This document shows, piece by piece, positions 1 to 64,000 of a stretch of 64,000 nucleotides of DNA. A program made the position numbers and the translations under genes. Every line of letters starts with the position of its first letter. Within the stretch, counting starts at the first letter, position 1. Under the pieces are notes generated by a model. That model was not told the DNA's origin and ran no database searches. It saw only the letters and a list, made by a program, of their open reading frames with translations. The stretch is from Streptococcus suis. Lineage in GTDB: Bacteria; Bacillota; Bacilli; Lactobacillales; Streptococcaceae. The stretch spans positions 930,001 through 994,000 of the forward strand of contig NZ_CP082205.1 in NCBI RefSeq assembly GCF_019856455.1. Direction: 5' to 3'.

Positions 1-687
1 GGCTTTGCAGCTGGCGTTATGATTGCGGCTTCTTTTTGGTCTTTATTAGCCCCATCGATTGAGTATGCTGAAAGTTCATACGGCAATCTGGCTTGGATAC
101 CAGCAGCAGTAGGTTTTGCAGCAGGTGGTATTTTTTTACGCTTGGTAGATGCCTGGGTTCCGCATTTGCATTTGGGAAATGATAAAGATAAGGCAGAAGG
201 TGGTGGTGAGAAGGATAGAAAAAATCTATCAAAAACAGCCCTGCTCTTCTTAGCTATTACAATTCACAATATTCCTGAAGGCTTGGCGGTCGGTGTGACA
301 TTTGGTGCACTTGCTTCTAACTATAGTCCAGCAGCTTTTATCGGCGCAATCGGTCTTGCTATTGGGATTGGTATACAAAATATTCCTGAAGGGGCAGCCT
401 TGGCTATTCCAATTCGTACAGACGGCGCATCTAGGTGGAAAGCTTTTTACTGGGGATCAATGTCAGCAATTGTTGAGCCGATTGCAGCAGTCATCGGGGC
501 TTTTGCGGTCACCTTTATGACACCTGTTTTACCTTATGCCCTCTCCTTTGCGGCAGGAGCCATGATTTTTGTCGTCGTAGAAGAGCTCATTCCAGAATCG
601 CAGACAAACGGTAATACGGATATTGCAACTCTGGGCTTAATGGCTGGTTTTATCATCATGATGATTTTGGATGTTGCTCTAGGATAA
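1..687 (+). CDS. ZIP-family metal transporter (5' end outside window)
   Basis: Multi-pass membrane protein of the ZIP (ZupT/GufA-like) family, which moves zinc or other divalent metals into the cytoplasm. The frame is open from base 1 (GFAAGVM...), so the gene starts upstream and the Met at base 19 is probably internal. The family signatures HNIPEGLAVG and QNIPEGAALA are present; their His and Glu residues line the metal path. EELIPES lies near the C-terminus. A charged loop between helices (about residues 52-75, rich in K, D, E and G) matches the variable cytoplasmic loop of the family. A terminator follows directly. Metal specificity cannot be read from the sequence. Confidence 0.9.
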   Translation, partial: GFAAGVMIAASFWSLLAPSIEYAESSYGNLAWIPAAVGFAAGGIFLRLVDAWVPHLHLGNDKDKAEGGGEKDRKNLSKTALLFLAITIHNIPEGLAVGVTFGALASNYSPAAFIGAIGLAIGIGIQNIPEGAALAIPIRTDGASRWKAFYWGSMSAIVEPIAAVIGAFAVTFMTPVLPYALSFAAGAMIFVVVEELIPESQTNGNTDIATLGLMAGFIIMMILDVALG

Positions 688-693
688 TTTGTT

Positions 694-719
694 AAAGTCT
701 GTCGTCACAGGCTTTTTTC
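694..719 (+). terminator. Rho-independent terminator after ZIP transporter
   Basis: AAGTCTGT (695-702) pairs with ACAGGCTT (707-714), with one T-G pair and a CGTC loop, and a T run follows. It separates the transporter from the rml operon. Confidence 0.75.
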
Positions 720-721
720 TT

Positions 722-751
722 ATGACAATATCTTTAAAAATATGGTATAAT
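722..751 (+). promoter_or_regulatory. Promoter of the rml operon
   Basis: A -10 TATAAT lies at 746-751 and a -35-like ATGACA at 722-727, 18 bp apart. The rmlA start is 33 bp downstream, preceded by a GGGAAGG ribosome site. Confidence 0.65.
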
Positions 752-784
752 GAACTGATATTAATTTAGGGAAGGTACTCTTAT

Positions 785-1654
785 ATGAAAGGTATTATTC
801 TAGCAGGTGGTTCAGGTACACGCTTGTATCCTTTGACGCGCGCAGCTTCAAAACAGTTGATGCCAATTTACGATAAACCAATGATTTATTATCCATTGTC
901 AACATTGATGTTGGCTGGAATCAAAGATATTTTGATTATTTCAACTCCGCAAGATCTACCACGTTTTAAGGACATGCTTGGTGATGGTTCTGAATTGGGA
1001 ATTTCTCTCTCTTATGCTGAACAACCAAGTCCAGATGGTTTGGCGCAAGCCTTCATTATCGGTGAAGAATTTATCGGTGATGACAATGTGGCTTTGATTT
1101 TGGGGGATAACATCTATCATGGAAATGGTTTGACCAAGATGTTGCAACGGGCGGCTAGCAAAGAAAAAGGTGCGACAGTATTCGGTTACCAAGTGAAAGA
1201 TCCGGAACGTTTTGGTGTCGTAGAATTCGACGCAGACATGAATGCCATTTCTATCGAAGAAAAACCAGAGGTACCAAAATCAAACTTTGCAGTTACTGGT
1301 CTTTATTTCTATGACAATGATGTTGTGGAGATTGCGAAAAATATCAAGCCTTCACCTCGTGGCGAGTTGGAAATCACAGATGTCAACAAGGCTTACTTAG
1401 AACGCGGCGACTTGTCTGTTGAGCTTATGGGCCGTGGATTTGCCTGGTTGGACACTGGTACGCATGAAAGCCTCTTGGAAGCTGCACAGTACATCGAAAC
1501 GGTTCAACGTTTGCAAAACGTTCAAGTGGCTAACTTGGAAGAAATTGCTTACCGCATGGGCTACATTACAAAAGAACAAGTGCATGAATTGGCGCAGGCA
1601 CTTAAGAAAAATGAATACGGGCAATACTTGCTCCGTTTGATTGGAGAGGCCTAA
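785..1654 (+). CDS. rmlA: Glucose-1-phosphate thymidylyltransferase
   Basis: First enzyme of dTDP-L-rhamnose synthesis: glucose-1-phosphate plus dTTP gives dTDP-glucose in the cytoplasm. The N-terminal nucleotide-binding signature GGSGTRLYP is at residues 8-16, followed by a Lys in [11 protein letters not shown], and EEKPEVPKS lies mid-protein. At 289 residues it is the usual length for RmlA. It opens the rml gene set and its stop overlaps the rmlC start (TAATG), implying translational coupling. Its product feeds the rhamnan operon that begins at 12700. Confidence 0.97.
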
Positions 1655-2247
1655 TGACAGAAAAATTTTTCGGTAAAACACCAGCAGCTCGCCCAGTTGA
1701 AGCTATTCCAGGAATGTTAGAATTTGACATTCCTGTTCATGGCGACAACCGTGGCTGGTTCAAGGAAAATTTCCAAAAGGAAAAAATGTTGCCTCTCGGC
1801 TTTCCTGAAAGCTTCTTTGCAGAAGGGAAATTGCAGAATAATGTTTCTTTCTCCCGCAAAAACGTTCTTCGTGGTCTTCACGCAGAGCCTTGGGATAAAT
1901 ACATTTCAGTAGCAGACGGCGGTAAGGTTTTGGGAACTTGGGTGGATCTACGTGAAGGCGAAACCTTCGGTAATACCTACCAAACCGTTATCGATGCTTC
2001 AAAAGGTATCTTCGTTCCGCGCGGAGTAGCCAATGGTTTCCAAGTCTTGTCAGATTTCGTGGCTTACAGTTACTTGGTCAACGACTACTGGGCTTTGGAG
2101 CTTAAGCCTAAGTATGCCTTCGTCAACTACGCTGACCCGAGCCTTGACATCCAGTGGGAAAACCTAGAAGAAGCAGAAGTTTCAGAAGCAGATAAAAATC
2201 ACCCACTCCTCAAAGACGTCAAGCCTTTGAGAAAAGAGGACCTCTAA
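1654..2247 (+). CDS. rmlC: dTDP-4-dehydrorhamnose 3,5-epimerase
   Basis: Cupin-fold epimerase that converts dTDP-4-keto-6-deoxyglucose to dTDP-4-keto-rhamnose. Visible family elements are RGWFKENF near residue 32, the RGLHAEPWDK segment with the catalytic His near residue 75, and the later FVPRGVANGFQVL and YLVNDYW segments. Length 197 residues, as in streptococcal homologues. The start overlaps the rmlA stop, and the stop overlaps the start of the next ORF (TAATG). Confidence 0.95.
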   Translation: MTEKFFGKTPAARPVEAIPGMLEFDIPVHGDNRGWFKENFQKEKMLPLGFPESFFAEGKLQNNVSFSRKNVLRGLHAEPWDKYISVADGGKVLGTWVDLREGETFGNTYQTVIDASKGIFVPRGVANGFQVLSDFVAYSYLVNDYWALELKPKYAFVNYADPSLDIQWENLEEAEVSEADKNHPLLKDVKPLRKEDL

Positions 2248-2732
2248 TGTTTCAAGCCTTTTTGGAAATAGCAGAGCAGTTAAACAAGTTAGGAATCACT
2301 CCCTTGTTAATGGGCTCAGTTGGTTTGGAAAGGCGCACAGGGAGGGACTGGCAGGCAGGAGATTTAGATATTCATGTTCCAAGTAATCCACGTGGCTGGG
2401 AAGCCCCAGACGATGAACGGATTTATCAGGTGGACGCCTTGATTTCTATGATGAACCAACTAGGCTATGTCCTTGTTGACCGTCATGAACATGAATTTCA
2501 TAAAGACGGCCTATCTGTTGAATTCGGAGGCCTACATTCACTGCCTGAATTTGCAGGTGTGGAATTAGACGAACTGGAAGAGCTGGAAACAGCAGGTGTT
2601 CGTTATTACCTACCGACACTTGAGCAATACCTGAAAATCTACCAAGCCTCTTCAAAAGATTCCTACCGAGCAGAAAATAACAATCAAAAAGACTTTGCGA
2701 AGATTGCTTACTTGAAAGAAGTATTGAAGTAG
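2247..2732 (+). CDS. Small nucleotidyltransferase-like protein in the rml operon
   Basis: A 161-residue protein, translationally coupled to rmlC, not one of the four standard rhamnose enzymes. The segment LLMGSVGLE followed about 15 residues later by GDLDIHVP resembles the G-S and D-x-D core of minimal nucleotidyltransferase-fold proteins, which would bind metal and nucleotide. I know of no assigned substrate. Its position suggests a role linked to rhamnose or nucleotide-sugar metabolism, but that is inference from context. A 188-bp gap with an inverted repeat separates it from rmlB. Function unproven. Confidence 0.7.
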   Translation: MFQAFLEIAEQLNKLGITPLLMGSVGLERRTGRDWQAGDLDIHVPSNPRGWEAPDDERIYQVDALISMMNQLGYVLVDRHEHEFHKDGLSVEFGGLHSLPEFAGVELDELEELETAGVRYYLPTLEQYLKIYQASSKDSYRAENNNQKDFAKIAYLKEVLK

Positions 2733-2771
2733 TCTGGTAATGTAAGAGGGCGAGCATTGCGAGCCAATAGC

Positions 2772-2890
2772 GATAGTTTCCGCCGTAGTGAAAATACATA
2801 ATCTTGCAGGGAATTTTTGAAACCTTAGGTTCAAAATTTAGCCATGAAACCGGAGGTTTGCTGGCGTCTCCACTGCCTAAGGAAACTATC
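2772..2890. repeat. Intergenic element bracketed by a 10-bp inverted repeat
   Basis: GATAGTTTCC at 2772-2781 is the exact reverse complement of GGAAACTATC at 2881-2890. The 99 bases between hold a second fold around 2807-2828 (TTTGAA...TTCAAA). It lies between the nucleotidyltransferase-like ORF and rmlB. It may be a small mobile repeat or a structured leader for rmlB; no coding sequence was seen. Confidence 0.4.
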
Positions 2891-2896
2891 AACTAA

Positions 2897-3967
<1,071 letters not shown>

Positions 3968-4021
3968 GACTATTAAAGGCTAGGGCTCTTGCTCAAGCCT
4001 TTCTTGAAATAAGGAGCAAAT

Positions 4022-4873
4022 ATGATTTTAATTACAGGTGCAAATGGTCAGTTGGGTACAGAATTGCGTTATCTCTTGGATGAGCGTGGTGTTGAGTATG
4101 TGGCCGCTGACGTAGCAGAAATGGATATCACGGATGCAGAGAAAGTAGATGCTTTCTTTGAAGATGTAAATCCAAGTGTTGTTTACCACTGTGCAGCCTA
4201 CACAGCAGTTGATATGGCTGAAGACGAGGGTAAGGAACTCAACTACAAGATTAACGTAACAGGTTCTGAGAATGTTGCCAAGGCAGCAGCCAAATACGAT
4301 GCGACCCTTGTCTATATCTCAACAGACTATGTCTTCAATGGTGATTTGCCAGTCGGTCAAGAGTGGCAAGTTGATGACCAGCCAGATCCACAATCTGAAT
4401 ATGGTTGTACCAAGCGCTTGGGTGAGGAAGCAGTTGAGAAATTTGCTGACAAATTCTACACTGTTCGTACAGCTTGGGTCTTTGGTAACTACGGTAAAAA
4501 CTTTGTTTTCACCATGCAAAATCTTGCGGAAACTCGCGATACTTTGACGGTTGTCAATGACCAACACGGTCGCCCAACTTGGACACGCACACTTGCGGAA
4601 TTCATGGTGCACTTGGTGGACACCAAGCAAGCATTTGGTTACTACCATTTGTCAAACGATGCAGCAGAAGATACGACTTGGTTTGACTTCGCGACGGAAA
4701 TCCTCAAGGATACCAACACCAAGGTATTGCCAGTGGATTCTAGCCAGTTCCCAGCCAAGGCAAAACGTCCATTCAACTCAACCATGAGCTTGGATAAGGC
4801 AAAGGCGACAGGTTTTGTCATCCCGACCTGGCAAGAAGCTTTGGAAGCATTCTATAAGCAAGAAAAGAAATAA
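4022..4873 (+). CDS. rmlD: dTDP-4-dehydrorhamnose reductase
   Basis: Last step of dTDP-L-rhamnose synthesis, an NAD(P)H-dependent reduction in the cytoplasm. The TGANGQLGTELR cofactor loop is near the N-terminus, STDYVFNGD is mid-protein, and the catalytic YGCTKRLGE provides YxxxK. Length 283 residues, as expected. An AAGGAG site precedes the ATG. The next gene follows 16 bases later with no terminator, so it may be co-transcribed. Confidence 0.96.
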   Translation: MILITGANGQLGTELRYLLDERGVEYVAADVAEMDITDAEKVDAFFEDVNPSVVYHCAAYTAVDMAEDEGKELNYKINVTGSENVAKAAAKYDATLVYISTDYVFNGDLPVGQEWQVDDQPDPQSEYGCTKRLGEEAVEKFADKFYTVRTAWVFGNYGKNFVFTMQNLAETRDTLTVVNDQHGRPTWTRTLAEFMVHLVDTKQAFGYYHLSNDAAEDTTWFDFATEILKDTNTKVLPVDSSQFPAKAKRPFNSTMSLDKAKATGFVIPTWQEALEAFYKQEKK

Positions 4874-4889
4874 TCTACAGGAGATGTGT

Positions 4890-5933
4890 ATGAAAAAGAA
4901 AGCGATTGTTAAGCCGTTGTTGACGTCAGCAATCCTTCTTGCTTTACTAGGAGGTGCTATATTACCGTACGGATCTGTTCCAGTTGTAGTAGCAGAGACA
5001 AGTCAAAGTACGACCTATCATTTAACTGATGATGAAAAAGTTGCCGTACGTGAATATATTCAAGCTAAAATGACTATCGATATGCAAGAATATAGATTGG
5101 CGTTTCTTGAGGGAATGATGGAAGAAATGGCTTCGGGTAGTGCTGAAGTTGCATGGGATGAAGAAATTGCAGACTTGAAGGCAAACTTAACAGCAGAGCA
5201 AGTTGTTGTTTTAGATGAACTCAAAGCAAATTTAATTGGTAACATAGCCCAACATTACCATTACTTATTTGAGACACTTACAGTCGCTGGAAAAAGTGGA
5301 AGAGAAGAAGCGACGGCTATAGTTTCTAAGTACGAGTCTGAAGATGATGCAAGTACTCCTGAAGCAGAATTGGCTGCATTAAAATACGCTAGAGAAGTTA
5401 TTGTTGAACTACTGAATAATGAGTCGGCAGCGATTGATACTTATATTGCTTATGCAGAAGCAAATGGACAAGAATTAGCTGGATTATTGGAAAGTGGAAA
5501 CTCTAATTTAGAATTTATTACATCTGCAACTATAGGATATGGTCAAGCTCTTGCAATTGCTTCGCAACCAAAATTTCCGTATGACTTTTCAGAAATGGAC
5601 CGACAGATTGCAGAACTAACTGCTAGTCTACAATCAAAAGTCGAGGATAAAAGTGCAGCTAATATTGAAAATACTGGGGCACAAACAAGTCAAAGCGTTA
5701 CAAATGACTCAAATGATTTGCAAGATGTTTCAGGTCAAGGGGACGGTCAGATTTCTGATGCAGCTACAGGAAAAGGCAGTATTTCCGAAGCAGGTCAGAA
5801 AAAGGTCATACCAAATGATAAAGCTAAAGTATTACCAAAAACCTCAGGGAAATCTGGTCTTCCACTAGCTGTGGTAGGACTCATAACAATTTTTGCTGGT
5901 TGGTTAGTGACAAAGAAGCAAGAAGAAAAATAG
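4890..5933 (+). CDS. Secreted, sortase-anchored helical surface protein
   Basis: Predicted 347-residue surface protein. The start at 4890 was chosen because GGAG ends six bases upstream and MKKKAIVKPLLTSAILLALL begins a typical signal peptide, ending near VVVAET. The mature part is acidic, rich in Ala, Glu and Leu, and probably mostly helical. A Ser/Gln/Gly/Asp-rich linker follows (about residues 245-310). The C-terminus carries a sorting signal: LPKTS, a hydrophobic stretch, then KKQEEK. The final Ser of LPKTS departs from the usual LPxTG Gly. No enzymatic domain was recognised. The gene lies directly after rmlD and before a wall hydrolase. Confidence 0.8.
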   Translation: MKKKAIVKPLLTSAILLALLGGAILPYGSVPVVVAETSQSTTYHLTDDEKVAVREYIQAKMTIDMQEYRLAFLEGMMEEMASGSAEVAWDEEIADLKANLTAEQVVVLDELKANLIGNIAQHYHYLFETLTVAGKSGREEATAIVSKYESEDDASTPEAELAALKYAREVIVELLNNESAAIDTYIAYAEANGQELAGLLESGNSNLEFITSATIGYGQALAIASQPKFPYDFSEMDRQIAELTASLQSKVEDKSAANIENTGAQTSQSVTNDSNDLQDVSGQGDGQISDAATGKGSISEAGQKKVIPNDKAKVLPKTSGKSGLPLAVVGLITIFAGWLVTKKQEEK

Positions 5934-6006
5934 AAGATAAGTGTAATTGCATCTATTTTGAGAAATATAGTTGTTTTTACATGTGAAATATATAAAGGAG
6001 ATATTT

Positions 6007-9000
6007 GTGAACAAAAGAACATTGTTATTTCTTTCTTTGTGTGCATCCGCTTTGAATGCTCAGCTTGTTCAAGCGGATATGGTAAATGCCCCATCTAGTC
6101 AAGTTTCTTCATCTCAGGTTGCTGAAACTGGCGGGCAGCTATCTGTCGTTGATGAGGCTGGTCAGATTAAAGCTATTCTATCGAACATTCAAGGGGAAAT
6201 TATTGGTGTTACAGCCCAGTTTAGCTCTGAAACAAATAGCGGCATTACTGTCACATTCTCAATGGATGAGCAGGGTAGATATGTAGCGGTTTTAGATCGG
6301 TCTGCATTTGCGGAGGAAGACCAAGTCTTTTCGCTGAAGTTAACAGCACAATTAACAGATGGAAGTTTTCAGACCTTATCAGATTATAGTTTCGAGTGGA
6401 AGAAGGATGTCGTAAGCGCGGCTGAGAAGCCTACTGCTTTGGATAATAGTGATGCAACTCCGTCTAAAATTGAGGAGAAAGCAACTTCGACTACTACAAG
6501 AACAACGGTTAATTCTAATTTGACAGCAGGTGCAACAAGCAGTACTTCGAATTTGCTGACAAGAAGTATTTCAGGAAGTTCGAATGGCTCTACAAGTGTT
6601 CCAAGTGCTCGAGTCAGTACAGCTTCCAGTTCGGTCAATGTTACACAACCTACAGGCACCATCACAATTGAAAATCGTAACGATTCCCAAGGTACCTTCG
6701 ATGTTCGTGTTACTAATGTTTCATCACCGAAAGATATAGCAAGTGTTGTTTTACCCACTTGGTCACAGACGGATGATTTACGTTGGTATGAAGCAAAGCG
6801 TCAAGCAGACGGAAGTTATAAATTAACTGTCAATAAGAAAGACCATAAGTATCGTACAGGTACCTACACGGTTCATCTATATTATAAGGATTCAAATGGT
6901 GGTTTGACAGGTGCAGGTGGTACAACGACTTATTTATCAGAAGCGAAGCCAACAGGTACCATCACAATTGAAAATCGTAACGATGCCCAAGGTACCTTCG
7001 ATGTTCGTGTTACTAATATTTCATCGCCGAAAGATATAGCAAGTGTTATTTTACCCACTTGGTCACAGACGGATGATTTACGTTGGTATGAAGCCACTCG
7101 TCAGTCAGATCGCAGCTATAAGTTAACTGTTAATAAGAAGGACCATAAGTATCGTACAGGTACCTACACGGTTCACTTATATTATAAGGACTCAAGTGGT
7201 GGTCTGACAGGTGCAGGTGGTACAACGACTCATTTATCAGAAGTGAATCCGACAGGTACCATCACAATTGAAAATCGTAACGATGCCCAAGGTACCTTCG
7301 ATGTTCGTGTTACTAATGTTTCATCGCCGAAAGATATAGTAAGTGTTATTTTACCGACTTGGTCACAGACGGATGATTTACGTTGGTATGAAGCCACTCG
7401 TCAGTCAGATGGCAGCTATAAGTTAACTGTTAATAAGAAGGACCATAAGTATCGTACAGGTACCTACACGGTTCACTTATATTATAAGGACTCAAGTGGT
7501 GGTCTGACAGGTGCAGGTGGTACAACGACTCATTTATCAGAAGTGAATCCGACAGGTACCATCACAATTGAAAATCGTAACGATGCCCAAGGTACCTTCG
7601 ATGTTCGTGTTACTAATGTTTCATCGCCGAAAGATATAGCAAGTGTTATTTTACCCACTTGGTCACAGACGGATGATTTACGTTGGTATGAAGCCACTCG
7701 TCAGTCAGATGGCAGTTATAAGTTAACTGTTAATAAGAAGGACCATAAGTATCGTACAGGTACCTACACGGTTCATCTATATTATAAGGATTCAAATGGT
7801 GGTTTGACAGGTGCAGGTGGTACAACGACTTATTTATCAGAAGCGAAGCCAACAGGCACCATCACAATTGAAAATCGTAACGATGCCCAAGGTACCTTCG
7901 ATGTTCGTGTTACTAATGTTTCATCGCCGAAAGATATAGCAAGTGTTATTTTACCTACTTGGTCACAGACGGATGATTTACGTTGGTATGAAGCAAAGCG
8001 TCAAGCAGACGGAAGTTATAAATTAACTGTCAATAAGAAGGATCATAAGTATCGTACAGGTACCTACACGGTTCATTTATATTATAAGGATTCAAATGGT
8101 GGTTTGACAGGTGCAGGTGGTACAACGACTCATTTATCAGAAGTGAAGCCAACAGGCACCATCACAATTGAAAATCGTAACGATGCTCAAGGCACCTTCG
8201 ATGTTCGTGTTACTAATGTTTCATCACCGAAAGATATAGCAAGTGTTCTCTTACCTACCTGGTCCCAGTCAGACGATATACGTTGGTATGAAGCCACTCG
8301 TCAGTCAGATGGCAGTTATAAGTTAACTGTTAATAAGAAGGACCATAAGTACCGTACAGGTACCTACACGGTTCATTTATATTATAAGGATTCAAATGGT
8401 GGTTTGACAGGTGCAGGTGGTACAACGACTCATTTATCAGAAGTGAAGCCAACAGGCACCATCACAATTGAAAATCGTAACGATGCTCAAGGCACCTTCG
8501 ATGTTCGTGTTACTAATGTTTCATCACCGAAAGATATAGCAAGTGTTCTCTTACCTATCTGGTCCCAGTCAGACGATATACGTTGGTATGAAGCCACTCG
8601 TCAGTCAGATGGCAGTTATAAGTTAACTGTTAATAAGAAGGACCATAAGTACCGTACAGGTACCTATACGGTTCACTTATATTATAAGGATTCAAATGGT
8701 GGTTTGACAGGTGCAGGTGGTACAACGACTCACTTATCAAATCCGTCGGCACAGCGATCCTACACAGTCTATATTGACCCAGGGCATGGAGGGCGAGACT
8801 CGGGCGCTTCTTACGGTGGCGTACATGAAAAAAATCTTGCATTGTCTGTTTCAAATAAGTTGCGTGAAAATCTCTTGCAATATGGAATCAATGTTTTGAT
8901 GACCCGTACAGGTGATTATGATGTAGACTTCAAAACAGAGAGGTCACGAATGACGAATGCAAGCAACGCAGACTTATTTATTAGTATCCATTTTAATGCG

Positions 9001-9366
9001 ACGGGAGCAGGAGTTTCGAATGCGACTGGTATCGAAACATACTGGTATCAATACGATCCGGAATACCAACCTAAAATTAATAAAGAAATGCATAATAACC
9101 CTACTCGTTTAGCTGAAAGTGAGATTTTAGCCAACAAGGTTCAGGAGAGTTTAATTAAAGAAACAGGTGCAGTTAACCGTGGCGTAAGAAGAGAAACTTT
9201 TGCAGTCCTTCGCGAGACAGCAATTCCTGCCATTCTAGTGGAGCTAGGATTTATGGATAATCCTTCGGAATTACAAGTTATCAAACAAGATTCTTATCAC
9301 ACTCGCCTTGCGAAAGCATTGGCACAAGGCGTAATGAATTGGTATGGTGCTGTTGAGGGAAAGTAG
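6007..9366 (+). CDS. Secreted N-acetylmuramoyl-L-alanine amidase with seven Bsp-like repeats
   Basis: Predicted wall hydrolase of 1119 residues cutting the MurNAc-L-Ala bond. GTG 6007 is chosen because AAGGAG lies six bases upstream and the protein then opens with a signal peptide (NKRTLLFLSLCASALNAQLVQA). A Ser/Thr-rich linker (about 130-215) leads to seven tandem repeats of 100 residues, each beginning PTGTITIENRND, resembling the GBS Bsp-like domain. The C-terminus is an Amidase_3 domain: IDPGHGG and HEKNLAL (zinc His and Glu), SIHFNA (zinc His) and ILVELGF (catalytic Glu). It stops at TAG 9364, right after the heptamer GGGAAAG. A glucosaminidase domain continues in the -1 frame. Confidence 0.92.
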   Translation: MNKRTLLFLSLCASALNAQLVQADMVNAPSSQVSSSQVAETGGQLSVVDEAGQIKAILSNIQGEIIGVTAQFSSETNSGITVTFSMDEQGRYVAVLDRSAFAEEDQVFSLKLTAQLTDGSFQTLSDYSFEWKKDVVSAAEKPTALDNSDATPSKIEEKATSTTTRTTVNSNLTAGATSSTSNLLTRSISGSSNGSTSVPSARVSTASSSVNVTQPTGTITIENRNDSQGTFDVRVTNVSSPKDIASVVLPTWSQTDDLRWYEAKRQADGSYKLTVNKKDHKYRTGTYTVHLYYKDSNGGLTGAGGTTTYLSEAKPTGTITIENRNDAQGTFDVRVTNISSPKDIASVILPTWSQTDDLRWYEATRQSDRSYKLTVNKKDHKYRTGTYTVHLYYKDSSGGLTGAGGTTTHLSEVNPTGTITIENRNDAQGTFDVRVTNVSSPKDIVSVILPTWSQTDDLRWYEATRQSDGSYKLTVNKKDHKYRTGTYTVHLYYKDSSGGLTGAGGTTTHLSEVNPTGTITIENRNDAQGTFDVRVTNVSSPKDIASVILPTWSQTDDLRWYEATRQSDGSYKLTVNKKDHKYRTGTYTVHLYYKDSNGGLTGAGGTTTYLSEAKPTGTITIENRNDAQGTFDVRVTNVSSPKDIASVILPTWSQTDDLRWYEAKRQADGSYKLTVNKKDHKYRTGTYTVHLYYKDSNGGLTGAGGTTTHLSEVKPTGTITIENRNDAQGTFDVRVTNVSSPKDIASVLLPTWSQSDDIRWYEATRQSDGSYKLTVNKKDHKYRTGTYTVHLYYKDSNGGLTGAGGTTTHLSEVKPTGTITIENRNDAQGTFDVRVTNVSSPKDIASVLLPIWSQSDDIRWYEATRQSDGSYKLTVNKKDHKYRTGTYTVHLYYKDSNGGLTGAGGTTTHLSNPSAQRSYTVYIDPGHGGRDSGASYGGVHEKNLALSVSNKLRENLLQYGINVLMTRTGDYDVDFKTERSRMTNASNADLFISIHFNATGAGVSNATGIETYWYQYDPEYQPKINKEMHNNPTRLAESEILANKVQESLIKETGAVNRGVRRETFAVLRETAIPAILVELGFMDNPSELQVIKQDSYHTRLAKALAQGVMNWYGAVEGK
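6649..8740 (+). repeat. Seven tandem 300-bp coding repeats
   Basis: Units of exactly 300 bp start near 6651, 6951, 7251, 7551, 7851, 8151 and 8451. Each encodes a 100-residue module with the ITIENRND, GTFDVRVTN, LRWYEA and KKDHKYRTGTYTVHLYYKD segments. Differences are few and patchy: K/N before PTG, KRQAD versus TRQSD, LPTWSQTDD versus LPTWSQSDD. This points to recent duplication and exchange between units, so unit number may vary between strains. Confidence 0.95.
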
Positions 9367-9446
9367 AAATTGCAGGTACAGGTATTGAAACAGGAAAACT
9401 TTCTAATGATCAAAAAAGTTTCATAGCTAATCTAGTACCTGCAATT
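9357..9446 (+). promoter_or_regulatory. Candidate programmed -1 frameshift element
   Basis: The amidase ends GAG GGA AAG TAG, so its last codons form the slippery heptamer G GGA AAG (9357-9363) in the correct phase, immediately before the stop. Four bases later a perfect 12-bp inverted repeat begins: AATTGCAGGTAC (9368-9379) pairs with GTACCTGCAATT (9435-9446). A second 6-bp stem, TGAAAC (9386-9391) with GTTTCA (9418-9423), lies inside. Slipping back one base gives ...EGK-VEIAGTGIETGK..., which runs straight into the glucosaminidase domain. The same heptamer serves the phage lambda G/GT frameshift. Confidence 0.7.
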
Positions 9447-9872
9447 GTGCAAAGTTCAAAAGCTAATTCTATCCTTTCGAGCGTCATGTTATCTCAAGCC
9501 ATCCTAGAAAGTGCATGGGGAACGTCATACTTGGCGACTCATGGGAATAATCTTTTTGGCATCAAAGCGGGTGCTGCATGGACGGGTGATACAATTGAAA
9601 TCATTACCAATGAATACCGTGATGGTGAGAAGAAGCAAGAAAAGCACTTGTTTAGAAAATATAATTCATGGAATGAAAGTGTAGCAGACTATGCTAAGTT
9701 CTTTACCTCTACTCCGTGGAGAATAAAAAATTACCAGAGTTTCAGAGAGGCAACTGATTATCAACAAGCGATTCTTGCGCTAAGACAATCAGGATATGCT
9801 ACTGATCCGAAATATGGTGAAAAATTACGATCAATTATCGAGAATTACAAGCTTTATCTTTTAGATAATTAA
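9366..9872 (+). CDS. Glucosaminidase domain, probably the -1 frame extension of the amidase
   Basis: Endo-beta-N-acetylglucosaminidase (Glucosaminidase/FlgJ-like) domain of about 168 codons. The catalytic Glu is in SQAILESAWG, followed by HGNNLFGIKA and a conserved YNSWNESVADYAKFF segment. The domain's first helix (SFIANLVPAIVQSS) is encoded upstream of the only nearby start, GTG 9447, and no signal peptide is present. Independent translation would therefore give a truncated, non-secreted protein. Frameshift fusion to the upstream amidase would give a bifunctional secreted autolysin of about 1286 residues. A simple one-base deletion in an ancestral fusion gene is the alternative. Confidence 0.75.
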   Translation, partial: EIAGTGIETGKLSNDQKSFIANLVPAIVQSSKANSILSSVMLSQAILESAWGTSYLATHGNNLFGIKAGAAWTGDTIEIITNEYRDGEKKQEKHLFRKYNSWNESVADYAKFFTSTPWRIKNYQSFREATDYQQAILALRQSGYATDPKYGEKLRSIIENYKLYLLDN

Positions 9873-9904
9873 GTTTTTTGCCCAGCCTCTTTTAGGGGAC
9901 AAAT

Positions 9905-9940
9905 AAATAGCCTTGCTCAAAAACGAGCAAGGCTATTTTT
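9905..9940. terminator. Bidirectional terminator between convergent genes
   Basis: A 14-bp perfect stem (9905-9918 with 9925-9938) is flanked by A and T runs. It serves the autolysin gene on plus and the glycerol-phosphate transferase gene on minus. Confidence 0.9.
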
Positions 9941-9941
9941 A

Positions 9942-12491
9942 TCACTCATATAGATCTGTTAGAGGTCGTTTATCAACGGCACTATTGTATTCTAGTTGTA
10001 AGTAGGTTTGGTAAAGTGATAGGCTGGATATGTCTTCAATTTGTTGGCCATTATTATCGGTATTTCCCCAGCTAGTAATGATAGGTGCTTCGATTTGCAT
10101 AACACTCAAAAATTGTTGGTAAGGTGATCGAGGAAGGGCATAGTCGGATTCGGATAAAATATCCATCAAATATGGAACGAGATAGTTTGGGCTAATAGTT
10201 GTAGATTCACGTTCCTTAATATCAAAATTAGACCAAATCACAAAAGGGGTAGAATATTTAGCGGCAGGATTATTTTCATCCATAAATTGTGCGTAAAATT
10301 CCTGAGTCAAACTAGGTTGGTGATCGCCGTACATGACGATGACTGTTGGCTCTTTGTAAGTGCTAAAGAAAGTAATTAAATCTGCAAATGCTTCATCTGT
10401 TCTTTTCATGCTGGTCAAAAATTCTGTTTCAGCTAAGTATTCAGATGTTGAACCATTAATGCTGACTTCGCGAGGATAAATTTCTTCCGTACTTGGATAG
10501 CCTCCATGTCCTTGCATGGTAACAACAAAGCTAAATAGAGGCTGGTCTCCTTTTTGGGTATAAAGTTCTTTTATTCCGTTGAACAAGAATTGGTCAGATG
10601 GCCAGCCACGATCGATTGTTAGTGGTGCTAAGCTACTAATAGCAGGTTCCGAATCTAAAAAATAAGATTTATTAAACCCCAGTAGAGGATACACTGCATT
10701 GCGGTTGTAATTATTTCCGGATTGAGGATGTAGAGCTACGGTGTCGTAATTTTTATTTTTTAGATAAGTTGCGAAACTTGGACGTTCTTGTGTGATAATC
10801 TGCTGATATGGAAATAAATTAGAAGATAGTAAACTGATTGGGTTACTTGTCAGAACTTCATACTCTGTATTGGCTGTTCCGCCTCCAAATACAGAAACAT
10901 TTAATGTACCGTGAACAGTATTATCTGTTAAAGCATGTTGGTTTGATAGCGGATTAGGTTCCATATTTAAGCCCTGTAAGTTTGAAAAATCACTCTGTGA
11001 TTCATTCTGTATAAAGATAATATTAGGTCTGATTGTTTGTCTTTCTGGTTCAGGAGAGTATTTTTCAAGAACTTCACTAAGCTTGGAAGCTGAATATCCA
11101 TCAGGCTTAGTTATTTTACTATCTTCATAGAAAGAGGCGAGCGAGAGTGGTAGCCCAAATTGACCGTAGGTAACGTACATTCTCCAGTAATTTAATGATA
11201 TATTTGCATTAGAGACGACAGTTTTATTAATCATTGGAACGATTGTTATTAAAATTATATAACCCAGTAAAATTCTGCTGAAACGTTTCGGCCACTTGAA
11301 ATCATAACTAGAATAAAACGTTCTAGAAGGTAGAAGTTTTGGTAAATATAATTTAGGGATAAAGAAAAAGAAGGTCAATAAAATATAAGAAAATACCATG
11401 CTTTGTAGCATTCGATTGTTGATATTAATTGCTACGCTAGAAGCTACATTTAATCCATCTGTGATTTGAAAAAGATTATAAAATAATAGAGGAGCATCAC
11501 GGCTGTCAATCAAAAGTTGGTTACTTATACCAATAAATACTGAAGCAGATAGCATTGATAGGCTGGCAAATCGTAGATTAGTTGTAAAGACTAGTATTAG
11601 GTAGAGGACTCCGATAATGATTAGATTGTTCCAAAGACTGTTTGGGGAAAGAGTAGAGAATTGTGAATAGCTATTTTCAATAATAAATAATGAAAAAATG
11701 GGAACTAGAAGGTAAATCACTGATAGACTAATCGTTTTGAAGGCTTTAGAGATATGACCTCGGAGTTGTTTGTATCCCAAAAGACTAAAAAATATAAGGT
11801 AGGTCAGTGGAACTAATAGCTGTTGAGTTTCCATTTTATTAAAACTGGAATTAAACAGTACTAGTTCGTTGCGATATAAACGTGGGAATGTAAAAGTAGT
11901 GAATATATATTGAGTGATTAATAATATTGTTAAGATGCTGATATGTCTTCTCTTGATTCTCCGTGTTGATCCATTTAAGATAAAGCATGATAGGCCTAAA
12001 GCAAGGACTATTAAGTGGAGATACCAAAATTGATTATCTTTAGTTATCCGTAAAGTATAGGGAAGTTCAATAAAGGCTAAATTTTTATATTTATCTCCAG
12101 TTGATGTGTCAACAGATTCAACCAATTGTCCACCAACTTTAATTTTTACAATAGTCGGATTTTCACTAACAAAGTATTCAAATGATAAGGTTCTTACGGA
12201 AGAGGAAGATTTAATTACGAGTGAATTTTCCTCACCTAGAGAAGAAAAATTGGGAATTAAATCAGCATCATTGATTCCCCATTGGTTTTCTATAATTTCT
12301 GATGAATGAATATAACGTCCATTTATTTGGATGCTGTCGATTACTTGGTTTGGTTGTTCTGCAATTATTTCTATAGTTCCATCATTTTTTGTAGAACCTA
12401 ATTCGTTTTGAATGAGATGTGCATAGAGAAAGAAACTTCCAATCAATCCGATGGAGATCAGTATGTGAATAAGCTGTTTGATTAATTTCAT
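9942..12491 (-). CDS. GacH-like sulfatase-fold glycerol-phosphate transferase
   Basis: Membrane protein of 849 residues: a hydrophobic N-terminal half with many predicted helices, then an extracellular alkaline phosphatase/sulfatase-type domain (from about residue 490, PNIIFIQNES). The nucleophile region GGGTANTEYEVLT provides the expected Thr, and GHGGYPS and MYGDHQPS supply metal ligands. The long multi-helix N-terminus and position next to the rhamnan cluster fit GacH/SccH, which transfer glycerol phosphate from phosphatidylglycerol to wall rhamnan. LtaS-type proteins have only about five helices, and one is encoded at 38667. Start: ATG 12491 is preferred over TTG 12503. Neither has a clear ribosome site. 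Confidence 0.82.
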   Translation of the reverse strand: MKLIKQLIHILISIGLIGSFFLYAHLIQNELGSTKNDGTIEIIAEQPNQVIDSIQINGRYIHSSEIIENQWGINDADLIPNFSSLGEENSLVIKSSSSVRTLSFEYFVSENPTIVKIKVGGQLVESVDTSTGDKYKNLAFIELPYTLRITKDNQFWYLHLIVLALGLSCFILNGSTRRIKRRHISILTILLITQYIFTTFTFPRLYRNELVLFNSSFNKMETQQLLVPLTYLIFFSLLGYKQLRGHISKAFKTISLSVIYLLVPIFSLFIIENSYSQFSTLSPNSLWNNLIIIGVLYLILVFTTNLRFASLSMLSASVFIGISNQLLIDSRDAPLLFYNLFQITDGLNVASSVAININNRMLQSMVFSYILLTFFFFIPKLYLPKLLPSRTFYSSYDFKWPKRFSRILLGYIILITIVPMINKTVVSNANISLNYWRMYVTYGQFGLPLSLASFYEDSKITKPDGYSASKLSEVLEKYSPEPERQTIRPNIIFIQNESQSDFSNLQGLNMEPNPLSNQHALTDNTVHGTLNVSVFGGGTANTEYEVLTSNPISLLSSNLFPYQQIITQERPSFATYLKNKNYDTVALHPQSGNNYNRNAVYPLLGFNKSYFLDSEPAISSLAPLTIDRGWPSDQFLFNGIKELYTQKGDQPLFSFVVTMQGHGGYPSTEEIYPREVSINGSTSEYLAETEFLTSMKRTDEAFADLITFFSTYKEPTVIVMYGDHQPSLTQEFYAQFMDENNPAAKYSTPFVIWSNFDIKERESTTISPNYLVPYLMDILSESDYALPRSPYQQFLSVMQIEAPIITSWGNTDNNGQQIEDISSLSLYQTYLQLEYNSAVDKRPLTDLYE

Positions 12492-12638
12492 ATTTATTAA
12501 CAATTCTAAGTTTTATATTTTTAAAATCCAGTACGTATTATATCAAATTTTTCTTATTAACTCAAAATTTGTTTTTATCTATACTGTGAAGTTAGGGTGT
12601 AGAAAAAGAAAAGGTTTTATAGCCAAACTAGGATAGAA

Positions 12639-12668
12639 TTAGGAAAAAAAACTAAAAAATGGTATAAT
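12639..12668 (+). promoter_or_regulatory. Promoter of the rhamnan operon
   Basis: TATAAT at 12663-12668 with a weak -35 (TTAGGA, 12639-12644) 18 bp upstream. The rgpA ATG is at 12700 with GGAGAGG before it. Confidence 0.55.
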
Positions 12669-12699
12669 GAAAAGAACTGCAATTTGATGGAGAGGATTC

Positions 12700-13848
12700 A
12701 TGAAACATGTTTTTATTATCGGTAGTCGTGGACTGCCAGCAAAATATGGTGGCTTTGAGACCTTTGTCCAACAATTGGCCAGTCACCAACAATCTGAAAG
12801 GATTCATTACCATGTGGCGTGCTTGTCTGATACAAGTCATCACCAACATTCGACCTACCTAGGTGCAGATTGCTTCACCATTAATCCACCAAAATTTGGA
12901 CCAGCTCGTGTGATTGCTTATGATATGATGGCGATTACTTATGCCCTTAAAATCATTAAGGACCAGCAGATAGAGCGACCAATTTTCTATATCTTGGGAA
13001 ATACCATAGGTGGCTTCATAGTACCTTTTGCGAAAAAGATTCACTCTGTTGGAGGTACCTTGTTTGTCAATCCAGATGGTTTGGAATGGAAACGGGCCAA
13101 GTGGGCTAAGCCAGTCCAAAGGTATCTAAAATTTTCTGAAAAAATGATGGTCAAATATGCTGATTTGATTATTGCTGATAATGAGGGAATTGAGGATTAT
13201 ATTCAATCTGAATACTCGGCTACCAATACACGCTTCATTGCCTATGGTACAGATTTAAGTCCGACCAAGTTAACAAAAGAATCTGAGCAAGTTCGCCAAT
13301 ATTTTACAAATTGGAACATTAAAGAGAAAGAATTTTATCTGATTATCGGTCGTTTTGTACCTGAGAATAACTATGTGATAGCAATTAGGGAGTTTATGGC
13401 AAGTAACACGAGACGTGATTTAGTCATCGTTGCAAACCATGAAGGCTCTGCCTATTTTCAAAAATTGAAAGATGAGACAGGCTTTATATCCGATAAGCGG
13501 ATTAAGTTCGTAGGAACAGTATATGACCAAGAACTACTTAAGTATCTGCGCCAAGAATGTCGAGCTTATATTCATGGACATGAAGTTGGAGGAACCAATC
13601 CTAGTCTCCTAGAAGCGCTGGCGCAAACCAATGAAAATTTGGTTTTAGGTGTTGATTTTAACCGCAAAGTTGCCCTAGAAGGTGCTCGGTATTGGAGTAA
13701 GGAGTCAGGTAGCCTGAGTCAATTAATTAACCAAATTGATGAGAATGCTGAAGCGGTGGAATTAGGAGAAATTGCGAAAAAACACATGAAGGATGAATAC
13801 ACCTGGGAAAAAATCGTCCAAGAGTACGAGGAATTATTTTTACAATGA
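12700..13848 (+). CDS. rgpA: Rhamnosyltransferase, first rhamnose onto lipid-linked GlcNAc
   Basis: A 382-residue cytoplasmic glycosyltransferase with the N-terminal DUF1972 rhamnosyltransferase signature (IGSRGLPAKYGGFETFVQQL) and a GT4-like C-terminal half (IIGRFVPENNY; EVGGTNPSLLEALAQ). In RgpA/GacB/Cps2T-type clusters this enzyme starts the rhamnan backbone on undecaprenyl-linked GlcNAc. It is the first gene of a long operon and its stop overlaps the rgpB start by four bases. The exact linkage cannot be read from the sequence. Confidence 0.88.
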   Translation: MKHVFIIGSRGLPAKYGGFETFVQQLASHQQSERIHYHVACLSDTSHHQHSTYLGADCFTINPPKFGPARVIAYDMMAITYALKIIKDQQIERPIFYILGNTIGGFIVPFAKKIHSVGGTLFVNPDGLEWKRAKWAKPVQRYLKFSEKMMVKYADLIIADNEGIEDYIQSEYSATNTRFIAYGTDLSPTKLTKESEQVRQYFTNWNIKEKEFYLIIGRFVPENNYVIAIREFMASNTRRDLVIVANHEGSAYFQKLKDETGFISDKRIKFVGTVYDQELLKYLRQECRAYIHGHEVGGTNPSLLEALAQTNENLVLGVDFNRKVALEGARYWSKESGSLSQLINQIDENAEAVELGEIAKKHMKDEYTWEKIVQEYEELFLQ

Positions 13849-14774
13849 AAGTAAACATACTCATGTCGACCTACAATGGTCAACAGTTCTTAGCTGAGCA
13901 AATTCGTTCTATTCAAGAACAGACTTACACAGACTGGATACTGTTCATTCGTGATGATGGTTCCAGTGATCGAACTAGAGAGATTATTAAAGATTTTGTT
14001 GAACAAGATCAGCGAATTCATTTCATGGATGTTGAGACAGACGAAAATCTCGGTGTCATCAAAAGTTTTCATAGGCTAGTTCATTATGATACTGCTGATT
14101 TCTATTTTTTCAGTGACCAAGATGATGTTTGGCTGCCAAATAAACTGGAAGTTAGCCTGAAAAAAGCACAAGCCTATCCAACAAATTTGCCATTGATGGT
14201 TTATATGGACCTCAAAGTTGTCAATCAAAATCTAGAGGTTATGGCAGAAAGCATGGTAAAATCTCAATCTCATCATGCCAATACGGAATTGGTGCAAGAG
14301 TTGACTGAGAATACTGTGACTGGTGGTGTCGCCATGATTAATCATCATCTTGCTGAAATGTGGCAAGTAACTGAGGATATTTTGATGCATGATTGGTATC
14401 TGGCTCTGCTTGCGTCAGCCTTTGGAAATTTGGTATTTATTGATCAACCAGGGGAACTGTACCGTCAGCATTCTGATAATGTTTTAGGGGCTCGAACACT
14501 CTCAAAACGCTTTAAAAAATGGATTCGCCCTCATATTTTATTTGCTGTCTATTGGGATTTGATAAAAAATAGTCAAAAACAAGCCCGACACTTACTACAA
14601 ATGCCTCTATCTCAGTCAAATAGAGAATTAATTGAAGCATTTGTAACCATTATGGATAAACCAATGCTAGAACGATTCAGGATTTTGAGAAAATATGGAT
14701 TGAGGAAAAATAAGGCTTTTCACACCTTCGTGTTTACAACACTGATTGTGACAAAATTTGCTTATAAGGAGTAG
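13845..14774 (+). CDS. rgpB: GT2 rhamnosyltransferase
   Basis: A 309-residue family 2 glycosyltransferase. The N-terminus MKVNILMSTYNGQQFLAEQI and RDDGSSDRT are the GT-A nucleotide-sugar site, and SDQDDVW carries the DxD-type metal motif. RgpB/GacC homologues extend the rhamnose backbone with dTDP-rhamnose. ATGA overlap with rgpA indicates coupling, and rgpC follows after two bases. Confidence 0.88.
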   Translation: MKVNILMSTYNGQQFLAEQIRSIQEQTYTDWILFIRDDGSSDRTREIIKDFVEQDQRIHFMDVETDENLGVIKSFHRLVHYDTADFYFFSDQDDVWLPNKLEVSLKKAQAYPTNLPLMVYMDLKVVNQNLEVMAESMVKSQSHHANTELVQELTENTVTGGVAMINHHLAEMWQVTEDILMHDWYLALLASAFGNLVFIDQPGELYRQHSDNVLGARTLSKRFKKWIRPHILFAVYWDLIKNSQKQARHLLQMPLSQSNRELIEAFVTIMDKPMLERFRILRKYGLRKNKAFHTFVFTTLIVTKFAYKE

Positions 14775-14776
14775 TT

Positions 14777-15583
14777 ATGAATTTATTAAATAAAGAAAAC
14801 CAAATTCTATTAAGAGAGATGGTTAAAACTGATTTTAAACTGCGTTATCAAGGTTCTTTGATTGGTCACCTGTGGTCAATCCTAAAACCATTGTTACTTT
14901 TTACAATTATGTATTTAGTCTTTGTACGTTTTTTGCGTTTTGATGATGGAACTCCACATTATGCAGTAAGCTTACTGCTTGGTATGGTTACTTGGAACTT
15001 TTTTACTGAAGCAACCAACATGGGAATGATGTCCATTGTTTCTCGTGGAGATTTGTTGCGTAAATTGAATTTTTCGAAAGAAATTATTGTCTTTTCTTCA
15101 GTTGCAGGAGCTGCAATTAATTACGCCATTAACTTAATGGTTGTGTTTGTATTTGCTGCTATTAACGGAGTTCCCTTTACTTGGTCCGTTTTAGTTATAA
15201 TCCCATTGTTTTTTGAATTGGCATTACTAGCAACAGGTATAGCTTTCATTCTATCTTCTTTATTTGTAAGATTTAGAGATATTGGTCCAATTTGGGAAGT
15301 GTTCTTACAGGCTGGATTGTATGCGACACCAATTATTTATTCATTGACATTTATTTTACAGCGTGGGCAAGTAACATTTGCTAAGTTGATGATGTTGAAC
15401 CCTGTTGCACAAATTATTCAAGACTTGAGACATTTTATTGTTTATTCTGGGAATACTACAGTTAGTGAATTGATAGAAAATCCTGTTATTGTGGCAATTC
15501 CGTATATTCTTCCAGTCGTTGTTTACCTATTGGGTATAACTGTGTTTAGAAAAAATGCCAAAAAGTTTGCGGAGATTTTGTAA
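14777..15583 (+). CDS. rgpC: Polysaccharide ABC exporter, permease
   Basis: A 268-residue ABC-2 type membrane protein with about six predicted helices and the opening RYQGSLIGHLWSILKPLLL typical of Wzm/TagG/RgpC permeases. It pairs with the ATPase encoded immediately downstream (the stop codon overlaps its ATG) to move lipid-linked rhamnan across the membrane. Confidence 0.92.
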   Translation: MNLLNKENQILLREMVKTDFKLRYQGSLIGHLWSILKPLLLFTIMYLVFVRFLRFDDGTPHYAVSLLLGMVTWNFFTEATNMGMMSIVSRGDLLRKLNFSKEIIVFSSVAGAAINYAINLMVVFVFAAINGVPFTWSVLVIIPLFFELALLATGIAFILSSLFVRFRDIGPIWEVFLQAGLYATPIIYSLTFILQRGQVTFAKLMMLNPVAQIIQDLRHFIVYSGNTTVSELIENPVIVAIPYILPVVVYLLGITVFRKNAKKFAEIL

Positions 15584-16797
15584 TGGTAAAAAATAATAAT
15601 ATTGCTGTAAAAGTAGAACATGTTAGCAAGAGTTTTAAGCTTCCAACGGAGAGTAGTCAGAGTTTAAGAACTACACTAGTTAATCTATTTAAAGGGATTA
15701 AAGGCTACGTAGAGTATAATGTTTTGCAGGATATCAGTTTTGAAGTTGAAAAAGGGGACTTTTTTGGAATCGTTGGTCGCAATGGTTCTGGTAAGTCGAC
15801 ACTGTTAAAAATTTTATCTCAAATATATGTTCCTGAAAGAGGGACTGTAGCTGTGGATGGTAAATTAGTTTCTTTTATTGAACTTGGTGTTGGGTTTAAT
15901 CCGGAACTAACTGGTAAGGAAAATGTATACCTAAATGGTGCGATGTTAGGATTTACTGCAGAAGAAATTGATGCAATGTATGATGATATTGTTGAATTTG
16001 CGGAATTAAGTGAATTCATGAATCAAAAGCTGAAAAATTATTCTAGTGGTATGCAGGTACGTTTAGCCTTTTCAGTTGCCATTAAAGCTCAAGGAGATAT
16101 TCTGATACTTGATGAGGTTCTAGCAGTCGGTGATGAGGCCTTTCAGCGTAAATGTAATGATTACTTCCTAGAGCGTAAAAAAAGTGGAAAAACAACCATT
16201 CTTGTCACCCATGATATGGGAGCTGTGAAAAAGTATTGTAATAAAGCTCTTCTTATAGAGAAAGGATACGTCAAGGCATTAGGAGAACCTGATGATGTAG
16301 CTAATCAATACAGTTTTGATAATGTGCTTGCCTTAATAAGCGAAGTTACAGAAAACGAAGAACCTCTGCATCAGAGTGATATTGTAAAAGATTTGCAGAT
16401 TAACCTGGTCTCAAAAAATCAAATTGAACCAGATGAATCAATTGAAATCGAGTTTAGATATACGGTTTTAGAAGATATTGAAACACATGTTGCATTTACA
16501 TTTTTAGATTTAGAACGTCATTTTGATGTATATAACGACAATTCTATGGATTTAAAAATGTTTGGCAAAGGCGAGAAGTTTTTCCGAGTGAAATGTAAGC
16601 TACCTTCAATTAATCAGGCAAAATTAAAAATGGCGGTGTCAGTACGAAATAGTAATAAGCAGCCGTTATTATTTGCCAAGACTTCTGACACACCAGCTAT
16701 TTTTATTAGTAGGAAGTTTAGTACTGATAATATTGCAGAGGAAGACGCAGCAACCGGGTTTATTCAGAGAAATAGCCAATGGGAGCTGCTAGATTAA
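15583..16797 (+). CDS. rgpD: Polysaccharide ABC exporter, ATP-binding subunit
   Basis: A 404-residue ATPase. Walker A GRNGSGKST, signature YSSGMQVRLAFS and Walker B ILILDEVLAVGD lie in the first 240 residues, followed by an HDMGA switch His. The C-terminal 150 residues form a beta-rich extension (LQINLVSKNQIEPDESIEIE...) like the Wzt carbohydrate-binding domain. Such a domain in O-antigen exporters recognises the glycan end, so it may couple export to chain completion. Partner of rgpC. Confidence 0.92.
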   Translation: MVKNNNIAVKVEHVSKSFKLPTESSQSLRTTLVNLFKGIKGYVEYNVLQDISFEVEKGDFFGIVGRNGSGKSTLLKILSQIYVPERGTVAVDGKLVSFIELGVGFNPELTGKENVYLNGAMLGFTAEEIDAMYDDIVEFAELSEFMNQKLKNYSSGMQVRLAFSVAIKAQGDILILDEVLAVGDEAFQRKCNDYFLERKKSGKTTILVTHDMGAVKKYCNKALLIEKGYVKALGEPDDVANQYSFDNVLALISEVTENEEPLHQSDIVKDLQINLVSKNQIEPDESIEIEFRYTVLEDIETHVAFTFLDLERHFDVYNDNSMDLKMFGKGEKFFRVKCKLPSINQAKLKMAVSVRNSNKQPLLFAKTSDTPAIFISRKFSTDNIAEEDAATGFIQRNSQWELLD

Positions 16798-16817
16798 TAA
16801 AATATAACGGAGGCAGA

Positions 16818-18542
16818 ATGTCGCGTTTGTTGGTATATGTTCACTATAATAAATATAATGTTGTCAGTGAATATATTTATTATCAATTAAAGTCGATACG
16901 AAGTATTTATTCAGACATAGTTTTTGTTTCTAACAGCCATGTTTCAAAGGACATAGTACAATATTTACAGTCGGAACGACTGATTGATTTTTTTATCCAA
17001 AGAGATAATATTGGTTATGATTTTGCGGCATGGAAAGAAGGGCTGAATCAAGTAACATTTTATCAATATGATTCGGTAACTCTGATGAATGATACATGTT
17101 TCGGCCCCCTCTGGGACCTAGAGGATTATTATAGTCAATTTGACAGTGATGTTGATGTAGATTTTTGGGGGATGACCAATCACTTAGAGACAAAAATAGA
17201 TAGTGTAGTTGTCCCGGAACATTTACAGTCATATTTTATGGTATTTAAAAAACGAATCTTGCAGAGTCAAGCATTTGTTGATTTTTGGTCATCGGTAAGT
17301 GAGCTAACAGATATTCAAGATGTTATAAAATTATATGAGAGCCAATTGACAAAAATACTTTTATCAGAGGGCTATAGCTATAAGTGTGCATTAGATACGT
17401 CCATTTGTTGTAAAACCCTTGAAAATAGCAACATTACACTAGAATATCCAGAAGTTATACTAAAAAATAATGTTCCATTCATAAAAATAAAGAGTTTTAC
17501 CGAATATCCAGACAGAATATACTCTTTATTACATCTTATTAGGATGAAAACGAAATATCCAGTTGAATTAATCGAGAGGCATTTGAGGCAGATAATTATT
17601 CCAGGTACGAGTTTTATTCCTCCAATACGGGTTTCGCAAACGACGGAGACCGTTCGTTCTTCGACGTCGGTACTTCTTCATGTTCACATAGAATCAGTGT
17701 CTATTTTTGAAGAGTATATTGAAGAGTTATGCAAAATATCTGATAGGTGTCAGTTACTAATAACATTGCCAGAAACTGATTTTTCAAATAATTTTAGTAT
17801 AGTTGAGAGATATTTGTCTACTTACAAATTGCGAGCCCAAATTGTAAAACTCACAGATGAATTGCATTTTTTTGAAATAGTAAACAACTATATGGGAGAT
17901 GCCAAATATCTTGCTCATATAACTGTCAAACAAACAAAGGAAATAAAATATTCTGTAGAGGATATTATTGACAGGTATCAGTTGAGGAAAATGTTTTTTA
18001 CATCATTTGATGCAGTGATTTCTAATTTTGAATCACAATCTAATTTGGCTGTAGTTATTCCAGACTTAACAACCAATCAAAGATATGATAGAAAAAGTCT
18101 TCGAGAGGGCAATCCAGAACTTATTCGTCAATTGCATATACTCTATGAATCACTTGCGAGAACTAAGAAAGTTGATTTTTATAAAGTGCCTTATATAATT
18201 GGAGAAGAAGTAAGTTGGTATTGGATAAAAACAGAACACTATAAAAAGATTGAGGAGAAATTTAGAAACATTGATTTTTCAAAAGAAGATAGATTATTGT
18301 TAGTTCCAATATTATTTATTTATAGCGCGTGGGATTTATCAAACGATTATGCAGTGGTCGAGAATACTGAAAATGTGAGTCCAATCTTGGAAAAGATTAG
18401 TTTTTCTAGCGGAAGAGAATTGCGTTTAATTATTGAAGAAAAGGAATTTTTACAAATTGGACTGAGAAGGACACTAAAGATAATATCAGTTGGAATTGTA
18501 AGCGTGTTTAAGATGATAAAGAAATCTCTATTAAAAAATTAG
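16818..18542 (+). CDS. rgpF: Rhamnan synthesis protein F
   Basis: A 574-residue protein of the RgpF family (rhamnan synthesis F). The start at ATG 16818 is set by GGAGG at 16809-16813; an in-frame ATG at 16779 overlaps rgpD and lacks a site. The family core is visible as DNIGYDFAAWKEGL, NDTCFGPLWDLEDYY and DFWGMTNH near residues 60-125. RgpF/GacG enzymes add rhamnose to the backbone. The second half (from about residue 290) is less familiar. A shorter RgpF domain recurs in the gene at 23143. Confidence 0.85.
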   Translation: MSRLLVYVHYNKYNVVSEYIYYQLKSIRSIYSDIVFVSNSHVSKDIVQYLQSERLIDFFIQRDNIGYDFAAWKEGLNQVTFYQYDSVTLMNDTCFGPLWDLEDYYSQFDSDVDVDFWGMTNHLETKIDSVVVPEHLQSYFMVFKKRILQSQAFVDFWSSVSELTDIQDVIKLYESQLTKILLSEGYSYKCALDTSICCKTLENSNITLEYPEVILKNNVPFIKIKSFTEYPDRIYSLLHLIRMKTKYPVELIERHLRQIIIPGTSFIPPIRVSQTTETVRSSTSVLLHVHIESVSIFEEYIEELCKISDRCQLLITLPETDFSNNFSIVERYLSTYKLRAQIVKLTDELHFFEIVNNYMGDAKYLAHITVKQTKEIKYSVEDIIDRYQLRKMFFTSFDAVISNFESQSNLAVVIPDLTTNQRYDRKSLREGNPELIRQLHILYESLARTKKVDFYKVPYIIGEEVSWYWIKTEHYKKIEEKFRNIDFSKEDRLLLVPILFIYSAWDLSNDYAVVENTENVSPILEKISFSSGRELRLIIEEKEFLQIGLRRTLKIISVGIVSVFKMIKKSLLKN

Positions 18543-18574
18543 GGATAACGGATGACAAACAAGGGGAAGATAGT

Positions 18575-19834
18575 GTGAAGAACAAAATAGCATCACCAAA
18601 AATAATATTTATTTGGAATTTATTAGGAAGTGTTTCCTCAGCAGCAATATCAATATTTTTATTGTTACTAGTAACACGTTTGTTGACGGAATTAGAGGCT
18701 GATATTTTTAGTTTTGCTTATGCAGTAGCAAATCTTTTTGTAATCATTGCTAGTTTTCAGGTAAGAGATTATCAAGCTACTGATGTTTCGAAAAAGTTTT
18801 CGTTTAGCCAGTATCTTGTAACAAGGCTTATAACAATCACTATTATGCTATTACTTGCCTTAAGCTATATTTTTCTGTCTAAATATGAATTTCAAAAATC
18901 TGCTTGTATTTTCCTAATATGTTTGTATCGTGGAAGTGATGCTCTATCGGATGTTTTTCAAGGATTGTTCCAACAAAATGCTCGGCTAGATATTGCAGGT
19001 AAATCACTTTTTTTGAGAAACTCTATTGTGATTTTGACATTTGGACTTGGTTTGTTTATAACCAATAACCTGCTACTCTCATTAATCTATCTAGTAATTA
19101 GCTCATATTTATTTATTTTCTTTTTTGATGTTCCGAATTTGTTTCAATTTACGAGGGTTATCAAAGAAGAAATTAATTTGAAAGCCATTAAAAATATATT
19201 ATTAGAATGCTTGCCGTTATTTATTAATGCATTTTTACTTGTTACTATCTATAATCAACCTAAATATGCTTTGAATACTTTTTTTGAGAGAGGTGTTATA
19301 GGAACAGGTGTTCAAAGAGATTTTAATATTTTATTTATGCCTGTTTTTTCAATGAATATTTTATTGATTTTGTTTAGACCCATGATAACTCAGTTGGCTA
19401 TATATAGAAGAGTTGGGGACTATAATCAGTTTAAACAATATCAGAAGCGTATCGTTAAAATGGTTGTCGGGTTGGCTGTGTTAGTTTTGGTTGGGGGAAT
19501 AGTGTTGGGGATTCCGGCATTAAATATTCTCTATGGAACGAATCTTAATAAATACTGGCTAAGTTTTATTATAACAATGCTTGGGGGAATTGCGAGTACC
19601 TTTGCAACCATTTGTGATAACATGCTTACTGTTTTGAGGAAGCAAAAGTATCTCGTAATTTCATTTGCAATTTCTTGTTTATTATCCATATTGATTTCTA
19701 ATCCACTGGTAGAATATTATGGAATATTGGGGGCAGCTATTGCTTTTGTTAGTTCGATGTGGACTTGGTTTTTAATTTCTTTCGTAATATATCTAAAATT
19801 GCAAAAACATTTGAATTGGGAAGTACAAGAATGA
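18575..19834 (+). CDS. Wzx-like polysaccharide flippase
   Basis: A 419-residue hydrophobic protein with about 12 predicted membrane segments, resembling MOP-family lipid-linked sugar flippases. GTG 18575 is used: AAGGGGAAG lies just upstream, and the nearby ATG 18552 hits a stop. The cluster already has the RgpC/D exporter for the backbone, so this flippase may turn over a lipid-linked side-chain sugar, as GacK is proposed to do in group A Streptococcus. Its stop overlaps the next start (ATGA). Confidence 0.78.
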   Translation: MKNKIASPKIIFIWNLLGSVSSAAISIFLLLLVTRLLTELEADIFSFAYAVANLFVIIASFQVRDYQATDVSKKFSFSQYLVTRLITITIMLLLALSYIFLSKYEFQKSACIFLICLYRGSDALSDVFQGLFQQNARLDIAGKSLFLRNSIVILTFGLGLFITNNLLLSLIYLVISSYLFIFFFDVPNLFQFTRVIKEEINLKAIKNILLECLPLFINAFLLVTIYNQPKYALNTFFERGVIGTGVQRDFNILFMPVFSMNILLILFRPMITQLAIYRRVGDYNQFKQYQKRIVKMVVGLAVLVLVGGIVLGIPALNILYGTNLNKYWLSFIITMLGGIASTFATICDNMLTVLRKQKYLVISFAISCLLSILISNPLVEYYGILGAAIAFVSSMWTWFLISFVIYLKLQKHLNWEVQE

Positions 19835-21138
19835 AGATAGAAAAATTATTTTTAAGGTTAGCAATCCCCTTTTTGTTAATTTCAATATTTGTTATGCCTG
19901 TGACAAAGGTTCCTGATGAAGCAACACATGCTTTTATGTCGTGGAATATATTATTTGATTCTCCGACAAGTAGAGATACTGAGGCAATGAATGAATTACG
20001 GACAACAGATTTTGCATATTCAAAACCGGAGATTCATGCAGTTGATTCTACAGAATATTCAAGCCTTTTTACCAAAATTCGTGATTTTTCAAAGGACAAA
20101 TTATCTATCGATTTTTCTCTGAAATCGTTAATGAGTACACCTCAGCTAATTGGTCTAGTTGTAGGTAAATTGCTTTATCCGTCATATGGTATGATGGTCA
20201 CTATAGGGCGCCTTTTTAATACAATAGTCTATATTATAGGTATCTACTATTTGATAAAAAAAATAAAGTATGGGAAGATGACCCTGTTTTTTGTCTCACT
20301 TTTACCTATGATGATTCAGCAGGCTGGCTCACTGTCTTATGATGTGGTGAACTATCTGGCTGTTGTTGCATTTTTTGTTTTTTATGTTAACTTATTGGTA
20401 GACAAGGTACTGACCACCAGGAAATTTATCAACTTAATATTACTATCCTTGATACTATATTTAACAAAAGCAAATAATATTTTACTTTTGGCACTATTGT
20501 TTTTTGTTGATTTTGAATTTGAAGGCGTCTTATCTAAGTTTAATTCGATTTTAAAATGGATTCAAAAGAGAAGATTACCAATTCTTATTTTGGGGTTTGG
20601 ACTAGTTTTACTTGTTAGCTATCTATTCCTACATAATAGAGGTGGTGTCGTGCACTTTGTGAAAGTGATGATAAACAGTTTATTTATCAATAATAGAAAT
20701 GATCATCTTAATGATATTTTAACGGTTGGTATTTTTGGTTATTTTGGCTGGTTTGTCACTCAACTACCTCTCTGGTTAATTTTCATAGATATTTTCATTT
20801 TTACGCTATTATTATTTAATGATGGAAATTTAAAGATAAGTAAAACAGAAGGTCTTGCTTCGTTATTTGTACTCCCTGTTCAGGTAGCTATCATTGTAGC
20901 GGGCATGTATTTTGCATGGACACCGACAGCTATTGGACCAAATGCAATGATTTCTCAAGGGGCACAAGGAAGATACTTTACTCCGTTTTTAGTCTATCTA
21001 TTTCCGGCATGTTTAATGTTAAAAGAGCAGGTAAGTGTATCGGTAAAACAGAAGTATTTGATACGGTTGCTCACTGGCACAGTAGTCATTAACTTTATCA
21101 TGTATCTATTTTTGATAGTGGATTATTATTGGTTGTAA
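19831..21138 (+). CDS. DUF2142 membrane protein, GT-C-like
   Basis: A 435-residue polytopic protein starting at ATG 19831, overlapping the flippase stop. The acidic pair in VPDEATHAFM directly after the first membrane helix is the usual position of the catalytic residues in GT-C glycosyltransferases. In such clusters GT-C proteins (for example GacL) add sugars from a lipid-phosphate donor outside the membrane. The donor could come from the GacI-like enzyme at 26561. This role is inferred; the family itself is poorly characterised. Confidence 0.7.
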   Translation: MKIEKLFLRLAIPFLLISIFVMPVTKVPDEATHAFMSWNILFDSPTSRDTEAMNELRTTDFAYSKPEIHAVDSTEYSSLFTKIRDFSKDKLSIDFSLKSLMSTPQLIGLVVGKLLYPSYGMMVTIGRLFNTIVYIIGIYYLIKKIKYGKMTLFFVSLLPMMIQQAGSLSYDVVNYLAVVAFFVFYVNLLVDKVLTTRKFINLILLSLILYLTKANNILLLALLFFVDFEFEGVLSKFNSILKWIQKRRLPILILGFGLVLLVSYLFLHNRGGVVHFVKVMINSLFINNRNDHLNDILTVGIFGYFGWFVTQLPLWLIFIDIFIFTLLLFNDGNLKISKTEGLASLFVLPVQVAIIVAGMYFAWTPTAIGPNAMISQGAQGRYFTPFLVYLFPACLMLKEQVSVSVKQKYLIRLLTGTVVINFIMYLFLIVDYYWL

Positions 21139-21160
21139 GAAGATAGTGGAAGAGGGAAAC

Positions 21161-22150
21161 GTGAATATATTATTTACATTGAATGATGCTTTTGTCCCGC
21201 AAGTTGCAGCTTGTATGGGCTCAATCATGCGAACATTAAACGAAGACGATACATGCCATTTTTATCTTTTCTCAGATGGTATAAGTCAACAGAATAAAGA
21301 AAAACTTCATCAATTTGTTACCGACGGAGGAAATAAATTGACAATCGTTGAATTGGAAAACTTGGAATCATATTTTGATTTTGAAGTTGACACAAATGGT
21401 TGGGTTTCGGTTGTACTTGCAAGATTACTTGTAGATAAATTACTGCCCGAAGAAGTTGATAGAATCATCTATTTAGATGGAGATACTTTAGTTTTAGAAA
21501 ATATTCGGGAGCTATGGGAAGTAGATTTGGAGGGGAGAGTCCTTGGAATGTGCCCAGAACCAACAGCTTCATCTGAGAGAAGAGAGAGTTTGGATTTGGG
21601 GATGAATATGTATCATAATTCAGGTGTATTGCTAATTGACTTGCAACAGTGGCGAATGAGAGAAATTGGTAAAAAAATATTTCATTATTATCGTGTAAAT
21701 GATGGACGACTTTTTGCGCCAGATCAAGATGCACTGAATGGAGCATTGAAAGAAGAGATAAAAACACTCTCAATCACTTATAATTATTTTAATATTTTTG
21801 ATGTTTATCCATATCGTACGTTGGAAAAATTAAGTAGGCCTTCAACGTTTATTTCAAAAGAAGAATTTGTAAAAATTCGTAAGCAACCACGTATTGTTCA
21901 TTTTTTAGGTGAAGAACGTCCATGGAGAATCGGAAATAAACATCGATTTAGAGAGGACTATGTTTCTGCATTAAATCAGACGCCATGGAGAGGTACTCAA
22001 TTTGAGAGTGGTTGGCAGTTTTACTTTTTCTGCTTTAATCTTTTTAACATGGTTATGAAGCCTTTTCCTATGTTGCGTTATAAAATTATTACAGTCTTAA
22101 TTCCTGTATTCATGAAATATAGGAAAATTAGATTACAAAAAGGAGTCTAG
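21161..22150 (+). CDS. Family 8 glycosyltransferase
   Basis: A 329-residue GT8 (general stress/galactosyl- or glucosyltransferase type) enzyme. GTG 21161 gives the family-typical N-terminus MNILFTLNDAFVPQ and has AGAGGG four bases upstream. GTG 21146 would add five residues. The DxD motif is in YLDGDTLVLENI, followed by NSGVLLIDLQQWR, DQDALNG and HFLGEERPW. It probably adds a hexose to the polysaccharide side chain; the sugar is unknown. Confidence 0.85.
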   Translation: MNILFTLNDAFVPQVAACMGSIMRTLNEDDTCHFYLFSDGISQQNKEKLHQFVTDGGNKLTIVELENLESYFDFEVDTNGWVSVVLARLLVDKLLPEEVDRIIYLDGDTLVLENIRELWEVDLEGRVLGMCPEPTASSERRESLDLGMNMYHNSGVLLIDLQQWRMREIGKKIFHYYRVNDGRLFAPDQDALNGALKEEIKTLSITYNYFNIFDVYPYRTLEKLSRPSTFISKEEFVKIRKQPRIVHFLGEERPWRIGNKHRFREDYVSALNQTPWRGTQFESGWQFYFFCFNLFNMVMKPFPMLRYKIITVLIPVFMKYRKIRLQKGV

Positions 22151-22152
22151 GT

Positions 22153-23133
22153 GTGAAGTTTTCCGTTATTATCCCAGCGTACAATGTTGCTGATTATCTG
22201 GAAGAATGTGTGTATAGTGTACTGAATCAGACTTATGAAGAATTTGAAATATTGTTGGTAGATGACGGTTCTACAGATGGTAAAACCTCCAATATATGCG
22301 ATAAATTAGCAGCTAAAGATGATAGGGTGAAGGTATTTCATCAAACTAATGGTGGGCAATCAATTGCGAGAAATACGGGAATAAAAAATGCTAGTGGTGA
22401 TTATATTTTATTCCTAGATGGTGATGATTTTTGGACTGATGTGCATTTTTTAGATGAAATCAATAATGAACTACATTCTCATGAGGAAGTGGTAGATGCA
22501 GTAATTTATCCATTTTCATACTGGTATGGTAATGCTGATATAAGAGTTCGTGATTTCCCTCAAAAATTACCTAGACATGAAGTTATTACTGATTCTGTTC
22601 TACTTGTAGAAACAGGCGCATTGATTGCTCCTGTTTGGAACAAGTGTGTCCACAGAGAACTATTTGCAGATTCTTTGATGTTTCCGGATGGGTTAATGTA
22701 CGAAGATGGTATTTGGTGTGCAGACCTATTAAAAATAATAACTTGTTGTTGTGTCATTGAAAATTCTAATTATATGTATAGACAAAATAGAGATGGAAGT
22801 TTTACTAACAAAATTACACAAAAAAAAGTCTATCATGCCTTTAGAGGAATTGAAGAAAATCTAAAGAATTTTAAACAACTATCGAATGAGAAACAAGAAG
22901 CACTTTTGATTTATTTATCAAATTCTTATATTTCCATCTTGCCATTTGTATTTCCATATCTGAATAATTCTGATATAAAAATGTTTGTGAAAAAATTTAG
23001 ATATTTGCTAAAATATTCACAGAGGGTAGAACTTGTTTCGTTTAGAATCTCAGGTTTAATGACCAGAGTTCTGGGGATATATGTATCAACATTTATTCAA
23101 AACAAACTTTTGAAAATTTATAAAAGTAGATAA
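22153..23133 (+). CDS. Family 2 glycosyltransferase
   Basis: A 326-residue GT2 enzyme with SVIIPAYNVADYLEECVYSV, DDGSTDGKT and the DxD-type FLDGDDFW. It starts at GTG 22153, two bases after the GT8 stop, with AGGAG in the end of that gene. C-terminal residues 230-326 are less conserved and may bind the membrane. A side-chain sugar transferase is inferred from context. Confidence 0.85.
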   Translation: MKFSVIIPAYNVADYLEECVYSVLNQTYEEFEILLVDDGSTDGKTSNICDKLAAKDDRVKVFHQTNGGQSIARNTGIKNASGDYILFLDGDDFWTDVHFLDEINNELHSHEEVVDAVIYPFSYWYGNADIRVRDFPQKLPRHEVITDSVLLVETGALIAPVWNKCVHRELFADSLMFPDGLMYEDGIWCADLLKIITCCCVIENSNYMYRQNRDGSFTNKITQKKVYHAFRGIEENLKNFKQLSNEKQEALLIYLSNSYISILPFVFPYLNNSDIKMFVKKFRYLLKYSQRVELVSFRISGLMTRVLGIYVSTFIQNKLLKIYKSR

Positions 23134-23142
23134 TAATAGAAA

Positions 23143-25203
23143 GTGATTGGTAACACTGTGAAAAGGTGGATTAGAAATTTCACAACGCGATTATTTATCT
23201 TATCAGGTAAATACAAGCTATTGTTTTATATATTAGAGCTTACCAAAAATATTGCAAAGTTTTTCTGGAGAATTCCAAAATATATAAAGCGAACTCTACT
23301 AGCTTTGCAACGTGATAAGCAACGTAGAAATAATTATTCAGATATCAAAAATCGTTACTTGATTTACACAATTTATGAACATCAATCGTCTTTACAGGAC
23401 TATAAAGTAATTTTTTTAGAGGCATTGGCTAAAATTTCTCGAGATGTTTTAATTGTTGTAAATGGTAAACTTCCACAGGCTGATATAAATCGTTTAGCAC
23501 AATTTGGTAAGGTTTTGGAAAGAGATAATGAGGGCTATGACGTTGCGGCTTTCCGACACGGGATAATACATACTGGAAAAGAGGCGTTACAACAGTATAA
23601 TCAGCTCATCTTGGTTAATGATACGAATATTGGTCCTTTTAGAGATTTAGAAGAGGTTTTCTCTGAGTTTAATTCCGATCAGCTAGACTTTTGGGGAATT
23701 TCCATGGGTGAGGAGCAACTAGACTTTACTGGTTATAACCCTTATGGTAAAATTCCTAAGCACTTACAATCATATTTTGTTGTTATTGAAAATAGCTTGC
23801 TTAGGTATGAAGGATTTTATGATTATTGGGAAAAGCTCTCTGATACGGATTCTCGTAATAAGGCAATTGGAAAACATGAAACTGTGTTTGCAAAATATTT
23901 TCATGATCGAGGCTTTAAGTATGAAGCATTGATTAAAGACACGAAAGATAGTGCATTGTATATTCATCCGCTTAAATTATTAAAGCAAGGTTGTCCATTA
24001 GTTAAGTATTCGGCCTTTAGAAATTATGACAGAGAACAATATTTTTGGCATGGTTTAGAGAGAGAATCTGAGATTCCAGATTTGATGGAGTATATTGCTA
24101 AGGAAACAGATTATCCGATTGAAGTGGTGTCTTCTATATTAGAAGATTTTAAAACTAGAGAAAATCAATCTTATATTTTGATTATTGATGGTGTTGAAAA
24201 TATTATTCCACAATGTACACGTTATCGTGTGTTAAATAAGGCTGAGCAATTGCGAGAACTTGGTTATACAGTTCGAGTGATAAATAATTCTCTTGTACAA
24301 CTTCAGGATGCACAGTTTGCTAGTCATATTATTATTTATCGTGCTCCATTCAATGATATGCTGAAAGAAATATGTAGGGCGGCACACATAAAGAACAGAC
24401 CTGTTTATTTTGATATTGATGATTTGGTTTTTGATACAAAATTTACAGATGAACTTGAATTTACCCAAGGTTTGAGCAAGAGAGAGAAAAAAGGCTACGA
24501 TACAAGTGTTTTAGCTTACAAAAAAATGCTTTCTCTCTGCGACTATGCTATCACATCAACTTCGAAATTGAAAGACGAGCTTGAACAATATAAAAACAAG
24601 GTTATCTTGAATCGCAACGTCATGTCTAAAGAATTAGTTGAGCGTAGTTTACAAGTTAAGAAAAATTCGAACGACAATAAAGTTAAAATAGGATATTTCT
24701 CAGGGTCAATTACACACAACGAAAATTTTGATTTAATTAGTCAAGCATTGCTACATCTACTTCAAAAGTACCCGCAAGTGGAATTACATATAGTAGGATA
24801 TTTAGACATTCCGAAACCATTCCAAAAATTCAAAAAACAGATTGTGAGTCATGATTATGTTGATTGGAGAAAGCTTCCGATTTTAATTTCACAAGTTGAT
24901 ATTAACTTGGCGCCGCTTGTAACCACAACCTTTAATGAAGCAAAGTCGGAAATTAAATGGATAGAAGCAGCAGCAGTTAAAGTTGTGACAGTCGCAAGTA
25001 ATCTTGGAGCATTTGAAGAGATGATTCAAGATGGAGTGACTGGAGTTCTAGCAGATGATAACGAATGGGAAAGTAAATTGGAGAGATTGATTCTTGAACA
25101 AGACTTGAGAGAACAAATAGCAGAAAATGCTTTTGAGTTTGTAATGAATCATTGCACTACAGCAAATAGAATTAATGATTTTTTGAAAGAAGAGTTAGTC
25201 TAA
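23143..25203 (+). CDS. RgpF domain fused to a GT4-type glycosyltransferase
   Basis: A 686-residue two-domain protein. Residues about 65-340 repeat the RgpF core (DNEGYDVAAFRHG, NDTNIGPFRDLEEVF, LDFWGISMG). Residues about 345-686 form a GT-B glycosyltransferase lobe pair (RYRVLNKAEQLRELGY; IGYFSGSITHNENFDLI; the late EIKWIEAAA and GVLADD segments resemble GT4 donor sites). Start is GTG 23143, with GTG 23158 also possible. The fusion suggests consecutive addition of two sugars, one probably rhamnose. AT content is high, as in its neighbours. Stop overlaps the next start (TAATG). Confidence 0.8.
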   Translation: MIGNTVKRWIRNFTTRLFILSGKYKLLFYILELTKNIAKFFWRIPKYIKRTLLALQRDKQRRNNYSDIKNRYLIYTIYEHQSSLQDYKVIFLEALAKISRDVLIVVNGKLPQADINRLAQFGKVLERDNEGYDVAAFRHGIIHTGKEALQQYNQLILVNDTNIGPFRDLEEVFSEFNSDQLDFWGISMGEEQLDFTGYNPYGKIPKHLQSYFVVIENSLLRYEGFYDYWEKLSDTDSRNKAIGKHETVFAKYFHDRGFKYEALIKDTKDSALYIHPLKLLKQGCPLVKYSAFRNYDREQYFWHGLERESEIPDLMEYIAKETDYPIEVVSSILEDFKTRENQSYILIIDGVENIIPQCTRYRVLNKAEQLRELGYTVRVINNSLVQLQDAQFASHIIIYRAPFNDMLKEICRAAHIKNRPVYFDIDDLVFDTKFTDELEFTQGLSKREKKGYDTSVLAYKKMLSLCDYAITSTSKLKDELEQYKNKVILNRNVMSKELVERSLQVKKNSNDNKVKIGYFSGSITHNENFDLISQALLHLLQKYPQVELHIVGYLDIPKPFQKFKKQIVSHDYVDWRKLPILISQVDINLAPLVTTTFNEAKSEIKWIEAAAVKVVTVASNLGAFEEMIQDGVTGVLADDNEWESKLERLILEQDLREQIAENAFEFVMNHCTTANRINDFLKEELV

Positions 25204-26456
25204 TGAAACGTATTTTGTTTATTTCTCCTACGACTAGTATGGATAATGGTGCGGAGAAGTCTATTTATTATCTAATGAAGCACCTTACTCAATTGGGACA
25301 CACAGTTATAAATGTTACTCATGCAATAGGAGGGGAACCACAAGATAAGCATGAGCGACTTTATAAAATGATAGGGGTTAAGAATTACTATTTGCCAACC
25401 GTCAAGTGGTGGTGGCCGGATGCACCAGGTGGAGGAATTCTTAATAGAGAAGAGGCTACAAGCTACTATCGCCAGAATGTTCAAGACATATCTGAAATTA
25501 TTGAGCAAAATGAGATAGACTTGGTTATTTCAAATACTGTTAATGTTTTTCAGGGAGCAATTGCTGCCTCATGTCAAAAGGTTCCCCATTTCTGGCTAAT
25601 TCATGAATTTCCTAAAAATGAGTTTGCTTATTATGCTGATAAAATTGACTTCATAGAAGAGTATTCTTCAGAATTATTTAGTGTGACTGGAGAGTTAAAT
25701 AATTTTTTAACACCACTATTTAATAAGAGAGTCCATCCGTTTATTTCTTATACTGAACAAGAAACAAAAGATTTAAAAAAAGGCAATCAAGTTAGAATTG
25801 TTTCTGTTGGTCGATTAACAGAAGGAAAAAATCAATTAGAACTTATAAAAGCATATAAGACACTAAATAGATTAGATATCGAATTGGTTTTTATTGGAGG
25901 ATGGGATAGTAAATACAAAGCTATTTGTGATGAATATATCCATGAAAATAAATTACAGAAAAATGTTAAATTTTTAGGTAACTTGGATAATCCTTGGGAA
26001 GAAGTCACTGATAGAGATATCTGTGTTTTCCCCTCATCTATGGAAACTTTTGGCTTAGTCTATGTTGAAGCAATCTTAAGAGGGCTTCCAGTAATTCTAT
26101 CAGATAATTTAGGACATTTGACGGCATTTGAAATATTCTCAGCAGGTCAAATTTATAAATTGGGCGATATAGAAGAGTTGGTGACTAAGTTAGAGCAAGT
26201 GATTGAATCTTTTAGAAATTTTTCAGATAGGGCTCGGCTTGATGTGGAACGTTTACGTACTCTATATACACCAGAAGTTGCCTATAAAGAAATACTGAAC
26301 GGCATCAATCACTTAGAATATACTGGACACCAAAATACAAATTTAAGTCACATAAAAGAGTTATTGACTTTAAATATGCATCCAACAAGATTAGAGCGTT
26401 ATGCAAGATTGATCAGCAAGATCGCGACAAAAATCAGACATAAACTTCGACTTTGA
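25203..26456 (+). CDS. Family 4 glycosyltransferase
   Basis: A 417-residue GT-B fold enzyme. The N-terminal lobe opens ILFISPTTSMDNGAEKSIYYL. The donor site shows SVGRLTEGKNQLELI, FIGGWDSKY and the ExFGLVYVEA-type PSSMETFGLVYVEAI. ATG overlaps the previous stop. Substrate unknown; part of the rhamnan operon. Confidence 0.85.
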   Translation: MKRILFISPTTSMDNGAEKSIYYLMKHLTQLGHTVINVTHAIGGEPQDKHERLYKMIGVKNYYLPTVKWWWPDAPGGGILNREEATSYYRQNVQDISEIIEQNEIDLVISNTVNVFQGAIAASCQKVPHFWLIHEFPKNEFAYYADKIDFIEEYSSELFSVTGELNNFLTPLFNKRVHPFISYTEQETKDLKKGNQVRIVSVGRLTEGKNQLELIKAYKTLNRLDIELVFIGGWDSKYKAICDEYIHENKLQKNVKFLGNLDNPWEEVTDRDICVFPSSMETFGLVYVEAILRGLPVILSDNLGHLTAFEIFSAGQIYKLGDIEELVTKLEQVIESFRNFSDRARLDVERLRTLYTPEVAYKEILNGINHLEYTGHQNTNLSHIKELLTLNMHPTRLERYARLISKIATKIRHKLRL

Positions 26457-26560
26457 TGGATAATAGGATATCTATGTTAAAATATGTATTATTATAGTTT
26501 CTTCAAATGAGTAAGTAGAATCTAAAAAGTTATATAGAATTCTAGTTTTAGAGAGAAAAA

Positions 26561-27277
26561 ATGAAAGTATTAATGATTATCCCTGCCTACAATGAAGAAG
26601 AAAGTATCCTTCAAACTGTTCAGGGAATTATAGATTATAGAAATAGTGTGAATTTCCAATTGGATTATGTTGTCATCAATGATGGTTCAACAGATAGCAC
26701 GAAAGAAATTTTAATTCAAAATAAATTAAATGCTGTTCACCTAGTACAAAATTTAGGCATTGGTGGAGCTGTTCAGACGGGATATAAATATGCCTTGGAC
26801 AATGACTATGATGTAGCAGTTCAATTTGATGGTGATGGTCAGCATGACATTCGTTCATTAAATAGCTTAATTCAGCCAATCTTAGTTGGTCAGGCTGATA
26901 TGGTGATTGGCTCACGCTTTGTTGGTGATACTTTGTCGGAATTTCAAACTAGCTTTATGAGACGTTTTGGAATAGGTGTTATTTCAAATATGATTAAATT
27001 AACAACTGGAAACCGAATTTGGGATACTACATCAGGTTATCGTTTGGGAAATAGAAAAGTGATTGCACAATTTGCAAAACGATACCCGATTAAATATCCG
27101 GAACCGGAATCAACTGTTCATTTACTAAAGCAAAATTTCCAAGTAGTAGAAGCACCGGCAAATATGTTTGAAAGAGCGGGAGGGGTTTCTTCGATTACTC
27201 CATTTAAGTCCATCCGCTACATGGTAGAAGTTTGCTCATCAATCTTGATTGCATCATTAATGAAGGAGGGAGAATAA
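26561..27277 (+). CDS. GacI/DPM1-like GT2, polyprenyl-phosphate sugar synthase
   Basis: A 238-residue GT2 of the dolichol-phosphate mannosyltransferase type: MIIPAYNEEESI, INDGSTDST, QFDGDGQHD (DxD) and TSGYRLGNRK. GacI/RgpI homologues make a GlcNAc-phosphate-undecaprenol donor for side chains, helped by a small DUF2304 protein, which is encoded next here too. The C-terminus has only a short hydrophobic stretch, so membrane binding may rest on that partner. A 104-bp AT-rich gap before it may hold an internal promoter. Confidence 0.82.
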   Translation: MKVLMIIPAYNEEESILQTVQGIIDYRNSVNFQLDYVVINDGSTDSTKEILIQNKLNAVHLVQNLGIGGAVQTGYKYALDNDYDVAVQFDGDGQHDIRSLNSLIQPILVGQADMVIGSRFVGDTLSEFQTSFMRRFGIGVISNMIKLTTGNRIWDTTSGYRLGNRKVIAQFAKRYPIKYPEPESTVHLLKQNFQVVEAPANMFERAGGVSSITPFKSIRYMVEVCSSILIASLMKEGE

Positions 27278-27633
27278 TGACCATACAAGCATTAGCTATG
27301 TTTCTTGCTTCACTAGGTTTTTTGTATTTTATTTTTAGGAATATTAATAAAAATAAGATCTTATTCGAACATGCCTTTATGTGGATTATTATTGGCTTCG
27401 GACTGATTGTTTTTGCGCTCTTTGATGTTATTCCTATTAAATTGGCTTACTTATTCGGGTTTGGTCTGACTTCCAATTTCTTGTTATCTGTGGCAATTTT
27501 TGTTCTCTTGGTGATTGGATTTTTGCACAGTATGGCTTTATCTCAACAAAAGCAGCAGATTAAAAATTTAATTCAAGAAGTATCAATGACTAAAAAAAGA
27601 ATGTCTGAGTTGGAGGAGCATCATGCAGAATAA
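27277..27633 (+). CDS. DUF2304 small membrane protein, GacJ-like
   Basis: A 118-residue protein with three predicted helices and a charged C-terminal coiled-coil-like tail (QQKQQIKNLIQEV...). Start ATG 27277 overlaps the upstream stop and has AAGGAGGG before it. In group A Streptococcus the DUF2304 protein GacJ forms a complex with GacI and boosts its activity, so the same partnership is inferred here. Confidence 0.8.
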   Translation: MTIQALAMFLASLGFLYFIFRNINKNKILFEHAFMWIIIGFGLIVFALFDVIPIKLAYLFGFGLTSNFLLSVAIFVLLVIGFLHSMALSQQKQQIKNLIQEVSMTKKRMSELEEHHAE

Positions 27634-28397
27634 CCATACATTTGTTATCTGTGCTTATGGAGATAGTAAGTATCTAGAAGAATGCATCCATTCGTTAAAG
27701 CAGCAAACACTTCAATCACAACTCATCCTATACACTAGTACTCCGAGTGAATATATAGAACAAATTTGCCAAAAGAATGCAATCGTAATGCGTACCGCAC
27801 AAGGAGGAGGTATTGGAAAAGATTGGAATTTGGCACTCTCTTTTGTAACAACCCCTTATGCTACAATTGCTCATCAAGATGATATTTATTTACCAGACTA
27901 TTGTGAAAAAATAATGTCTCAGATGACAGAGGAAACGTTGATTGCTTATTCAGATTACCAGGAAGTTAAGGAAGGTGTGGCTATTCCCTTAACTTCAAAT
28001 TTGAAAATCAAGCAACTCATGTTACGGACAATGGCCATGTTTCCCAAATGGAAGTTTTGGCGGAATAGGGTTTTAGCCTTTGGTAATCCAATTTCTTGTC
28101 CAGCTGTGACCTATAATTTGAAGAAACTGAATGATTTCAAGTTTAATGAAGAAATGAAAGTTTCTCTTGATTGGTTTGCTTGGTATCAGATTGCACAAAA
28201 AAATGGTAGCTTTACCTTTGTAGACGAGGGTTTGATGTATCATCGTATCCATGAGGAGTCTGAGACGACAAATAGCATTGAAAACAATATTCGTACAAAA
28301 GAAGACTATGAAATGTATTTGTTGTTCTGGCCAGAGTTTATTGCCAAATTTCTCTTGAGATACTATGTTAAGAGTCAAGAAACGAATGGAGGAAACA

Positions 28398-28411
<14 letters not shown>
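27623..28411 (+). CDS. Family 2 glycosyltransferase
   Basis: A 262-residue GT2-like enzyme (FVICAYGDSKYLEECI; HQDDIYLPDYC as the metal motif; SLDWFAWYQIA). It overlaps the DUF2304 gene by 11 bases and the phosphodiesterase ATG (28398) lies inside its end, so three genes are translationally linked. Donor sugar unknown. Confidence 0.8.
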
Positions 28412-29623
<1,212 letters not shown>

Positions 29624-29744
29624 TCGTTATTATTACTAATGACACTATTTTAATCATATCATCAAAAAATATTTCAAAAGCATTTCAGAAGTTTTACAAA
29701 CAAACTAATATTGTCGTGTAAATGTAATAAAAATTTCAAAAGAT

Positions 29745-29777
29745 AGAGGTTTTCATAGGAAAATCTCTTTTTTTGTG
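29745..29777 (+). terminator. Terminator of the rhamnan operon
   Basis: AGAGGTTTTC (29745-29754) pairs with GAAAATCTCT (29759-29768), with one G-T pair, followed by seven or more T. Confidence 0.8.
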
Positions 29778-29802
29778 CTAGAATAATAGATGGAGGTCCG
29801 AT

Positions 29803-30291
29803 ATGATCAAAATTTTTGGTAAAATTCGTTACCATTGGCAACCGGATTTATCATGGGCCATTATTTACTGGTCACTTACCTTCACGCCTATTTTCATTGG
29901 TATGACACTTTTATTGGAAAAGTTGAGAGTTTCAAGATTATTTATCTTACTTCTCTCTCTCTTTGCTGTATTAGTAGTGCTTGGATTACATCGCTATTTC
30001 GAGATAAAAGAAAAGCATTTACGGATTGCTTCGGCTAATCCTTTTGCAGTACAGAAAATTGAAATTGCTACCATAGAAAAAATTGAAGTTTCTTATCTAG
30101 CCATTCGCATATTTTCACAAGCATTTCCCAATGGGCAGGTGTATCACATGCGCAAATGGCCGAAAAAATACTTTATTAACCATTTAGCTATTCATAATTG
30201 CTTCAAGGGTGAGATTGAATTAATAGACCATTTAATAAAACAGGATTATTTTGAAGAGTATTATACAAAAAAAGCCAAATCAATCCGCTGA
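29803..30291 (+). CDS. EbsA-like membrane protein
   Basis: A 162-residue protein with two N-terminal predicted helices (about residues 17-38 and 44-62) and a soluble C-terminal domain. Its sequence and its position next to the ferredoxin gene match the EbsA-like family of lactic acid bacteria. EbsA was linked to pheromone-related surface functions in enterococci, but the role in streptococci is unknown. GGAGG precedes ATG 29803. Its end overlaps the convergent ferredoxin gene by 12 bases. Confidence 0.7.
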   Translation: MIKIFGKIRYHWQPDLSWAIIYWSLTFTPIFIGMTLLLEKLRVSRLFILLLSLFAVLVVLGLHRYFEIKEKHLRIASANPFAVQKIEIATIEKIEVSYLAIRIFSQAFPNGQVYHMRKWPKKYFINHLAIHNCFKGEIELIDHLIKQDYFEEYYTKKAKSIR

Positions 30292-30474
30292 AATGGCTTT
30301 TGTAGGACAGGATTTGATGGCTTTGAGAATATCTGGATTGGGTTCAATCGTTTTCTCAAATTGTGAGTCGTCTGAAAAAACAACGATACCGTCGTCATCA
30401 TAATCGAATATAGATGAATAGGTTTGGCAGAGCCCGCAGGCAATGCACCGTTCAGGAATAAGTTTTATTTTCAT
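30280..30474 (-). CDS. Single-cluster ferredoxin
   Basis: A 64-residue acidic electron carrier. CIACGLC plus a downstream CPTKAI give the four ligands of one [4Fe-4S] cluster. Start is ATG 30474; the longer open frame upstream crosses the divergent promoter region. Convergent overlap with the EbsA-like gene and divergent from the LysM gene is the usual streptococcal arrangement. Confidence 0.9.
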   Translation of the reverse strand: MKIKLIPERCIACGLCQTYSSIFDYDDDGIVVFSDDSQFEKTIEPNPDILKAIKSCPTKAISAD

Positions 30475-30524
30475 ATTAGTATTGTAATCATATTTTAATA
30501 AAAATACAAGGAGTTTTCTCGATA

Positions 30525-31001
30525 ATGTCACAAGAGCCATGGAATGAAGAAGTTTATCAAACAGAAACAGTTAGTCGAAAAGAACGTTTAAACAAGGGAG
30601 TAGCAAGTACAACAGTATTTACAGTCTTGGCAATTATTTTCTTTGTTATCGTACTGATTATTGGTATCACTGCTATCTATTTGTCGGTTGGAGGAAGTAA
30701 AACAGATTCAACTAAAGAATTTTATAATCCAAGCTCCGCGGCAGTTGTAGCAGAAAGTTCAACTTCAGTTGCAGAAACACAGGAGTCTACTTCTACTGAT
30801 GCGACAGAAACAACGGAAACAAGTTCCAGTCTAGCAGAAGCTACGGATGGCTCTACCCTTACTGTTCAAGCAGGTGAAGGTGTTGGGCAATTAGCCGCAC
30901 GTGGCGGGATTTCAATTGCTGAGCTAGAGCGATTAAATCCAGAGAAAATGACCACAGGGTCTTGGCTTGCGCATCCAGGTGATGTAGTCCGTATTAGATA
31001 A
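30525..31001 (+). CDS. LysM-containing surface-associated protein (SAG1386/EF1546 type)
   Basis: A 158-residue protein: charged N-terminus, one membrane helix (about 27-50, VFTVLAIIFFVIVLIIGI), a Ser/Thr/Glu-rich linker and a C-terminal LysM-like domain (VQAGEGVGQLAARGGISIAE...NPGDVVRI-like end) that should bind peptidoglycan. AAGGAG lies about 12 bases before the ATG. It is followed nine bases later by cmk, a conserved pairing. Confidence 0.82.
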   Translation: MSQEPWNEEVYQTETVSRKERLNKGVASTTVFTVLAIIFFVIVLIIGITAIYLSVGGSKTDSTKEFYNPSSAAVVAESSTSVAETQESTSTDATETTETSSSLAEATDGSTLTVQAGEGVGQLAARGGISIAELERLNPEKMTTGSWLAHPGDVVRIR

Positions 31002-31010
31002 AGAGGAGTT

Positions 31011-31688
31011 ATGAAATCAATTCAAATTGCAATTGACGGTCCAGCTTCAAGTGGGAAGTCAACGGTTGCTAAAATTATTGCTAAAAATTTTGGATATACT
31101 TACTTAGATACAGGAGCTATGTATCGCTCGGCTACCTATCTAGCCTTGACAAACGGTATAGAGGTCACAGATCAAAATAGAATCGTGGCCTTGCTTGCTC
31201 AGTATCCTATTCGATTTGGGCGTGATGAAAATGGCCAACAATTAGTTTTTGTAGGTGATGAAGATGTCACTTTACCAATTCGTGATAACCAAGTAACAAA
31301 TAATGTATCGGCAGTAGCAGCACTTCCTCTAGTACGGGAAGAATTGGTACGCTTGCAACAGGAAATTGCCCAGGCTGGTGGCATTGTTATGGATGGTCGC
31401 GATATTGGAACAGTTGTTTTACCACAGGCAGAACTCAAAATATTCCTTATTGCCTCTGTTGAAGAGCGTGCCCTCCGTCGATTTAAGGAAAATACGGAAC
31501 GTGGCATTGAGACCGATTTGGAATCTCTAAAGCAGGAAATTGCGGCTCGTGACTATAAAGATTCCCATCGAGAAGTTTCTCCTTTAAAGGCATCGGACGA
31601 TGCCATTACCTTTGATACAACAGGAGTATCCATCGAAGGTGTAGTGAAATTTATTTCCGAAAAAGCGAAAGAAATTCTTGACAAGTAG
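31011..31688 (+). CDS. cmk: Cytidylate kinase
   Basis: Phosphorylates CMP and dCMP with ATP. The P-loop GPASSGKST is at residues 10-18, followed by YLDTGAMYR, and [10 protein letters not shown] is the CMP-binding segment. RFKENTERG and RDYKDSHRE belong to the lid and ligand contacts. Length 225 residues, normal. Strong GAGGAG site. Confidence 0.97.
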
Positions 31689-31699
31689 TTTTAGATATG

Positions 31700-31868
31700 T
31701 TAGAATAGTCATATTGAGAAAAGCAGAAGTGAGAGCTTCTCGCCTTGCGACTAACGTTGTCTGGCTCTACGGATTAAGATTTCTTCGGAAAGAATAATGG
31801 TGTAGTGCGGACTTGTGTAGCAAGTCCGTTTCGTTTTTCTCGAAAAATATAAAATGAGGTGAAAAGCC
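31700..31868 (+). ncRNA. L20-type leader of the infC-rpmI-rplT operon
   Basis: A structured 5' leader of about 150 bases precedes infC. It holds a GAGAAGC/GCTTCTC-type stem near 31725 and ends in an intrinsic terminator (31808-31838). In Firmicutes ribosomal protein L20 binds such a leader and causes premature termination when in excess. The position and the terminator are seen; L20 binding is inferred from the family. Confidence 0.75.
31808..31838 (+). terminator. Attenuator terminator upstream of infC
   Basis: CGGACTTG (31808-31815) pairs perfectly with CAAGTCCG (31821-31828), five-base loop, then TTTCGTTTTT. Confidence 0.85.
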
Positions 31869-32390
31869 ATAGCAAAGCAAGATTTGTTCATCAATGATGA
31901 AATTCGAGTGCGTGAAGTTCGTCTTATCGGTCTTGAGGGTGAACAGTTGGGAATCAAACCGCTCAATGAGGCTCAGGCCATTGCTGATAGCGCCAATGTG
32001 GATTTAGTATTGATTCAACCACAAGCTAAACCACCAGTAGCGAAAATTATGGACTACGGTAAGTTCAAATTTGAATATCAGAAGAAACAGAAAGAACAAC
32101 GCAAAAAACAAAGTGTTGTCACTGTAAAAGAAGTGCGTTTAAGTCCAGTTATTGATAAAGGGGACTTCGAGACAAAACTTCGTCATGCCCGTAAATTCCT
32201 TGAAAAAGGAAATAAGGTTAAGGTTTCGATCCGTTTCAAGGGTCGTATGATTACCCACAAAGAAGTTGGAGCGAAAGTATTAGCTGAGTTCGCTGAAGCA
32301 ACCCAAGATATTGCCATTATCGAACAACGCGCTAAGATGGACGGACGTCAAATGTTTATGCAATTGGCCCCAACTTCAGATAAAAAATAA
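31869..32390 (+). CDS. infC: Translation initiation factor IF-3, probable ATA start
   Basis: IF-3 keeps 30S subunits free and checks the start codon. The conserved N-terminus [20 protein letters not shown] begins at ATA 31869, seven bases after GAGGTG (31856-31861). No ATG is in frame, and TTG 31884 would remove five conserved residues. infC genes are known for rare start codons (AUU in E. coli), which let IF-3 repress its own translation. Length 173 residues; the [15 protein letters not shown] linker and the MQLAP end are typical. Confidence 0.92.
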
Positions 32391-32416
32391 GCTTTTTAAG
32401 CAAAAGGAGAATTAAC

Positions 32417-32617
32417 ATGCCAAAACAAAAAACTCACCGCGCATCAGCTAAACGTTTCAAACGTACAGGTTCTGGTGGATTGAAACGCTTCCGCGCTTAT
32501 ACTTCACACCGTTTCCACGGTAAAACTAAAAAACAACGTCGTCACCTTCGTAAAGCAGGTATGGTACATTCAGGTGACTTCAAGCGTATCAAGTCAATGC
32601 TTACTCAAATGCGCTAA
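32417..32617 (+). CDS. rpmI: Ribosomal protein L35
   Basis: A 66-residue very basic protein of the 50S subunit ([15 protein letters not shown]...; [10 protein letters not shown]). AAGGAG precedes the ATG. Sits between infC and rplT, as in nearly all bacteria. Confidence 0.98.
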
Positions 32618-32666
32618 GCACTGATATAGCACTACTTATTATTTGAATTATTTGGAGGAAAATTAA

Positions 32667-33026
32667 ATGGCACGTGTTAAAGGTGGCGTTGTTTCTCGTA
32701 AACGCCGTAAACGTATTTTAAAATTAGCTAAAGGTTACTATGGAGCTAAACATCTCTTGTTCCGCACTGCGAAAGAACAAGTAATGAACTCTTACTACTA
32801 TGCATACCGTGACCGCCGTCAGAAAAAACGTGATTTCCGTAAATTGTGGATCACTCGTATCAACGCGGCTGCTCGCATGAACGGTTTGTCATACTCACAA
32901 TTGATGCACGGTTTGAAATTGGCAGAAATCGAAGTAAACCGCAAAATGCTTGCTGACTTGGCAGTGAATGATGCAGCAGCTTTCACAGCTCTTGCAGATG
33001 CTGCTAAAGCAAAACTTGCTAAATAA
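32667..33026 (+). CDS. rplT: Ribosomal protein L20
   Basis: A 119-residue basic 50S protein needed early in assembly ([35 protein letters not shown]). It also represses this operon through the leader. GGAGG precedes the ATG. Its terminator has been split by an IS element. Confidence 0.98.
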
Positions 33027-33038
33027 GTATATAAAATA

Positions 33039-33058
33039 AAGAGTTTGGTCTGTGTACC
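33039..33058 (+). terminator. Left half of the rplT terminator, interrupted by an IS
   Basis: AAAGAGTTTGGTCTGTGTACC here and GTCTGTGTACCAAGCTCTTTTTTT at 35667-35690 rejoin, with one copy of the 11-bp duplication, into a hairpin AAAGAG-TTTGGT / ACCAA-CTCTTT followed by T's. The IS4-family element sits in its loop. Confidence 0.7.
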
Positions 33059-33140
33059 CAATGTCATTAAGTTAACTAACCTATCACATTTTGTGGTGGG
33101 TTAGTTTTTATGTTACACTAAAAATAAAAGGGGAAAAGTC

Positions 33141-34055
33141 ATGCTAGATCAGATTAAAGCTCATTTACTTGATAGTATTAACGACATCGTTTCTAGTGCC
33201 ACTCAGTTTGTGCTTCATCCTGAAAAAGATTTTAGTCGGCAAAGTCAGCTAACTATGAAAACCATGATTCAAGCCATACTGACCATGGGAGGCAATACCT
33301 TATCTAAAGAGTTACTTGACTTACATTTACCAGTTACCCAATCTGCCTTTGTTCAACGACGGTATCAGATTAAACACCAAGCTTTTAAAACACTTTTTAG
33401 GGATATTACTTCTAAAATTCCAATCTCTGATAATCTCCCTATCCTGGCTGTTGATGGCAGTGATGTGATTCTACCAAGAAATCGTTTTGATAAAACGACC
33501 TCTTTTCAAACTGGACCACATCACACTCCTTATAATCTTATTCATATCAATGCTCTCTACAATCTTGAACAAGAGATATATCATGATTTACGGATCCAAG
33601 ATAATCGAGAGGTTGATGAACGTGCAGCTTTTATTGACATGATGAAGAACTCTTCTTTCAAACAAGCTCTGGTAATAATGGATAGGGGGTATGAATCCTA
33701 CAATGTCATGGCTCACTGCCAAGAAAGAAATTGGTCCTATATTATTCGTATTCGCGATGGAAATAATTCTATGAAAAAGAGTTTTCATCTCCCTGATACC
33801 CCTTGTTTTGATGAGGCATTTGACCTAAACATCTGTCGCAAACAAACCAATGACATGAAAGAACTGTATCGAGACTTCCCTAATCAGTATCATTTTTTAC
33901 CTCATAATGCTTCCTTTGACTTTTTGCCAAATTCTAGTCGAAAAAGCGACCCACTTCAGTTTTACGAACTTCATTTTCGGATGGTGCGCTTCGAAATCAA
34001 GCCAGGTTTCTTTGAAACTTTGGTGACAAACACCGATTATTCTCCAGAAAAATTA
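33141..34055 (+). pseudogene. IS4-family transposase, N-terminal part
   Basis: The first 305 codons of a DDE transposase. LAVDGSDVILPRN carries the first Asp and VIMDRGYES the second. The frame runs to 34055 and is broken by the IS630 insertion, which adds the stray residues YCSKNKN. The remainder resumes at 35158. GGGGAAAAG precedes the ATG. No functional transposase can be made. Confidence 0.9.
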
Positions 34056-34093
34056 TACTGTTCAAAAAACAAAAACTAACGTATAATAGATTT

Positions 34094-34606
34094 ATGAAAC
34101 TTACTATCGAACAAACAAACGAATTAAAAACTTATTTGAAAGATAAAACCTATTCCCCATTTCATAGACGACTTCAAGTAATCCTATTCAGAGCAGAAGG
34201 GCTTAGTTATAAGGAAATCACTAACCTTATCGGCTATTCAAAGTATACAATCTGGTCCTTACAAGGCAAGTATGAGCTTGGTGGGATTTCAGCTCTAGTA
34301 AGAGAAACGCGAGGTGGACGGAACCGTCAATATTTAACCCTTCAAGAAGAGGAAGCATTTCTAAAAGAACAGTTAACAGCTTCACTAAATGGCGAATTTG
34401 TGACCATAAACTCTCTCTACGAAACTTATCAGAAACGGGTTGGACACCCTACGACCAAGGAAGGATTCTATGCCCTTCTGAAACGCCATGGTTGGCGCAA
34501 AGTGACGCCAAGACCAGAACACCCTAAAAAAGCAGACGCCGAAACGATTCTAGCGTCTAAAAATAAAATCTTCATTCACGAAAATAGGAAAGCGCTTCAA
34601 GAATAG
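34094..34606 (+). CDS. IS630-family transposase, first ORF (DNA-binding part)
   Basis: 170 residues with helix-turn-helix segments (AEGLSYKEITNLIGYSKYTIW). The second half of the enzyme is in another frame. Both frames are open at 34554-34606, around the A-rich CTAAAAATAAAAT, so a +1 ribosomal shift or a decayed indel could link them. Confidence 0.85.
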   Translation: MKLTIEQTNELKTYLKDKTYSPFHRRLQVILFRAEGLSYKEITNLIGYSKYTIWSLQGKYELGGISALVRETRGGRNRQYLTLQEEEAFLKEQLTASLNGEFVTINSLYETYQKRVGHPTTKEGFYALLKRHGWRKVTPRPEHPKKADAETILASKNKIFIHENRKALQE

Positions 34607-35129
34607 TCGTCGCTATCATAAAGTCAGACTAATGTATCAAGATGAGGCGGGTTTCGGTCGGATTAGTAAAATTGGAAAGGCCTGGGCACCAAAAGGGGTG
34701 AGACCGCATGTACATAGCCACTATATTCGTGAGTATCGCTATTGCTATGGTGCTATTGATGCCCATACAGGAGAGTCCTTCTTCATTATCGCTGGGGGTT
34801 GCAATACAGATTGGATGAATGTTTTTCTCAAACAACTATCTGAAGCTTATCCTGACGATTATATTTTATTAGTGATGGACAATGCCGTTTGGCATAAATC
34901 AAGTACCTTAGAGAAACCACATAATATTGGTTTTGAGTTTATTCCTCCCTATACTCCTGAAATGAATCCAATTGAACAAGTTTGGGCTGAGATTCGAAAG
35001 AGAGGGTTTAAGAATAAAGCTTTTAAAACACTAGATGATGTGATAAACAAGCTTCAAGAAGTGATACGAGAGTTAGATTGGTCTATTTTAAAACCAATTG
35101 TTAGTAGACGATGGTTAAAAAACACTTGA
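34554..35129 (+). CDS. IS630-family transposase, second ORF (catalytic DDE part)
   Basis: The frame is open from 34554; the first ATG is 34632. DEAGFG, VMDNAVWHKS and NPIEQVWAEIRKRG supply the DDE triad. In IS630-Spn1-type elements the transposase is commonly split into two such ORFs. Confidence 0.85.
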   Translation, partial: RLKIKSSFTKIGKRFKNSRRYHKVRLMYQDEAGFGRISKIGKAWAPKGVRPHVHSHYIREYRYCYGAIDAHTGESFFIIAGGCNTDWMNVFLKQLSEAYPDDYILLVMDNAVWHKSSTLEKPHNIGFEFIPPYTPEMNPIEQVWAEIRKRGFKNKAFKTLDDVINKLQEVIRELDWSILKPIVSRRWLKNT

Positions 35130-35157
35130 TTGGTTTGTTTTTGATTTTTGTTGAGTA

Positions 35158-35535
35158 TTAAAAGATCTCTATGCCTACAGATGGGGCATAGAGACCAGTT
35201 TTCGTGACCTAAAATACAGTATCGGTCTAACTCATTTTCATGCAAAAAAGAAGGAAGGGATTCTCCAAGAAATCTACGCTCGCTTTATCAATTTTAATGT
35301 TTGTAAATGGCTAACCTCACACGTTGCTATTAAAACATCAAAGTTAAAACAGACTTATAAAATTTGTTTTTCAGACGCTGTTTATGCCTGTCGAAAATTT
35401 CTTAGAGAAGAACTTACTTCCTTCCAATTGGAAACCTACATTGCCAAACATTTATCCATCATCCGACCCAATCGAACGTTCCAAAGAAAGATAAAAAGCA
35501 AGGCACCTGTAAGCTTCACTTATAGAGTAACATAA
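35158..35535 (+). pseudogene. IS4-family transposase, C-terminal part
   Basis: Continues the interrupted transposase: LKDLYAYRWGIETSFRDLKY contains the Y-x2-R-x3-E-x6-K signature with the catalytic Glu. About 125 codons, ending TYRVT at TAA 35533. No start or ribosome site of its own. Confidence 0.88.
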
Positions 35536-35709
35536 TAGTTGAAAAATAGGGTTAAAAAACATCCTTTTTGTGCGCCCTAAATACAAAAACTATTCCCGTT
35601 TTGTCATGAACTGCTCAGACGAGAATAGTTCCTTTAATTGTTTAAATGCTTAACTTAATGACATTGGTCTGTGTACCAAGCTCTTTTTTTATTTTAATTC
35701 GCTCAGAGC

Positions 35710-35749
35710 TTGCTAAATTTCAATATGAATGATATAATTAACCAGTAAA
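35710..35749 (+). promoter_or_regulatory. Promoter of the histidine-triad gene with an AdcR-like box
   Basis: TTGCTA (35710-35715), 17 bp, TATAAT (35733-35738). Overlapping the end of the -10, TTAACCAGTAAA (35738-35749) matches the AdcR operator TTAACNNGTTAA at 9 of its 10 fixed positions. AdcR represses pht genes when zinc is plentiful. Confidence 0.6.
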
Positions 35750-35874
35750 TTAAAAAGTCGACAAATTTTATTTTATAAAGTAAATGGATATGGCGATGGC
35801 ATTCTACAATGGTAGAATCCATTTATCATGTCAATAATATAAATATAATAGTAAGTAAGGAGAGAAACATAGAT

Positions 35875-38370
35875 ATGAAACAAGGTAAGACTTTTCTTTA
35901 TGTAGCAGGAGTATCGCTTATTTGTGCTGTAGCATTGGTAACATATCAAGTGTCAAATTATAAAGAGCAATCGAGCCATCAAAAAATAACAAGTATAGAA
36001 ACATCGCAATCAAAGCAATCAAGAGAGATTCCTTCAGATCCGAAAAAGGAAGTTCCAGGGATTGATAAGGCGACAGATGATGGTTTTTTACTCACTGATG
36101 AGTCACAAATTGAGGAAAAAACTGATTTAGGAATTATTGTCAATCATGGTGATCATAAGCATTTTTTCTTTTACTCAGATTTAAAGAATACAAAATGGGC
36201 TTATTTAATTCCTGAAAACTATCAAGAAAAAAACCATTCTTCTCAACCTAAGAGAAATCAATTATCGTCAGGCTCGAAACAGACCGAAGATGAATACGTT
36301 TTTGATCCTAAAGATATTGTTGCAGAGGATGCAAATGGCTATACTGTGCGGCATGGGGATCATTATCACTATATTTTAAAATCAAGCTTAGGTGGTATGA
36401 CACACAGGCAATTGACCTCTGATAGTCGTCAATCGTCAACCCTTCCTGTCGTTCATCAACAGGAAGGGATTCCGGGGATTGATTTTCAAACGAGTGATGG
36501 TTTCTTGTTTGATGGGCAAAATATCAGCGGTGTAACAGAAACTGGGATTCTAGTAAGGCATGGGAAACATTTGCATCTTATTCATTTTGAAACATTGAAA
36601 AAGAGTAAATGGTCTTATCTTGTAAATCAGTATAAACCAAATGTTGAATCGGATAAGAAGTCACAACCTGAGGTAGAAAATGCTGAGTATCAAACTAAAT
36701 TGGACTACTTAGCAAAAGAACTAAATTTAGAGCCGTCACGTCTTAAGAAAGTCATCGTTGACGGTCAAATTGGATTAGAGTATCCGCATGGAGATCACAC
36801 ACACATTGTTTTATTAAAGGAAATTGATACAAGGAAGCCGTTTGAAAGTCCAGAGGATCGTATTCTTAAGCAAAAGGATGGAGAAACTCTTGAACAGAGA
36901 AAAGAACGTCTCATTAAGCAGTACATGGAGCGTTTTAAAGTCAAGCGTGAGGACATTACAATTGACGGGAACTATATGAGTGTACGCCATGGGGACCATG
37001 CGCACGTTTATAAAATTGATCCTAGTTTGCCAGATGATCCTGAGCGTGATGTTAAGACCGAAACGGTAAATCTTGCTATTGAGAAACAATCGGTATATGG
37101 GCCTTTTTATACAGAAGGTTCAACAGAAAATTTAACACGTAATGGTGTCCATCAAAAGTATCATCCAGAAGGGCTTCAGGATATTAAAAATTTCATTCTA
37201 GTAACATTCAGTACAAATAGTGATTTTGGTGATTTTGTCGTTAATGGTAAAAAAACGAAGAGAGTTTATTATTTGGTTCGTAAAGATTTAAATTGGGAGG
37301 ATTTGAACATCGCCTATCCGCAGACCCTTCAACAAAAGGGACGCGTCTTTAATGGTTGGAATGCTACTTTGCCAAAGTCTGGCAAGATGGCAAGAGAACA
37401 TCAGAGTTTTTATGCTGATTTTGATAATGTTTATCGTAAGCCGACAAAAAATATTTACACTCCAAGTGATGATGTTTCAAATATTGATCTATCAGACTAT
37501 GTACCTGTTAAATATAGTGCGATAGCCAATGGTCGTTTAAAATTAAATGGTGAGATTCGAGCAGGGTTCATATACTTTGTGAAATCTGACTTAACTTGGA
37601 AACAAGCTAAGGAGCAGGGGCTTATTGTACCAGAACCGGTTCCAAGTAAAGATTATGAATTCATCGAGTTTAGGACAGTTATTACCGGTGGAGAAAAAGA
37701 TACAGATTATGTTAGTGCCACAACGAGCTTGGCAGCATTTGGGACAACAGCTCCTCGTATAGGGCCATATATTGCCGAAAATACGGATAATCCAACGGAC
37801 ATCAATGATCCAAGTAGACATCCAAATTACTATTGGCATGATCCAAAGAATTATGTAGCTCTTGCATTTCGAGCAGGTGACGGCGGTCAACTTCAGACCC
37901 ATTTGGGAACTAGTAAAACAGTTGTTTACCTTGTTAGAAAAGGGTTAACATTGAACCAAGCTGGAATTTTTCCGCCGTCTTTGAAGAGTGATACAGGTTA
38001 TAAACGAGATTATACAAAACCTGTTATTCCAAATGTAGCATGGGACACACCTATTTTGGAAGATACTGTCTACGATATTCATTTCGATAAAGTTGAAAGT
38101 GATAGCAAAGATGGGACAGTTGAGCCAGGTGATACTTGGTTGCCTGGAAATCCATTGCCGAATACTCCAGATGTCCCTAATGGAGAAGAGGATGCAGATG
38201 GCTGGTTAGATGATTTGTTGACACCTAGTTCAGAAGTAGAAACTGTAACAGGCATTGAAACTACAACAGAAGATACAAAAGCAACTGAAAGTAGTACTGT
38301 TGCACCCATAGATGTCCCTAAGAATCCATCAGCAGGGGAAGAGTCTAGCGAGGATTCTATATTTCCTTGA
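35875..38370 (+). CDS. Histidine-triad surface protein (Pht/HtpS type)
   Basis: An 831-residue exported protein starting at ATG 35875, after AAGGAGAG; the upstream in-frame ATG 35809 would bury the signal sequence. The N-terminal hydrophobic segment is VAGVSLICAVALVTYQ. Five HxxHxH motifs are visible: HGDHKHFF, HGDHYHYI, HGKHLHLI, HGDHTHIV, HGDHAHVY. These bind zinc and in pneumococcus help the AdcA/AdcAII importers. The C-terminal half lacks triads and ends in an acidic Ser/Thr tail. No sortase motif was seen. Some homologues also bind complement factor H. Confidence 0.9.
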   Translation: MKQGKTFLYVAGVSLICAVALVTYQVSNYKEQSSHQKITSIETSQSKQSREIPSDPKKEVPGIDKATDDGFLLTDESQIEEKTDLGIIVNHGDHKHFFFYSDLKNTKWAYLIPENYQEKNHSSQPKRNQLSSGSKQTEDEYVFDPKDIVAEDANGYTVRHGDHYHYILKSSLGGMTHRQLTSDSRQSSTLPVVHQQEGIPGIDFQTSDGFLFDGQNISGVTETGILVRHGKHLHLIHFETLKKSKWSYLVNQYKPNVESDKKSQPEVENAEYQTKLDYLAKELNLEPSRLKKVIVDGQIGLEYPHGDHTHIVLLKEIDTRKPFESPEDRILKQKDGETLEQRKERLIKQYMERFKVKREDITIDGNYMSVRHGDHAHVYKIDPSLPDDPERDVKTETVNLAIEKQSVYGPFYTEGSTENLTRNGVHQKYHPEGLQDIKNFILVTFSTNSDFGDFVVNGKKTKRVYYLVRKDLNWEDLNIAYPQTLQQKGRVFNGWNATLPKSGKMAREHQSFYADFDNVYRKPTKNIYTPSDDVSNIDLSDYVPVKYSAIANGRLKLNGEIRAGFIYFVKSDLTWKQAKEQGLIVPEPVPSKDYEFIEFRTVITGGEKDTDYVSATTSLAAFGTTAPRIGPYIAENTDNPTDINDPSRHPNYYWHDPKNYVALAFRAGDGGQLQTHLGTSKTVVYLVRKGLTLNQAGIFPPSLKSDTGYKRDYTKPVIPNVAWDTPILEDTVYDIHFDKVESDSKDGTVEPGDTWLPGNPLPNTPDVPNGEEDADGWLDDLLTPSSEVETVTGIETTTEDTKATESSTVAPIDVPKNPSAGEESSEDSIFP

Positions 38371-38407
38371 TGCAATAGATATGAGTGATTTGAAATAGTG
38401 GTCTAAT

Positions 38408-38611
38408 GCTCTTCGAAAATCAAAATCAGACGTTGTTGACTTGATTTGATGAGTGAAAGGCTCCAGTTGAGCCTTTCAGCCTGTTACCTTGAAACAAAAT
38501 AGTAACAGGGTTCTATCTGCTAAGTAGAAACGAACTACGTTCGCTCTATCTCCAACCTCCAAAGGTTCCCCAAACCTTTGGAGCTAGCCTGTTTTTGATT
38601 TTCATTGAGTA
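38408..38611. repeat. BOX-like repeat element
   Basis: Begins GCTCTTCGAAAATCAAAATC and ends GTTTTTGATTTTCATTGAGTA (38591-38611), imperfect inverted ends. An inner hairpin CCAAAGGTTCCCCAAACCTTTGG lies near 38561-38583. The layout and end sequences match streptococcal BOX elements. About 35 bases of its left part recur at 49527. No coding function. Confidence 0.75.
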
Positions 38612-38613
38612 TA

Positions 38614-38660
38614 AAAAGGCTTAGAATCAATGTAGTAACTGATATGATTCTAAGCCTTTT
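38614..38660. terminator. Terminator serving ltaS and the histidine-triad gene
   Basis: A 16-bp perfect stem (38614-38629 with 38645-38660) between convergent genes. Confidence 0.85.
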
Positions 38661-38666
38661 AGTGTA

Positions 38667-40841
38667 TTACTGCGAATTTGAACTGGTACTTGTTGAGCTA
38701 GTACCAGTATTTGGTGTGCTAGTAGCAGTTGTACTACCGTGAAGTTCTAGGTAGCTTGGTGCTTTAAATAGTCCAATTGTTGACTTATTGCCGTTTTTAC
38801 TATACAAACTTGTCGATTGTGTACCAAGTTTATTCTCCAGAGCAATCTCGGCAGCCAATGAGTCAATGTAGTTATATTGACTTGAATCCAAGGCTGGCAA
38901 TCCATTGTCGAAGAAACGCATAAGATCACCAGTTTGAATGGCATCGCTAGTCGCCAGTTGTGCTGCGGTAGCTTCTTTAATTGCATCAATTTCTTTCTGA
39001 GTTGTCTCATCTGGATTTGTAATTTCAAGACCAGTTTCTGTATAGTAGATTTTACCTTCGTAGCTAGTGTATTTTGGTGTGATAAAACTGCCAGCGGTTC
39101 GAAGAGCCACGATTTGGCTGTGTTGGCTGGAAAGTAGGTCTTGACCAACTTGAAGATAGTTATCGGATTTGATTCCTAAAAGATGTTCGAGAGTAGGAAG
39201 TGCATCAATCTCACCACCGTAGGTATCAAAAATCCCACCGTTGGTCATTCCAGGTACAACAATCATATATGGAACACGTTGCATCATGGCATTGTCAAAA
39301 TCTGACCAAGTCTGAGAATTTTTTCCAATCAACGGTGCCAAGTCAGGATTGCGTGAATTAGAAATTCCATAGTGATCACCATAGAGGACGATGACGGAGT
39401 TTTCGTACAAGCCAGTCGCTTTTAAGTAATCGAAAAATGCCTTTATGGACGCATCGAGATAGTTTGCAGTAGCAAAATAGCCATTAATGGTTTCATCATC
39501 TGTATTGGCTAATGGAAAGCCAATCTCATCCCCAATCAAGCTGGTTGTATAGGGGTAGTGGTTGGAAACGGTGATAAATTTGGTATAGAAAGGTTGCTGT
39601 AAATGTTCCAGATATTGGATAGAGTCGGCGAACATGATTTTATCATTCAGACCGTATTGGAATGAATTTTCAGCAGTGGCTTTAGAGAAATAGGATTGAT
39701 CAAAGAAGTAATTGTAACCCCATTGTTTATAGGTGTTGTTCCTATTCCAGAAACTGGCTGCATTTCCGTGGAATACAGCAGATGTATAGCCACCATTTTG
39801 AGAGAGAATATATGGTGCGGCTTGCTGGGTATTGCTTCCGCCATATTGGACCATGAAAGAGCCTTGATTGAGTCCAAAAAGGGAGGTTTCAATCATAGTT
39901 TCGGCATCAGAGGTTTTACCTGCCTTCACTTGGTTGAAGAAATTAGAAAAGGCGAGAGTAGAGTTAGAATGATACAGAGAATTGAGGAAAGGTGTGACTT
40001 CGTATTCGACACCGTTGACGTTCAACTTATAGTCAATAACAAATTGTTGTAAGCTTTCTAGGTGGAGATAGATAACATTTCGTCCTTTGGCAATACCGAA
40101 GTAGTTGTCATTCGGCTGAGCATAATGTTCTGTAATATATTGTTTTACAGGCTCCAAATCTGTAGCTGTTGCTCCAGAGCGATCCTTATGGGCATTGTAG
40201 GTTTGATTAGCATTGTAGCCAAGGAAAGCTGGTAACCCAAGGGCTCTGACGATATAAGTATTAGAAAATCCTCTCGTAAGTAGCTCAGGTCTATCAATTT
40301 CTGCTAAAAAGAGATTGATAGAGAATAATAATACTGAAAAGGCTGTGATGGCAAAGCTAGATTTTTTATGAAATGGAGTTTTGTCCCAGTGAAATGCCTT
40401 ACGGTAGACTAAGAAACCAAAAGCTATAAAATCAAGAAAATAGACAATATCCCATAGCCTAAATAACTTAAGAGCTGCTTCTCCTAATCCAGCAGATACG
40501 CTAGGGGTAGCCATCATGGTAGAAATGGAGATATAATCGGAAAATTCTCTATAATAGACTGCATTTGAAAAGAGCCAGGCGAAAAGAACAATATAAATGG
40601 TCATCGCTACACTATAGAATGCCTTCGTATTCTTTATATAAAGCGAGAGGCCAAGCAATAAAATTCCTACTGGTAGAGGATTCATAATAGCGATAAAATT
40701 TTGGAAAAATCCTTGGGTATCTAAATTAAAATCAATATAGTAGGCCCAGAGTGTTTTGAGCCAGTAAATGATTAGCAAAATCAAGACGAAGCCAAGTCGA
40801 GTTTGTCCGATCTTCTTGACGTAGTCAATTAGTTTTTTCAC
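38667..40841 (-). CDS. ltaS: Lipoteichoic acid synthase
   Basis: A 724-residue membrane enzyme that polymerises glycerol phosphate from phosphatidylglycerol onto the lipoteichoic acid anchor. About five N-terminal helices (to about residue 190) precede an extracellular sulfatase-fold domain: NVIYLHLESLQ (metal Glu), GKTSDAE (nucleophile Thr) and LYGDHYGIS. The C-terminus is a Ser/Thr-rich tail. Start GTG 40841 with GAGGT eight bases upstream. It differs from the GacH-like protein at 9942 by its fewer helices. Confidence 0.88.
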   Translation of the reverse strand: MKKLIDYVKKIGQTRLGFVLILLIIYWLKTLWAYYIDFNLDTQGFFQNFIAIMNPLPVGILLLGLSLYIKNTKAFYSVAMTIYIVLFAWLFSNAVYYREFSDYISISTMMATPSVSAGLGEAALKLFRLWDIVYFLDFIAFGFLVYRKAFHWDKTPFHKKSSFAITAFSVLLFSINLFLAEIDRPELLTRGFSNTYIVRALGLPAFLGYNANQTYNAHKDRSGATATDLEPVKQYITEHYAQPNDNYFGIAKGRNVIYLHLESLQQFVIDYKLNVNGVEYEVTPFLNSLYHSNSTLAFSNFFNQVKAGKTSDAETMIETSLFGLNQGSFMVQYGGSNTQQAAPYILSQNGGYTSAVFHGNAASFWNRNNTYKQWGYNYFFDQSYFSKATAENSFQYGLNDKIMFADSIQYLEHLQQPFYTKFITVSNHYPYTTSLIGDEIGFPLANTDDETINGYFATANYLDASIKAFFDYLKATGLYENSVIVLYGDHYGISNSRNPDLAPLIGKNSQTWSDFDNAMMQRVPYMIVVPGMTNGGIFDTYGGEIDALPTLEHLLGIKSDNYLQVGQDLLSSQHSQIVALRTAGSFITPKYTSYEGKIYYTETGLEITNPDETTQKEIDAIKEATAAQLATSDAIQTGDLMRFFDNGLPALDSSQYNYIDSLAAEIALENKLGTQSTSLYSKNGNKSTIGLFKAPSYLELHGSTTATSTPNTGTSSTSTSSNSQ

Positions 40842-40921
40842 AATAAAACCTCATGGTCCTTTCTAAAAGCTTAGTTCATTATACCATAATTTTAAAATAA
40901 GCCTCAAAGTTTAGAGTTTTT

Positions 40922-40957
40922 TTGGCATAGTATGAAGAAACATGTTATAATAATTCT
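40922..40957 (+). promoter_or_regulatory. Promoter giving an almost leaderless transcript
   Basis: TTGGCA (40922-40927), 18 bp, TATAAT (40946-40951). The methyltransferase ATG is at 40958, seven bases after the -10, where transcription should begin. No ribosome site is visible. Confidence 0.6.
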
Positions 40958-42121
40958 ATGAAAATAAAGGTAAACCGTATTGCAGAACAGAAAATAAACA
41001 GAGGGATTCAACTCTTGGATAGCGCTGATTTTTCAGGTTTTTCGTTTGATGAAGACAGGCTGGCTGTTTTGTATTCAGAGTCTGGAAGCTATTTGGGCCA
41101 GGCTTATTTATCCAAACAGAATAAGGGAATAGGCTGGCTGTTTAGTAGAAGCAATCAAGATTTGACCATGAATTTCTTTGTTAAATTATTCGTGGATGCT
41201 AAACAGAAACGTCAACATTTTTATCAATCTGAGATGACGAACGCTTTTCGTTTATTTAATCAAGATGGAGATAGTTTTGGTGGAATGACGGTTGACTTGT
41301 ATGATGAATACGCAGTTTTTTCATGGTATAATACCTTTATTTATTCTGTCAAAGAGATGATTGTTGCTGCCTTTCAACAGGTATTTCCAGAAGTAAGAGG
41401 AGCTTATGAGAAGATTCGTCTTAAAGGTTTAGCCTTTGAGTCTGCTCATCTTTATGGAGAAGAAGCCCCTGAGTATTTCACTGTGTTGGAAAATGGAGTT
41501 CACTATCAGGTCTTTATGAATGATGGACTGATGACGGGAATCTTTTTGGATCAGCATGAGGTACGTGGTTCCTTGGTGGATGGCCTGGCGGCAGGCAAGT
41601 CACTTTTGAACATGTTTTCGTACACGGCAGCATTTTCTATTGCTGCTGCCATGGGCGGAGCAGGGGAAACGACTTCTGTTGACTTAGCCAAACGCTCGCG
41701 AGAACTTTCTAAAGCTCACTTTAAGGTTAATAGTTTAGACTTAGATAATCATCACTTTGTGGTAATGGATGTATTTGAATATTTCAAATATGCCAAACGT
41801 AAAGGCTTGACTTATGATGTGATTGTCTTGGATCCGCCAAGCTTTGCACGAAATAAGAAACAAACCTTTTCAGTAGCCAAAGATTATCACAAGTTGATTT
41901 CTCAATCTTTGGAAATACTAAATACAGGTGGAACTATTATCGCTTCGACCAACGCCGCAAATGTTTCTGTTGAAAAATTTAAGAGGCAGATTGAAAAAGG
42001 TTTTGGTGTTAGAAAACACCGTTATGAGGCAAGTTACCGCTTGCCGGCCGATTTTGTAATCAATAAAAATGATGAAAGTAGTAATTACCTAAAGGTCTTT
42101 ACGATACAGGTAGATAAATGA
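40958..42121 (+). CDS. Class I 23S rRNA (cytosine) methyltransferase, RlmI/K type
   Basis: A 387-residue SAM-dependent enzyme: N-terminal PUA-like domain, a middle domain, then a Rossmann methyltransferase ([31 protein letters not shown]) with the [10 protein letters not shown] catalytic motif. RlmI homologues make m5C in 23S rRNA. Its end overlaps aroD by four bases (ATGA), so it is the first gene of this aro transcription unit. Confidence 0.85.
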
Positions 42122-42792
42122 AAATAGTAGTTCCTATTATGCCTAGAAATCTGGAAGAGGTAGAGGCCATTGATGTAGAACGTCTAGCAGAGGCAGATAT
42201 TGTTGAATGGCGAGCAGACTACCTTCCGAAAGATGATATTTTAAGAGTAGCACCTGCTATATTTGAAAAATGTAATGGTAAGGAAGTGGTTTTCACTATT
42301 CGGACAACACGTGAAGGTGGCCACTTGGATTTGGACGATCAAGAATATGTCAATTTAATCAAAGAAGTTGCAGCGCTTTATCAGCCAGATTATATTGATT
42401 TTGAATATTATTCTTATAAGTCGGTTTTTGAGCAGATGTTGGAGTTTCCAAATCTTGTGTTGAGTTATCATAATTTTGAGGAAACACCGTCTAATTATAT
42501 GGAAATCATGTCTGAACTAACTAGCCTGTCACCAGCTGTTGTTAAAATGGCTGTAATGGCTAAGACAGAGCAGGATGTCCTAGATGTTATGAATTATACT
42601 CGTGGTTTTAAATCGCTGAACACCGAGCAGACATTTGCGACAATCGCTATGGGTGAACTAGGGAAGTTAACGCGTATTGCTGGTGTGATTACAGGATCCT
42701 GCTGGACTTTTGCCAGCTTAGATGAAACATCTGCACCTGGACAGATGTCTTTAGGCAATACTCGTAAGTTTTTGGAAATTTTGGAGAATTAA
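42118..42792 (+). CDS. aroD: 3-dehydroquinate dehydratase, type I
   Basis: Third shikimate pathway step. EWRADYLP and SYHNFEETP are family segments; the Schiff-base Lys is expected in VVKMAVMA. Length 224 residues, normal for streptococcal type I enzymes. Overlaps the methyltransferase gene and is followed after two bases by aroC. Confidence 0.95.
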
Positions 42793-42794
42793 GT

Positions 42795-43961
42795 ATGCGT
42801 TATTTAACAGCTGGTGAGTCTCATGGACCACGTCTAACAGCCATTATTGAGGGAGTTCCAGCTGGTCTTCCTTTAACAGCTGAGGATATTAATGAAGATT
42901 TAAAACGTCGCCAGGGGGGATACGGTCGTGGTAGTCGGATGCAGATTGAAACAGATCGCGTAGAGATTACGGCTGGTGTTCGTCACGGTAAGACAACAGG
43001 TGCCCCGATTACATTGAATGTGACCAATAAAGACCATCAAAAATGGTTGGATATTATGGCGGTTGAGGACATCGAAGAGAAGCTCAAAAGTAAGCGTCGT
43101 ATCAAACATCCACGACCAGGACATGCTGACCTAGTTGGTGGTATGAAGTATCGCTTTGATGATTTGCGTAATTCCTTGGAGCGTTCTAGTGCGCGTGAGA
43201 CAACTATGCGTGTGGCTGTTGGTGCGGTTGCCAAACGGATTTTGGCTGAGTTGGATATTGAAATTGCTAACCATGTAGTCGTTTTCGGAGGGAAGGAAAT
43301 TGATGTCCCAGATGGTTTAAGCGTAGCAGAAATCAAAGAGCGTGCAGCCCAGTCAGAAGTATCCATTGTCAACCAAGAGCGTGAAGAAGAAATCAAAGCC
43401 TATATCGATCAAATCAAACGAGATGGAGATACTATTGGCGGAGTGATTGAGACTGTTGTTGGAGGAGTTCCAGCTGGCTTGGGGTCATATGTGCAATGGG
43501 ATAAAAAGTTAGATGCAAAATTAGCGCAGGCTGTTGTTTCAATCAATGCTTTTAAGGGAGTAGAATTTGGGGTAGGCTTTCAAGCTGGTTATCTCAAAGG
43601 GAGCCAAGTCATGGACGAAATTCTCTGGTCCCAAGAAAAAGGATATACACGCCGAACCAATAATCTAGGTGGTTTCGAAGGTGGTATGACCAATGGCGAG
43701 GCCCTAATCATTCGTGGTGTTATGAAACCAATTCCGACCCTCTATAAGCCATTGATGTCTGTTGACATTGACACCCATGAGCCTTATAAAGCTACTGTGG
43801 AGCGTTCAGATCCAACGGCTCTCCCAGCAGCTGGTGTAGTCATGGAATCAGTCGTAGCTACAACTCTAGCGACAGAAATCCTAGAGAAGTTCTCTTCCGA
43901 TAATATGGAGGAATTGAAAGCTGCGGTAGCCAGTCATCGCGACTATGTCAAAAATTTCTAG
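42795..43961 (+). CDS. aroC: Chorismate synthase
   Basis: Makes chorismate from EPSP with reduced [11 protein letters not shown] at the N-terminus, [12 protein letters not shown], and [17 protein letters not shown] are the three family signatures. Length 388 residues. In the same strand and unit as aroD and tyrA. Confidence 0.97.
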
Positions 43962-43968
43962 GTAATTA

Positions 43969-45072
43969 ATGAAAAAAACGATTTTAATTGTAGGTCTAGG
44001 GTTGATTGGAAGTTCACTTGCGCTCTGTATTCGCAAAGACCATCCTGACTATCACCTCATTGGCTTTGATCCTAACGAACAATCATGCCAAATTTCCTTG
44101 GGCAAGGGGATGGTTGATGAGGTATCAACGGAATTGGAGGGTGTAGCAAAGCAGGCTGATGTGATTCTTCTTTGTGTTCCAATTCAAGTTTCTTTGCGTT
44201 TGATTGAAGAATTTAGTGCCCTTGAATTGAAGGATACGGTCTTGATTACAGATGCAGGTTCAACGAAGTCTGCAATTGTGGCTGCTGCTGAGGAACATTT
44301 GGCGCCAAGACAAATTAATTTTATCGGTGGACACCCTATGGCAGGTAGTCATAAATCTGGTGCCAGTGCAGCAGATCTCCATCTATTTGAGAATGCTTAC
44401 TACATTATGACACCGTGTCAGGCTACCAAGCAGGATGCGGTTCCCCGATTGACAGACTTGTTATCTGGAACGGGGGCACGTTTTGTTCAGATTGATGCGG
44501 CAGAACATGACCGTGTGACCAGTCAAATTTCACATTTTCCACACGTATTGGCTTCTAGTTTGATGCATCAAGCTGGTGAGTATGCCCAAAATCATCCCTT
44601 TACGAATAATTTTGCAGCTGGAGGATTTAGAGATATGACACGGATTGCGGAAAGTGAGCCGTGCATGTGGACTAGCATTTTGCTAACCAATGCAGATTCT
44701 ATTCTAAATCGAATCGAGGAATTTCAAGCACGTCTCTCAGAAATTGCAGATGTTCTCAGATCTGGCAATCAAAAAGCAATTTGGGACTTTTTTGATAAGG
44801 GACGTCAAACTCGTAGAGCCATGGAAATTCACAAGCGTGCAGGTGTTGATTCTTTCTACGATTTATTCCTTAGTGTTCCTGATGAGGAAGATACGATTTT
44901 GAAGGTTTTGGAAGTCTTACGGGGGATTTCCATTGTCAATATTCGTATCAATGAAGAGAACCGTGAAGATATACACGGTATTTTACAAATTACGTTTAAA
45001 AACAAAGGAAATTTGGAAGACGCTGCGAAACGTTTAAGAGAGCAGACGACTTACAAAATCCATTTAGATTAG
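43969..45072 (+). CDS. tyrA: Prephenate dehydrogenase with ACT domain
   Basis: Oxidatively decarboxylates prephenate toward tyrosine. NAD loop GLGLIGSSLAL at residues 9-19, GHPMAGSHKSG as the prephenate site, SHFPHVLASSL in the helical domain, and an ACT domain from about residue 300 that is likely to sense tyrosine. Length 367 residues. Seven bases after aroC, with only a weak AGGTA site. Confidence 0.95.
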   Translation: MKKTILIVGLGLIGSSLALCIRKDHPDYHLIGFDPNEQSCQISLGKGMVDEVSTELEGVAKQADVILLCVPIQVSLRLIEEFSALELKDTVLITDAGSTKSAIVAAAEEHLAPRQINFIGGHPMAGSHKSGASAADLHLFENAYYIMTPCQATKQDAVPRLTDLLSGTGARFVQIDAAEHDRVTSQISHFPHVLASSLMHQAGEYAQNHPFTNNFAAGGFRDMTRIAESEPCMWTSILLTNADSILNRIEEFQARLSEIADVLRSGNQKAIWDFFDKGRQTRRAMEIHKRAGVDSFYDLFLSVPDEEDTILKVLEVLRGISIVNIRINEENREDIHGILQITFKNKGNLEDAAKRLREQTTYKIHLD

Positions 45073-45081
45073 GAGAAAATT

Positions 45082-45420
45082 ATGTCAACAAATATCTATG
45101 ATATAGCAAATGAATTGGAACGTGCAATCCGTAACCTGCCTGAATATAAGGCTGTGGAATCCGTTAAGGTCTCAGTTGAGGGGAATTCAGAAGCCAAAGA
45201 AATATTGGAAAGTTATATTTCTTTCCAAAAAGAAATCCAATCTAAATTGCAGGCTGGAGAAATTCCTACTGAAGCTGACCAAAAGAAAATGTTGGATTTC
45301 AACAAGAAAGTTCAAGGAAATCCACTTTTGACGGAATATTTCAGCAAGCAACAACAGTTGGGAACTTATGTAGCTGATTTGGAACGTATCATCTTCAAGC
45401 CTCTCAACGAATTGTTGTAA
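45082..45420 (+). CDS. YlbF/YmcA-family protein
   Basis: A 112-residue helical protein (DIANELERAIRNLPEY; QKEIQSKLQAGEIPTEADQKKM). Family members in Bacillus form the Y-complex that acts with RNase Y and affects competence and biofilms. It is the last gene of this aro unit, as in other streptococci. Its terminator is at 45488. Confidence 0.85.
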   Translation: MSTNIYDIANELERAIRNLPEYKAVESVKVSVEGNSEAKEILESYISFQKEIQSKLQAGEIPTEADQKKMLDFNKKVQGNPLLTEYFSKQQQLGTYVADLERIIFKPLNELL

Positions 45421-45487
45421 TATATTTATATTTGATAGGAGCAGGGTGTTAGGTCATGTATTGACGTTTAGTATCCACTGCTTACGT

Positions 45488-45549
45488 AGAGTTCTTATCT
45501 CCAAGTACAGATTCAGAAACGGTACTTTGGGGAGTAAGAACTCTTTTTT
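45488..45549 (+). terminator. Strong terminator after ylbF
   Basis: A long stem: 45488-45508 (AGAGTTCTTA...AAGTAC) with 45522-45544 (GTACTT...TAAGAACTCT), then six T. Confidence 0.88.
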
Positions 45550-45600
45550 CTACCTTCTCCAGCCTCCAGCATCCATTTCTTATAAAGTTATGGTAATTAC

Positions 45601-45653
45601 TTGACATTTTCTAATAGAAGTTCTACAATATATTTGGTATATGGTTATAACCA
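45601..45653 (+). promoter_or_regulatory. Promoter and operator-like palindrome of nagA-lacD
   Basis: TTGACA (45601-45606), 17 bp, TACAAT (45624-45629). The perfect palindrome TGGTTATAACCA (45642-45653) lies just downstream of the expected start. Its size and TGGT...ACCA form fit a GntR/NagR-type operator; the regulator is not in the window. Confidence 0.6.
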
Positions 45654-45688
45654 GTTTAGTAAGTGTATATATCAATAAAGGAGATAAT

Positions 45689-46834
45689 ATGGCAGTATTT
45701 ATAAAAGCAAAATCTATTATTTTACCAGAGAGTGAGGTCGAATCAGCCTATTTGGAAATTACTGACAAGGGTCAGTTTGGACGGATTATGACTGAAAAGC
45801 CTGAAGGGGAGATTGTTGATTATTCTGACTTTCATTTAGCACCAGGGCTAGTTGATACACATATCCACGGCTACGCTTCTCACGATGTTATGGACAATGA
45901 TTTTGAAGGCATCAAAGTCATTTCAGAAGGTCTCTTATCCTGTGGGGTAACTTCTTGGTTGCCAACAACATTAACAGATTCAACTGAAAATTTGGATGCA
46001 GTTTGTGAAACGATTGGGACTTATGCAGGGCAGGAAACAGGCGCCAAGATTCAAGGTATTTTCTTAGAAGGTCCTTTCTTTACAGAAAAATACAAGGGAG
46101 CACAAAATCCTAAGTACATGAGCGATCCATCCATTGAAAAGTTGGACAACTGGCACAGCTTATCTAAAGGTTTAGTCAATAAAATTGCTATTGCTCCAGA
46201 ACGTGAAGGCGTCAAAGAATTCATCGAGTTTGCTAACAGCAAGGCAATTCATACTGCCTTGGCTCACAGCGATGCGACCTATGCGCAAGCGGAAGCGGCA
46301 GTAGAAGCTGGTGCCAATATCTTCGTCCATGTTTACAATGGGATGAGTGGGCTTCATCACCGTGAACCAGGTATGGTCGGTGCTGCTTTGAATTTAAAAA
46401 ATGTCTATGCGGAAATGATTTGTGATGGACACCATGTTCATCCAGCTGCGGCAGAAATCGTGGTCAAAGCACGTGGAGCAGAGGAAACTGTTTTGATTAC
46501 GGACTGTATGCGAGCTGGCGGTATGGGTGAAGGGGAATCCCGCCTCGGTGAATTTGAAGTTGTTGTAAAAGATGGAACTGCTCGTTTAAAAGAAAGTGGT
46601 AGTTTGGCAGGTTCTGTCTTAGAATTGATTGAAGCAGTGCAGAATGTTGTGAAATGGGGCTTGGTGTCCCTACCTGATGCCCTTCGTATGGCTTCTCTGG
46701 CACCAGCTCGCTCTGTCAATATTGACCATATTTGTGGTCGGATTGCAGAAGGCCGAGCTGCAGACTTTATCGTCGTAGATGATGCAGGACGCTTACAAGC
46801 GACCTATCTAGATGGCGTGAAACGATTTGGTTAA
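45689..46834 (+). CDS. nagA: N-acetylglucosamine-6-phosphate deacetylase
   Basis: Removes acetate from GlcNAc-6-phosphate from wall recycling or host sugars. LVDTHIHG gives the HxH metal site, LEGPFFTEKYKGAQN is family-typical, and HVYNGMSGLHHREPG and ITDCMRAGG follow, the latter with the catalytic Asp. Start at ATG 45689 after AAAGGAG; the upstream in-frame ATG 45641 overlaps the operator. 381 residues. lacD follows 23 bases later. Confidence 0.94.
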   Translation: MAVFIKAKSIILPESEVESAYLEITDKGQFGRIMTEKPEGEIVDYSDFHLAPGLVDTHIHGYASHDVMDNDFEGIKVISEGLLSCGVTSWLPTTLTDSTENLDAVCETIGTYAGQETGAKIQGIFLEGPFFTEKYKGAQNPKYMSDPSIEKLDNWHSLSKGLVNKIAIAPEREGVKEFIEFANSKAIHTALAHSDATYAQAEAAVEAGANIFVHVYNGMSGLHHREPGMVGAALNLKNVYAEMICDGHHVHPAAAEIVVKARGAEETVLITDCMRAGGMGEGESRLGEFEVVVKDGTARLKESGSLAGSVLELIEAVQNVVKWGLVSLPDALRMASLAPARSVNIDHICGRIAEGRAADFIVVDDAGRLQATYLDGVKRFG

Positions 46835-46857
46835 TAAAATTCCTTAGGAGGAAACTA

Positions 46858-47859
46858 ATGACAAAATTACAACTTTCTCAAGCTAAATTCAATCACATGA
46901 CCCGCTTGTCAAACAGCGATCAGGTGATTGCGGCCTTGGCGATTGACCAACGTGGTGCATTGAAACGCCTGCTTGCTGCTGCAGCAGGTGGTGGCGAATT
47001 TGGAGATGACATTTTGATTGACTTCAAGAAAGTCATCTCAAGCGATTTGACTCCTTATGCAAGCTCCATTCTCTTGGATGCGGAATACGGTGTTCCGGCT
47101 TCAGAATTGCGCCATGCAGATTGCGGTTTTATTGCAGCTTATGAAAAAACAGGTTACGATGCGTCCACACCAGGTCGTTTGCCAGACCTTTTGCCAAATT
47201 GGTCAGCCAAACGTATCAAAGAATTGGGGGCGGATGCCGTAAAAATCTTGCTTTACTATGATGTAGATGACAAGCCAGAAATCAACGACATTAAGCATGC
47301 TTGGGTAGAACGCATTGGTAGTGAGTGTATCGCAGAAGATATTCCTTACTTCGTGGAAATCTTGACTTACGATGCCAGCGATATGGATGTGACTTCTCGT
47401 GAATACGCAGCCCTCAAACCACACAAGGTCAATGGTGCCATGCGTGAATTTAGTAAGTCACGTTATAATGCCGACGTGCTCAAGGTTGAAGTACCTGTCA
47501 ATATGAACTTTGTAGAAGGCTACGCAGATGAAGAGCCAGTCTATACAGTTGAGGAAGCTAAGGCCTTCTTCAAGGAACAAACAGACAGCACTCACTTGCC
47601 ATTCATTTATTTGAGCGCGGGTGTATCTGCTAAACTCTTCCAAGAAACACTAGTCTTTGCCAAAGAAGCTGGTTCAAGCTTTAATGGTGTTCTTTGTGGT
47701 CGGGCGACTTGGAAGGATGCAGTAGCCATCTTTGCAAGCGAGGGTGAAGAAGCAGTCAAAGCTTGGTTGGCAGATCAAGGCCGCCGCAACGTAGAAGAAC
47801 TAAACGAGGTTCTAGCAACTACAGCGCGTCCTTGGACTGAAAAAGTTGAAGTAAAATAA
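46858..47859 (+). CDS. lacD: Tagatose-1,6-bisphosphate aldolase
   Basis: A 333-residue class I aldolase of the LacD type. AIDQRGALKR is at the N-terminus, LDAEYGVPAS, the Schiff-base Lys is probably in VKILLYYDVDD, and LCGRATWKDAV is near the C-terminus. It splits tagatose-1,6-bisphosphate into DHAP and glyceraldehyde-3-phosphate in galactose/lactose or amino-sugar catabolism. No other lac genes are here; pairing with nagA suggests an amino-sugar route. AGGAGG precedes the ATG. Confidence 0.9.
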   Translation: MTKLQLSQAKFNHMTRLSNSDQVIAALAIDQRGALKRLLAAAAGGGEFGDDILIDFKKVISSDLTPYASSILLDAEYGVPASELRHADCGFIAAYEKTGYDASTPGRLPDLLPNWSAKRIKELGADAVKILLYYDVDDKPEINDIKHAWVERIGSECIAEDIPYFVEILTYDASDMDVTSREYAALKPHKVNGAMREFSKSRYNADVLKVEVPVNMNFVEGYADEEPVYTVEEAKAFFKEQTDSTHLPFIYLSAGVSAKLFQETLVFAKEAGSSFNGVLCGRATWKDAVAIFASEGEEAVKAWLADQGRRNVEELNEVLATTARPWTEKVEVK

Positions 47860-47869
47860 TTGTTTTAGT

Positions 47870-47899
47870 AAGGTCTGGGCTTAGGTTCAGACTTTTTTG
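47870..47899 (+). terminator. Terminator of nagA-lacD
   Basis: AAGGTCTG (47870-47877) with CAGACTTT (47888-47895), one G-T pair, followed by T's. Confidence 0.7.
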
Positions 47900-48022
47900 T
47901 TACATCAAATATAGACAATATGTAAAGACCCCCAGTTGAGAATTCGTGGATTTACCTGTACACTAGAATAAAAAAACAATCAACTTCTAACAGGAATTAC
48001 CACACTCAATTGGAGGTCTTAT

Positions 48023-49144
48023 ATGTTTCATTTTACCACACTTTTCATCGGAATGGATGTTCACAAAGAAAGTTTTTCACTCTGCTATTATGATATGATG
48101 GCGAATCAATTCAAACATAGCACTAAAGTTGGTCCAAATGTTAGCTATATTGTGAACTATGTGAATGAGCTTCGTCGTTTATATGGTCAAGATGCAGAAG
48201 TGTTATGTGGCTACGAAGCCGGATGTCTTGGATTTACCCTATATCACCAGCTACAAGCTCACGGGATTCCCTGTATCGTGATGGCGCCTACAACGGTGAT
48301 GAAGGAAGGATCTAAGCGTGTTAAGACTGATAAAAAAGATGCAGCTCAGCTCGCAAAAGCTCTGGCCTTTCGTAGCTATCGGCCTGTTCATATTCCTACT
48401 GTTGAGGATGAACAAGTCAAAGAATATATCCGCATGAGAACAGACCACAAAGTGGCTCTGAAGAAAATCAAACAACAAATTCTTGCCTTCTGTCTCCGAC
48501 ATGATTTTCGCTATACCGAGGGAAGCAGTAATTGGACACAGAAACATGTCCGCTGGCTCCGTTCCCTAAATCCTGATGGACTTTATGCAGAGATTTTGAC
48601 AGAATATCTATTGACCTATGAGAAATTAGTAGATCAAATAGAACGGTATGATGCACGAATTGAGCAACTGGGTCAAAGCGACAGTTACCAAGAGAAGGTC
48701 TCACGGCTTTCTTGCTTTATTGGCATTAAAACACTAACTGCTCTTTCCATTGTGACAGAAATCGGTGATTTTAATCGCTTTGCGACAGCTCAACATTTTG
48801 CTTCTTATCTTGGGCTAACTCCTAGCGAAAATTCTAGCGGCGACAAGGAGAGAAGAGGTGCTATCACCAAAGCTGGGAATAGCCATGTGAGACGACTTCT
48901 GATAGAAGCTGCACAATCATTGGCTAAGGGGACGATTGGGTATAAATCCAAAGAATTGAAACGGAGACAAAGTGGAAACCGAGTGGAGGTGATTGCTTAT
49001 GCGGATAAGGCTAATGAACGCTTAAGAAGACGTTATCGCACACTTGTTCTAGGAAAAAATAAGAAACAAAATGTTGCTAAAACAGCTATTGCACGAGAAT
49101 TGTCTGGTTTTATTTGGGGGATGATGACAGGAAGAATAGCTTGA
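48023..49144 (+). CDS. IS110-family transposase, copy 1
   Basis: 373 residues. The N-terminal RuvC-like DEDD domain begins FIGMDVHKESFSL and continues with CGYEAGCLG and KTDKKDAAQLAKAL. The C-terminal Transposase_20 part holds GIKTLTALSIVTEIGDF and LGLTPSENSSGDKERRG with the nucleophile Ser region. GGAGG lies before the ATG. Two neighbouring substitutions (NPDG versus KPEG) distinguish it from copy 2, so both appear intact and recently duplicated. Confidence 0.93.
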   Translation: MFHFTTLFIGMDVHKESFSLCYYDMMANQFKHSTKVGPNVSYIVNYVNELRRLYGQDAEVLCGYEAGCLGFTLYHQLQAHGIPCIVMAPTTVMKEGSKRVKTDKKDAAQLAKALAFRSYRPVHIPTVEDEQVKEYIRMRTDHKVALKKIKQQILAFCLRHDFRYTEGSSNWTQKHVRWLRSLNPDGLYAEILTEYLLTYEKLVDQIERYDARIEQLGQSDSYQEKVSRLSCFIGIKTLTALSIVTEIGDFNRFATAQHFASYLGLTPSENSSGDKERRGAITKAGNSHVRRLLIEAAQSLAKGTIGYKSKELKRRQSGNRVEVIAYADKANERLRRRYRTLVLGKNKKQNVAKTAIARELSGFIWGMMTGRIA

Positions 49145-49500
49145 AGTTAGCGCTTGTTTTCATGTACACTTTTGACCATTAAGTTTTATCATCGCAGAGC
49201 GATGAGGAATCCCTATTTCTATCCAAAATCACTGGGTGAATTTGGACAGAAATAAGGATTGAAATCATGTTTGAATGGAAAGTATCTTGAAGGAGTTTAG
49301 GACTTCAAGGATTGAGTCATCTACGAAACGACTAAGTGGCACAATTGTGATCCACGCTTATAGAGAGTAGGACTCGCGGCAGAACCATTGACCTGTAGGT
49401 AACCAATCCACGAATATCAGAGTGGCCAATGCCCGAAGCTAAGAACTAGGCTCTTTCTAGATACTTTTCATTTTTTAATCAGTTCGATTGTTTTTACTTG
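49145..49500 (+). ncRNA. Candidate bridge RNA region of IS110 copy 1
   Basis: The 3' non-coding part of the IS has several hairpins: TCATCGC-AGA-GCGATGA near 49189-49205, CCTATTTCT...AGAAATAAGG around 49212-49258, CTTGAAG...CTTCAAG near 49287-49310, and GTGG...CCAC near 49335-49358. In IS1111-group elements the bridge RNA that pairs with target and donor is encoded downstream of the transposase. Its transcript and loops here are inferred. Confidence 0.5.
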
Positions 49501-49526
49501 ACAAAGGGCTTTACATATCAGTCATT

Positions 49527-49740
49527 TATACTCTTCGAAAATCAAAATCAGTCGATGTTGACCTGGTTTTGCAATCCGCTCTTATATCTCTCACCTTGAA
49601 CAGTCCATTTACTGTGTAAGCAATCCCAGAAACAGTTATAGCTGCGGTTGTTGACGCAAACCTTGTTCCCCTTATTTCCAACCTCTGACTATTTGTGAAA
49701 TAGTTGGAGCAAGTACTAAAAGGCTATATAAACATGATGA
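49527..49740. repeat. Partial BOX-like repeat next to the IS110 right end
   Basis: ATACTCTTCGAAAATCAAAATCAG at 49529 onward matches the left part of the element at 38408 for about 35 bases and then diverges. The far end was not recognised. No gene in this stretch. Confidence 0.5.
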
Positions 49741-49813
49741 CAGGTCATTTTATAGCTAATAATATAGGGGGCTATTTTTAGAAAAATTCGAAAAAACTTG
49801 AAAAATGGTAAAT

Positions 49814-49904
49814 TCTCAAAGTAAGTTCTAGTTCCCGTCCTTCCAGAAGTTACTTTGAGAAAACTGCATAACATCAACAGAATTTAGTCTCAGACTAAGT
49901 TCTG
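49814..49904. repeat. IS30-end relic and a near-perfect palindrome
   Basis: TCTCAAAGTAAGTTCTAG (49814-49831) is identical to the left end of the IS30-family element at 49992. An inverted partner (AGAAGTTACTTTGAGA) is at 49845-49860. A second palindrome of 27 bases, 49878-49904 (CAGAATTTAGTCT/AGACTAAGTTCTG), follows. This probably marks an older or aborted insertion. The rest of 49145-50077 outside the IS110 holds no gene. Confidence 0.5.
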
Positions 49905-49991
49905 TTTTTGACTAAAAATGTTGATAGTAGTGAGTTTTAGGGTTGAAAATGTTGAAAAAAAGAGTACACTAAAGTTACTGGCTCTGAGACG

Positions 49992-51337
49992 TCTCAAAGT
50001 AAGTTCTAGCTATCTGGAATTTTGGATGGGACAAGTTCCTTTCTATTTTGAAATTATTTTTTGATAAAAACTAACGATTATTTATCCAATAATCGAGGTG
50101 ATTGGATGACGTTCTCAGGGTTAATTTTAGAGATTCCCAAAAGTGTTGCCAATTCATCACCGTAGGTAAATGTAAAGAGTTCATAGGCGGATTTTCCGTT
50201 GAAAGAAGCTCGTCTGACGCTGTTGACATGCGAACAAACCAGGTTGATGTCCTCCTGTGTCAAGTTATCAAACGAACTTCCTTTAGGAAGAATATCTCTG
50301 ATAAGTGTGTGATTCTTCTCAATTCTCCCTTTCTGGTCAGAACGATTTGGGTCACAGAAGAATAGCTTAGATTCTCCACGAACATCCATTTCGATATCGT
50401 CCACTCTAGCGAATTCACCGCCATTATCGGTCAGAATGACAGGGAATAGTTCGCAGAAGTCCATCTCTTTCTGATGTAGGTCATTCTTGATAGCGTAGAG
50501 ATGTTTAGCGACCTCATTAGCTGTTTTATTATCAAGTAATCGAGCGAAGATAAAGTTACAGAAGGAGAGGTTAAAGGTGAGAAGTACCTTTCCGCCGATC
50601 CGTCCAGTAACGGTGTCCATTTCCAGCCAATAGCTGCTTCCTTTCTCTATGAGGAAGCGTTGGAAGTCCTCGTAAGACCGTCCTTCTTTGGCAGTTTTAG
50701 GAATGGGTTGTAGGTTTCTGGTTCTTCGCTTTCTGAATTTCACGACACGGGGGAAATCAATGGGCTTTGTGGAAAGATAGCCTTTTTCAAGGTATCGGTA
50801 GATAGAAGCTCTGGATGCCGAAAGTTCGTTTGAGGCGATGATGTGGTTGAGGTGTTACCCCTTTTGGATGGCTGAAGAGACAATCTCATCCATGCGATAG
50901 AATTCTTCCTTGTTTAGTGCAACCCCTGTTCTCGAGTCTGAGAGCTTAGCTTCATAATCAAGCTGAGCTCTTTTTGCGTAGTAGAACTGTTTCTGGTATC
51001 CGCAGTTGCTTCTCTTTTTCGGACAGGCATTACAAACGTATGGAGCCTTTTTGAGTAGAGGGCAGGCCTCACAATTGGAGGTACTAGAGTTCTCTTTTAT
51101 CACCCTATTTCTCCGAACTTCTTTTGAGATTGTGGACGGGTCTTTTCCTAGCTTAACAGCGATAGCTGAGAAGGGCTTAAGTTGTTCAATTCCTATTTGA
51201 ATATCGTTGCGATCAGAGAGGGTTAAGTGTTTGTTTTTCATTGTCAGTTACCAACTTGTCCCATAGTAAGTTCTACCTTATTTCTTTGTCTCAGTCTAAT
51301 TTCCAGTTTTTAAGATAGACTAGAACTTACTTTGGGA
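49992..51337 (-). mobile_element. Decayed IS30-family element
   Basis: About 1346 bp between the inverted ends TCTCAAAGTAAGTTCTAG (49992-50009) and the complement CTAGAACTTACTTTGGGA (51320-51337), one mismatch. It carries one transposase gene on minus with an internal stop. The left end overlaps a perfect palindrome TGAGACGTCTCA (49985-49996). Confidence 0.75.
50078..51241 (-). pseudogene. IS30-family transposase with an internal stop
   Basis: A full-length frame of about 387 codons starting at ATG 51241, with a single in-frame TAA at 50855-50857 (after SSAIQKG; the frame then resumes HLNHIIASNELSA). N-terminal part: LSDRNDIQIGIEQ, helix-turn-helix DPSTISKEVRRNR and a Cys-rich zinc-like segment (CEACPLL...CNACPKK). 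C-terminal DDE part: EMDTVTGRIGG, TDNGGEFA and GRIEKNH. The stop could come from a CAA to TAA change. The transposase is probably inactive. Confidence 0.85.
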
Positions 51338-51381
51338 ATTTAGCAAACTTGAAAAATCTGAAAATTTACGCAATTTCCTAT

Positions 51382-51410
51382 TGACAAATAATTTGAAAAC
51401 AGTTATGATA
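51382..51410 (+). promoter_or_regulatory. Promoter of the leader-controlled ABC operon
   Basis: TTGACA (51382-51387), exactly 17 bp, TATGAT (51405-51410). Transcription would begin near 51417, before the leader peptide. Confidence 0.8.
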
Positions 51411-51440
51411 GTTACAAATAAATGAGAAAGGGAAACAGAG

Positions 51441-51503
51441 ATGTTACAAATGTGTCAAAATCATTCAGCTAATCATACTTATTTCTACGGCTATTTTAGA
51501 TAG
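51441..51503 (+). CDS. Tyr/Phe-rich leader peptide
   Basis: A 20-codon ORF with a purine-rich ribosome site (AGAAAGGGAAACAGAG) before ATG 51441. The last codons read Thr-Tyr-Phe-Tyr-Gly-Tyr-Phe-Arg-stop, so five of seven are Tyr or Phe. Such runs are the mark of ribosome-mediated attenuation. The stop overlaps the first arm of a hairpin (51503-51509 GTGTTTG with 51531-51537 CAAACAC). Confidence 0.65.
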   Translation: MLQMCQNHSANHTYFYGYFR

Positions 51504-51690
51504 TGTTTGTAGACATGGTAAACATGGATGCAAACACGGGAACGTAAAGTTTGTATCTATGTGGCTGTAGCTATTTTGACATGTGCCCATAGATGATACA
51601 TCTAAATGGCACGGATAATTCATTCTGTTTTCCTACACAGATGAAATATAAGGACCGTTTAGAGTGTAGTCTAAGCGGTCCTTTCTTGTT
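51503..51690 (+). promoter_or_regulatory. Attenuator region with alternative hairpins and terminator
   Basis: Possible structures: GTGTTTG/CAAACAC (51503-51537), TAGATG-ATA-CATCTA (51590-51604), and TAGATA (51497-51502) with TATCTA (51554-51559), which would overlap the leader peptide. The last is an intrinsic terminator, AAGGACCG...CGGTCCTT (51650-51682), then TTTCTTGTTT, 30 bases before the first ABC gene. No T-box motif (AGGGTGG) was seen. Apart from the leader peptide, no gene lies in 51242-51720. Confidence 0.65.
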
Positions 51691-51720
51691 TGCTATTATA
51701 TTTATAAAAGGAGAATAATC

Positions 51721-52680
51721 ATGGGATTTAAAAAAATTATACTTAGTTCAGTAGCACTTTTGTCAGCAGTAACACTTGCTGCATGCAGTTCCAATTCGTC
51801 AGATTCAAGTTCAGTCAATGTTGGTATTATTCAATATGCTGAACATGAAGCGTTGAGCTCAGCTCGTGAAGGCTTTGTAGAGGCGCTCGAAGAAGCAGGC
51901 TACAAGGAAGGTGAAAATCTGACGCTTGATTTGCAAAATGCCCAAGGTGATCAAGCAAACTTACAGACAATGGTTGAGAAATTGGCAGGAAAAAATGATC
52001 TTAACTTTGCCATCGCAACACCGGCAGCCCAAGCCATGCTTAATGCAGATAGTGAAACATCAAGTGTATTCACAGCTGTCACAGATCCAGTTGAAGCAGG
52101 TTTGGTTGAATCATTGGAAAAACCAGGTGGGACCATGACCGGATCGACTGATGCAACTGATGTGGAAGGTCAAATCGAGATGTTGCTCAAAGTTGTACCA
52201 ACTGCGAAGACTGTCGGTATTTTCTACAATTCTAGCGAGGTAAACTCAGAAGTTCAAGCTGAGCAGGCTAAAAAAGCACTCGAAGCAAAAGGTGTAAAAG
52301 TAGAAGTGACAACAGTTACGACGACAAACGATGTTCAGCAAGCTATTACTTCACTTGCAGGAAAAGTCGATGCTATCTATCTTCCAACTGATAATACAGT
52401 TGCCTCTACAGCTTCAACAATCGGTGATATTTTAAAAGAAGCAAAAGTTCCAGCTATGGGAAGTGACGCGGCAGTTATTGACGCAGCTCTATTTACCTAC
52501 GGTGTCGACTACCATGCTATCGGTGTTCAAGCTGGTGAATTGGCTGTTAAGATTTTGAAGGGTGAAAAGCCTGCTGACTTAGCAGTTGAAAAACCAAATA
52601 CAGCGGCTATTACCGTCAATGAAGAAATGGCTAAAGCTGTTGGTATTGATGCAACGACTATAAAAGCATTAGAAGAGTAA
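51721..52680 (+). CDS. ABC transporter substrate-binding lipoprotein (TrpX-like), first copy
   Basis: A 319-residue lipoprotein: signal peptide with lipobox LAAC, Cys near residue 22. The ABC_sub_bind family is recognised by VGIIQYAEHEALSSAREGF, LDLQNAQGDQANLQT, FTAVTDPVEAGLV and LPTDNTVAS. TrpXYZ-type systems of Firmicutes are predicted aromatic amino acid importers. The Tyr/Phe-rich leader upstream fits a tyrosine or phenylalanine-linked substrate. A close paralogue follows directly. Confidence 0.88.
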   Translation: MGFKKIILSSVALLSAVTLAACSSNSSDSSSVNVGIIQYAEHEALSSAREGFVEALEEAGYKEGENLTLDLQNAQGDQANLQTMVEKLAGKNDLNFAIATPAAQAMLNADSETSSVFTAVTDPVEAGLVESLEKPGGTMTGSTDATDVEGQIEMLLKVVPTAKTVGIFYNSSEVNSEVQAEQAKKALEAKGVKVEVTTVTTTNDVQQAITSLAGKVDAIYLPTDNTVASTASTIGDILKEAKVPAMGSDAAVIDAALFTYGVDYHAIGVQAGELAVKILKGEKPADLAVEKPNTAAITVNEEMAKAVGIDATTIKALEE

Positions 52681-52703
52681 AATATTTAGGAGAAGAAACG
52701 TTT

Positions 52704-53678
52704 ATGTATTATAAGCTAGTAAAAAAATTGGCAACTATTTCAGTAGCAAGTATGGGTTTGTTAACACTTGCAGCTTGTTCCTCATCATCAGAACAAGCTT
52801 CCTCAGATGTGGTCAAAGTTGGAGTTCTTCAATATATGGAGCATGAATCATTGACAGCTGCCCGTGAGGGTTTTGTGGCGGAATTAGAAGCAAATGGTTA
52901 TAAAGAGGGTGAAAAATTGGTTTTGGATTATCAAAATGCCCAAGGCGATCAATCTAACCTTCAAACCATTTCAGAACAATTAATCGATGGAAATGATATT
53001 GTCTTGGCAATCGCTACGCCGTCTGCCCAGAGTTTAGCGACTGTGTCTACTGAAACGCCGATTGTCTTTACTGCGGTTACAGATCCCTTGTCAGCTGACT
53101 TGGTAGAATCCATTGAAAAACCAGGTGGACTTTTGACAGGTACTTCTGATCAAGCTCCAATTGACAAACAGGTTGAATTGCTAGGTCAAGCTGTTCCAGA
53201 TGCTAAGACCGTTGGTATTTTGTACACTACTAGCGAACGTAATTCAGAAGTCCAGGTAGAGCAAGCTAAGGAATTGCTAGAAAAAGCAGGTTATAAGGTA
53301 ATTGTCAAAGGAATCACATCTTCAAATGAAGTCCAAGATGCGACAACAAGCTTGATGAAGGATGTAGATGCTCTCTTTATTCCAACAGACAATACTGTCG
53401 CTTCAACCATGACCATGATCGGTGAATTATCTGTGGAGCATAAGGTTCCAGTAATCGGTGGTTCAACGGATATGGTGGATGAAGGAGGTCTTTTGACTTA
53501 CGGTACCAACTATGAAGCTTTAGGTCGTCAAACTGCAAAAATGGCTATTAAGATTATCGAAGGAGCTAATGTGTCAGAAACGGCAGTAGAATACCCAGAG
53601 ACCGTCAGTCTTCACGTCAATGAAGAAATGGCTCAGAAATTAGGTATCGATACTTCTAAGCTTGCTGTATCTGAATAA
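52704..53678 (+). CDS. ABC transporter substrate-binding lipoprotein (TrpX-like), second copy
   Basis: A 324-residue paralogue of the preceding protein with lipobox LAAC (Cys near residue 25) and the same motifs (VGVLQYMEHESLTAAREGF, NAQGDQSNLQT, FTAVTDPLSADLV, IPTDNTVAS). Twin binding proteins for one permease may widen the substrate range. AGGAGAAG precedes the ATG. Confidence 0.88.
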   Translation: MYYKLVKKLATISVASMGLLTLAACSSSSEQASSDVVKVGVLQYMEHESLTAAREGFVAELEANGYKEGEKLVLDYQNAQGDQSNLQTISEQLIDGNDIVLAIATPSAQSLATVSTETPIVFTAVTDPLSADLVESIEKPGGLLTGTSDQAPIDKQVELLGQAVPDAKTVGILYTTSERNSEVQVEQAKELLEKAGYKVIVKGITSSNEVQDATTSLMKDVDALFIPTDNTVASTMTMIGELSVEHKVPVIGGSTDMVDEGGLLTYGTNYEALGRQTAKMAIKIIEGANVSETAVEYPETVSLHVNEEMAQKLGIDTSKLAVSE

Positions 53679-53732
53679 GATCGGTAAGATAGAACCTAGT
53701 ATCGACTACGAATTTAGAAAAAGGAGAAAATC

Positions 53733-54626
53733 GTGGATATTATTTTATCAAGTATCTCGCAAGGCTTGCTTTGGTCAGTTATGGCGATTGGTGTTTACTT
53801 GACGTTTCGTATTTTAGATATTGCTGATATGACAGCTGAGGGGTCTTATCCGCTTGGAGCTGCTGTTTGTGCGACAGGGATTGTGAACGGAGTGAATCCC
53901 TTGCTGGCAACCTTTATGGCTATGGTAGCTGGTATGGGTGCAGGATTGATTTCTGGTTTACTTCATACAAAACTAAAAATTCCAGCCCTTTTGACCGGTA
54001 TTGTAACCTTGACAGGTCTCTACTCTATCAACTTGAAAATATTAGGCAAAGCCAATGTGGCTCTGCTTAAGCAAGAAACTCTAGTGACCCAATTGCAGGA
54101 TTTCGGTTTGACAAAAACAAATGCCGTTTTGGTGATTGGTCTGGTCTTTGTACTAGCAGTTGTAGGTTTATTGACGCTCTTGCTCAATACACAAATTGGT
54201 CTAGCTATTCGTTCAACAGGGGATAATATTCCAATGAGTGAGTCCAATGGTATCAATGTAGACAATATGAAAATCTACGGCTATATGTTGTCGAATGGTC
54301 TAATTGCCCTTTGTGGTGCTCTTCTTACTCAGAATAATGGCTATGCAGATCTCAACTCAGGTACTGGTACCATTGTTATCGGCCTAGCATCTGTCATTAT
54401 TGCAGAAGTTATCTTGCGTAACTTACGCTTGGGTTGGAGACTCCTATCGGTTGTTCTCGGTGCAGTTGTTTACCGTTTGATTATCTTAGCGATTTTGGAA
54501 ATTCCAGGTATGGATGCAGACCTTGTTAAACTCTTCTCAGCTATCCTTCTGGCAACCGTTCTCTATGTGCCAGAATTGCAGAAGAAATTGAATATTCGTC
54601 GTCCAAAATTGAATGGAAATGCTTAG
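53733..54626 (+). CDS. ABC transporter permease (TrpY-like)
   Basis: A 297-residue protein with about eight predicted helices, of the branched-chain/LivH-type permease family (SISQGLLWSVMAIGVYLTFRI; ADMTAEGSYPLG; GLASVIIAEVILRN). GTG start after AAGGAG. The single permease may form a homodimer with the ATPase downstream, ten bases away. Confidence 0.9.
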   Translation: MDIILSSISQGLLWSVMAIGVYLTFRILDIADMTAEGSYPLGAAVCATGIVNGVNPLLATFMAMVAGMGAGLISGLLHTKLKIPALLTGIVTLTGLYSINLKILGKANVALLKQETLVTQLQDFGLTKTNAVLVIGLVFVLAVVGLLTLLLNTQIGLAIRSTGDNIPMSESNGINVDNMKIYGYMLSNGLIALCGALLTQNNGYADLNSGTGTIVIGLASVIIAEVILRNLRLGWRLLSVVLGAVVYRLIILAILEIPGMDADLVKLFSAILLATVLYVPELQKKLNIRRPKLNGNA

Positions 54627-54635
54627 GAGGAAGTC

Positions 54636-55436
54636 ATGTCTACAATTTTATCAATTCAAAATATTCATAAAACCTTCGAAGCTGGAACAGTTAATGAGAA
54701 CCATGTCCTTCGTGGGTTGAACTTAGATGTAAAAGAAGGGGATTTTATCTCCATCATTGGTGGTAATGGTGCTGGTAAATCAACTTTCATGAACTCACTT
54801 GCAGGTGCCTTGACGGTTGATTCGGGCGATATTTTGCTTGAAGGTAAATCCATTAAGCATGTCTCAGCTGCCAAACGTTCTAAGGACATCAGCCGTGTTT
54901 TCCAAGATCCTAAGATGGGAACAGCTTCTCGATTGACCATTGAAGAAAACATGGCTATTGCCTATCGTCGTGGATTGTCACGTGGTCTTGGTTGGGGTGT
55001 GAAGGATAGTGAACGTGCTATTTTTAAGGAATCCTTGAAAGAGCTTGGTCTGGGACTAGAAAACCGTATGAAGGTTGACACGCAATTTCTTTCAGGTGGT
55101 CAACGTCAGGCTCTGACCTTGATGATGGCTTCGCTGGTTAAACCAAAAGTTCTGCTCCTGGACGAACATACTGCGGCCCTTGATCCAAAAACCAGCGATA
55201 TGGTTATGGAATTGACCAAGAAAATCGTGGAAAGTCACCAGTTGACAGCTCTGATGATTACGCATAATATGGAAAATGCCATTGAATATGGTAATCGTTT
55301 GGTCATGTTGCACCGTGGTCAGATTGTTGTCGATGTAGAAGGAGAAGAGAAGAAGAACTTGACTGTTCAAAATTTGATGGACCTTTTCTACAAAAACAGC
55401 GGTGAGAAACTAACTGACGATGAGATGATTTTATAG
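54636..55436 (+). CDS. ABC transporter ATP-binding protein (TrpZ-like)
   Basis: A 266-residue ATPase. Walker A GGNGAGKST, signature LSGGQRQALTL, Walker B KVLLLDEHTAALDPKT and switch HNMENA. It ends DDEMIL-TAG, and this TAG is the first shared sequence of the IS110 copy 2, so the stop codon was probably supplied by the insertion. A few residues may differ from the native C-terminus; the core is whole. Confidence 0.92.
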   Translation: MSTILSIQNIHKTFEAGTVNENHVLRGLNLDVKEGDFISIIGGNGAGKSTFMNSLAGALTVDSGDILLEGKSIKHVSAAKRSKDISRVFQDPKMGTASRLTIEENMAIAYRRGLSRGLGWGVKDSERAIFKESLKELGLGLENRMKVDTQFLSGGQRQALTLMMASLVKPKVLLLDEHTAALDPKTSDMVMELTKKIVESHQLTALMITHNMENAIEYGNRLVMLHRGQIVVDVEGEEKKNLTVQNLMDLFYKNSGEKLTDDEMIL

Positions 55437-55544
55437 ACAATATGTAAAGACCCCCAGTTGAGAATTCGTGGATTTACCTGTACACTAGAATAAAAAAACA
55501 ATCAACTTCTAACAGGAATTACCACACTCAATTGGAGGTCTTAT

Positions 55545-56666
55545 ATGTTTCATTTTACCACACTTTTCATCGGAATGGATGTTCACAAAGAAAGTTTTTC
55601 ACTCTGCTATTATGATATGATGGCGAATCAATTCAAACATAGCACTAAAGTTGGTCCAAATGTTAGCTATATTGTGAACTATGTGAATGAGCTTCGTCGT
55701 TTATATGGTCAAGATGCAGAAGTGTTATGTGGCTACGAAGCCGGATGTCTTGGATTTACCCTATATCACCAGCTACAAGCTCACGGGATTCCCTGTATCG
55801 TGATGGCGCCTACAACGGTGATGAAGGAAGGATCTAAGCGTGTTAAGACTGATAAAAAAGATGCAGCTCAGCTCGCAAAAGCTCTGGCCTTTCGTAGCTA
55901 TCGGCCTGTTCATATTCCTACTGTTGAGGATGAACAAGTCAAAGAATATATCCGCATGAGAACAGACCACAAAGTGGCTCTGAAGAAAATCAAACAACAA
56001 ATTCTTGCCTTCTGTCTCCGACATGATTTTCGCTATACCGAGGGAAGCAGTAATTGGACACAGAAACATGTTCGCTGGCTCCGTTCCCTAAAACCTGAGG
56101 GACTTTACGCAGAGATTTTGACAGAATATCTATTGACCTATGAGAAATTAGTAGATCAAATAGAACGGTATGATGCACGAATTGAGCAACTGGGTCAAAG
56201 CGACAGTTACCAAGAGAAGGTCTCACGGCTTTCTTGCTTTATTGGCATTAAAACACTAACTGCTCTTTCCATTGTGACAGAAATCGGTGATTTTAATCGC
56301 TTTGCGACAGCTCAACATTTTGCTTCTTATCTTGGGCTAACTCCTAGCGAAAATTCTAGCGGCGACAAGGAGAGAAGAGGTGCTATCACCAAAGCGGGGA
56401 ATAGCCATGTGAGACGACTTCTGATAGAAGCTGCACAATCATTGGCTAAGGGGACGATTGGGTATAAATCCAAAGAATTGAAAAGGAGACAAAGTGGAAA
56501 CCGAGTGGAGGTGATTGCTTATGCGGATAAGGCTAATGAACGCTTAAGAAGACGTTATCGTACACTTGTTCTAGGAAAAAATAAGAAACAAAATGTTGCT
56601 AAAACAGCTATTGCACGAGAATTATCTGGTTTTATTTGGGGGATGATGACAGGAAGAATAGCTTGA
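55545..56666 (+). CDS. IS110-family transposase, copy 2
   Basis: A 373-residue DEDD transposase, almost identical to the one at 48023 (KPEG instead of NPDG near residue 183). All catalytic segments are intact. Confidence 0.93.
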   Translation: MFHFTTLFIGMDVHKESFSLCYYDMMANQFKHSTKVGPNVSYIVNYVNELRRLYGQDAEVLCGYEAGCLGFTLYHQLQAHGIPCIVMAPTTVMKEGSKRVKTDKKDAAQLAKALAFRSYRPVHIPTVEDEQVKEYIRMRTDHKVALKKIKQQILAFCLRHDFRYTEGSSNWTQKHVRWLRSLKPEGLYAEILTEYLLTYEKLVDQIERYDARIEQLGQSDSYQEKVSRLSCFIGIKTLTALSIVTEIGDFNRFATAQHFASYLGLTPSENSSGDKERRGAITKAGNSHVRRLLIEAAQSLAKGTIGYKSKELKRRQSGNRVEVIAYADKANERLRRRYRTLVLGKNKKQNVAKTAIARELSGFIWGMMTGRIA

Positions 56667-57020
56667 AGTTAGCGCTTGTTTTCATGTACACTTTTGACCA
56701 TTAAGTTTTATCATCGCAGAGCGATGAGGAATCCCTATTTCTATCCAAAATCACTGGGTGAATTTGGACAGAAATAAGGATTGAAATCATGTTTGAATGG
56801 AAAGTATCTTGAAGGAGTTTAGGACTTCAAGGTTTGAGTCATCTACGAAACGACTAAGTGGCACAATTGTGATCCACGCTTATAGAGAGTAGGACTCGCG
56901 GCAGAACCATTGACCTGTAGGTAACCAATCCACGAATATCAGAGTGGCCAATGCCCGAAGCTAAGAACTAGGCTCTTTCTAGATACTTTTCATTTTTTTA
57001 TCAGTTCGATTGTTTTTACT
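56667..57020 (+). ncRNA. Candidate bridge RNA region of IS110 copy 2
   Basis: The same structured 3' non-coding segment as at 49145, with a few substitutions (for example CAAGGTTTGAG against CAAGGATTGAG) that could bear on target or donor pairing. Confidence 0.5.
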
Positions 57021-57046
57021 TGACAAAGGGCTTTACATATCAGTCG

Positions 57047-57136
57047 TTCAGTTTATCTTTTATTACGTCGTTAACTCGTTTTGCCGTACTCCAGTACTGT
57101 CTTCAACTCGTTGCCTAGTACTAAAAGCAAACTGAA
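57047..57136. repeat. Small inverted-repeat element
   Basis: About 90 bp with ends TTCAGTTT (57047) and AAACTGAA (57129-57136), extended by CTTTTA and TAAAAG. An inner hairpin GTACTCCAGTAC sits near 57087-57098. It looks like a miniature mobile element or structured repeat. No gene. Confidence 0.55.
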
Positions 57137-57142
57137 AGACTA

Positions 57143-57188
57143 TACAAAAAATAAGACTACTGATTTCATGCAAGTCAGTAGTCTTTTT
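57143..57188 (-). terminator. Terminator of the minus-strand aro unit
   Basis: AAGACTACTGA (57153-57163) pairs with TCAGTAGTCTT (57175-57185). A-rich and T-rich flanks suit either strand; it lies directly after aroB. Confidence 0.85.
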
Positions 57189-57189
57189 T

Positions 57190-58257
57190 TTATACTTGTA
57201 GAAATTCTAGCATTTCTTCCATTGGAATTTGATGGATGGCAGCCTGTCCCAATTGAGGAACGATGACAAGTTTGATGGTCTTGCCACGTGCTTTTTTATC
57301 GTGAGTTAGGGCGGCGTATAATTCATCTACATTCCAAGGCTGGTGTGTAGTCGGCAAGCCGAATTTTTCACACATGGCGATAATCTTTTCTGTCATACCA
57401 GCTGGCATCAGTCCTTTTTTCTCAGCTGTGCGTGAGATTTGTACCATACCGATGGCAACAGCTTCACCGTGCATGACCTGGCCGTAGCCAGCGGTCGCTT
57501 CAATAGCATGTCCAATCGTGTGACCGAAGTTGAGGTAGAGTCTGACACCGTTGTCTAATTCATCTTCGACAACAACCTTGCGTTTGACTTCACAGGAGTG
57601 GTAGATAATATAGTCAGCATGCTCCAGAATGCTCTCGATAGAGCCGTCTAATTGGTCTAGGGTTTCCCAGAGCTCCACATCATCTATTAAGCCATATTTG
57701 ACAACCTCGCCCATTCCTTCAATCAATTCTCGTTTGCCGAGTGTTTTTAGGGTATCAGGGTCAATGAGAACGCCGTCTGGCTGGCAGAAGGTGCCCACCA
57801 TATTTTTGGCAAATGGGATGTTCACGCCAGTTTTTCCCCCGATAGAAGAATCGACTTGGGCAGTTAGGCTGGTTGGAATTTGTAGGAAATGGATACCACG
57901 CATATAGGTAGAAGCGACAAAACCTGCCAAATCGCCAACGACTCCCCCACCGAGAGCAATGATTCCATCACTTCGTGTCATACCATTTTTTACGAGAAAT
58001 TCGTAGGCCTGGTTGACGGTATCAAGATTTTTTGAGGCTTCACCTTCTGGAAATTCAAAGACAATGGTTTCAAAACCAGCTTGTTCTAAGCTTGACTGAA
58101 CTGTTTCGCGGTAGAGTGTGCCAACGTGGTCATCTGTAATAATGGCGATTTTCTGAGGTTTCCAAAGTTCTTTGATCCATGTACCTATCTGTGCTAAACT
58201 TCCTCTTTGGATAAGGATGTCGTAGGGAGTGTTGGGAAGATTGACGGTCAGTTTCAT
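57190..58257 (-). CDS. aroB: 3-dehydroquinate synthase
   Basis: Second shikimate pathway step, NAD and zinc dependent. [19 protein letters not shown] and [10 protein letters not shown] are cofactor and substrate sites; HTIGHAIEA and HGEAVAIGM supply the zinc His residues. Length 355 residues. GAGAGG precedes the ATG. Last gene of the minus-strand unit. Confidence 0.96.
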
Positions 58258-58269
58258 CAGATTTCCTCT

Positions 58270-59139
58270 CTATTTGATGTCGTATTTCTGGACTAATTGG
58301 TCCCAAATCAAGTCAGTCGGCATTTCCTTACCAGTCCAGGCTTGGAATGCTTCAGCCGCTTGGAAAAGGAGCATGCCCAAACCGTTAATAGTAGGGGTGC
58401 CTTGTGATTGGGCTAGTTTTAATAAAGGTGTTTCGAATGGTTGATAAATCACATCTGCAACCAAAAGATTTTCGGGAAAGCGAATGGTAGACGGAACAGG
58501 TTGAGAATACCCATCCATGCCTACACTGGTTCCGTTGACTAGTAAGTCGGAGTTGGTGATATGTTCCTGTAGTAATTGGCTATCTTCAAGCGCTAGGACC
58601 TGTATGGGAACTCCAGTTGCTTGAGCAATAGGTGTAAGACTCGTCTGTGTTCTTTCCAAGCTTTGTTGACGGCAGAAAATGGTAATGTTCTTTGCACCAT
58701 CCAATGTAGCCTGAGCTATGATAGCAGTAGAAGCACCACCACCACCTAGAATGGTCAGTCGCTTGTTGCGTACTTGGAATCCTCTTAGTTTTTCTAAACT
58801 TTTGAAGAATCCAATGCCATCGGTATTATGACCGATTAGTAAGCCATCCTGATGAATGACGGTATTGACAGCGCCAATCAAGCGAGCAGAGTCAGTCAGG
58901 TTATCGAGATAAGGGATGACAGCCTGCTTATAGGGCATGGACAGGTTGATACCAAACATATCATATCGTTTGATATTTTCAAGCGTTACAGCCAAATATT
59001 CCTCGGGAATTTCCCAAGCGACATAGACACCATTTACACCTGTTTCTTTAAAGGCCAGATTATGTATGAAGGGAGAAATGGAGTGTTTGATTGGCTTTGC
59101 AACTACGGCAGCAAGACGAGTGTAACCATCAATGTTCAT
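58270..59139 (-). CDS. aroE: Shikimate dehydrogenase
   Basis: Reduces 3-dehydroshikimate with [15 protein letters not shown] binds substrate, LSMPYKQAV carries the catalytic Lys, GGGGASTA the NADP loop, and NGTSVGM and [14 protein letters not shown] follow. Length 289 residues. GGAGGT precedes the ATG; 12 bases separate it from aroB. Confidence 0.95.
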
Positions 59140-59184
59140 AGCTTACCTCCAAATTATTTATCGTATAAAAAATTAAGGAAAGAA

Positions 59185-60210
59185 TTAGACAGTTTGATGA
59201 ATTTCACGAATCAGAGCTTCCGTTTTTTCCCAACCTAAGCAAGGGTCGGTAATGGATTTGCCGAATACCTCAGGGCTATCTTGACGGCCGTCTTCTAAGT
59301 AGGATTCAATCATGAAACCACGGACATATTTGCGAATGGATTCGTTCCAAGCACGGTTGATGAGGGTCTGACGGACGATACGGATTTGTTCCAGGTAGTT
59401 TTTACCAGAATTATCATGGTTGGTATCAATTACGATAAATGGATTTTTAAGACCAAATTGTTCATACTGTTTGATGGTTTTCAAGAGAATATCATAGTAG
59501 TAGTTTGGCTCATAACCGCCCTTTTCAGTATTGGCACCACGAAGGATAGCATGAGCTAGAGGGTTGCCATCTGTATCAACTTCTGCATCACGGTAAATAA
59601 AGTTCTGTTTGTTTTGTGCGGCGTAGATACCATTGAACATAACGGTCAAATTACCAGAAGTTGGGTTTTTCATACCAGTTGGCATATCGATACCTGATGC
59701 AACAAATCTATGTTCTTGGTCTTCAACCGAACGCGCTCCGATAGCATGGTAGGACACCAAGTCTTCCACAAGAGGGTAGTTGGCAGAATAGAGCATTTCA
59801 TCAGCAGTTGTGAGTCCGGTCTCAGTAATGACACGGTAGTGCAGATTACGAACGGCAGCGATTCCGTTAATGAGGTCTGGTAATTTAGAAGTATCTGGCT
59901 GATGAACCAGTCCTTTATAGCCTTCCCCATTGGTACGTGGCTTAGCTGTGTAAACCCGCATGACCATGAAGATTTTATCTTTGACTTCCTCTTGAAGCTT
60001 AGAGAGACGACGTGCATATTCTAGAACGGCCTCTTCATTATCTGATGAGCAAGGGCCGATAACCAAGAGCAGACGGTCATCTTCGCCTCGGATAATTCTT
60101 TTCAGTTCTTCATCGCGCTGATTTTTTGCAGCTAGAAATTCTCCTTCTAACTTGGAAAGTTCCTTTACTTTATCGATGTCTAAACTGGTGCTACGTTTGT
60201 GAATTCCCAT
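59185..60210 (-). CDS. DAHP synthase, class I (AroG type), second copy
   Basis: Condenses PEP and erythrose-4-phosphate, the first step of the pathway. LLVIGPCSSDN, RVYTAKPRT, GARSVEDQEHR, KNPTSGNL and IDTNHDNSGK are the metal and substrate segments. 341 residues. AGGAAG precedes the ATG. It lies nine bases after a close paralogue; the two may differ in feedback inhibition by aromatic amino acids, which cannot be read here. Confidence 0.94.
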   Translation of the reverse strand: MGIHKRSTSLDIDKVKELSKLEGEFLAAKNQRDEELKRIIRGEDDRLLLVIGPCSSDNEEAVLEYARRLSKLQEEVKDKIFMVMRVYTAKPRTNGEGYKGLVHQPDTSKLPDLINGIAAVRNLHYRVITETGLTTADEMLYSANYPLVEDLVSYHAIGARSVEDQEHRFVASGIDMPTGMKNPTSGNLTVMFNGIYAAQNKQNFIYRDAEVDTDGNPLAHAILRGANTEKGGYEPNYYYDILLKTIKQYEQFGLKNPFIVIDTNHDNSGKNYLEQIRIVRQTLINRAWNESIRKYVRGFMIESYLEDGRQDSPEVFGKSITDPCLGWEKTEALIREIHQTV

Positions 60211-60219
60211 AATATCTTC

Positions 60220-61257
60220 CTATCTGTTGTAAATTTCTCGGATGAGTTCTTGTGTTTTTTCCCAGCCTAAGCAAGGGTCTGTGATGGATTTTCCATAGAC
60301 ATCTGGATTGTCTTGGCGACCGTCTTCAATGTAGGATTCAATCATGAATCCGCGAACGTAGTTACGAATGGATTCGTTCCAGTCACGGTTGATTAAGGTT
60401 TGACGGACGATACGGATTTGTTCCAAATAATTTTTCCCAGAATTGTCATGGTTGGTATCGATGATGATGAATGGATTTTTCAAACCAAATTGGTCATAGA
60501 GGTCAATGGTTTCCAAGAGATTGTCGTAGTAATAGTTTGGTAGGTATTTACCATTTTCATTGACTGCGCCACGAAGAATAACATGAGCAAGTGGGTTGCC
60601 AGATGTTTCAACTTCAGTATTGTTGAAGAGGAAGGATTGCTTCTTCTGAGCAGCAAAAAGACCGTTGAACATGACTTTGAGGTTGCCAGAAGTTGGATTT
60701 TTCAAGCCTGTTGGAACATCAATGCCTGATGCTACAAAGCGGTGCTGCTGATTTTCAACCGAACGAGCTCCGATAGCGATGTAGGAAACCAAGTCATCAA
60801 CCAAAGGCAGGTTTTCAGGGTAGAGCATCTCGTCAGCAGTAGTTAAACCTGTTTCCGTAATGACACGATAGTGGAGGTTACGAACTGCTTTGATTCCGTT
60901 GATGAGGCTTGGTGCAGCATCGGTATCTGGTTGGTGCATGAGTCCTTTATAACCATCACCATTGGTACGTGGCTTGGCAGTATAGACGCGCATGACCATG
61001 AAAATTTTATCTTTGACCTCTTCTTGGAGCTTGGCCAAGCGGTGAGCATAATCTAAAACAGCCTCTTCATTGTCAGAAGAACATGGTCCAATTACTAGGA
61101 GAAGACGATCATCTTCACCTTTTAAGATGGCTTCAAGTTCACGGTCACGAGCTTGTTTTTTAGTAAGTGTTTCTGGAGAAAGTTTTGAATGTTCTCGTAC
61201 TTGATTAATATCAATTTTTTCGCTGATTGGTGTAAACAATAGGTCTTCCTCTTTCAT
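60220..61257 (-). CDS. DAHP synthase, class I (AroG type), first copy
   Basis: A 345-residue paralogue of the next gene downstream with the same catalytic segments (LLVIGPCSSDN, RVYTAKPRT, GARSVENQQHR, KNPTSGNL). The N-terminal 25 residues differ most, the region that commonly takes part in allostery. First gene of the minus-strand unit. Confidence 0.94.
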   Translation of the reverse strand: MKEEDLLFTPISEKIDINQVREHSKLSPETLTKKQARDRELEAILKGEDDRLLLVIGPCSSDNEEAVLDYAHRLAKLQEEVKDKIFMVMRVYTAKPRTNGDGYKGLMHQPDTDAAPSLINGIKAVRNLHYRVITETGLTTADEMLYPENLPLVDDLVSYIAIGARSVENQQHRFVASGIDVPTGLKNPTSGNLKVMFNGLFAAQKKQSFLFNNTEVETSGNPLAHVILRGAVNENGKYLPNYYYDNLLETIDLYDQFGLKNPFIIIDTNHDNSGKNYLEQIRIVRQTLINRDWNESIRNYVRGFMIESYIEDGRQDNPDVYGKSITDPCLGWEKTQELIREIYNR

Positions 61258-61300
61258 TTATAGATTTCTCAATTATACCATTATTTTTAAGAATTTAAAA
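61258..61300 (-). promoter_or_regulatory. Minus-strand promoter of the DAHP synthase unit
   Basis: TATAAT read on minus at 61277-61272, only 14 bases before the ATG, with a weak -35. The 5' leader is short and shows no ribosome site. Confidence 0.5.
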
Positions 61301-61466
61301 CCAATATTCATGATTTTGTGTAAAAATTACAGTAAATTCTGAAAATTCTTTCTTTAATTTCTGTAGATTTTGAGCATTTCTTTAATTTATACATAATTTG
61401 CCAAAAAAAATCTGAAAATATTCAATAAATATGATAGAATAGGTCTAACACTATTTCGAGGTATGA

Positions 61467-62750
<1,284 letters not shown>

Positions 62751-62758
62751 GAGAACGT

Positions 62759-63250
62759 ATGCCAATCGTTTTACTTGGATTTATGGGAGTTGGAAAAACA
62801 ACAACAGCACATTTGTTAAATCTCCCCGTTTACGATATGGACCATATCATTGAAGAACGGATTGGTATGCCTATTGCTGACTACTTCAGTCTTGAAGGAG
62901 AGGCTTCGTTTAGACAACTGGAGACAGAGGTACTGAAAGAATTGCTGGACTTACCTAGTAATTGTATCGTGTCAACTGGTGGTGGTGTGATTAAATCTGA
63001 AGTAAACAGGGAATTGCTGTTGGCAAATAGGGAGAACAATGTACTTCTTACTGCCTCCTTTGAAGTTTCCTATCAGAGAATTAGTAAGGATAGACAATCG
63101 CAAAGACCTCTCTTTTTACAGTACAGTAAGGAAGAGTTTGAAGCCCTCTATCGTGAACGAATGGCACTTTATCAAGGTTTAGCTGATACTGTAATCGATA
63201 CAGATAAACTGAATCCAGAACAAGTAGCAAGGAAAATTTTATGCAAGTAG
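62759..63250 (+). CDS. aroK: Shikimate kinase
   Basis: Phosphorylates shikimate. P-loop GFMGVGKTT at residues 7-15, MDHIIEERIGMPI, and STGGGVIK. 163 residues. GGAG lies before the ATG; its last ten bases overlap pheA. Confidence 0.95.
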   Translation: MPIVLLGFMGVGKTTTAHLLNLPVYDMDHIIEERIGMPIADYFSLEGEASFRQLETEVLKELLDLPSNCIVSTGGGVIKSEVNRELLLANRENNVLLTASFEVSYQRISKDRQSQRPLFLQYSKEEFEALYRERMALYQGLADTVIDTDKLNPEQVARKILCK

Positions 63251-64000
63251 CCTATCTAGGACCTCGTGGTTCTTTTACACATCAAGTGGCCCAGCAGGCC
63301 TTTCCGACTGCGGATTTGCAGGCTTTTGAGACGATTACAGAGGTTATCAAGGCCTACGAAACGGGAGAAGTTACCTATTCCGTTATTCCAGTAGAGAACT
63401 CGATTGAAGGTAGTGTTCATGAAACGATTGACTATCTCTTTCATCAGGCGGAGATTCATGCGGTTGCAGAGATTGTTCAACCGATTGCTCAACAACTGTT
63501 AGCCACGAGTGCCGATAAGGCTGTAGAGGTTATCTATTCTCATCCGCAGGCAATTGCTCAGGGGAAGAAATATATTCAGGAACATTTTCCTCAGGCTCGT
63601 ATTGAAATAACAGCTAGTACAGCCTATGCTGCTCGCTTTGTGGCAGAACACCCTGAACAACCATTCGCGGCAATTGCTCCGCAAGCGGCAGCAGTTGAAT
63701 ATGGACTGGAAGTAATTGCGCAAGACATTCAGGAAATCAGCGAGAATTTTACACGTTTTTGGATTTTGGGGGATAAAGCTCCGTCTATTGCCCTGAAACA
63801 AGTAGCTAAAAAAGTCAGTCTTGCATTGACATTGCCAGATAACCTGCCAGGAGCCTTGTATAAGGCCATGTCTGTTTTCTCATGGAGAGGAATCAGCTTA
63901 ACAAAAATAGAAAGCCGACCCCTGAAAACGGCTTTGGGTGAGTATTTTTTCATACTGGATCTGGATAATCAGTCTGAGGAATTATTAGCCTATTCTCAAA
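63241..64000 (+). CDS. pheA: Prephenate dehydratase, 3' end outside window
   Basis: Converts prephenate to phenylpyruvate. Starts ATG 63241 inside aroK. YLGPRGSFTHQVAQQ, IPVENSIEGSV, ASTAYAA and ENFTRFWILG (with the catalytic TRF) are present. The ACT domain begins near PGALYKAMSVFSWRGISLTK and holds the ESRP Phe-binding motif. The frame is still open at base 64000, after about 253 residues, near the expected length. Confidence 0.95.
   Translation, partial: MQVAYLGPRGSFTHQVAQQAFPTADLQAFETITEVIKAYETGEVTYSVIPVENSIEGSVHETIDYLFHQAEIHAVAEIVQPIAQQLLATSADKAVEVIYSHPQAIAQGKKYIQEHFPQARIEITASTAYAARFVAEHPEQPFAAIAPQAAAVEYGLEVIAQDIQEISENFTRFWILGDKAPSIALKQVAKKVSLALTLPDNLPGALYKAMSVFSWRGISLTKIESRPLKTALGEYFFILDLDNQSEELLAYSQ

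What the first reader, a model, noticed from the sequence alone, without database searches (positions are those of the whole stretch)
9357..9446. Programmed -1 frameshift candidate joining an amidase to a glucosaminidase
The amidase ends in a slippery heptamer G GGA AAG in the right phase, immediately before TAG. Four bases later starts a perfect 12-bp stem with an inner 6-bp stem. The -1 frame reads without interruption into a glucosaminidase domain whose first helix lies before any start codon, so the domain is only complete if translated as a fusion. This would give one gene two products: a shorter amidase and a two-enzyme autolysin. The heptamer matches the phage lambda G/GT site. A one-base deletion in a former fusion gene could produce the same heptamer, but would not explain the hairpin at the right distance.
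Basis: partly seen in the sequence, partly recalled or inferred. Interest (0 to 1): 0.85.

Follow-up and report, generated by a model that had tools for sequence, protein, structure and literature searches.

The report
Ribosomal frameshift signal inside autolysin gene
A wall-cutting enzyme gene of a pig-associated Streptococcus seems to make two secreted products, a one-enzyme form and a longer two-enzyme form, because some ribosomes are made to slip back one letter at a conserved signal near its end.

Summary
The window lies in a Streptococcus of the S. suis complex. A GBS_Bsp-like/Amidase_3 autolysin ORF (GTG 6007 to TAG 9366) ends in G GGA AAG TAG. The -1 frame runs open into a complete GH73 glucosaminidase (9363-9872), and a 12-bp stem starts 4 nt after the heptamer. 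Of 19 close copies in 284 Streptococcus genomes, 13 keep the glucosaminidase in the -1 frame. All 13 end the amidase in GGGAAAG with a stop at once or one codon later, although linkers are unalignable. The 5 in-frame fusions lack the heptamer; one copy with a decayed glucosaminidase keeps it. Stems 4-10 nt downstream beat dinucleotide shuffles in 10 of 13 copies and 0 of 5 fusions. A stricter protein-preserving control confirms stems in L027, L087, L083, L082 and L088 but not in the window's clade. The -1 ORF is under purifying selection. Seven of 13 copies have no start codon before the domain, and an internal start would give no signal peptide. I found no report in the searches made. No product has been observed; tRNA-Lys(CUU) is present, so efficiency is unknown.

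The parts
6007..9366 (+). zero-frame product: secreted GBS_Bsp-like repeat / Amidase_3 autolysin, GTG start with AAAGGAG at 5994-6000, stop TAG 9364-9366
   Evidence: start and signal peptide by inspection
6640..8740 (+). seven GBS_Bsp-like repeats (approximate limits)
   Evidence: PF08481, 7 stretches; limits estimated from the translation
8767..9336 (+). Amidase_3 (N-acetylmuramoyl-L-alanine amidase) domain
   Evidence: PF01520, 168.8 bits
9357..9363 (+). slippery heptamer G GGA AAG
   Evidence: kept in 13 of 13 -1-frame copies and in decayed copy L007, absent from 5 of 5 in-frame fusions
9364..9366 (+). zero-frame stop TAG directly after the heptamer
   Evidence: TAG, TAA or TGA in relatives
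9368..9379 (+). 5' arm of the putative stimulatory stem
9435..9446 (+). 3' arm of the putative stimulatory stem
9386..9423 (+). inner stem 9386-9391/9418-9423 and its loop
9363..9872 (+). -1 frame ORF (169 codons) with linker and glucosaminidase, stop TAA 9870-9872
9438..9854 (+). Glucosaminidase (GH73) domain
   Evidence: PF01832, 125 bits, residues 26-164 of the -1 ORF; own-genome search
9907..9940 (+). terminator-like hairpin plus T run after the -1 ORF: probable transcript end
   Evidence: not reported by the simple scan

Best explanation
A programmed -1 ribosomal frameshift of the heptamer-plus-hairpin kind. Most ribosomes read GAG GGA AAG and stop at TAG, giving the secreted repeat/amidase protein. 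A fraction, probably slowed by the hairpin downstream, re-pair from GGA AAG to GGG AAA, read GTA next, and go on through the glucosaminidase. One mRNA then gives two secreted forms in a set ratio: an amidase, and an amidase-glucosaminidase with the same N-terminal signal peptide and repeats. Shown by sequence: heptamer, stop, open -1 frame, their conservation, selection on the -1 ORF, and stems beyond coding constraint in five copies. Inferred: that slippage occurs in the cell, its efficiency, that the stem stimulates it (weakest for the window's own clade), and what the ratio is for (tuning glycan cutting against peptide cutting during wall turnover).
For: Heptamer and frame go together: of 16 W-Y-G-x-V-[GE]-G-K sites in 15 of 284 Streptococcus genomes, 14 read GGGAAAG (13 -1-frame copies plus decayed L007) and the other 2 are in-frame fusions. 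By codon usage of window ORFs of 200 aa or more, GGA AAG would encode Gly-Lys about 9% of the time. The five nearest species show no gaps. Stems start 4-10 nt after the heptamer; 10 of 13 copies have at most 1 of 200 dinucleotide shuffles as strong, against 0 of 5 fusions. Background for the 8 strong copies tested is 8-43 of 7976. Protein-preserving permutations are as strong in 0-4 of 1000 for L027, L087, L083, L082, L088, against 109-895 for the 5 fusions. Stem sequences differ between the window's clade, L027/L087, L082/L083/L085/L086 and L088. dN/dS in the -1 ORF is 0.066 (L027/L087), 0.13 (L085/L086), 0.16-0.20 (L002 vs L004, L005, L077). G109 carries two such genes, L003 and L027. Of the 120 listed proteins (of 2441 hits) 117 end at ...NWYGAVEGK and 3 at ...EWYGAVGGK. 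The -1 ORF appears alone as a 145-aa cluster of 401 members. G_GG.A_AA.G is among the most efficient heptamers measured in E. coli (PMC4066793, passages).
Against: No protein or ribosome-profiling data were available. The genome has tRNA-Lys(CUU) as well as UUU, whereas E. coli, with its highly shifty AAG, has one lysine tRNA (PMC5009743, passage). In the window's clade the stem is not beyond coding constraint: 78-100 of 1000 permutations as strong in five copies and 204 in L005. That stem has lost 3 of 12 pairs in L005 and 1 in L077. L085 and L086 are weak by every control (16 of 200, 364-487 of 7976, 41-59 of 1000). Whole-region folding gives z of only -0.6 (L087), -1.2 (L082), -0.1 (L005), -1.4 (L085), -0.7 (L086). 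No two-sided compensatory change was seen. No SD-like motif lies 6-17 nt upstream in any of the 13. dN/dS of the -1 ORF is higher than that of the amidase in every pair where both could be computed, and 0.54 for the closest pair L002/L003, from six changed codons. Five species have in-frame fusions.
Confidence: 0.9

Rival explanations
1. A one-base indel in a former in-frame fusion: the glucosaminidase is a dead remnant.
For: In-frame fusions exist in 5 of 19 copies. L007 shows that decay can happen: its glucosaminidase has a stop and a shift. Constraint on the -1 ORF is looser than on the amidase.
Against: The same frame break with the same heptamer is kept in 13 copies, from 99% DNA identity down to 64% amidase protein identity. 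The -1 ORF stays open in all 13 and is under purifying selection. On the glucosaminidase tree fusions fall in two places among frameshift copies; 3 changes are the minimum.
Confidence: 0.04
2. Two separate genes: the glucosaminidase is started internally, by reinitiation or coupling at the amidase stop.
For: Six of 13 copies have a start codon before the first domain helix: GTG as the first -1 codon in L082 and L086, and later starts in L027, L087, L085, L088. The ORF is found in the protein database on its own as a 145-aa protein.
Against: In L002, L005 and L077 the first start codon lies inside helix 1, and in L003, L004, L078 and L083 in or beside helix 2. An internal start gives no signal peptide, so the enzyme would not reach the wall. 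It does not explain the invariant heptamer.
Confidence: 0.05
3. A phase-variable (contingency) locus in which a short G/A run changes length and switches the fusion on or off in the population.
For: The junction is a G-run followed by an A-run. Some species are in frame.
Against: Runs of 3-5 are short for slipped-strand variation (general knowledge). The five nearest species and 120 of 120 listed proteins (of 2441) end the amidase at Gly-Lys. It does not explain the downstream stems.
Confidence: 0.01

Closest known systems
Phage lambda G/GT tail chaperone -1 frameshift
   Same: Same heptamer G GGA AAG (recalled; PMC5009743 passage lists G_GGA_AAG as highly shift-prone). Two products share an N-terminus in a set ratio (passage).
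   Different: Phage assembly gene; there the extension binds the tail protein. Here a secreted chromosomal enzyme would gain a second catalytic domain.
E. coli dnaX and copA -1 frameshifts
   Same: Chromosomal bacterial genes with -1 frameshifting (PMC5009743 passages; signal details recalled).
   Different: In those genes frameshifting makes the shorter product (for dnaX recalled); here it makes the longer one.
Bacillus subtilis cdd -1 frameshift at CGA AAG
   Same: Gram-positive chromosomal gene, AAG as the last shift codon (PMC5009743 passage; adjacency to the stop recalled).
   Different: The review calls it incidental, giving only an extended protein; no full heptamer, no domain gained.
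S. suis Atl (PMC9377611)
   Same: GBS Bsp-like plus MurNAc-LAA autolysin of the same kind.
   Different: The paper's main text has 0 occurrences of glucosaminidase and of frameshift (passages). I did not match its strain's sequence to this gene.
[quoted passage not shown]
   Same: Wall genes whose frame is restored during expression.
   Different: Transcription slippage at long poly(A) runs correcting decay, not ribosomal slippage at a heptamer.
Staphylococcal Atl bifunctional autolysin (recalled)
   Same: Amidase and glucosaminidase made as one secreted protein.
   Different: In-frame fusion cleaved after secretion, with another amidase family, so the two enzymes are equimolar. Here the ratio would be set by slippage.

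Membership tests
-1 programmed ribosomal frameshift (heptamer type) | X XXY YYZ heptamer in the zero frame | tested here: met
   G GGA AAG 9357-9363; 13 of 13 -1-frame copies
-1 programmed ribosomal frameshift (heptamer type) | zero-frame stop soon after, -1 frame open into a real domain | tested here: met
   TAG 9364-9366; PF01832 in the -1 ORF
-1 programmed ribosomal frameshift (heptamer type) | conservation of the signal beyond neighbouring sequence | tested here: met
   Heptamer kept in 13 of 13 while linkers are unalignable between lineages
-1 programmed ribosomal frameshift (heptamer type) | downstream structure close behind the heptamer | tested here: met
   Stems from 4-10 nt: 10 of 13 strong against dinucleotide shuffles. 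Against protein-preserving permutations 5 of 13 are clear (0-4 of 1000), window clade 78-204 of 1000, L085/L086 41-59. Stimulation itself untested.
-1 programmed ribosomal frameshift (heptamer type) | compensatory changes in the stem | tested here: inconclusive
   Only one-sided changes that keep G-U pairs, plus broken pairs in L005 and L077
-1 programmed ribosomal frameshift (heptamer type) | upstream SD-like stimulator (optional) | tested here: not met
   GAGG, GGAG, AGGA, GGNGG, AGGKG absent 6-17 nt upstream in 13 of 13
-1 programmed ribosomal frameshift (heptamer type) | transframe product and slippage rate measured | not testable with these tools
   no experimental data
bifunctional amidase-glucosaminidase autolysin | both catalytic domains encoded by one gene | tested here: met
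   PF01520 and PF01832 in adjacent frames; in-frame fusion in 5 relatives; no terminator found between the ORFs, one terminator-like hairpin after the second
bifunctional amidase-glucosaminidase autolysin | both activities shown on peptidoglycan | not testable with these tools
   no assay

The most novel reading that the evidence does not exclude
An old recoding switch, present before the S. suis complex split, that sets the ratio of one-enzyme to two-enzyme autolysin on the cell surface. The slippery site is frozen while the stimulatory RNA, with long loops of 30-78 nt, is rebuilt from lineage to lineage. The switch was probably lost at least twice by fusion and once by decay, and it may respond to tRNA-Lys(UUU)/(CUU) balance.
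Probability: 0.55. Interest if true: 0.82.

Novelty: new member of a known kind. Interest (0 to 1): 0.73.

Why it matters
Functional -1 frameshifting in non-mobile bacterial genes is known in few cases (general knowledge). This one sits in a surface autolysin of a kind studied in S. suis as an amidase/adhesin, so a second catalytic domain may have been overlooked because annotation splits the gene at the shift. It offers a natural comparison set (13 frameshift copies, 5 fusions, 1 decayed copy) for studying how frameshift signals arise, drift and are lost, and it predicts an unannotated secreted product that mass spectrometry can look for at once.

Tried and rejected
Rejected: pseudogene, internal start, phase variation (see rivals). 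Also rejected: (a) the hairpin as an intrinsic terminator: 55 nt lie between its arms and no T run follows, and the scan finds no terminator there. (b) Transcriptional slippage: no long A or T run at the heptamer (inspection). (c) Phage origin: only 4 distant amidase relatives (27-30% identity) in viral contigs. (d) The same layout in other genera: 38 of 38 distant genome loci (L039-L076) show no relative of this glucosaminidase within the fetched flanks.

Limits. DNA comparison uses one genome per species, so strain-level DNA was not seen; the protein listing showed 120 of 2441 hits. Of 57 genomes with DNA matches I compared the 18 whose copy aligns closely (19 copies). Thirty loci were scanned apart: 25 hold only a 48-56% identical amidase, two (L010, L013) have glucosaminidase then amidase, and three (L028, L029, L088) belong to copies already in the set. 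L032-L038 (named S. suis strains) gave the same junction frames as copies in the set and were not counted again. A glucosaminidase search matched 36 of 284 genomes; of the 30 loci given I opened six not in the set and saw no further -1 layout. The trees have many open forks. Dinucleotide shuffles do not keep the protein; one search does. Supplements of PMC3711429 could not be read; its main text has no hit for autolysin, amidase, glucosaminidase, suis or cell wall. Literature listings seen: 1 of 1; 15 of 22; 15 of 138; 3 of 3; 13 of 13; 1 of 1; 12 of 395; no listed title or abstract start reports frameshifting in a chromosomal autolysin. Passages only were seen of PMC9377611, PMC3711429, PMC4066793 and PMC5009743.

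Full report
What is there. The window is 930001-994000 of a 2.56-Mb single-contig genome. Its closest named relatives at this locus are Streptococcus suis strains (10581, YS56, then YS161, HCJ31, 2187, SSHP-D, DE406T). The gene starts at GTG 6007 behind AAAGGAG, with a signal-peptide-like start (inspection), seven GBS_Bsp-like repeats and an Amidase_3 domain. It ends GAG GGA AAG TAG at 9366. The -1 frame from 9363 is open for 169 codons and holds a full PF01832 glucosaminidase, the only match in the genome by that search. A 12-bp perfect stem begins 4 nt after the heptamer.

Is it chance? GGGAAAGTRR occurs 21 times in the genome and its reversed control 18 times, so the motif itself is not rare. 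Only this site ends an open frame of more than 100 codons and enters a -1 frame of more than 60 codons.

Comparison. A DNA search of 284 Streptococcus genomes gave matches in 57; 18 genomes hold a closely aligned copy, 19 copies in all because G109 has two. In 13 copies the glucosaminidase is in the -1 frame: L002, L003, L004, L005, L077, L078 (the window's clade), L027, L087, L083, L082, L085, L086, L088. In 5 it is fused in frame: L006, L081, L084, L079, L080. In one, L007, it is decayed. All 13 read GGGAAAG at the end of the amidase; 12 have TAG, TAA or TGA as the next codon and L082 has TGG TAA. None of the 5 fusions has GGGAAAG. A pattern search that allowed any Gly-Lys codons after W-Y-G-x-V-[GE] found 16 sites in 15 of 284 genomes, 14 of them GGGAAAG. 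Linkers after the stop cannot be aligned between lineages (inspection), so the heptamer appears to be kept for its own sake. By codon usage of the window's longer ORFs, GGA AAG for Gly-Lys has a chance near 0.09 per independent lineage.

The RNA. I searched each copy for the strongest ungapped helix whose 5' arm starts 3-14 nt after the heptamer. Results: L002, L003, L004, L078 12 bp at 4 nt; L077 9 bp at 7; L027 10 bp at 9; L087 13 bp at 7; L083 11 bp at 8; L082 12 bp at 7; L088 11 bp at 6: each with 0 or 1 of 200 dinucleotide shuffles as strong. L085 and L086 have 8 bp at 8 nt (16 of 200) and L005 6 bp at 10 nt (29 of 200). The five fusions and L007 have nothing above shuffles (20-66 of 200). 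With the start limited to 3-10 nt, the eight strong copies tested (L003 and L078 were not run) are matched by 8-43 of 7976 overlapping positions of the window; L085, L086 and L005 by 487, 364 and 1307; fusions by 1377-5450. Whole-region folding agrees in part: z -4.2 to -6.0 for L002, L003, L004, L078, L027, L083, L088, -2.1 for L077, but -0.6, -1.2, -1.4, -0.7 and -0.1 for L087, L082, L085, L086 and L005; L007 about -1.5; fusions -0.3 to -0.9.

The strictest control keeps the protein and permutes synonymous codons of the -1 ORF. A helix as strong appears in 2, 0, 4, 0 and 0 of 1000 for L027, L087, L083, L082 and L088: these stems are beyond coding constraint. In the window's clade it appears in 78-100 of 1000 (L002 89) and 204 for L005; in L085 and L086 in 41 and 59; in the fusions in 109-895. 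So the family has selected stems, but for the window's own copy the stem is not proved beyond its protein sequence. Stems share no sequence between the window's clade, L027/L087, L082/L083/L085/L086 and L088. Within groups, pairs are kept by A-U to G-U changes, not by two-sided changes, and L005 has lost three pairs and L077 one.

The -1 ORF is a real gene part. It is open in all 13 copies (169-186 codons). Pairwise dN/dS is 0.066 for L027/L087, 0.13 for L085/L086, 0.16-0.20 for the window against L004, L005, L077, and 0.54 for the near-identical L003 (six changed codons). It is looser than the amidase, whose ratios lie between 0.016 and 0.092 in those pairs. Known proteins agree: 117 of 120 listed homologues (of 2441) end at NWYGAVEGK and 3 at EWYGAVGGK, while the -1 ORF appears as a separate 145-aa cluster of 401 members. 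The structure model has helix 1 at residues 15-35 and helix 2 at 39-50. The first internal start falls inside helix 1 in L002, L005 and L077, and in or beside helix 2 in L003, L004, L078 and L083; six copies (L082, L086, L027, L087, L085, L088) have a start codon before helix 1. Internal start is therefore excluded by layout in 7 of 13; the missing signal peptide speaks against it in all.

Mechanism. P-site tRNA-Gly on GGA and A-site tRNA-Lys on AAG can re-pair with GGG and AAA. tRNA-Gly(UCC) and tRNA-Lys(UUU) are present. A tRNA-Lys(CUU) is present too and would be expected to hold AAG more firmly, so the rate cannot be taken over from E. coli, where G_GG.A_AA.G is among the best heptamers (PMC4066793, passages). 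The immediate stop may add a pause, but L082 shows that it need not be adjacent. No SD-like stimulator lies 6-17 nt upstream in any of the 13 copies.

History. On the glucosaminidase tree fusions fall in two places, L084/L006/L081 beside frameshift copy L082 (well supported), and L079 and L080 beside the window's clade (93/94); at least 3 changes are needed. The amidase tree is poorly resolved and needs 4 changes of the frameshift label, outgroup counted as without it, or 3 of the fusion label. A frameshift ancestor with later fusions is the simplest reading, but the roots are not firm.

Known or new. The kind (-1 PRF) is known, the heptamer is the lambda G/GT one (recalled), and the domain pair is known from other autolysins (recalled). 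I found no report of frameshifting in a chromosomal autolysin in the listings (open-licence papers; three of the lists were capped). A paper on S. suis serotype 2 Atl describes GBS Bsp-like and MurNAc-LAA domains only in the passages seen (PMC9377611). So it is filed as a new member of a known kind in an unexpected gene, with high confidence in the slippery site, moderate confidence in the window's stem, and the rate and role open.

Noticed in passing
window 6640-8740: Seven near-identical ~300-bp GBS_Bsp-like repeat units; listed homologous S. suis proteins differ in length in steps (for example 623-1035 aa), suggesting gain and loss of units.
   Followed up: no
window 9907-9940: Perfect 12-bp terminator-like hairpin with T run directly after the glucosaminidase; the simple scan did not report it.
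   Followed up: partly
L003 and L027 (G109): One genome carries two diverged autolysin genes, both with GGGAAAG plus stop and the glucosaminidase in the -1 frame.
   Followed up: yes
L007 / L038 (S. suis DE406T): Heptamer kept, adjacent stop and stem missing, glucosaminidase broken by a stop and a shift: looks like a decayed copy.
   Followed up: partly
L169 (own genome, 2472740-2472980): tRNA-Lys(CUU) gene in addition to at least two tRNA-Lys(UUU) genes, unlike E. coli with one lysine tRNA.
   Followed up: yes
L010, L013: Other Streptococcus species carry the same two domains in reverse order (glucosaminidase then amidase) in one frame.
   Followed up: no
stems in L002, L027, L082, L085-L088: Loops of 37-78 nt are long for frameshift hairpins; pseudoknots were not tested.
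   Followed up: no
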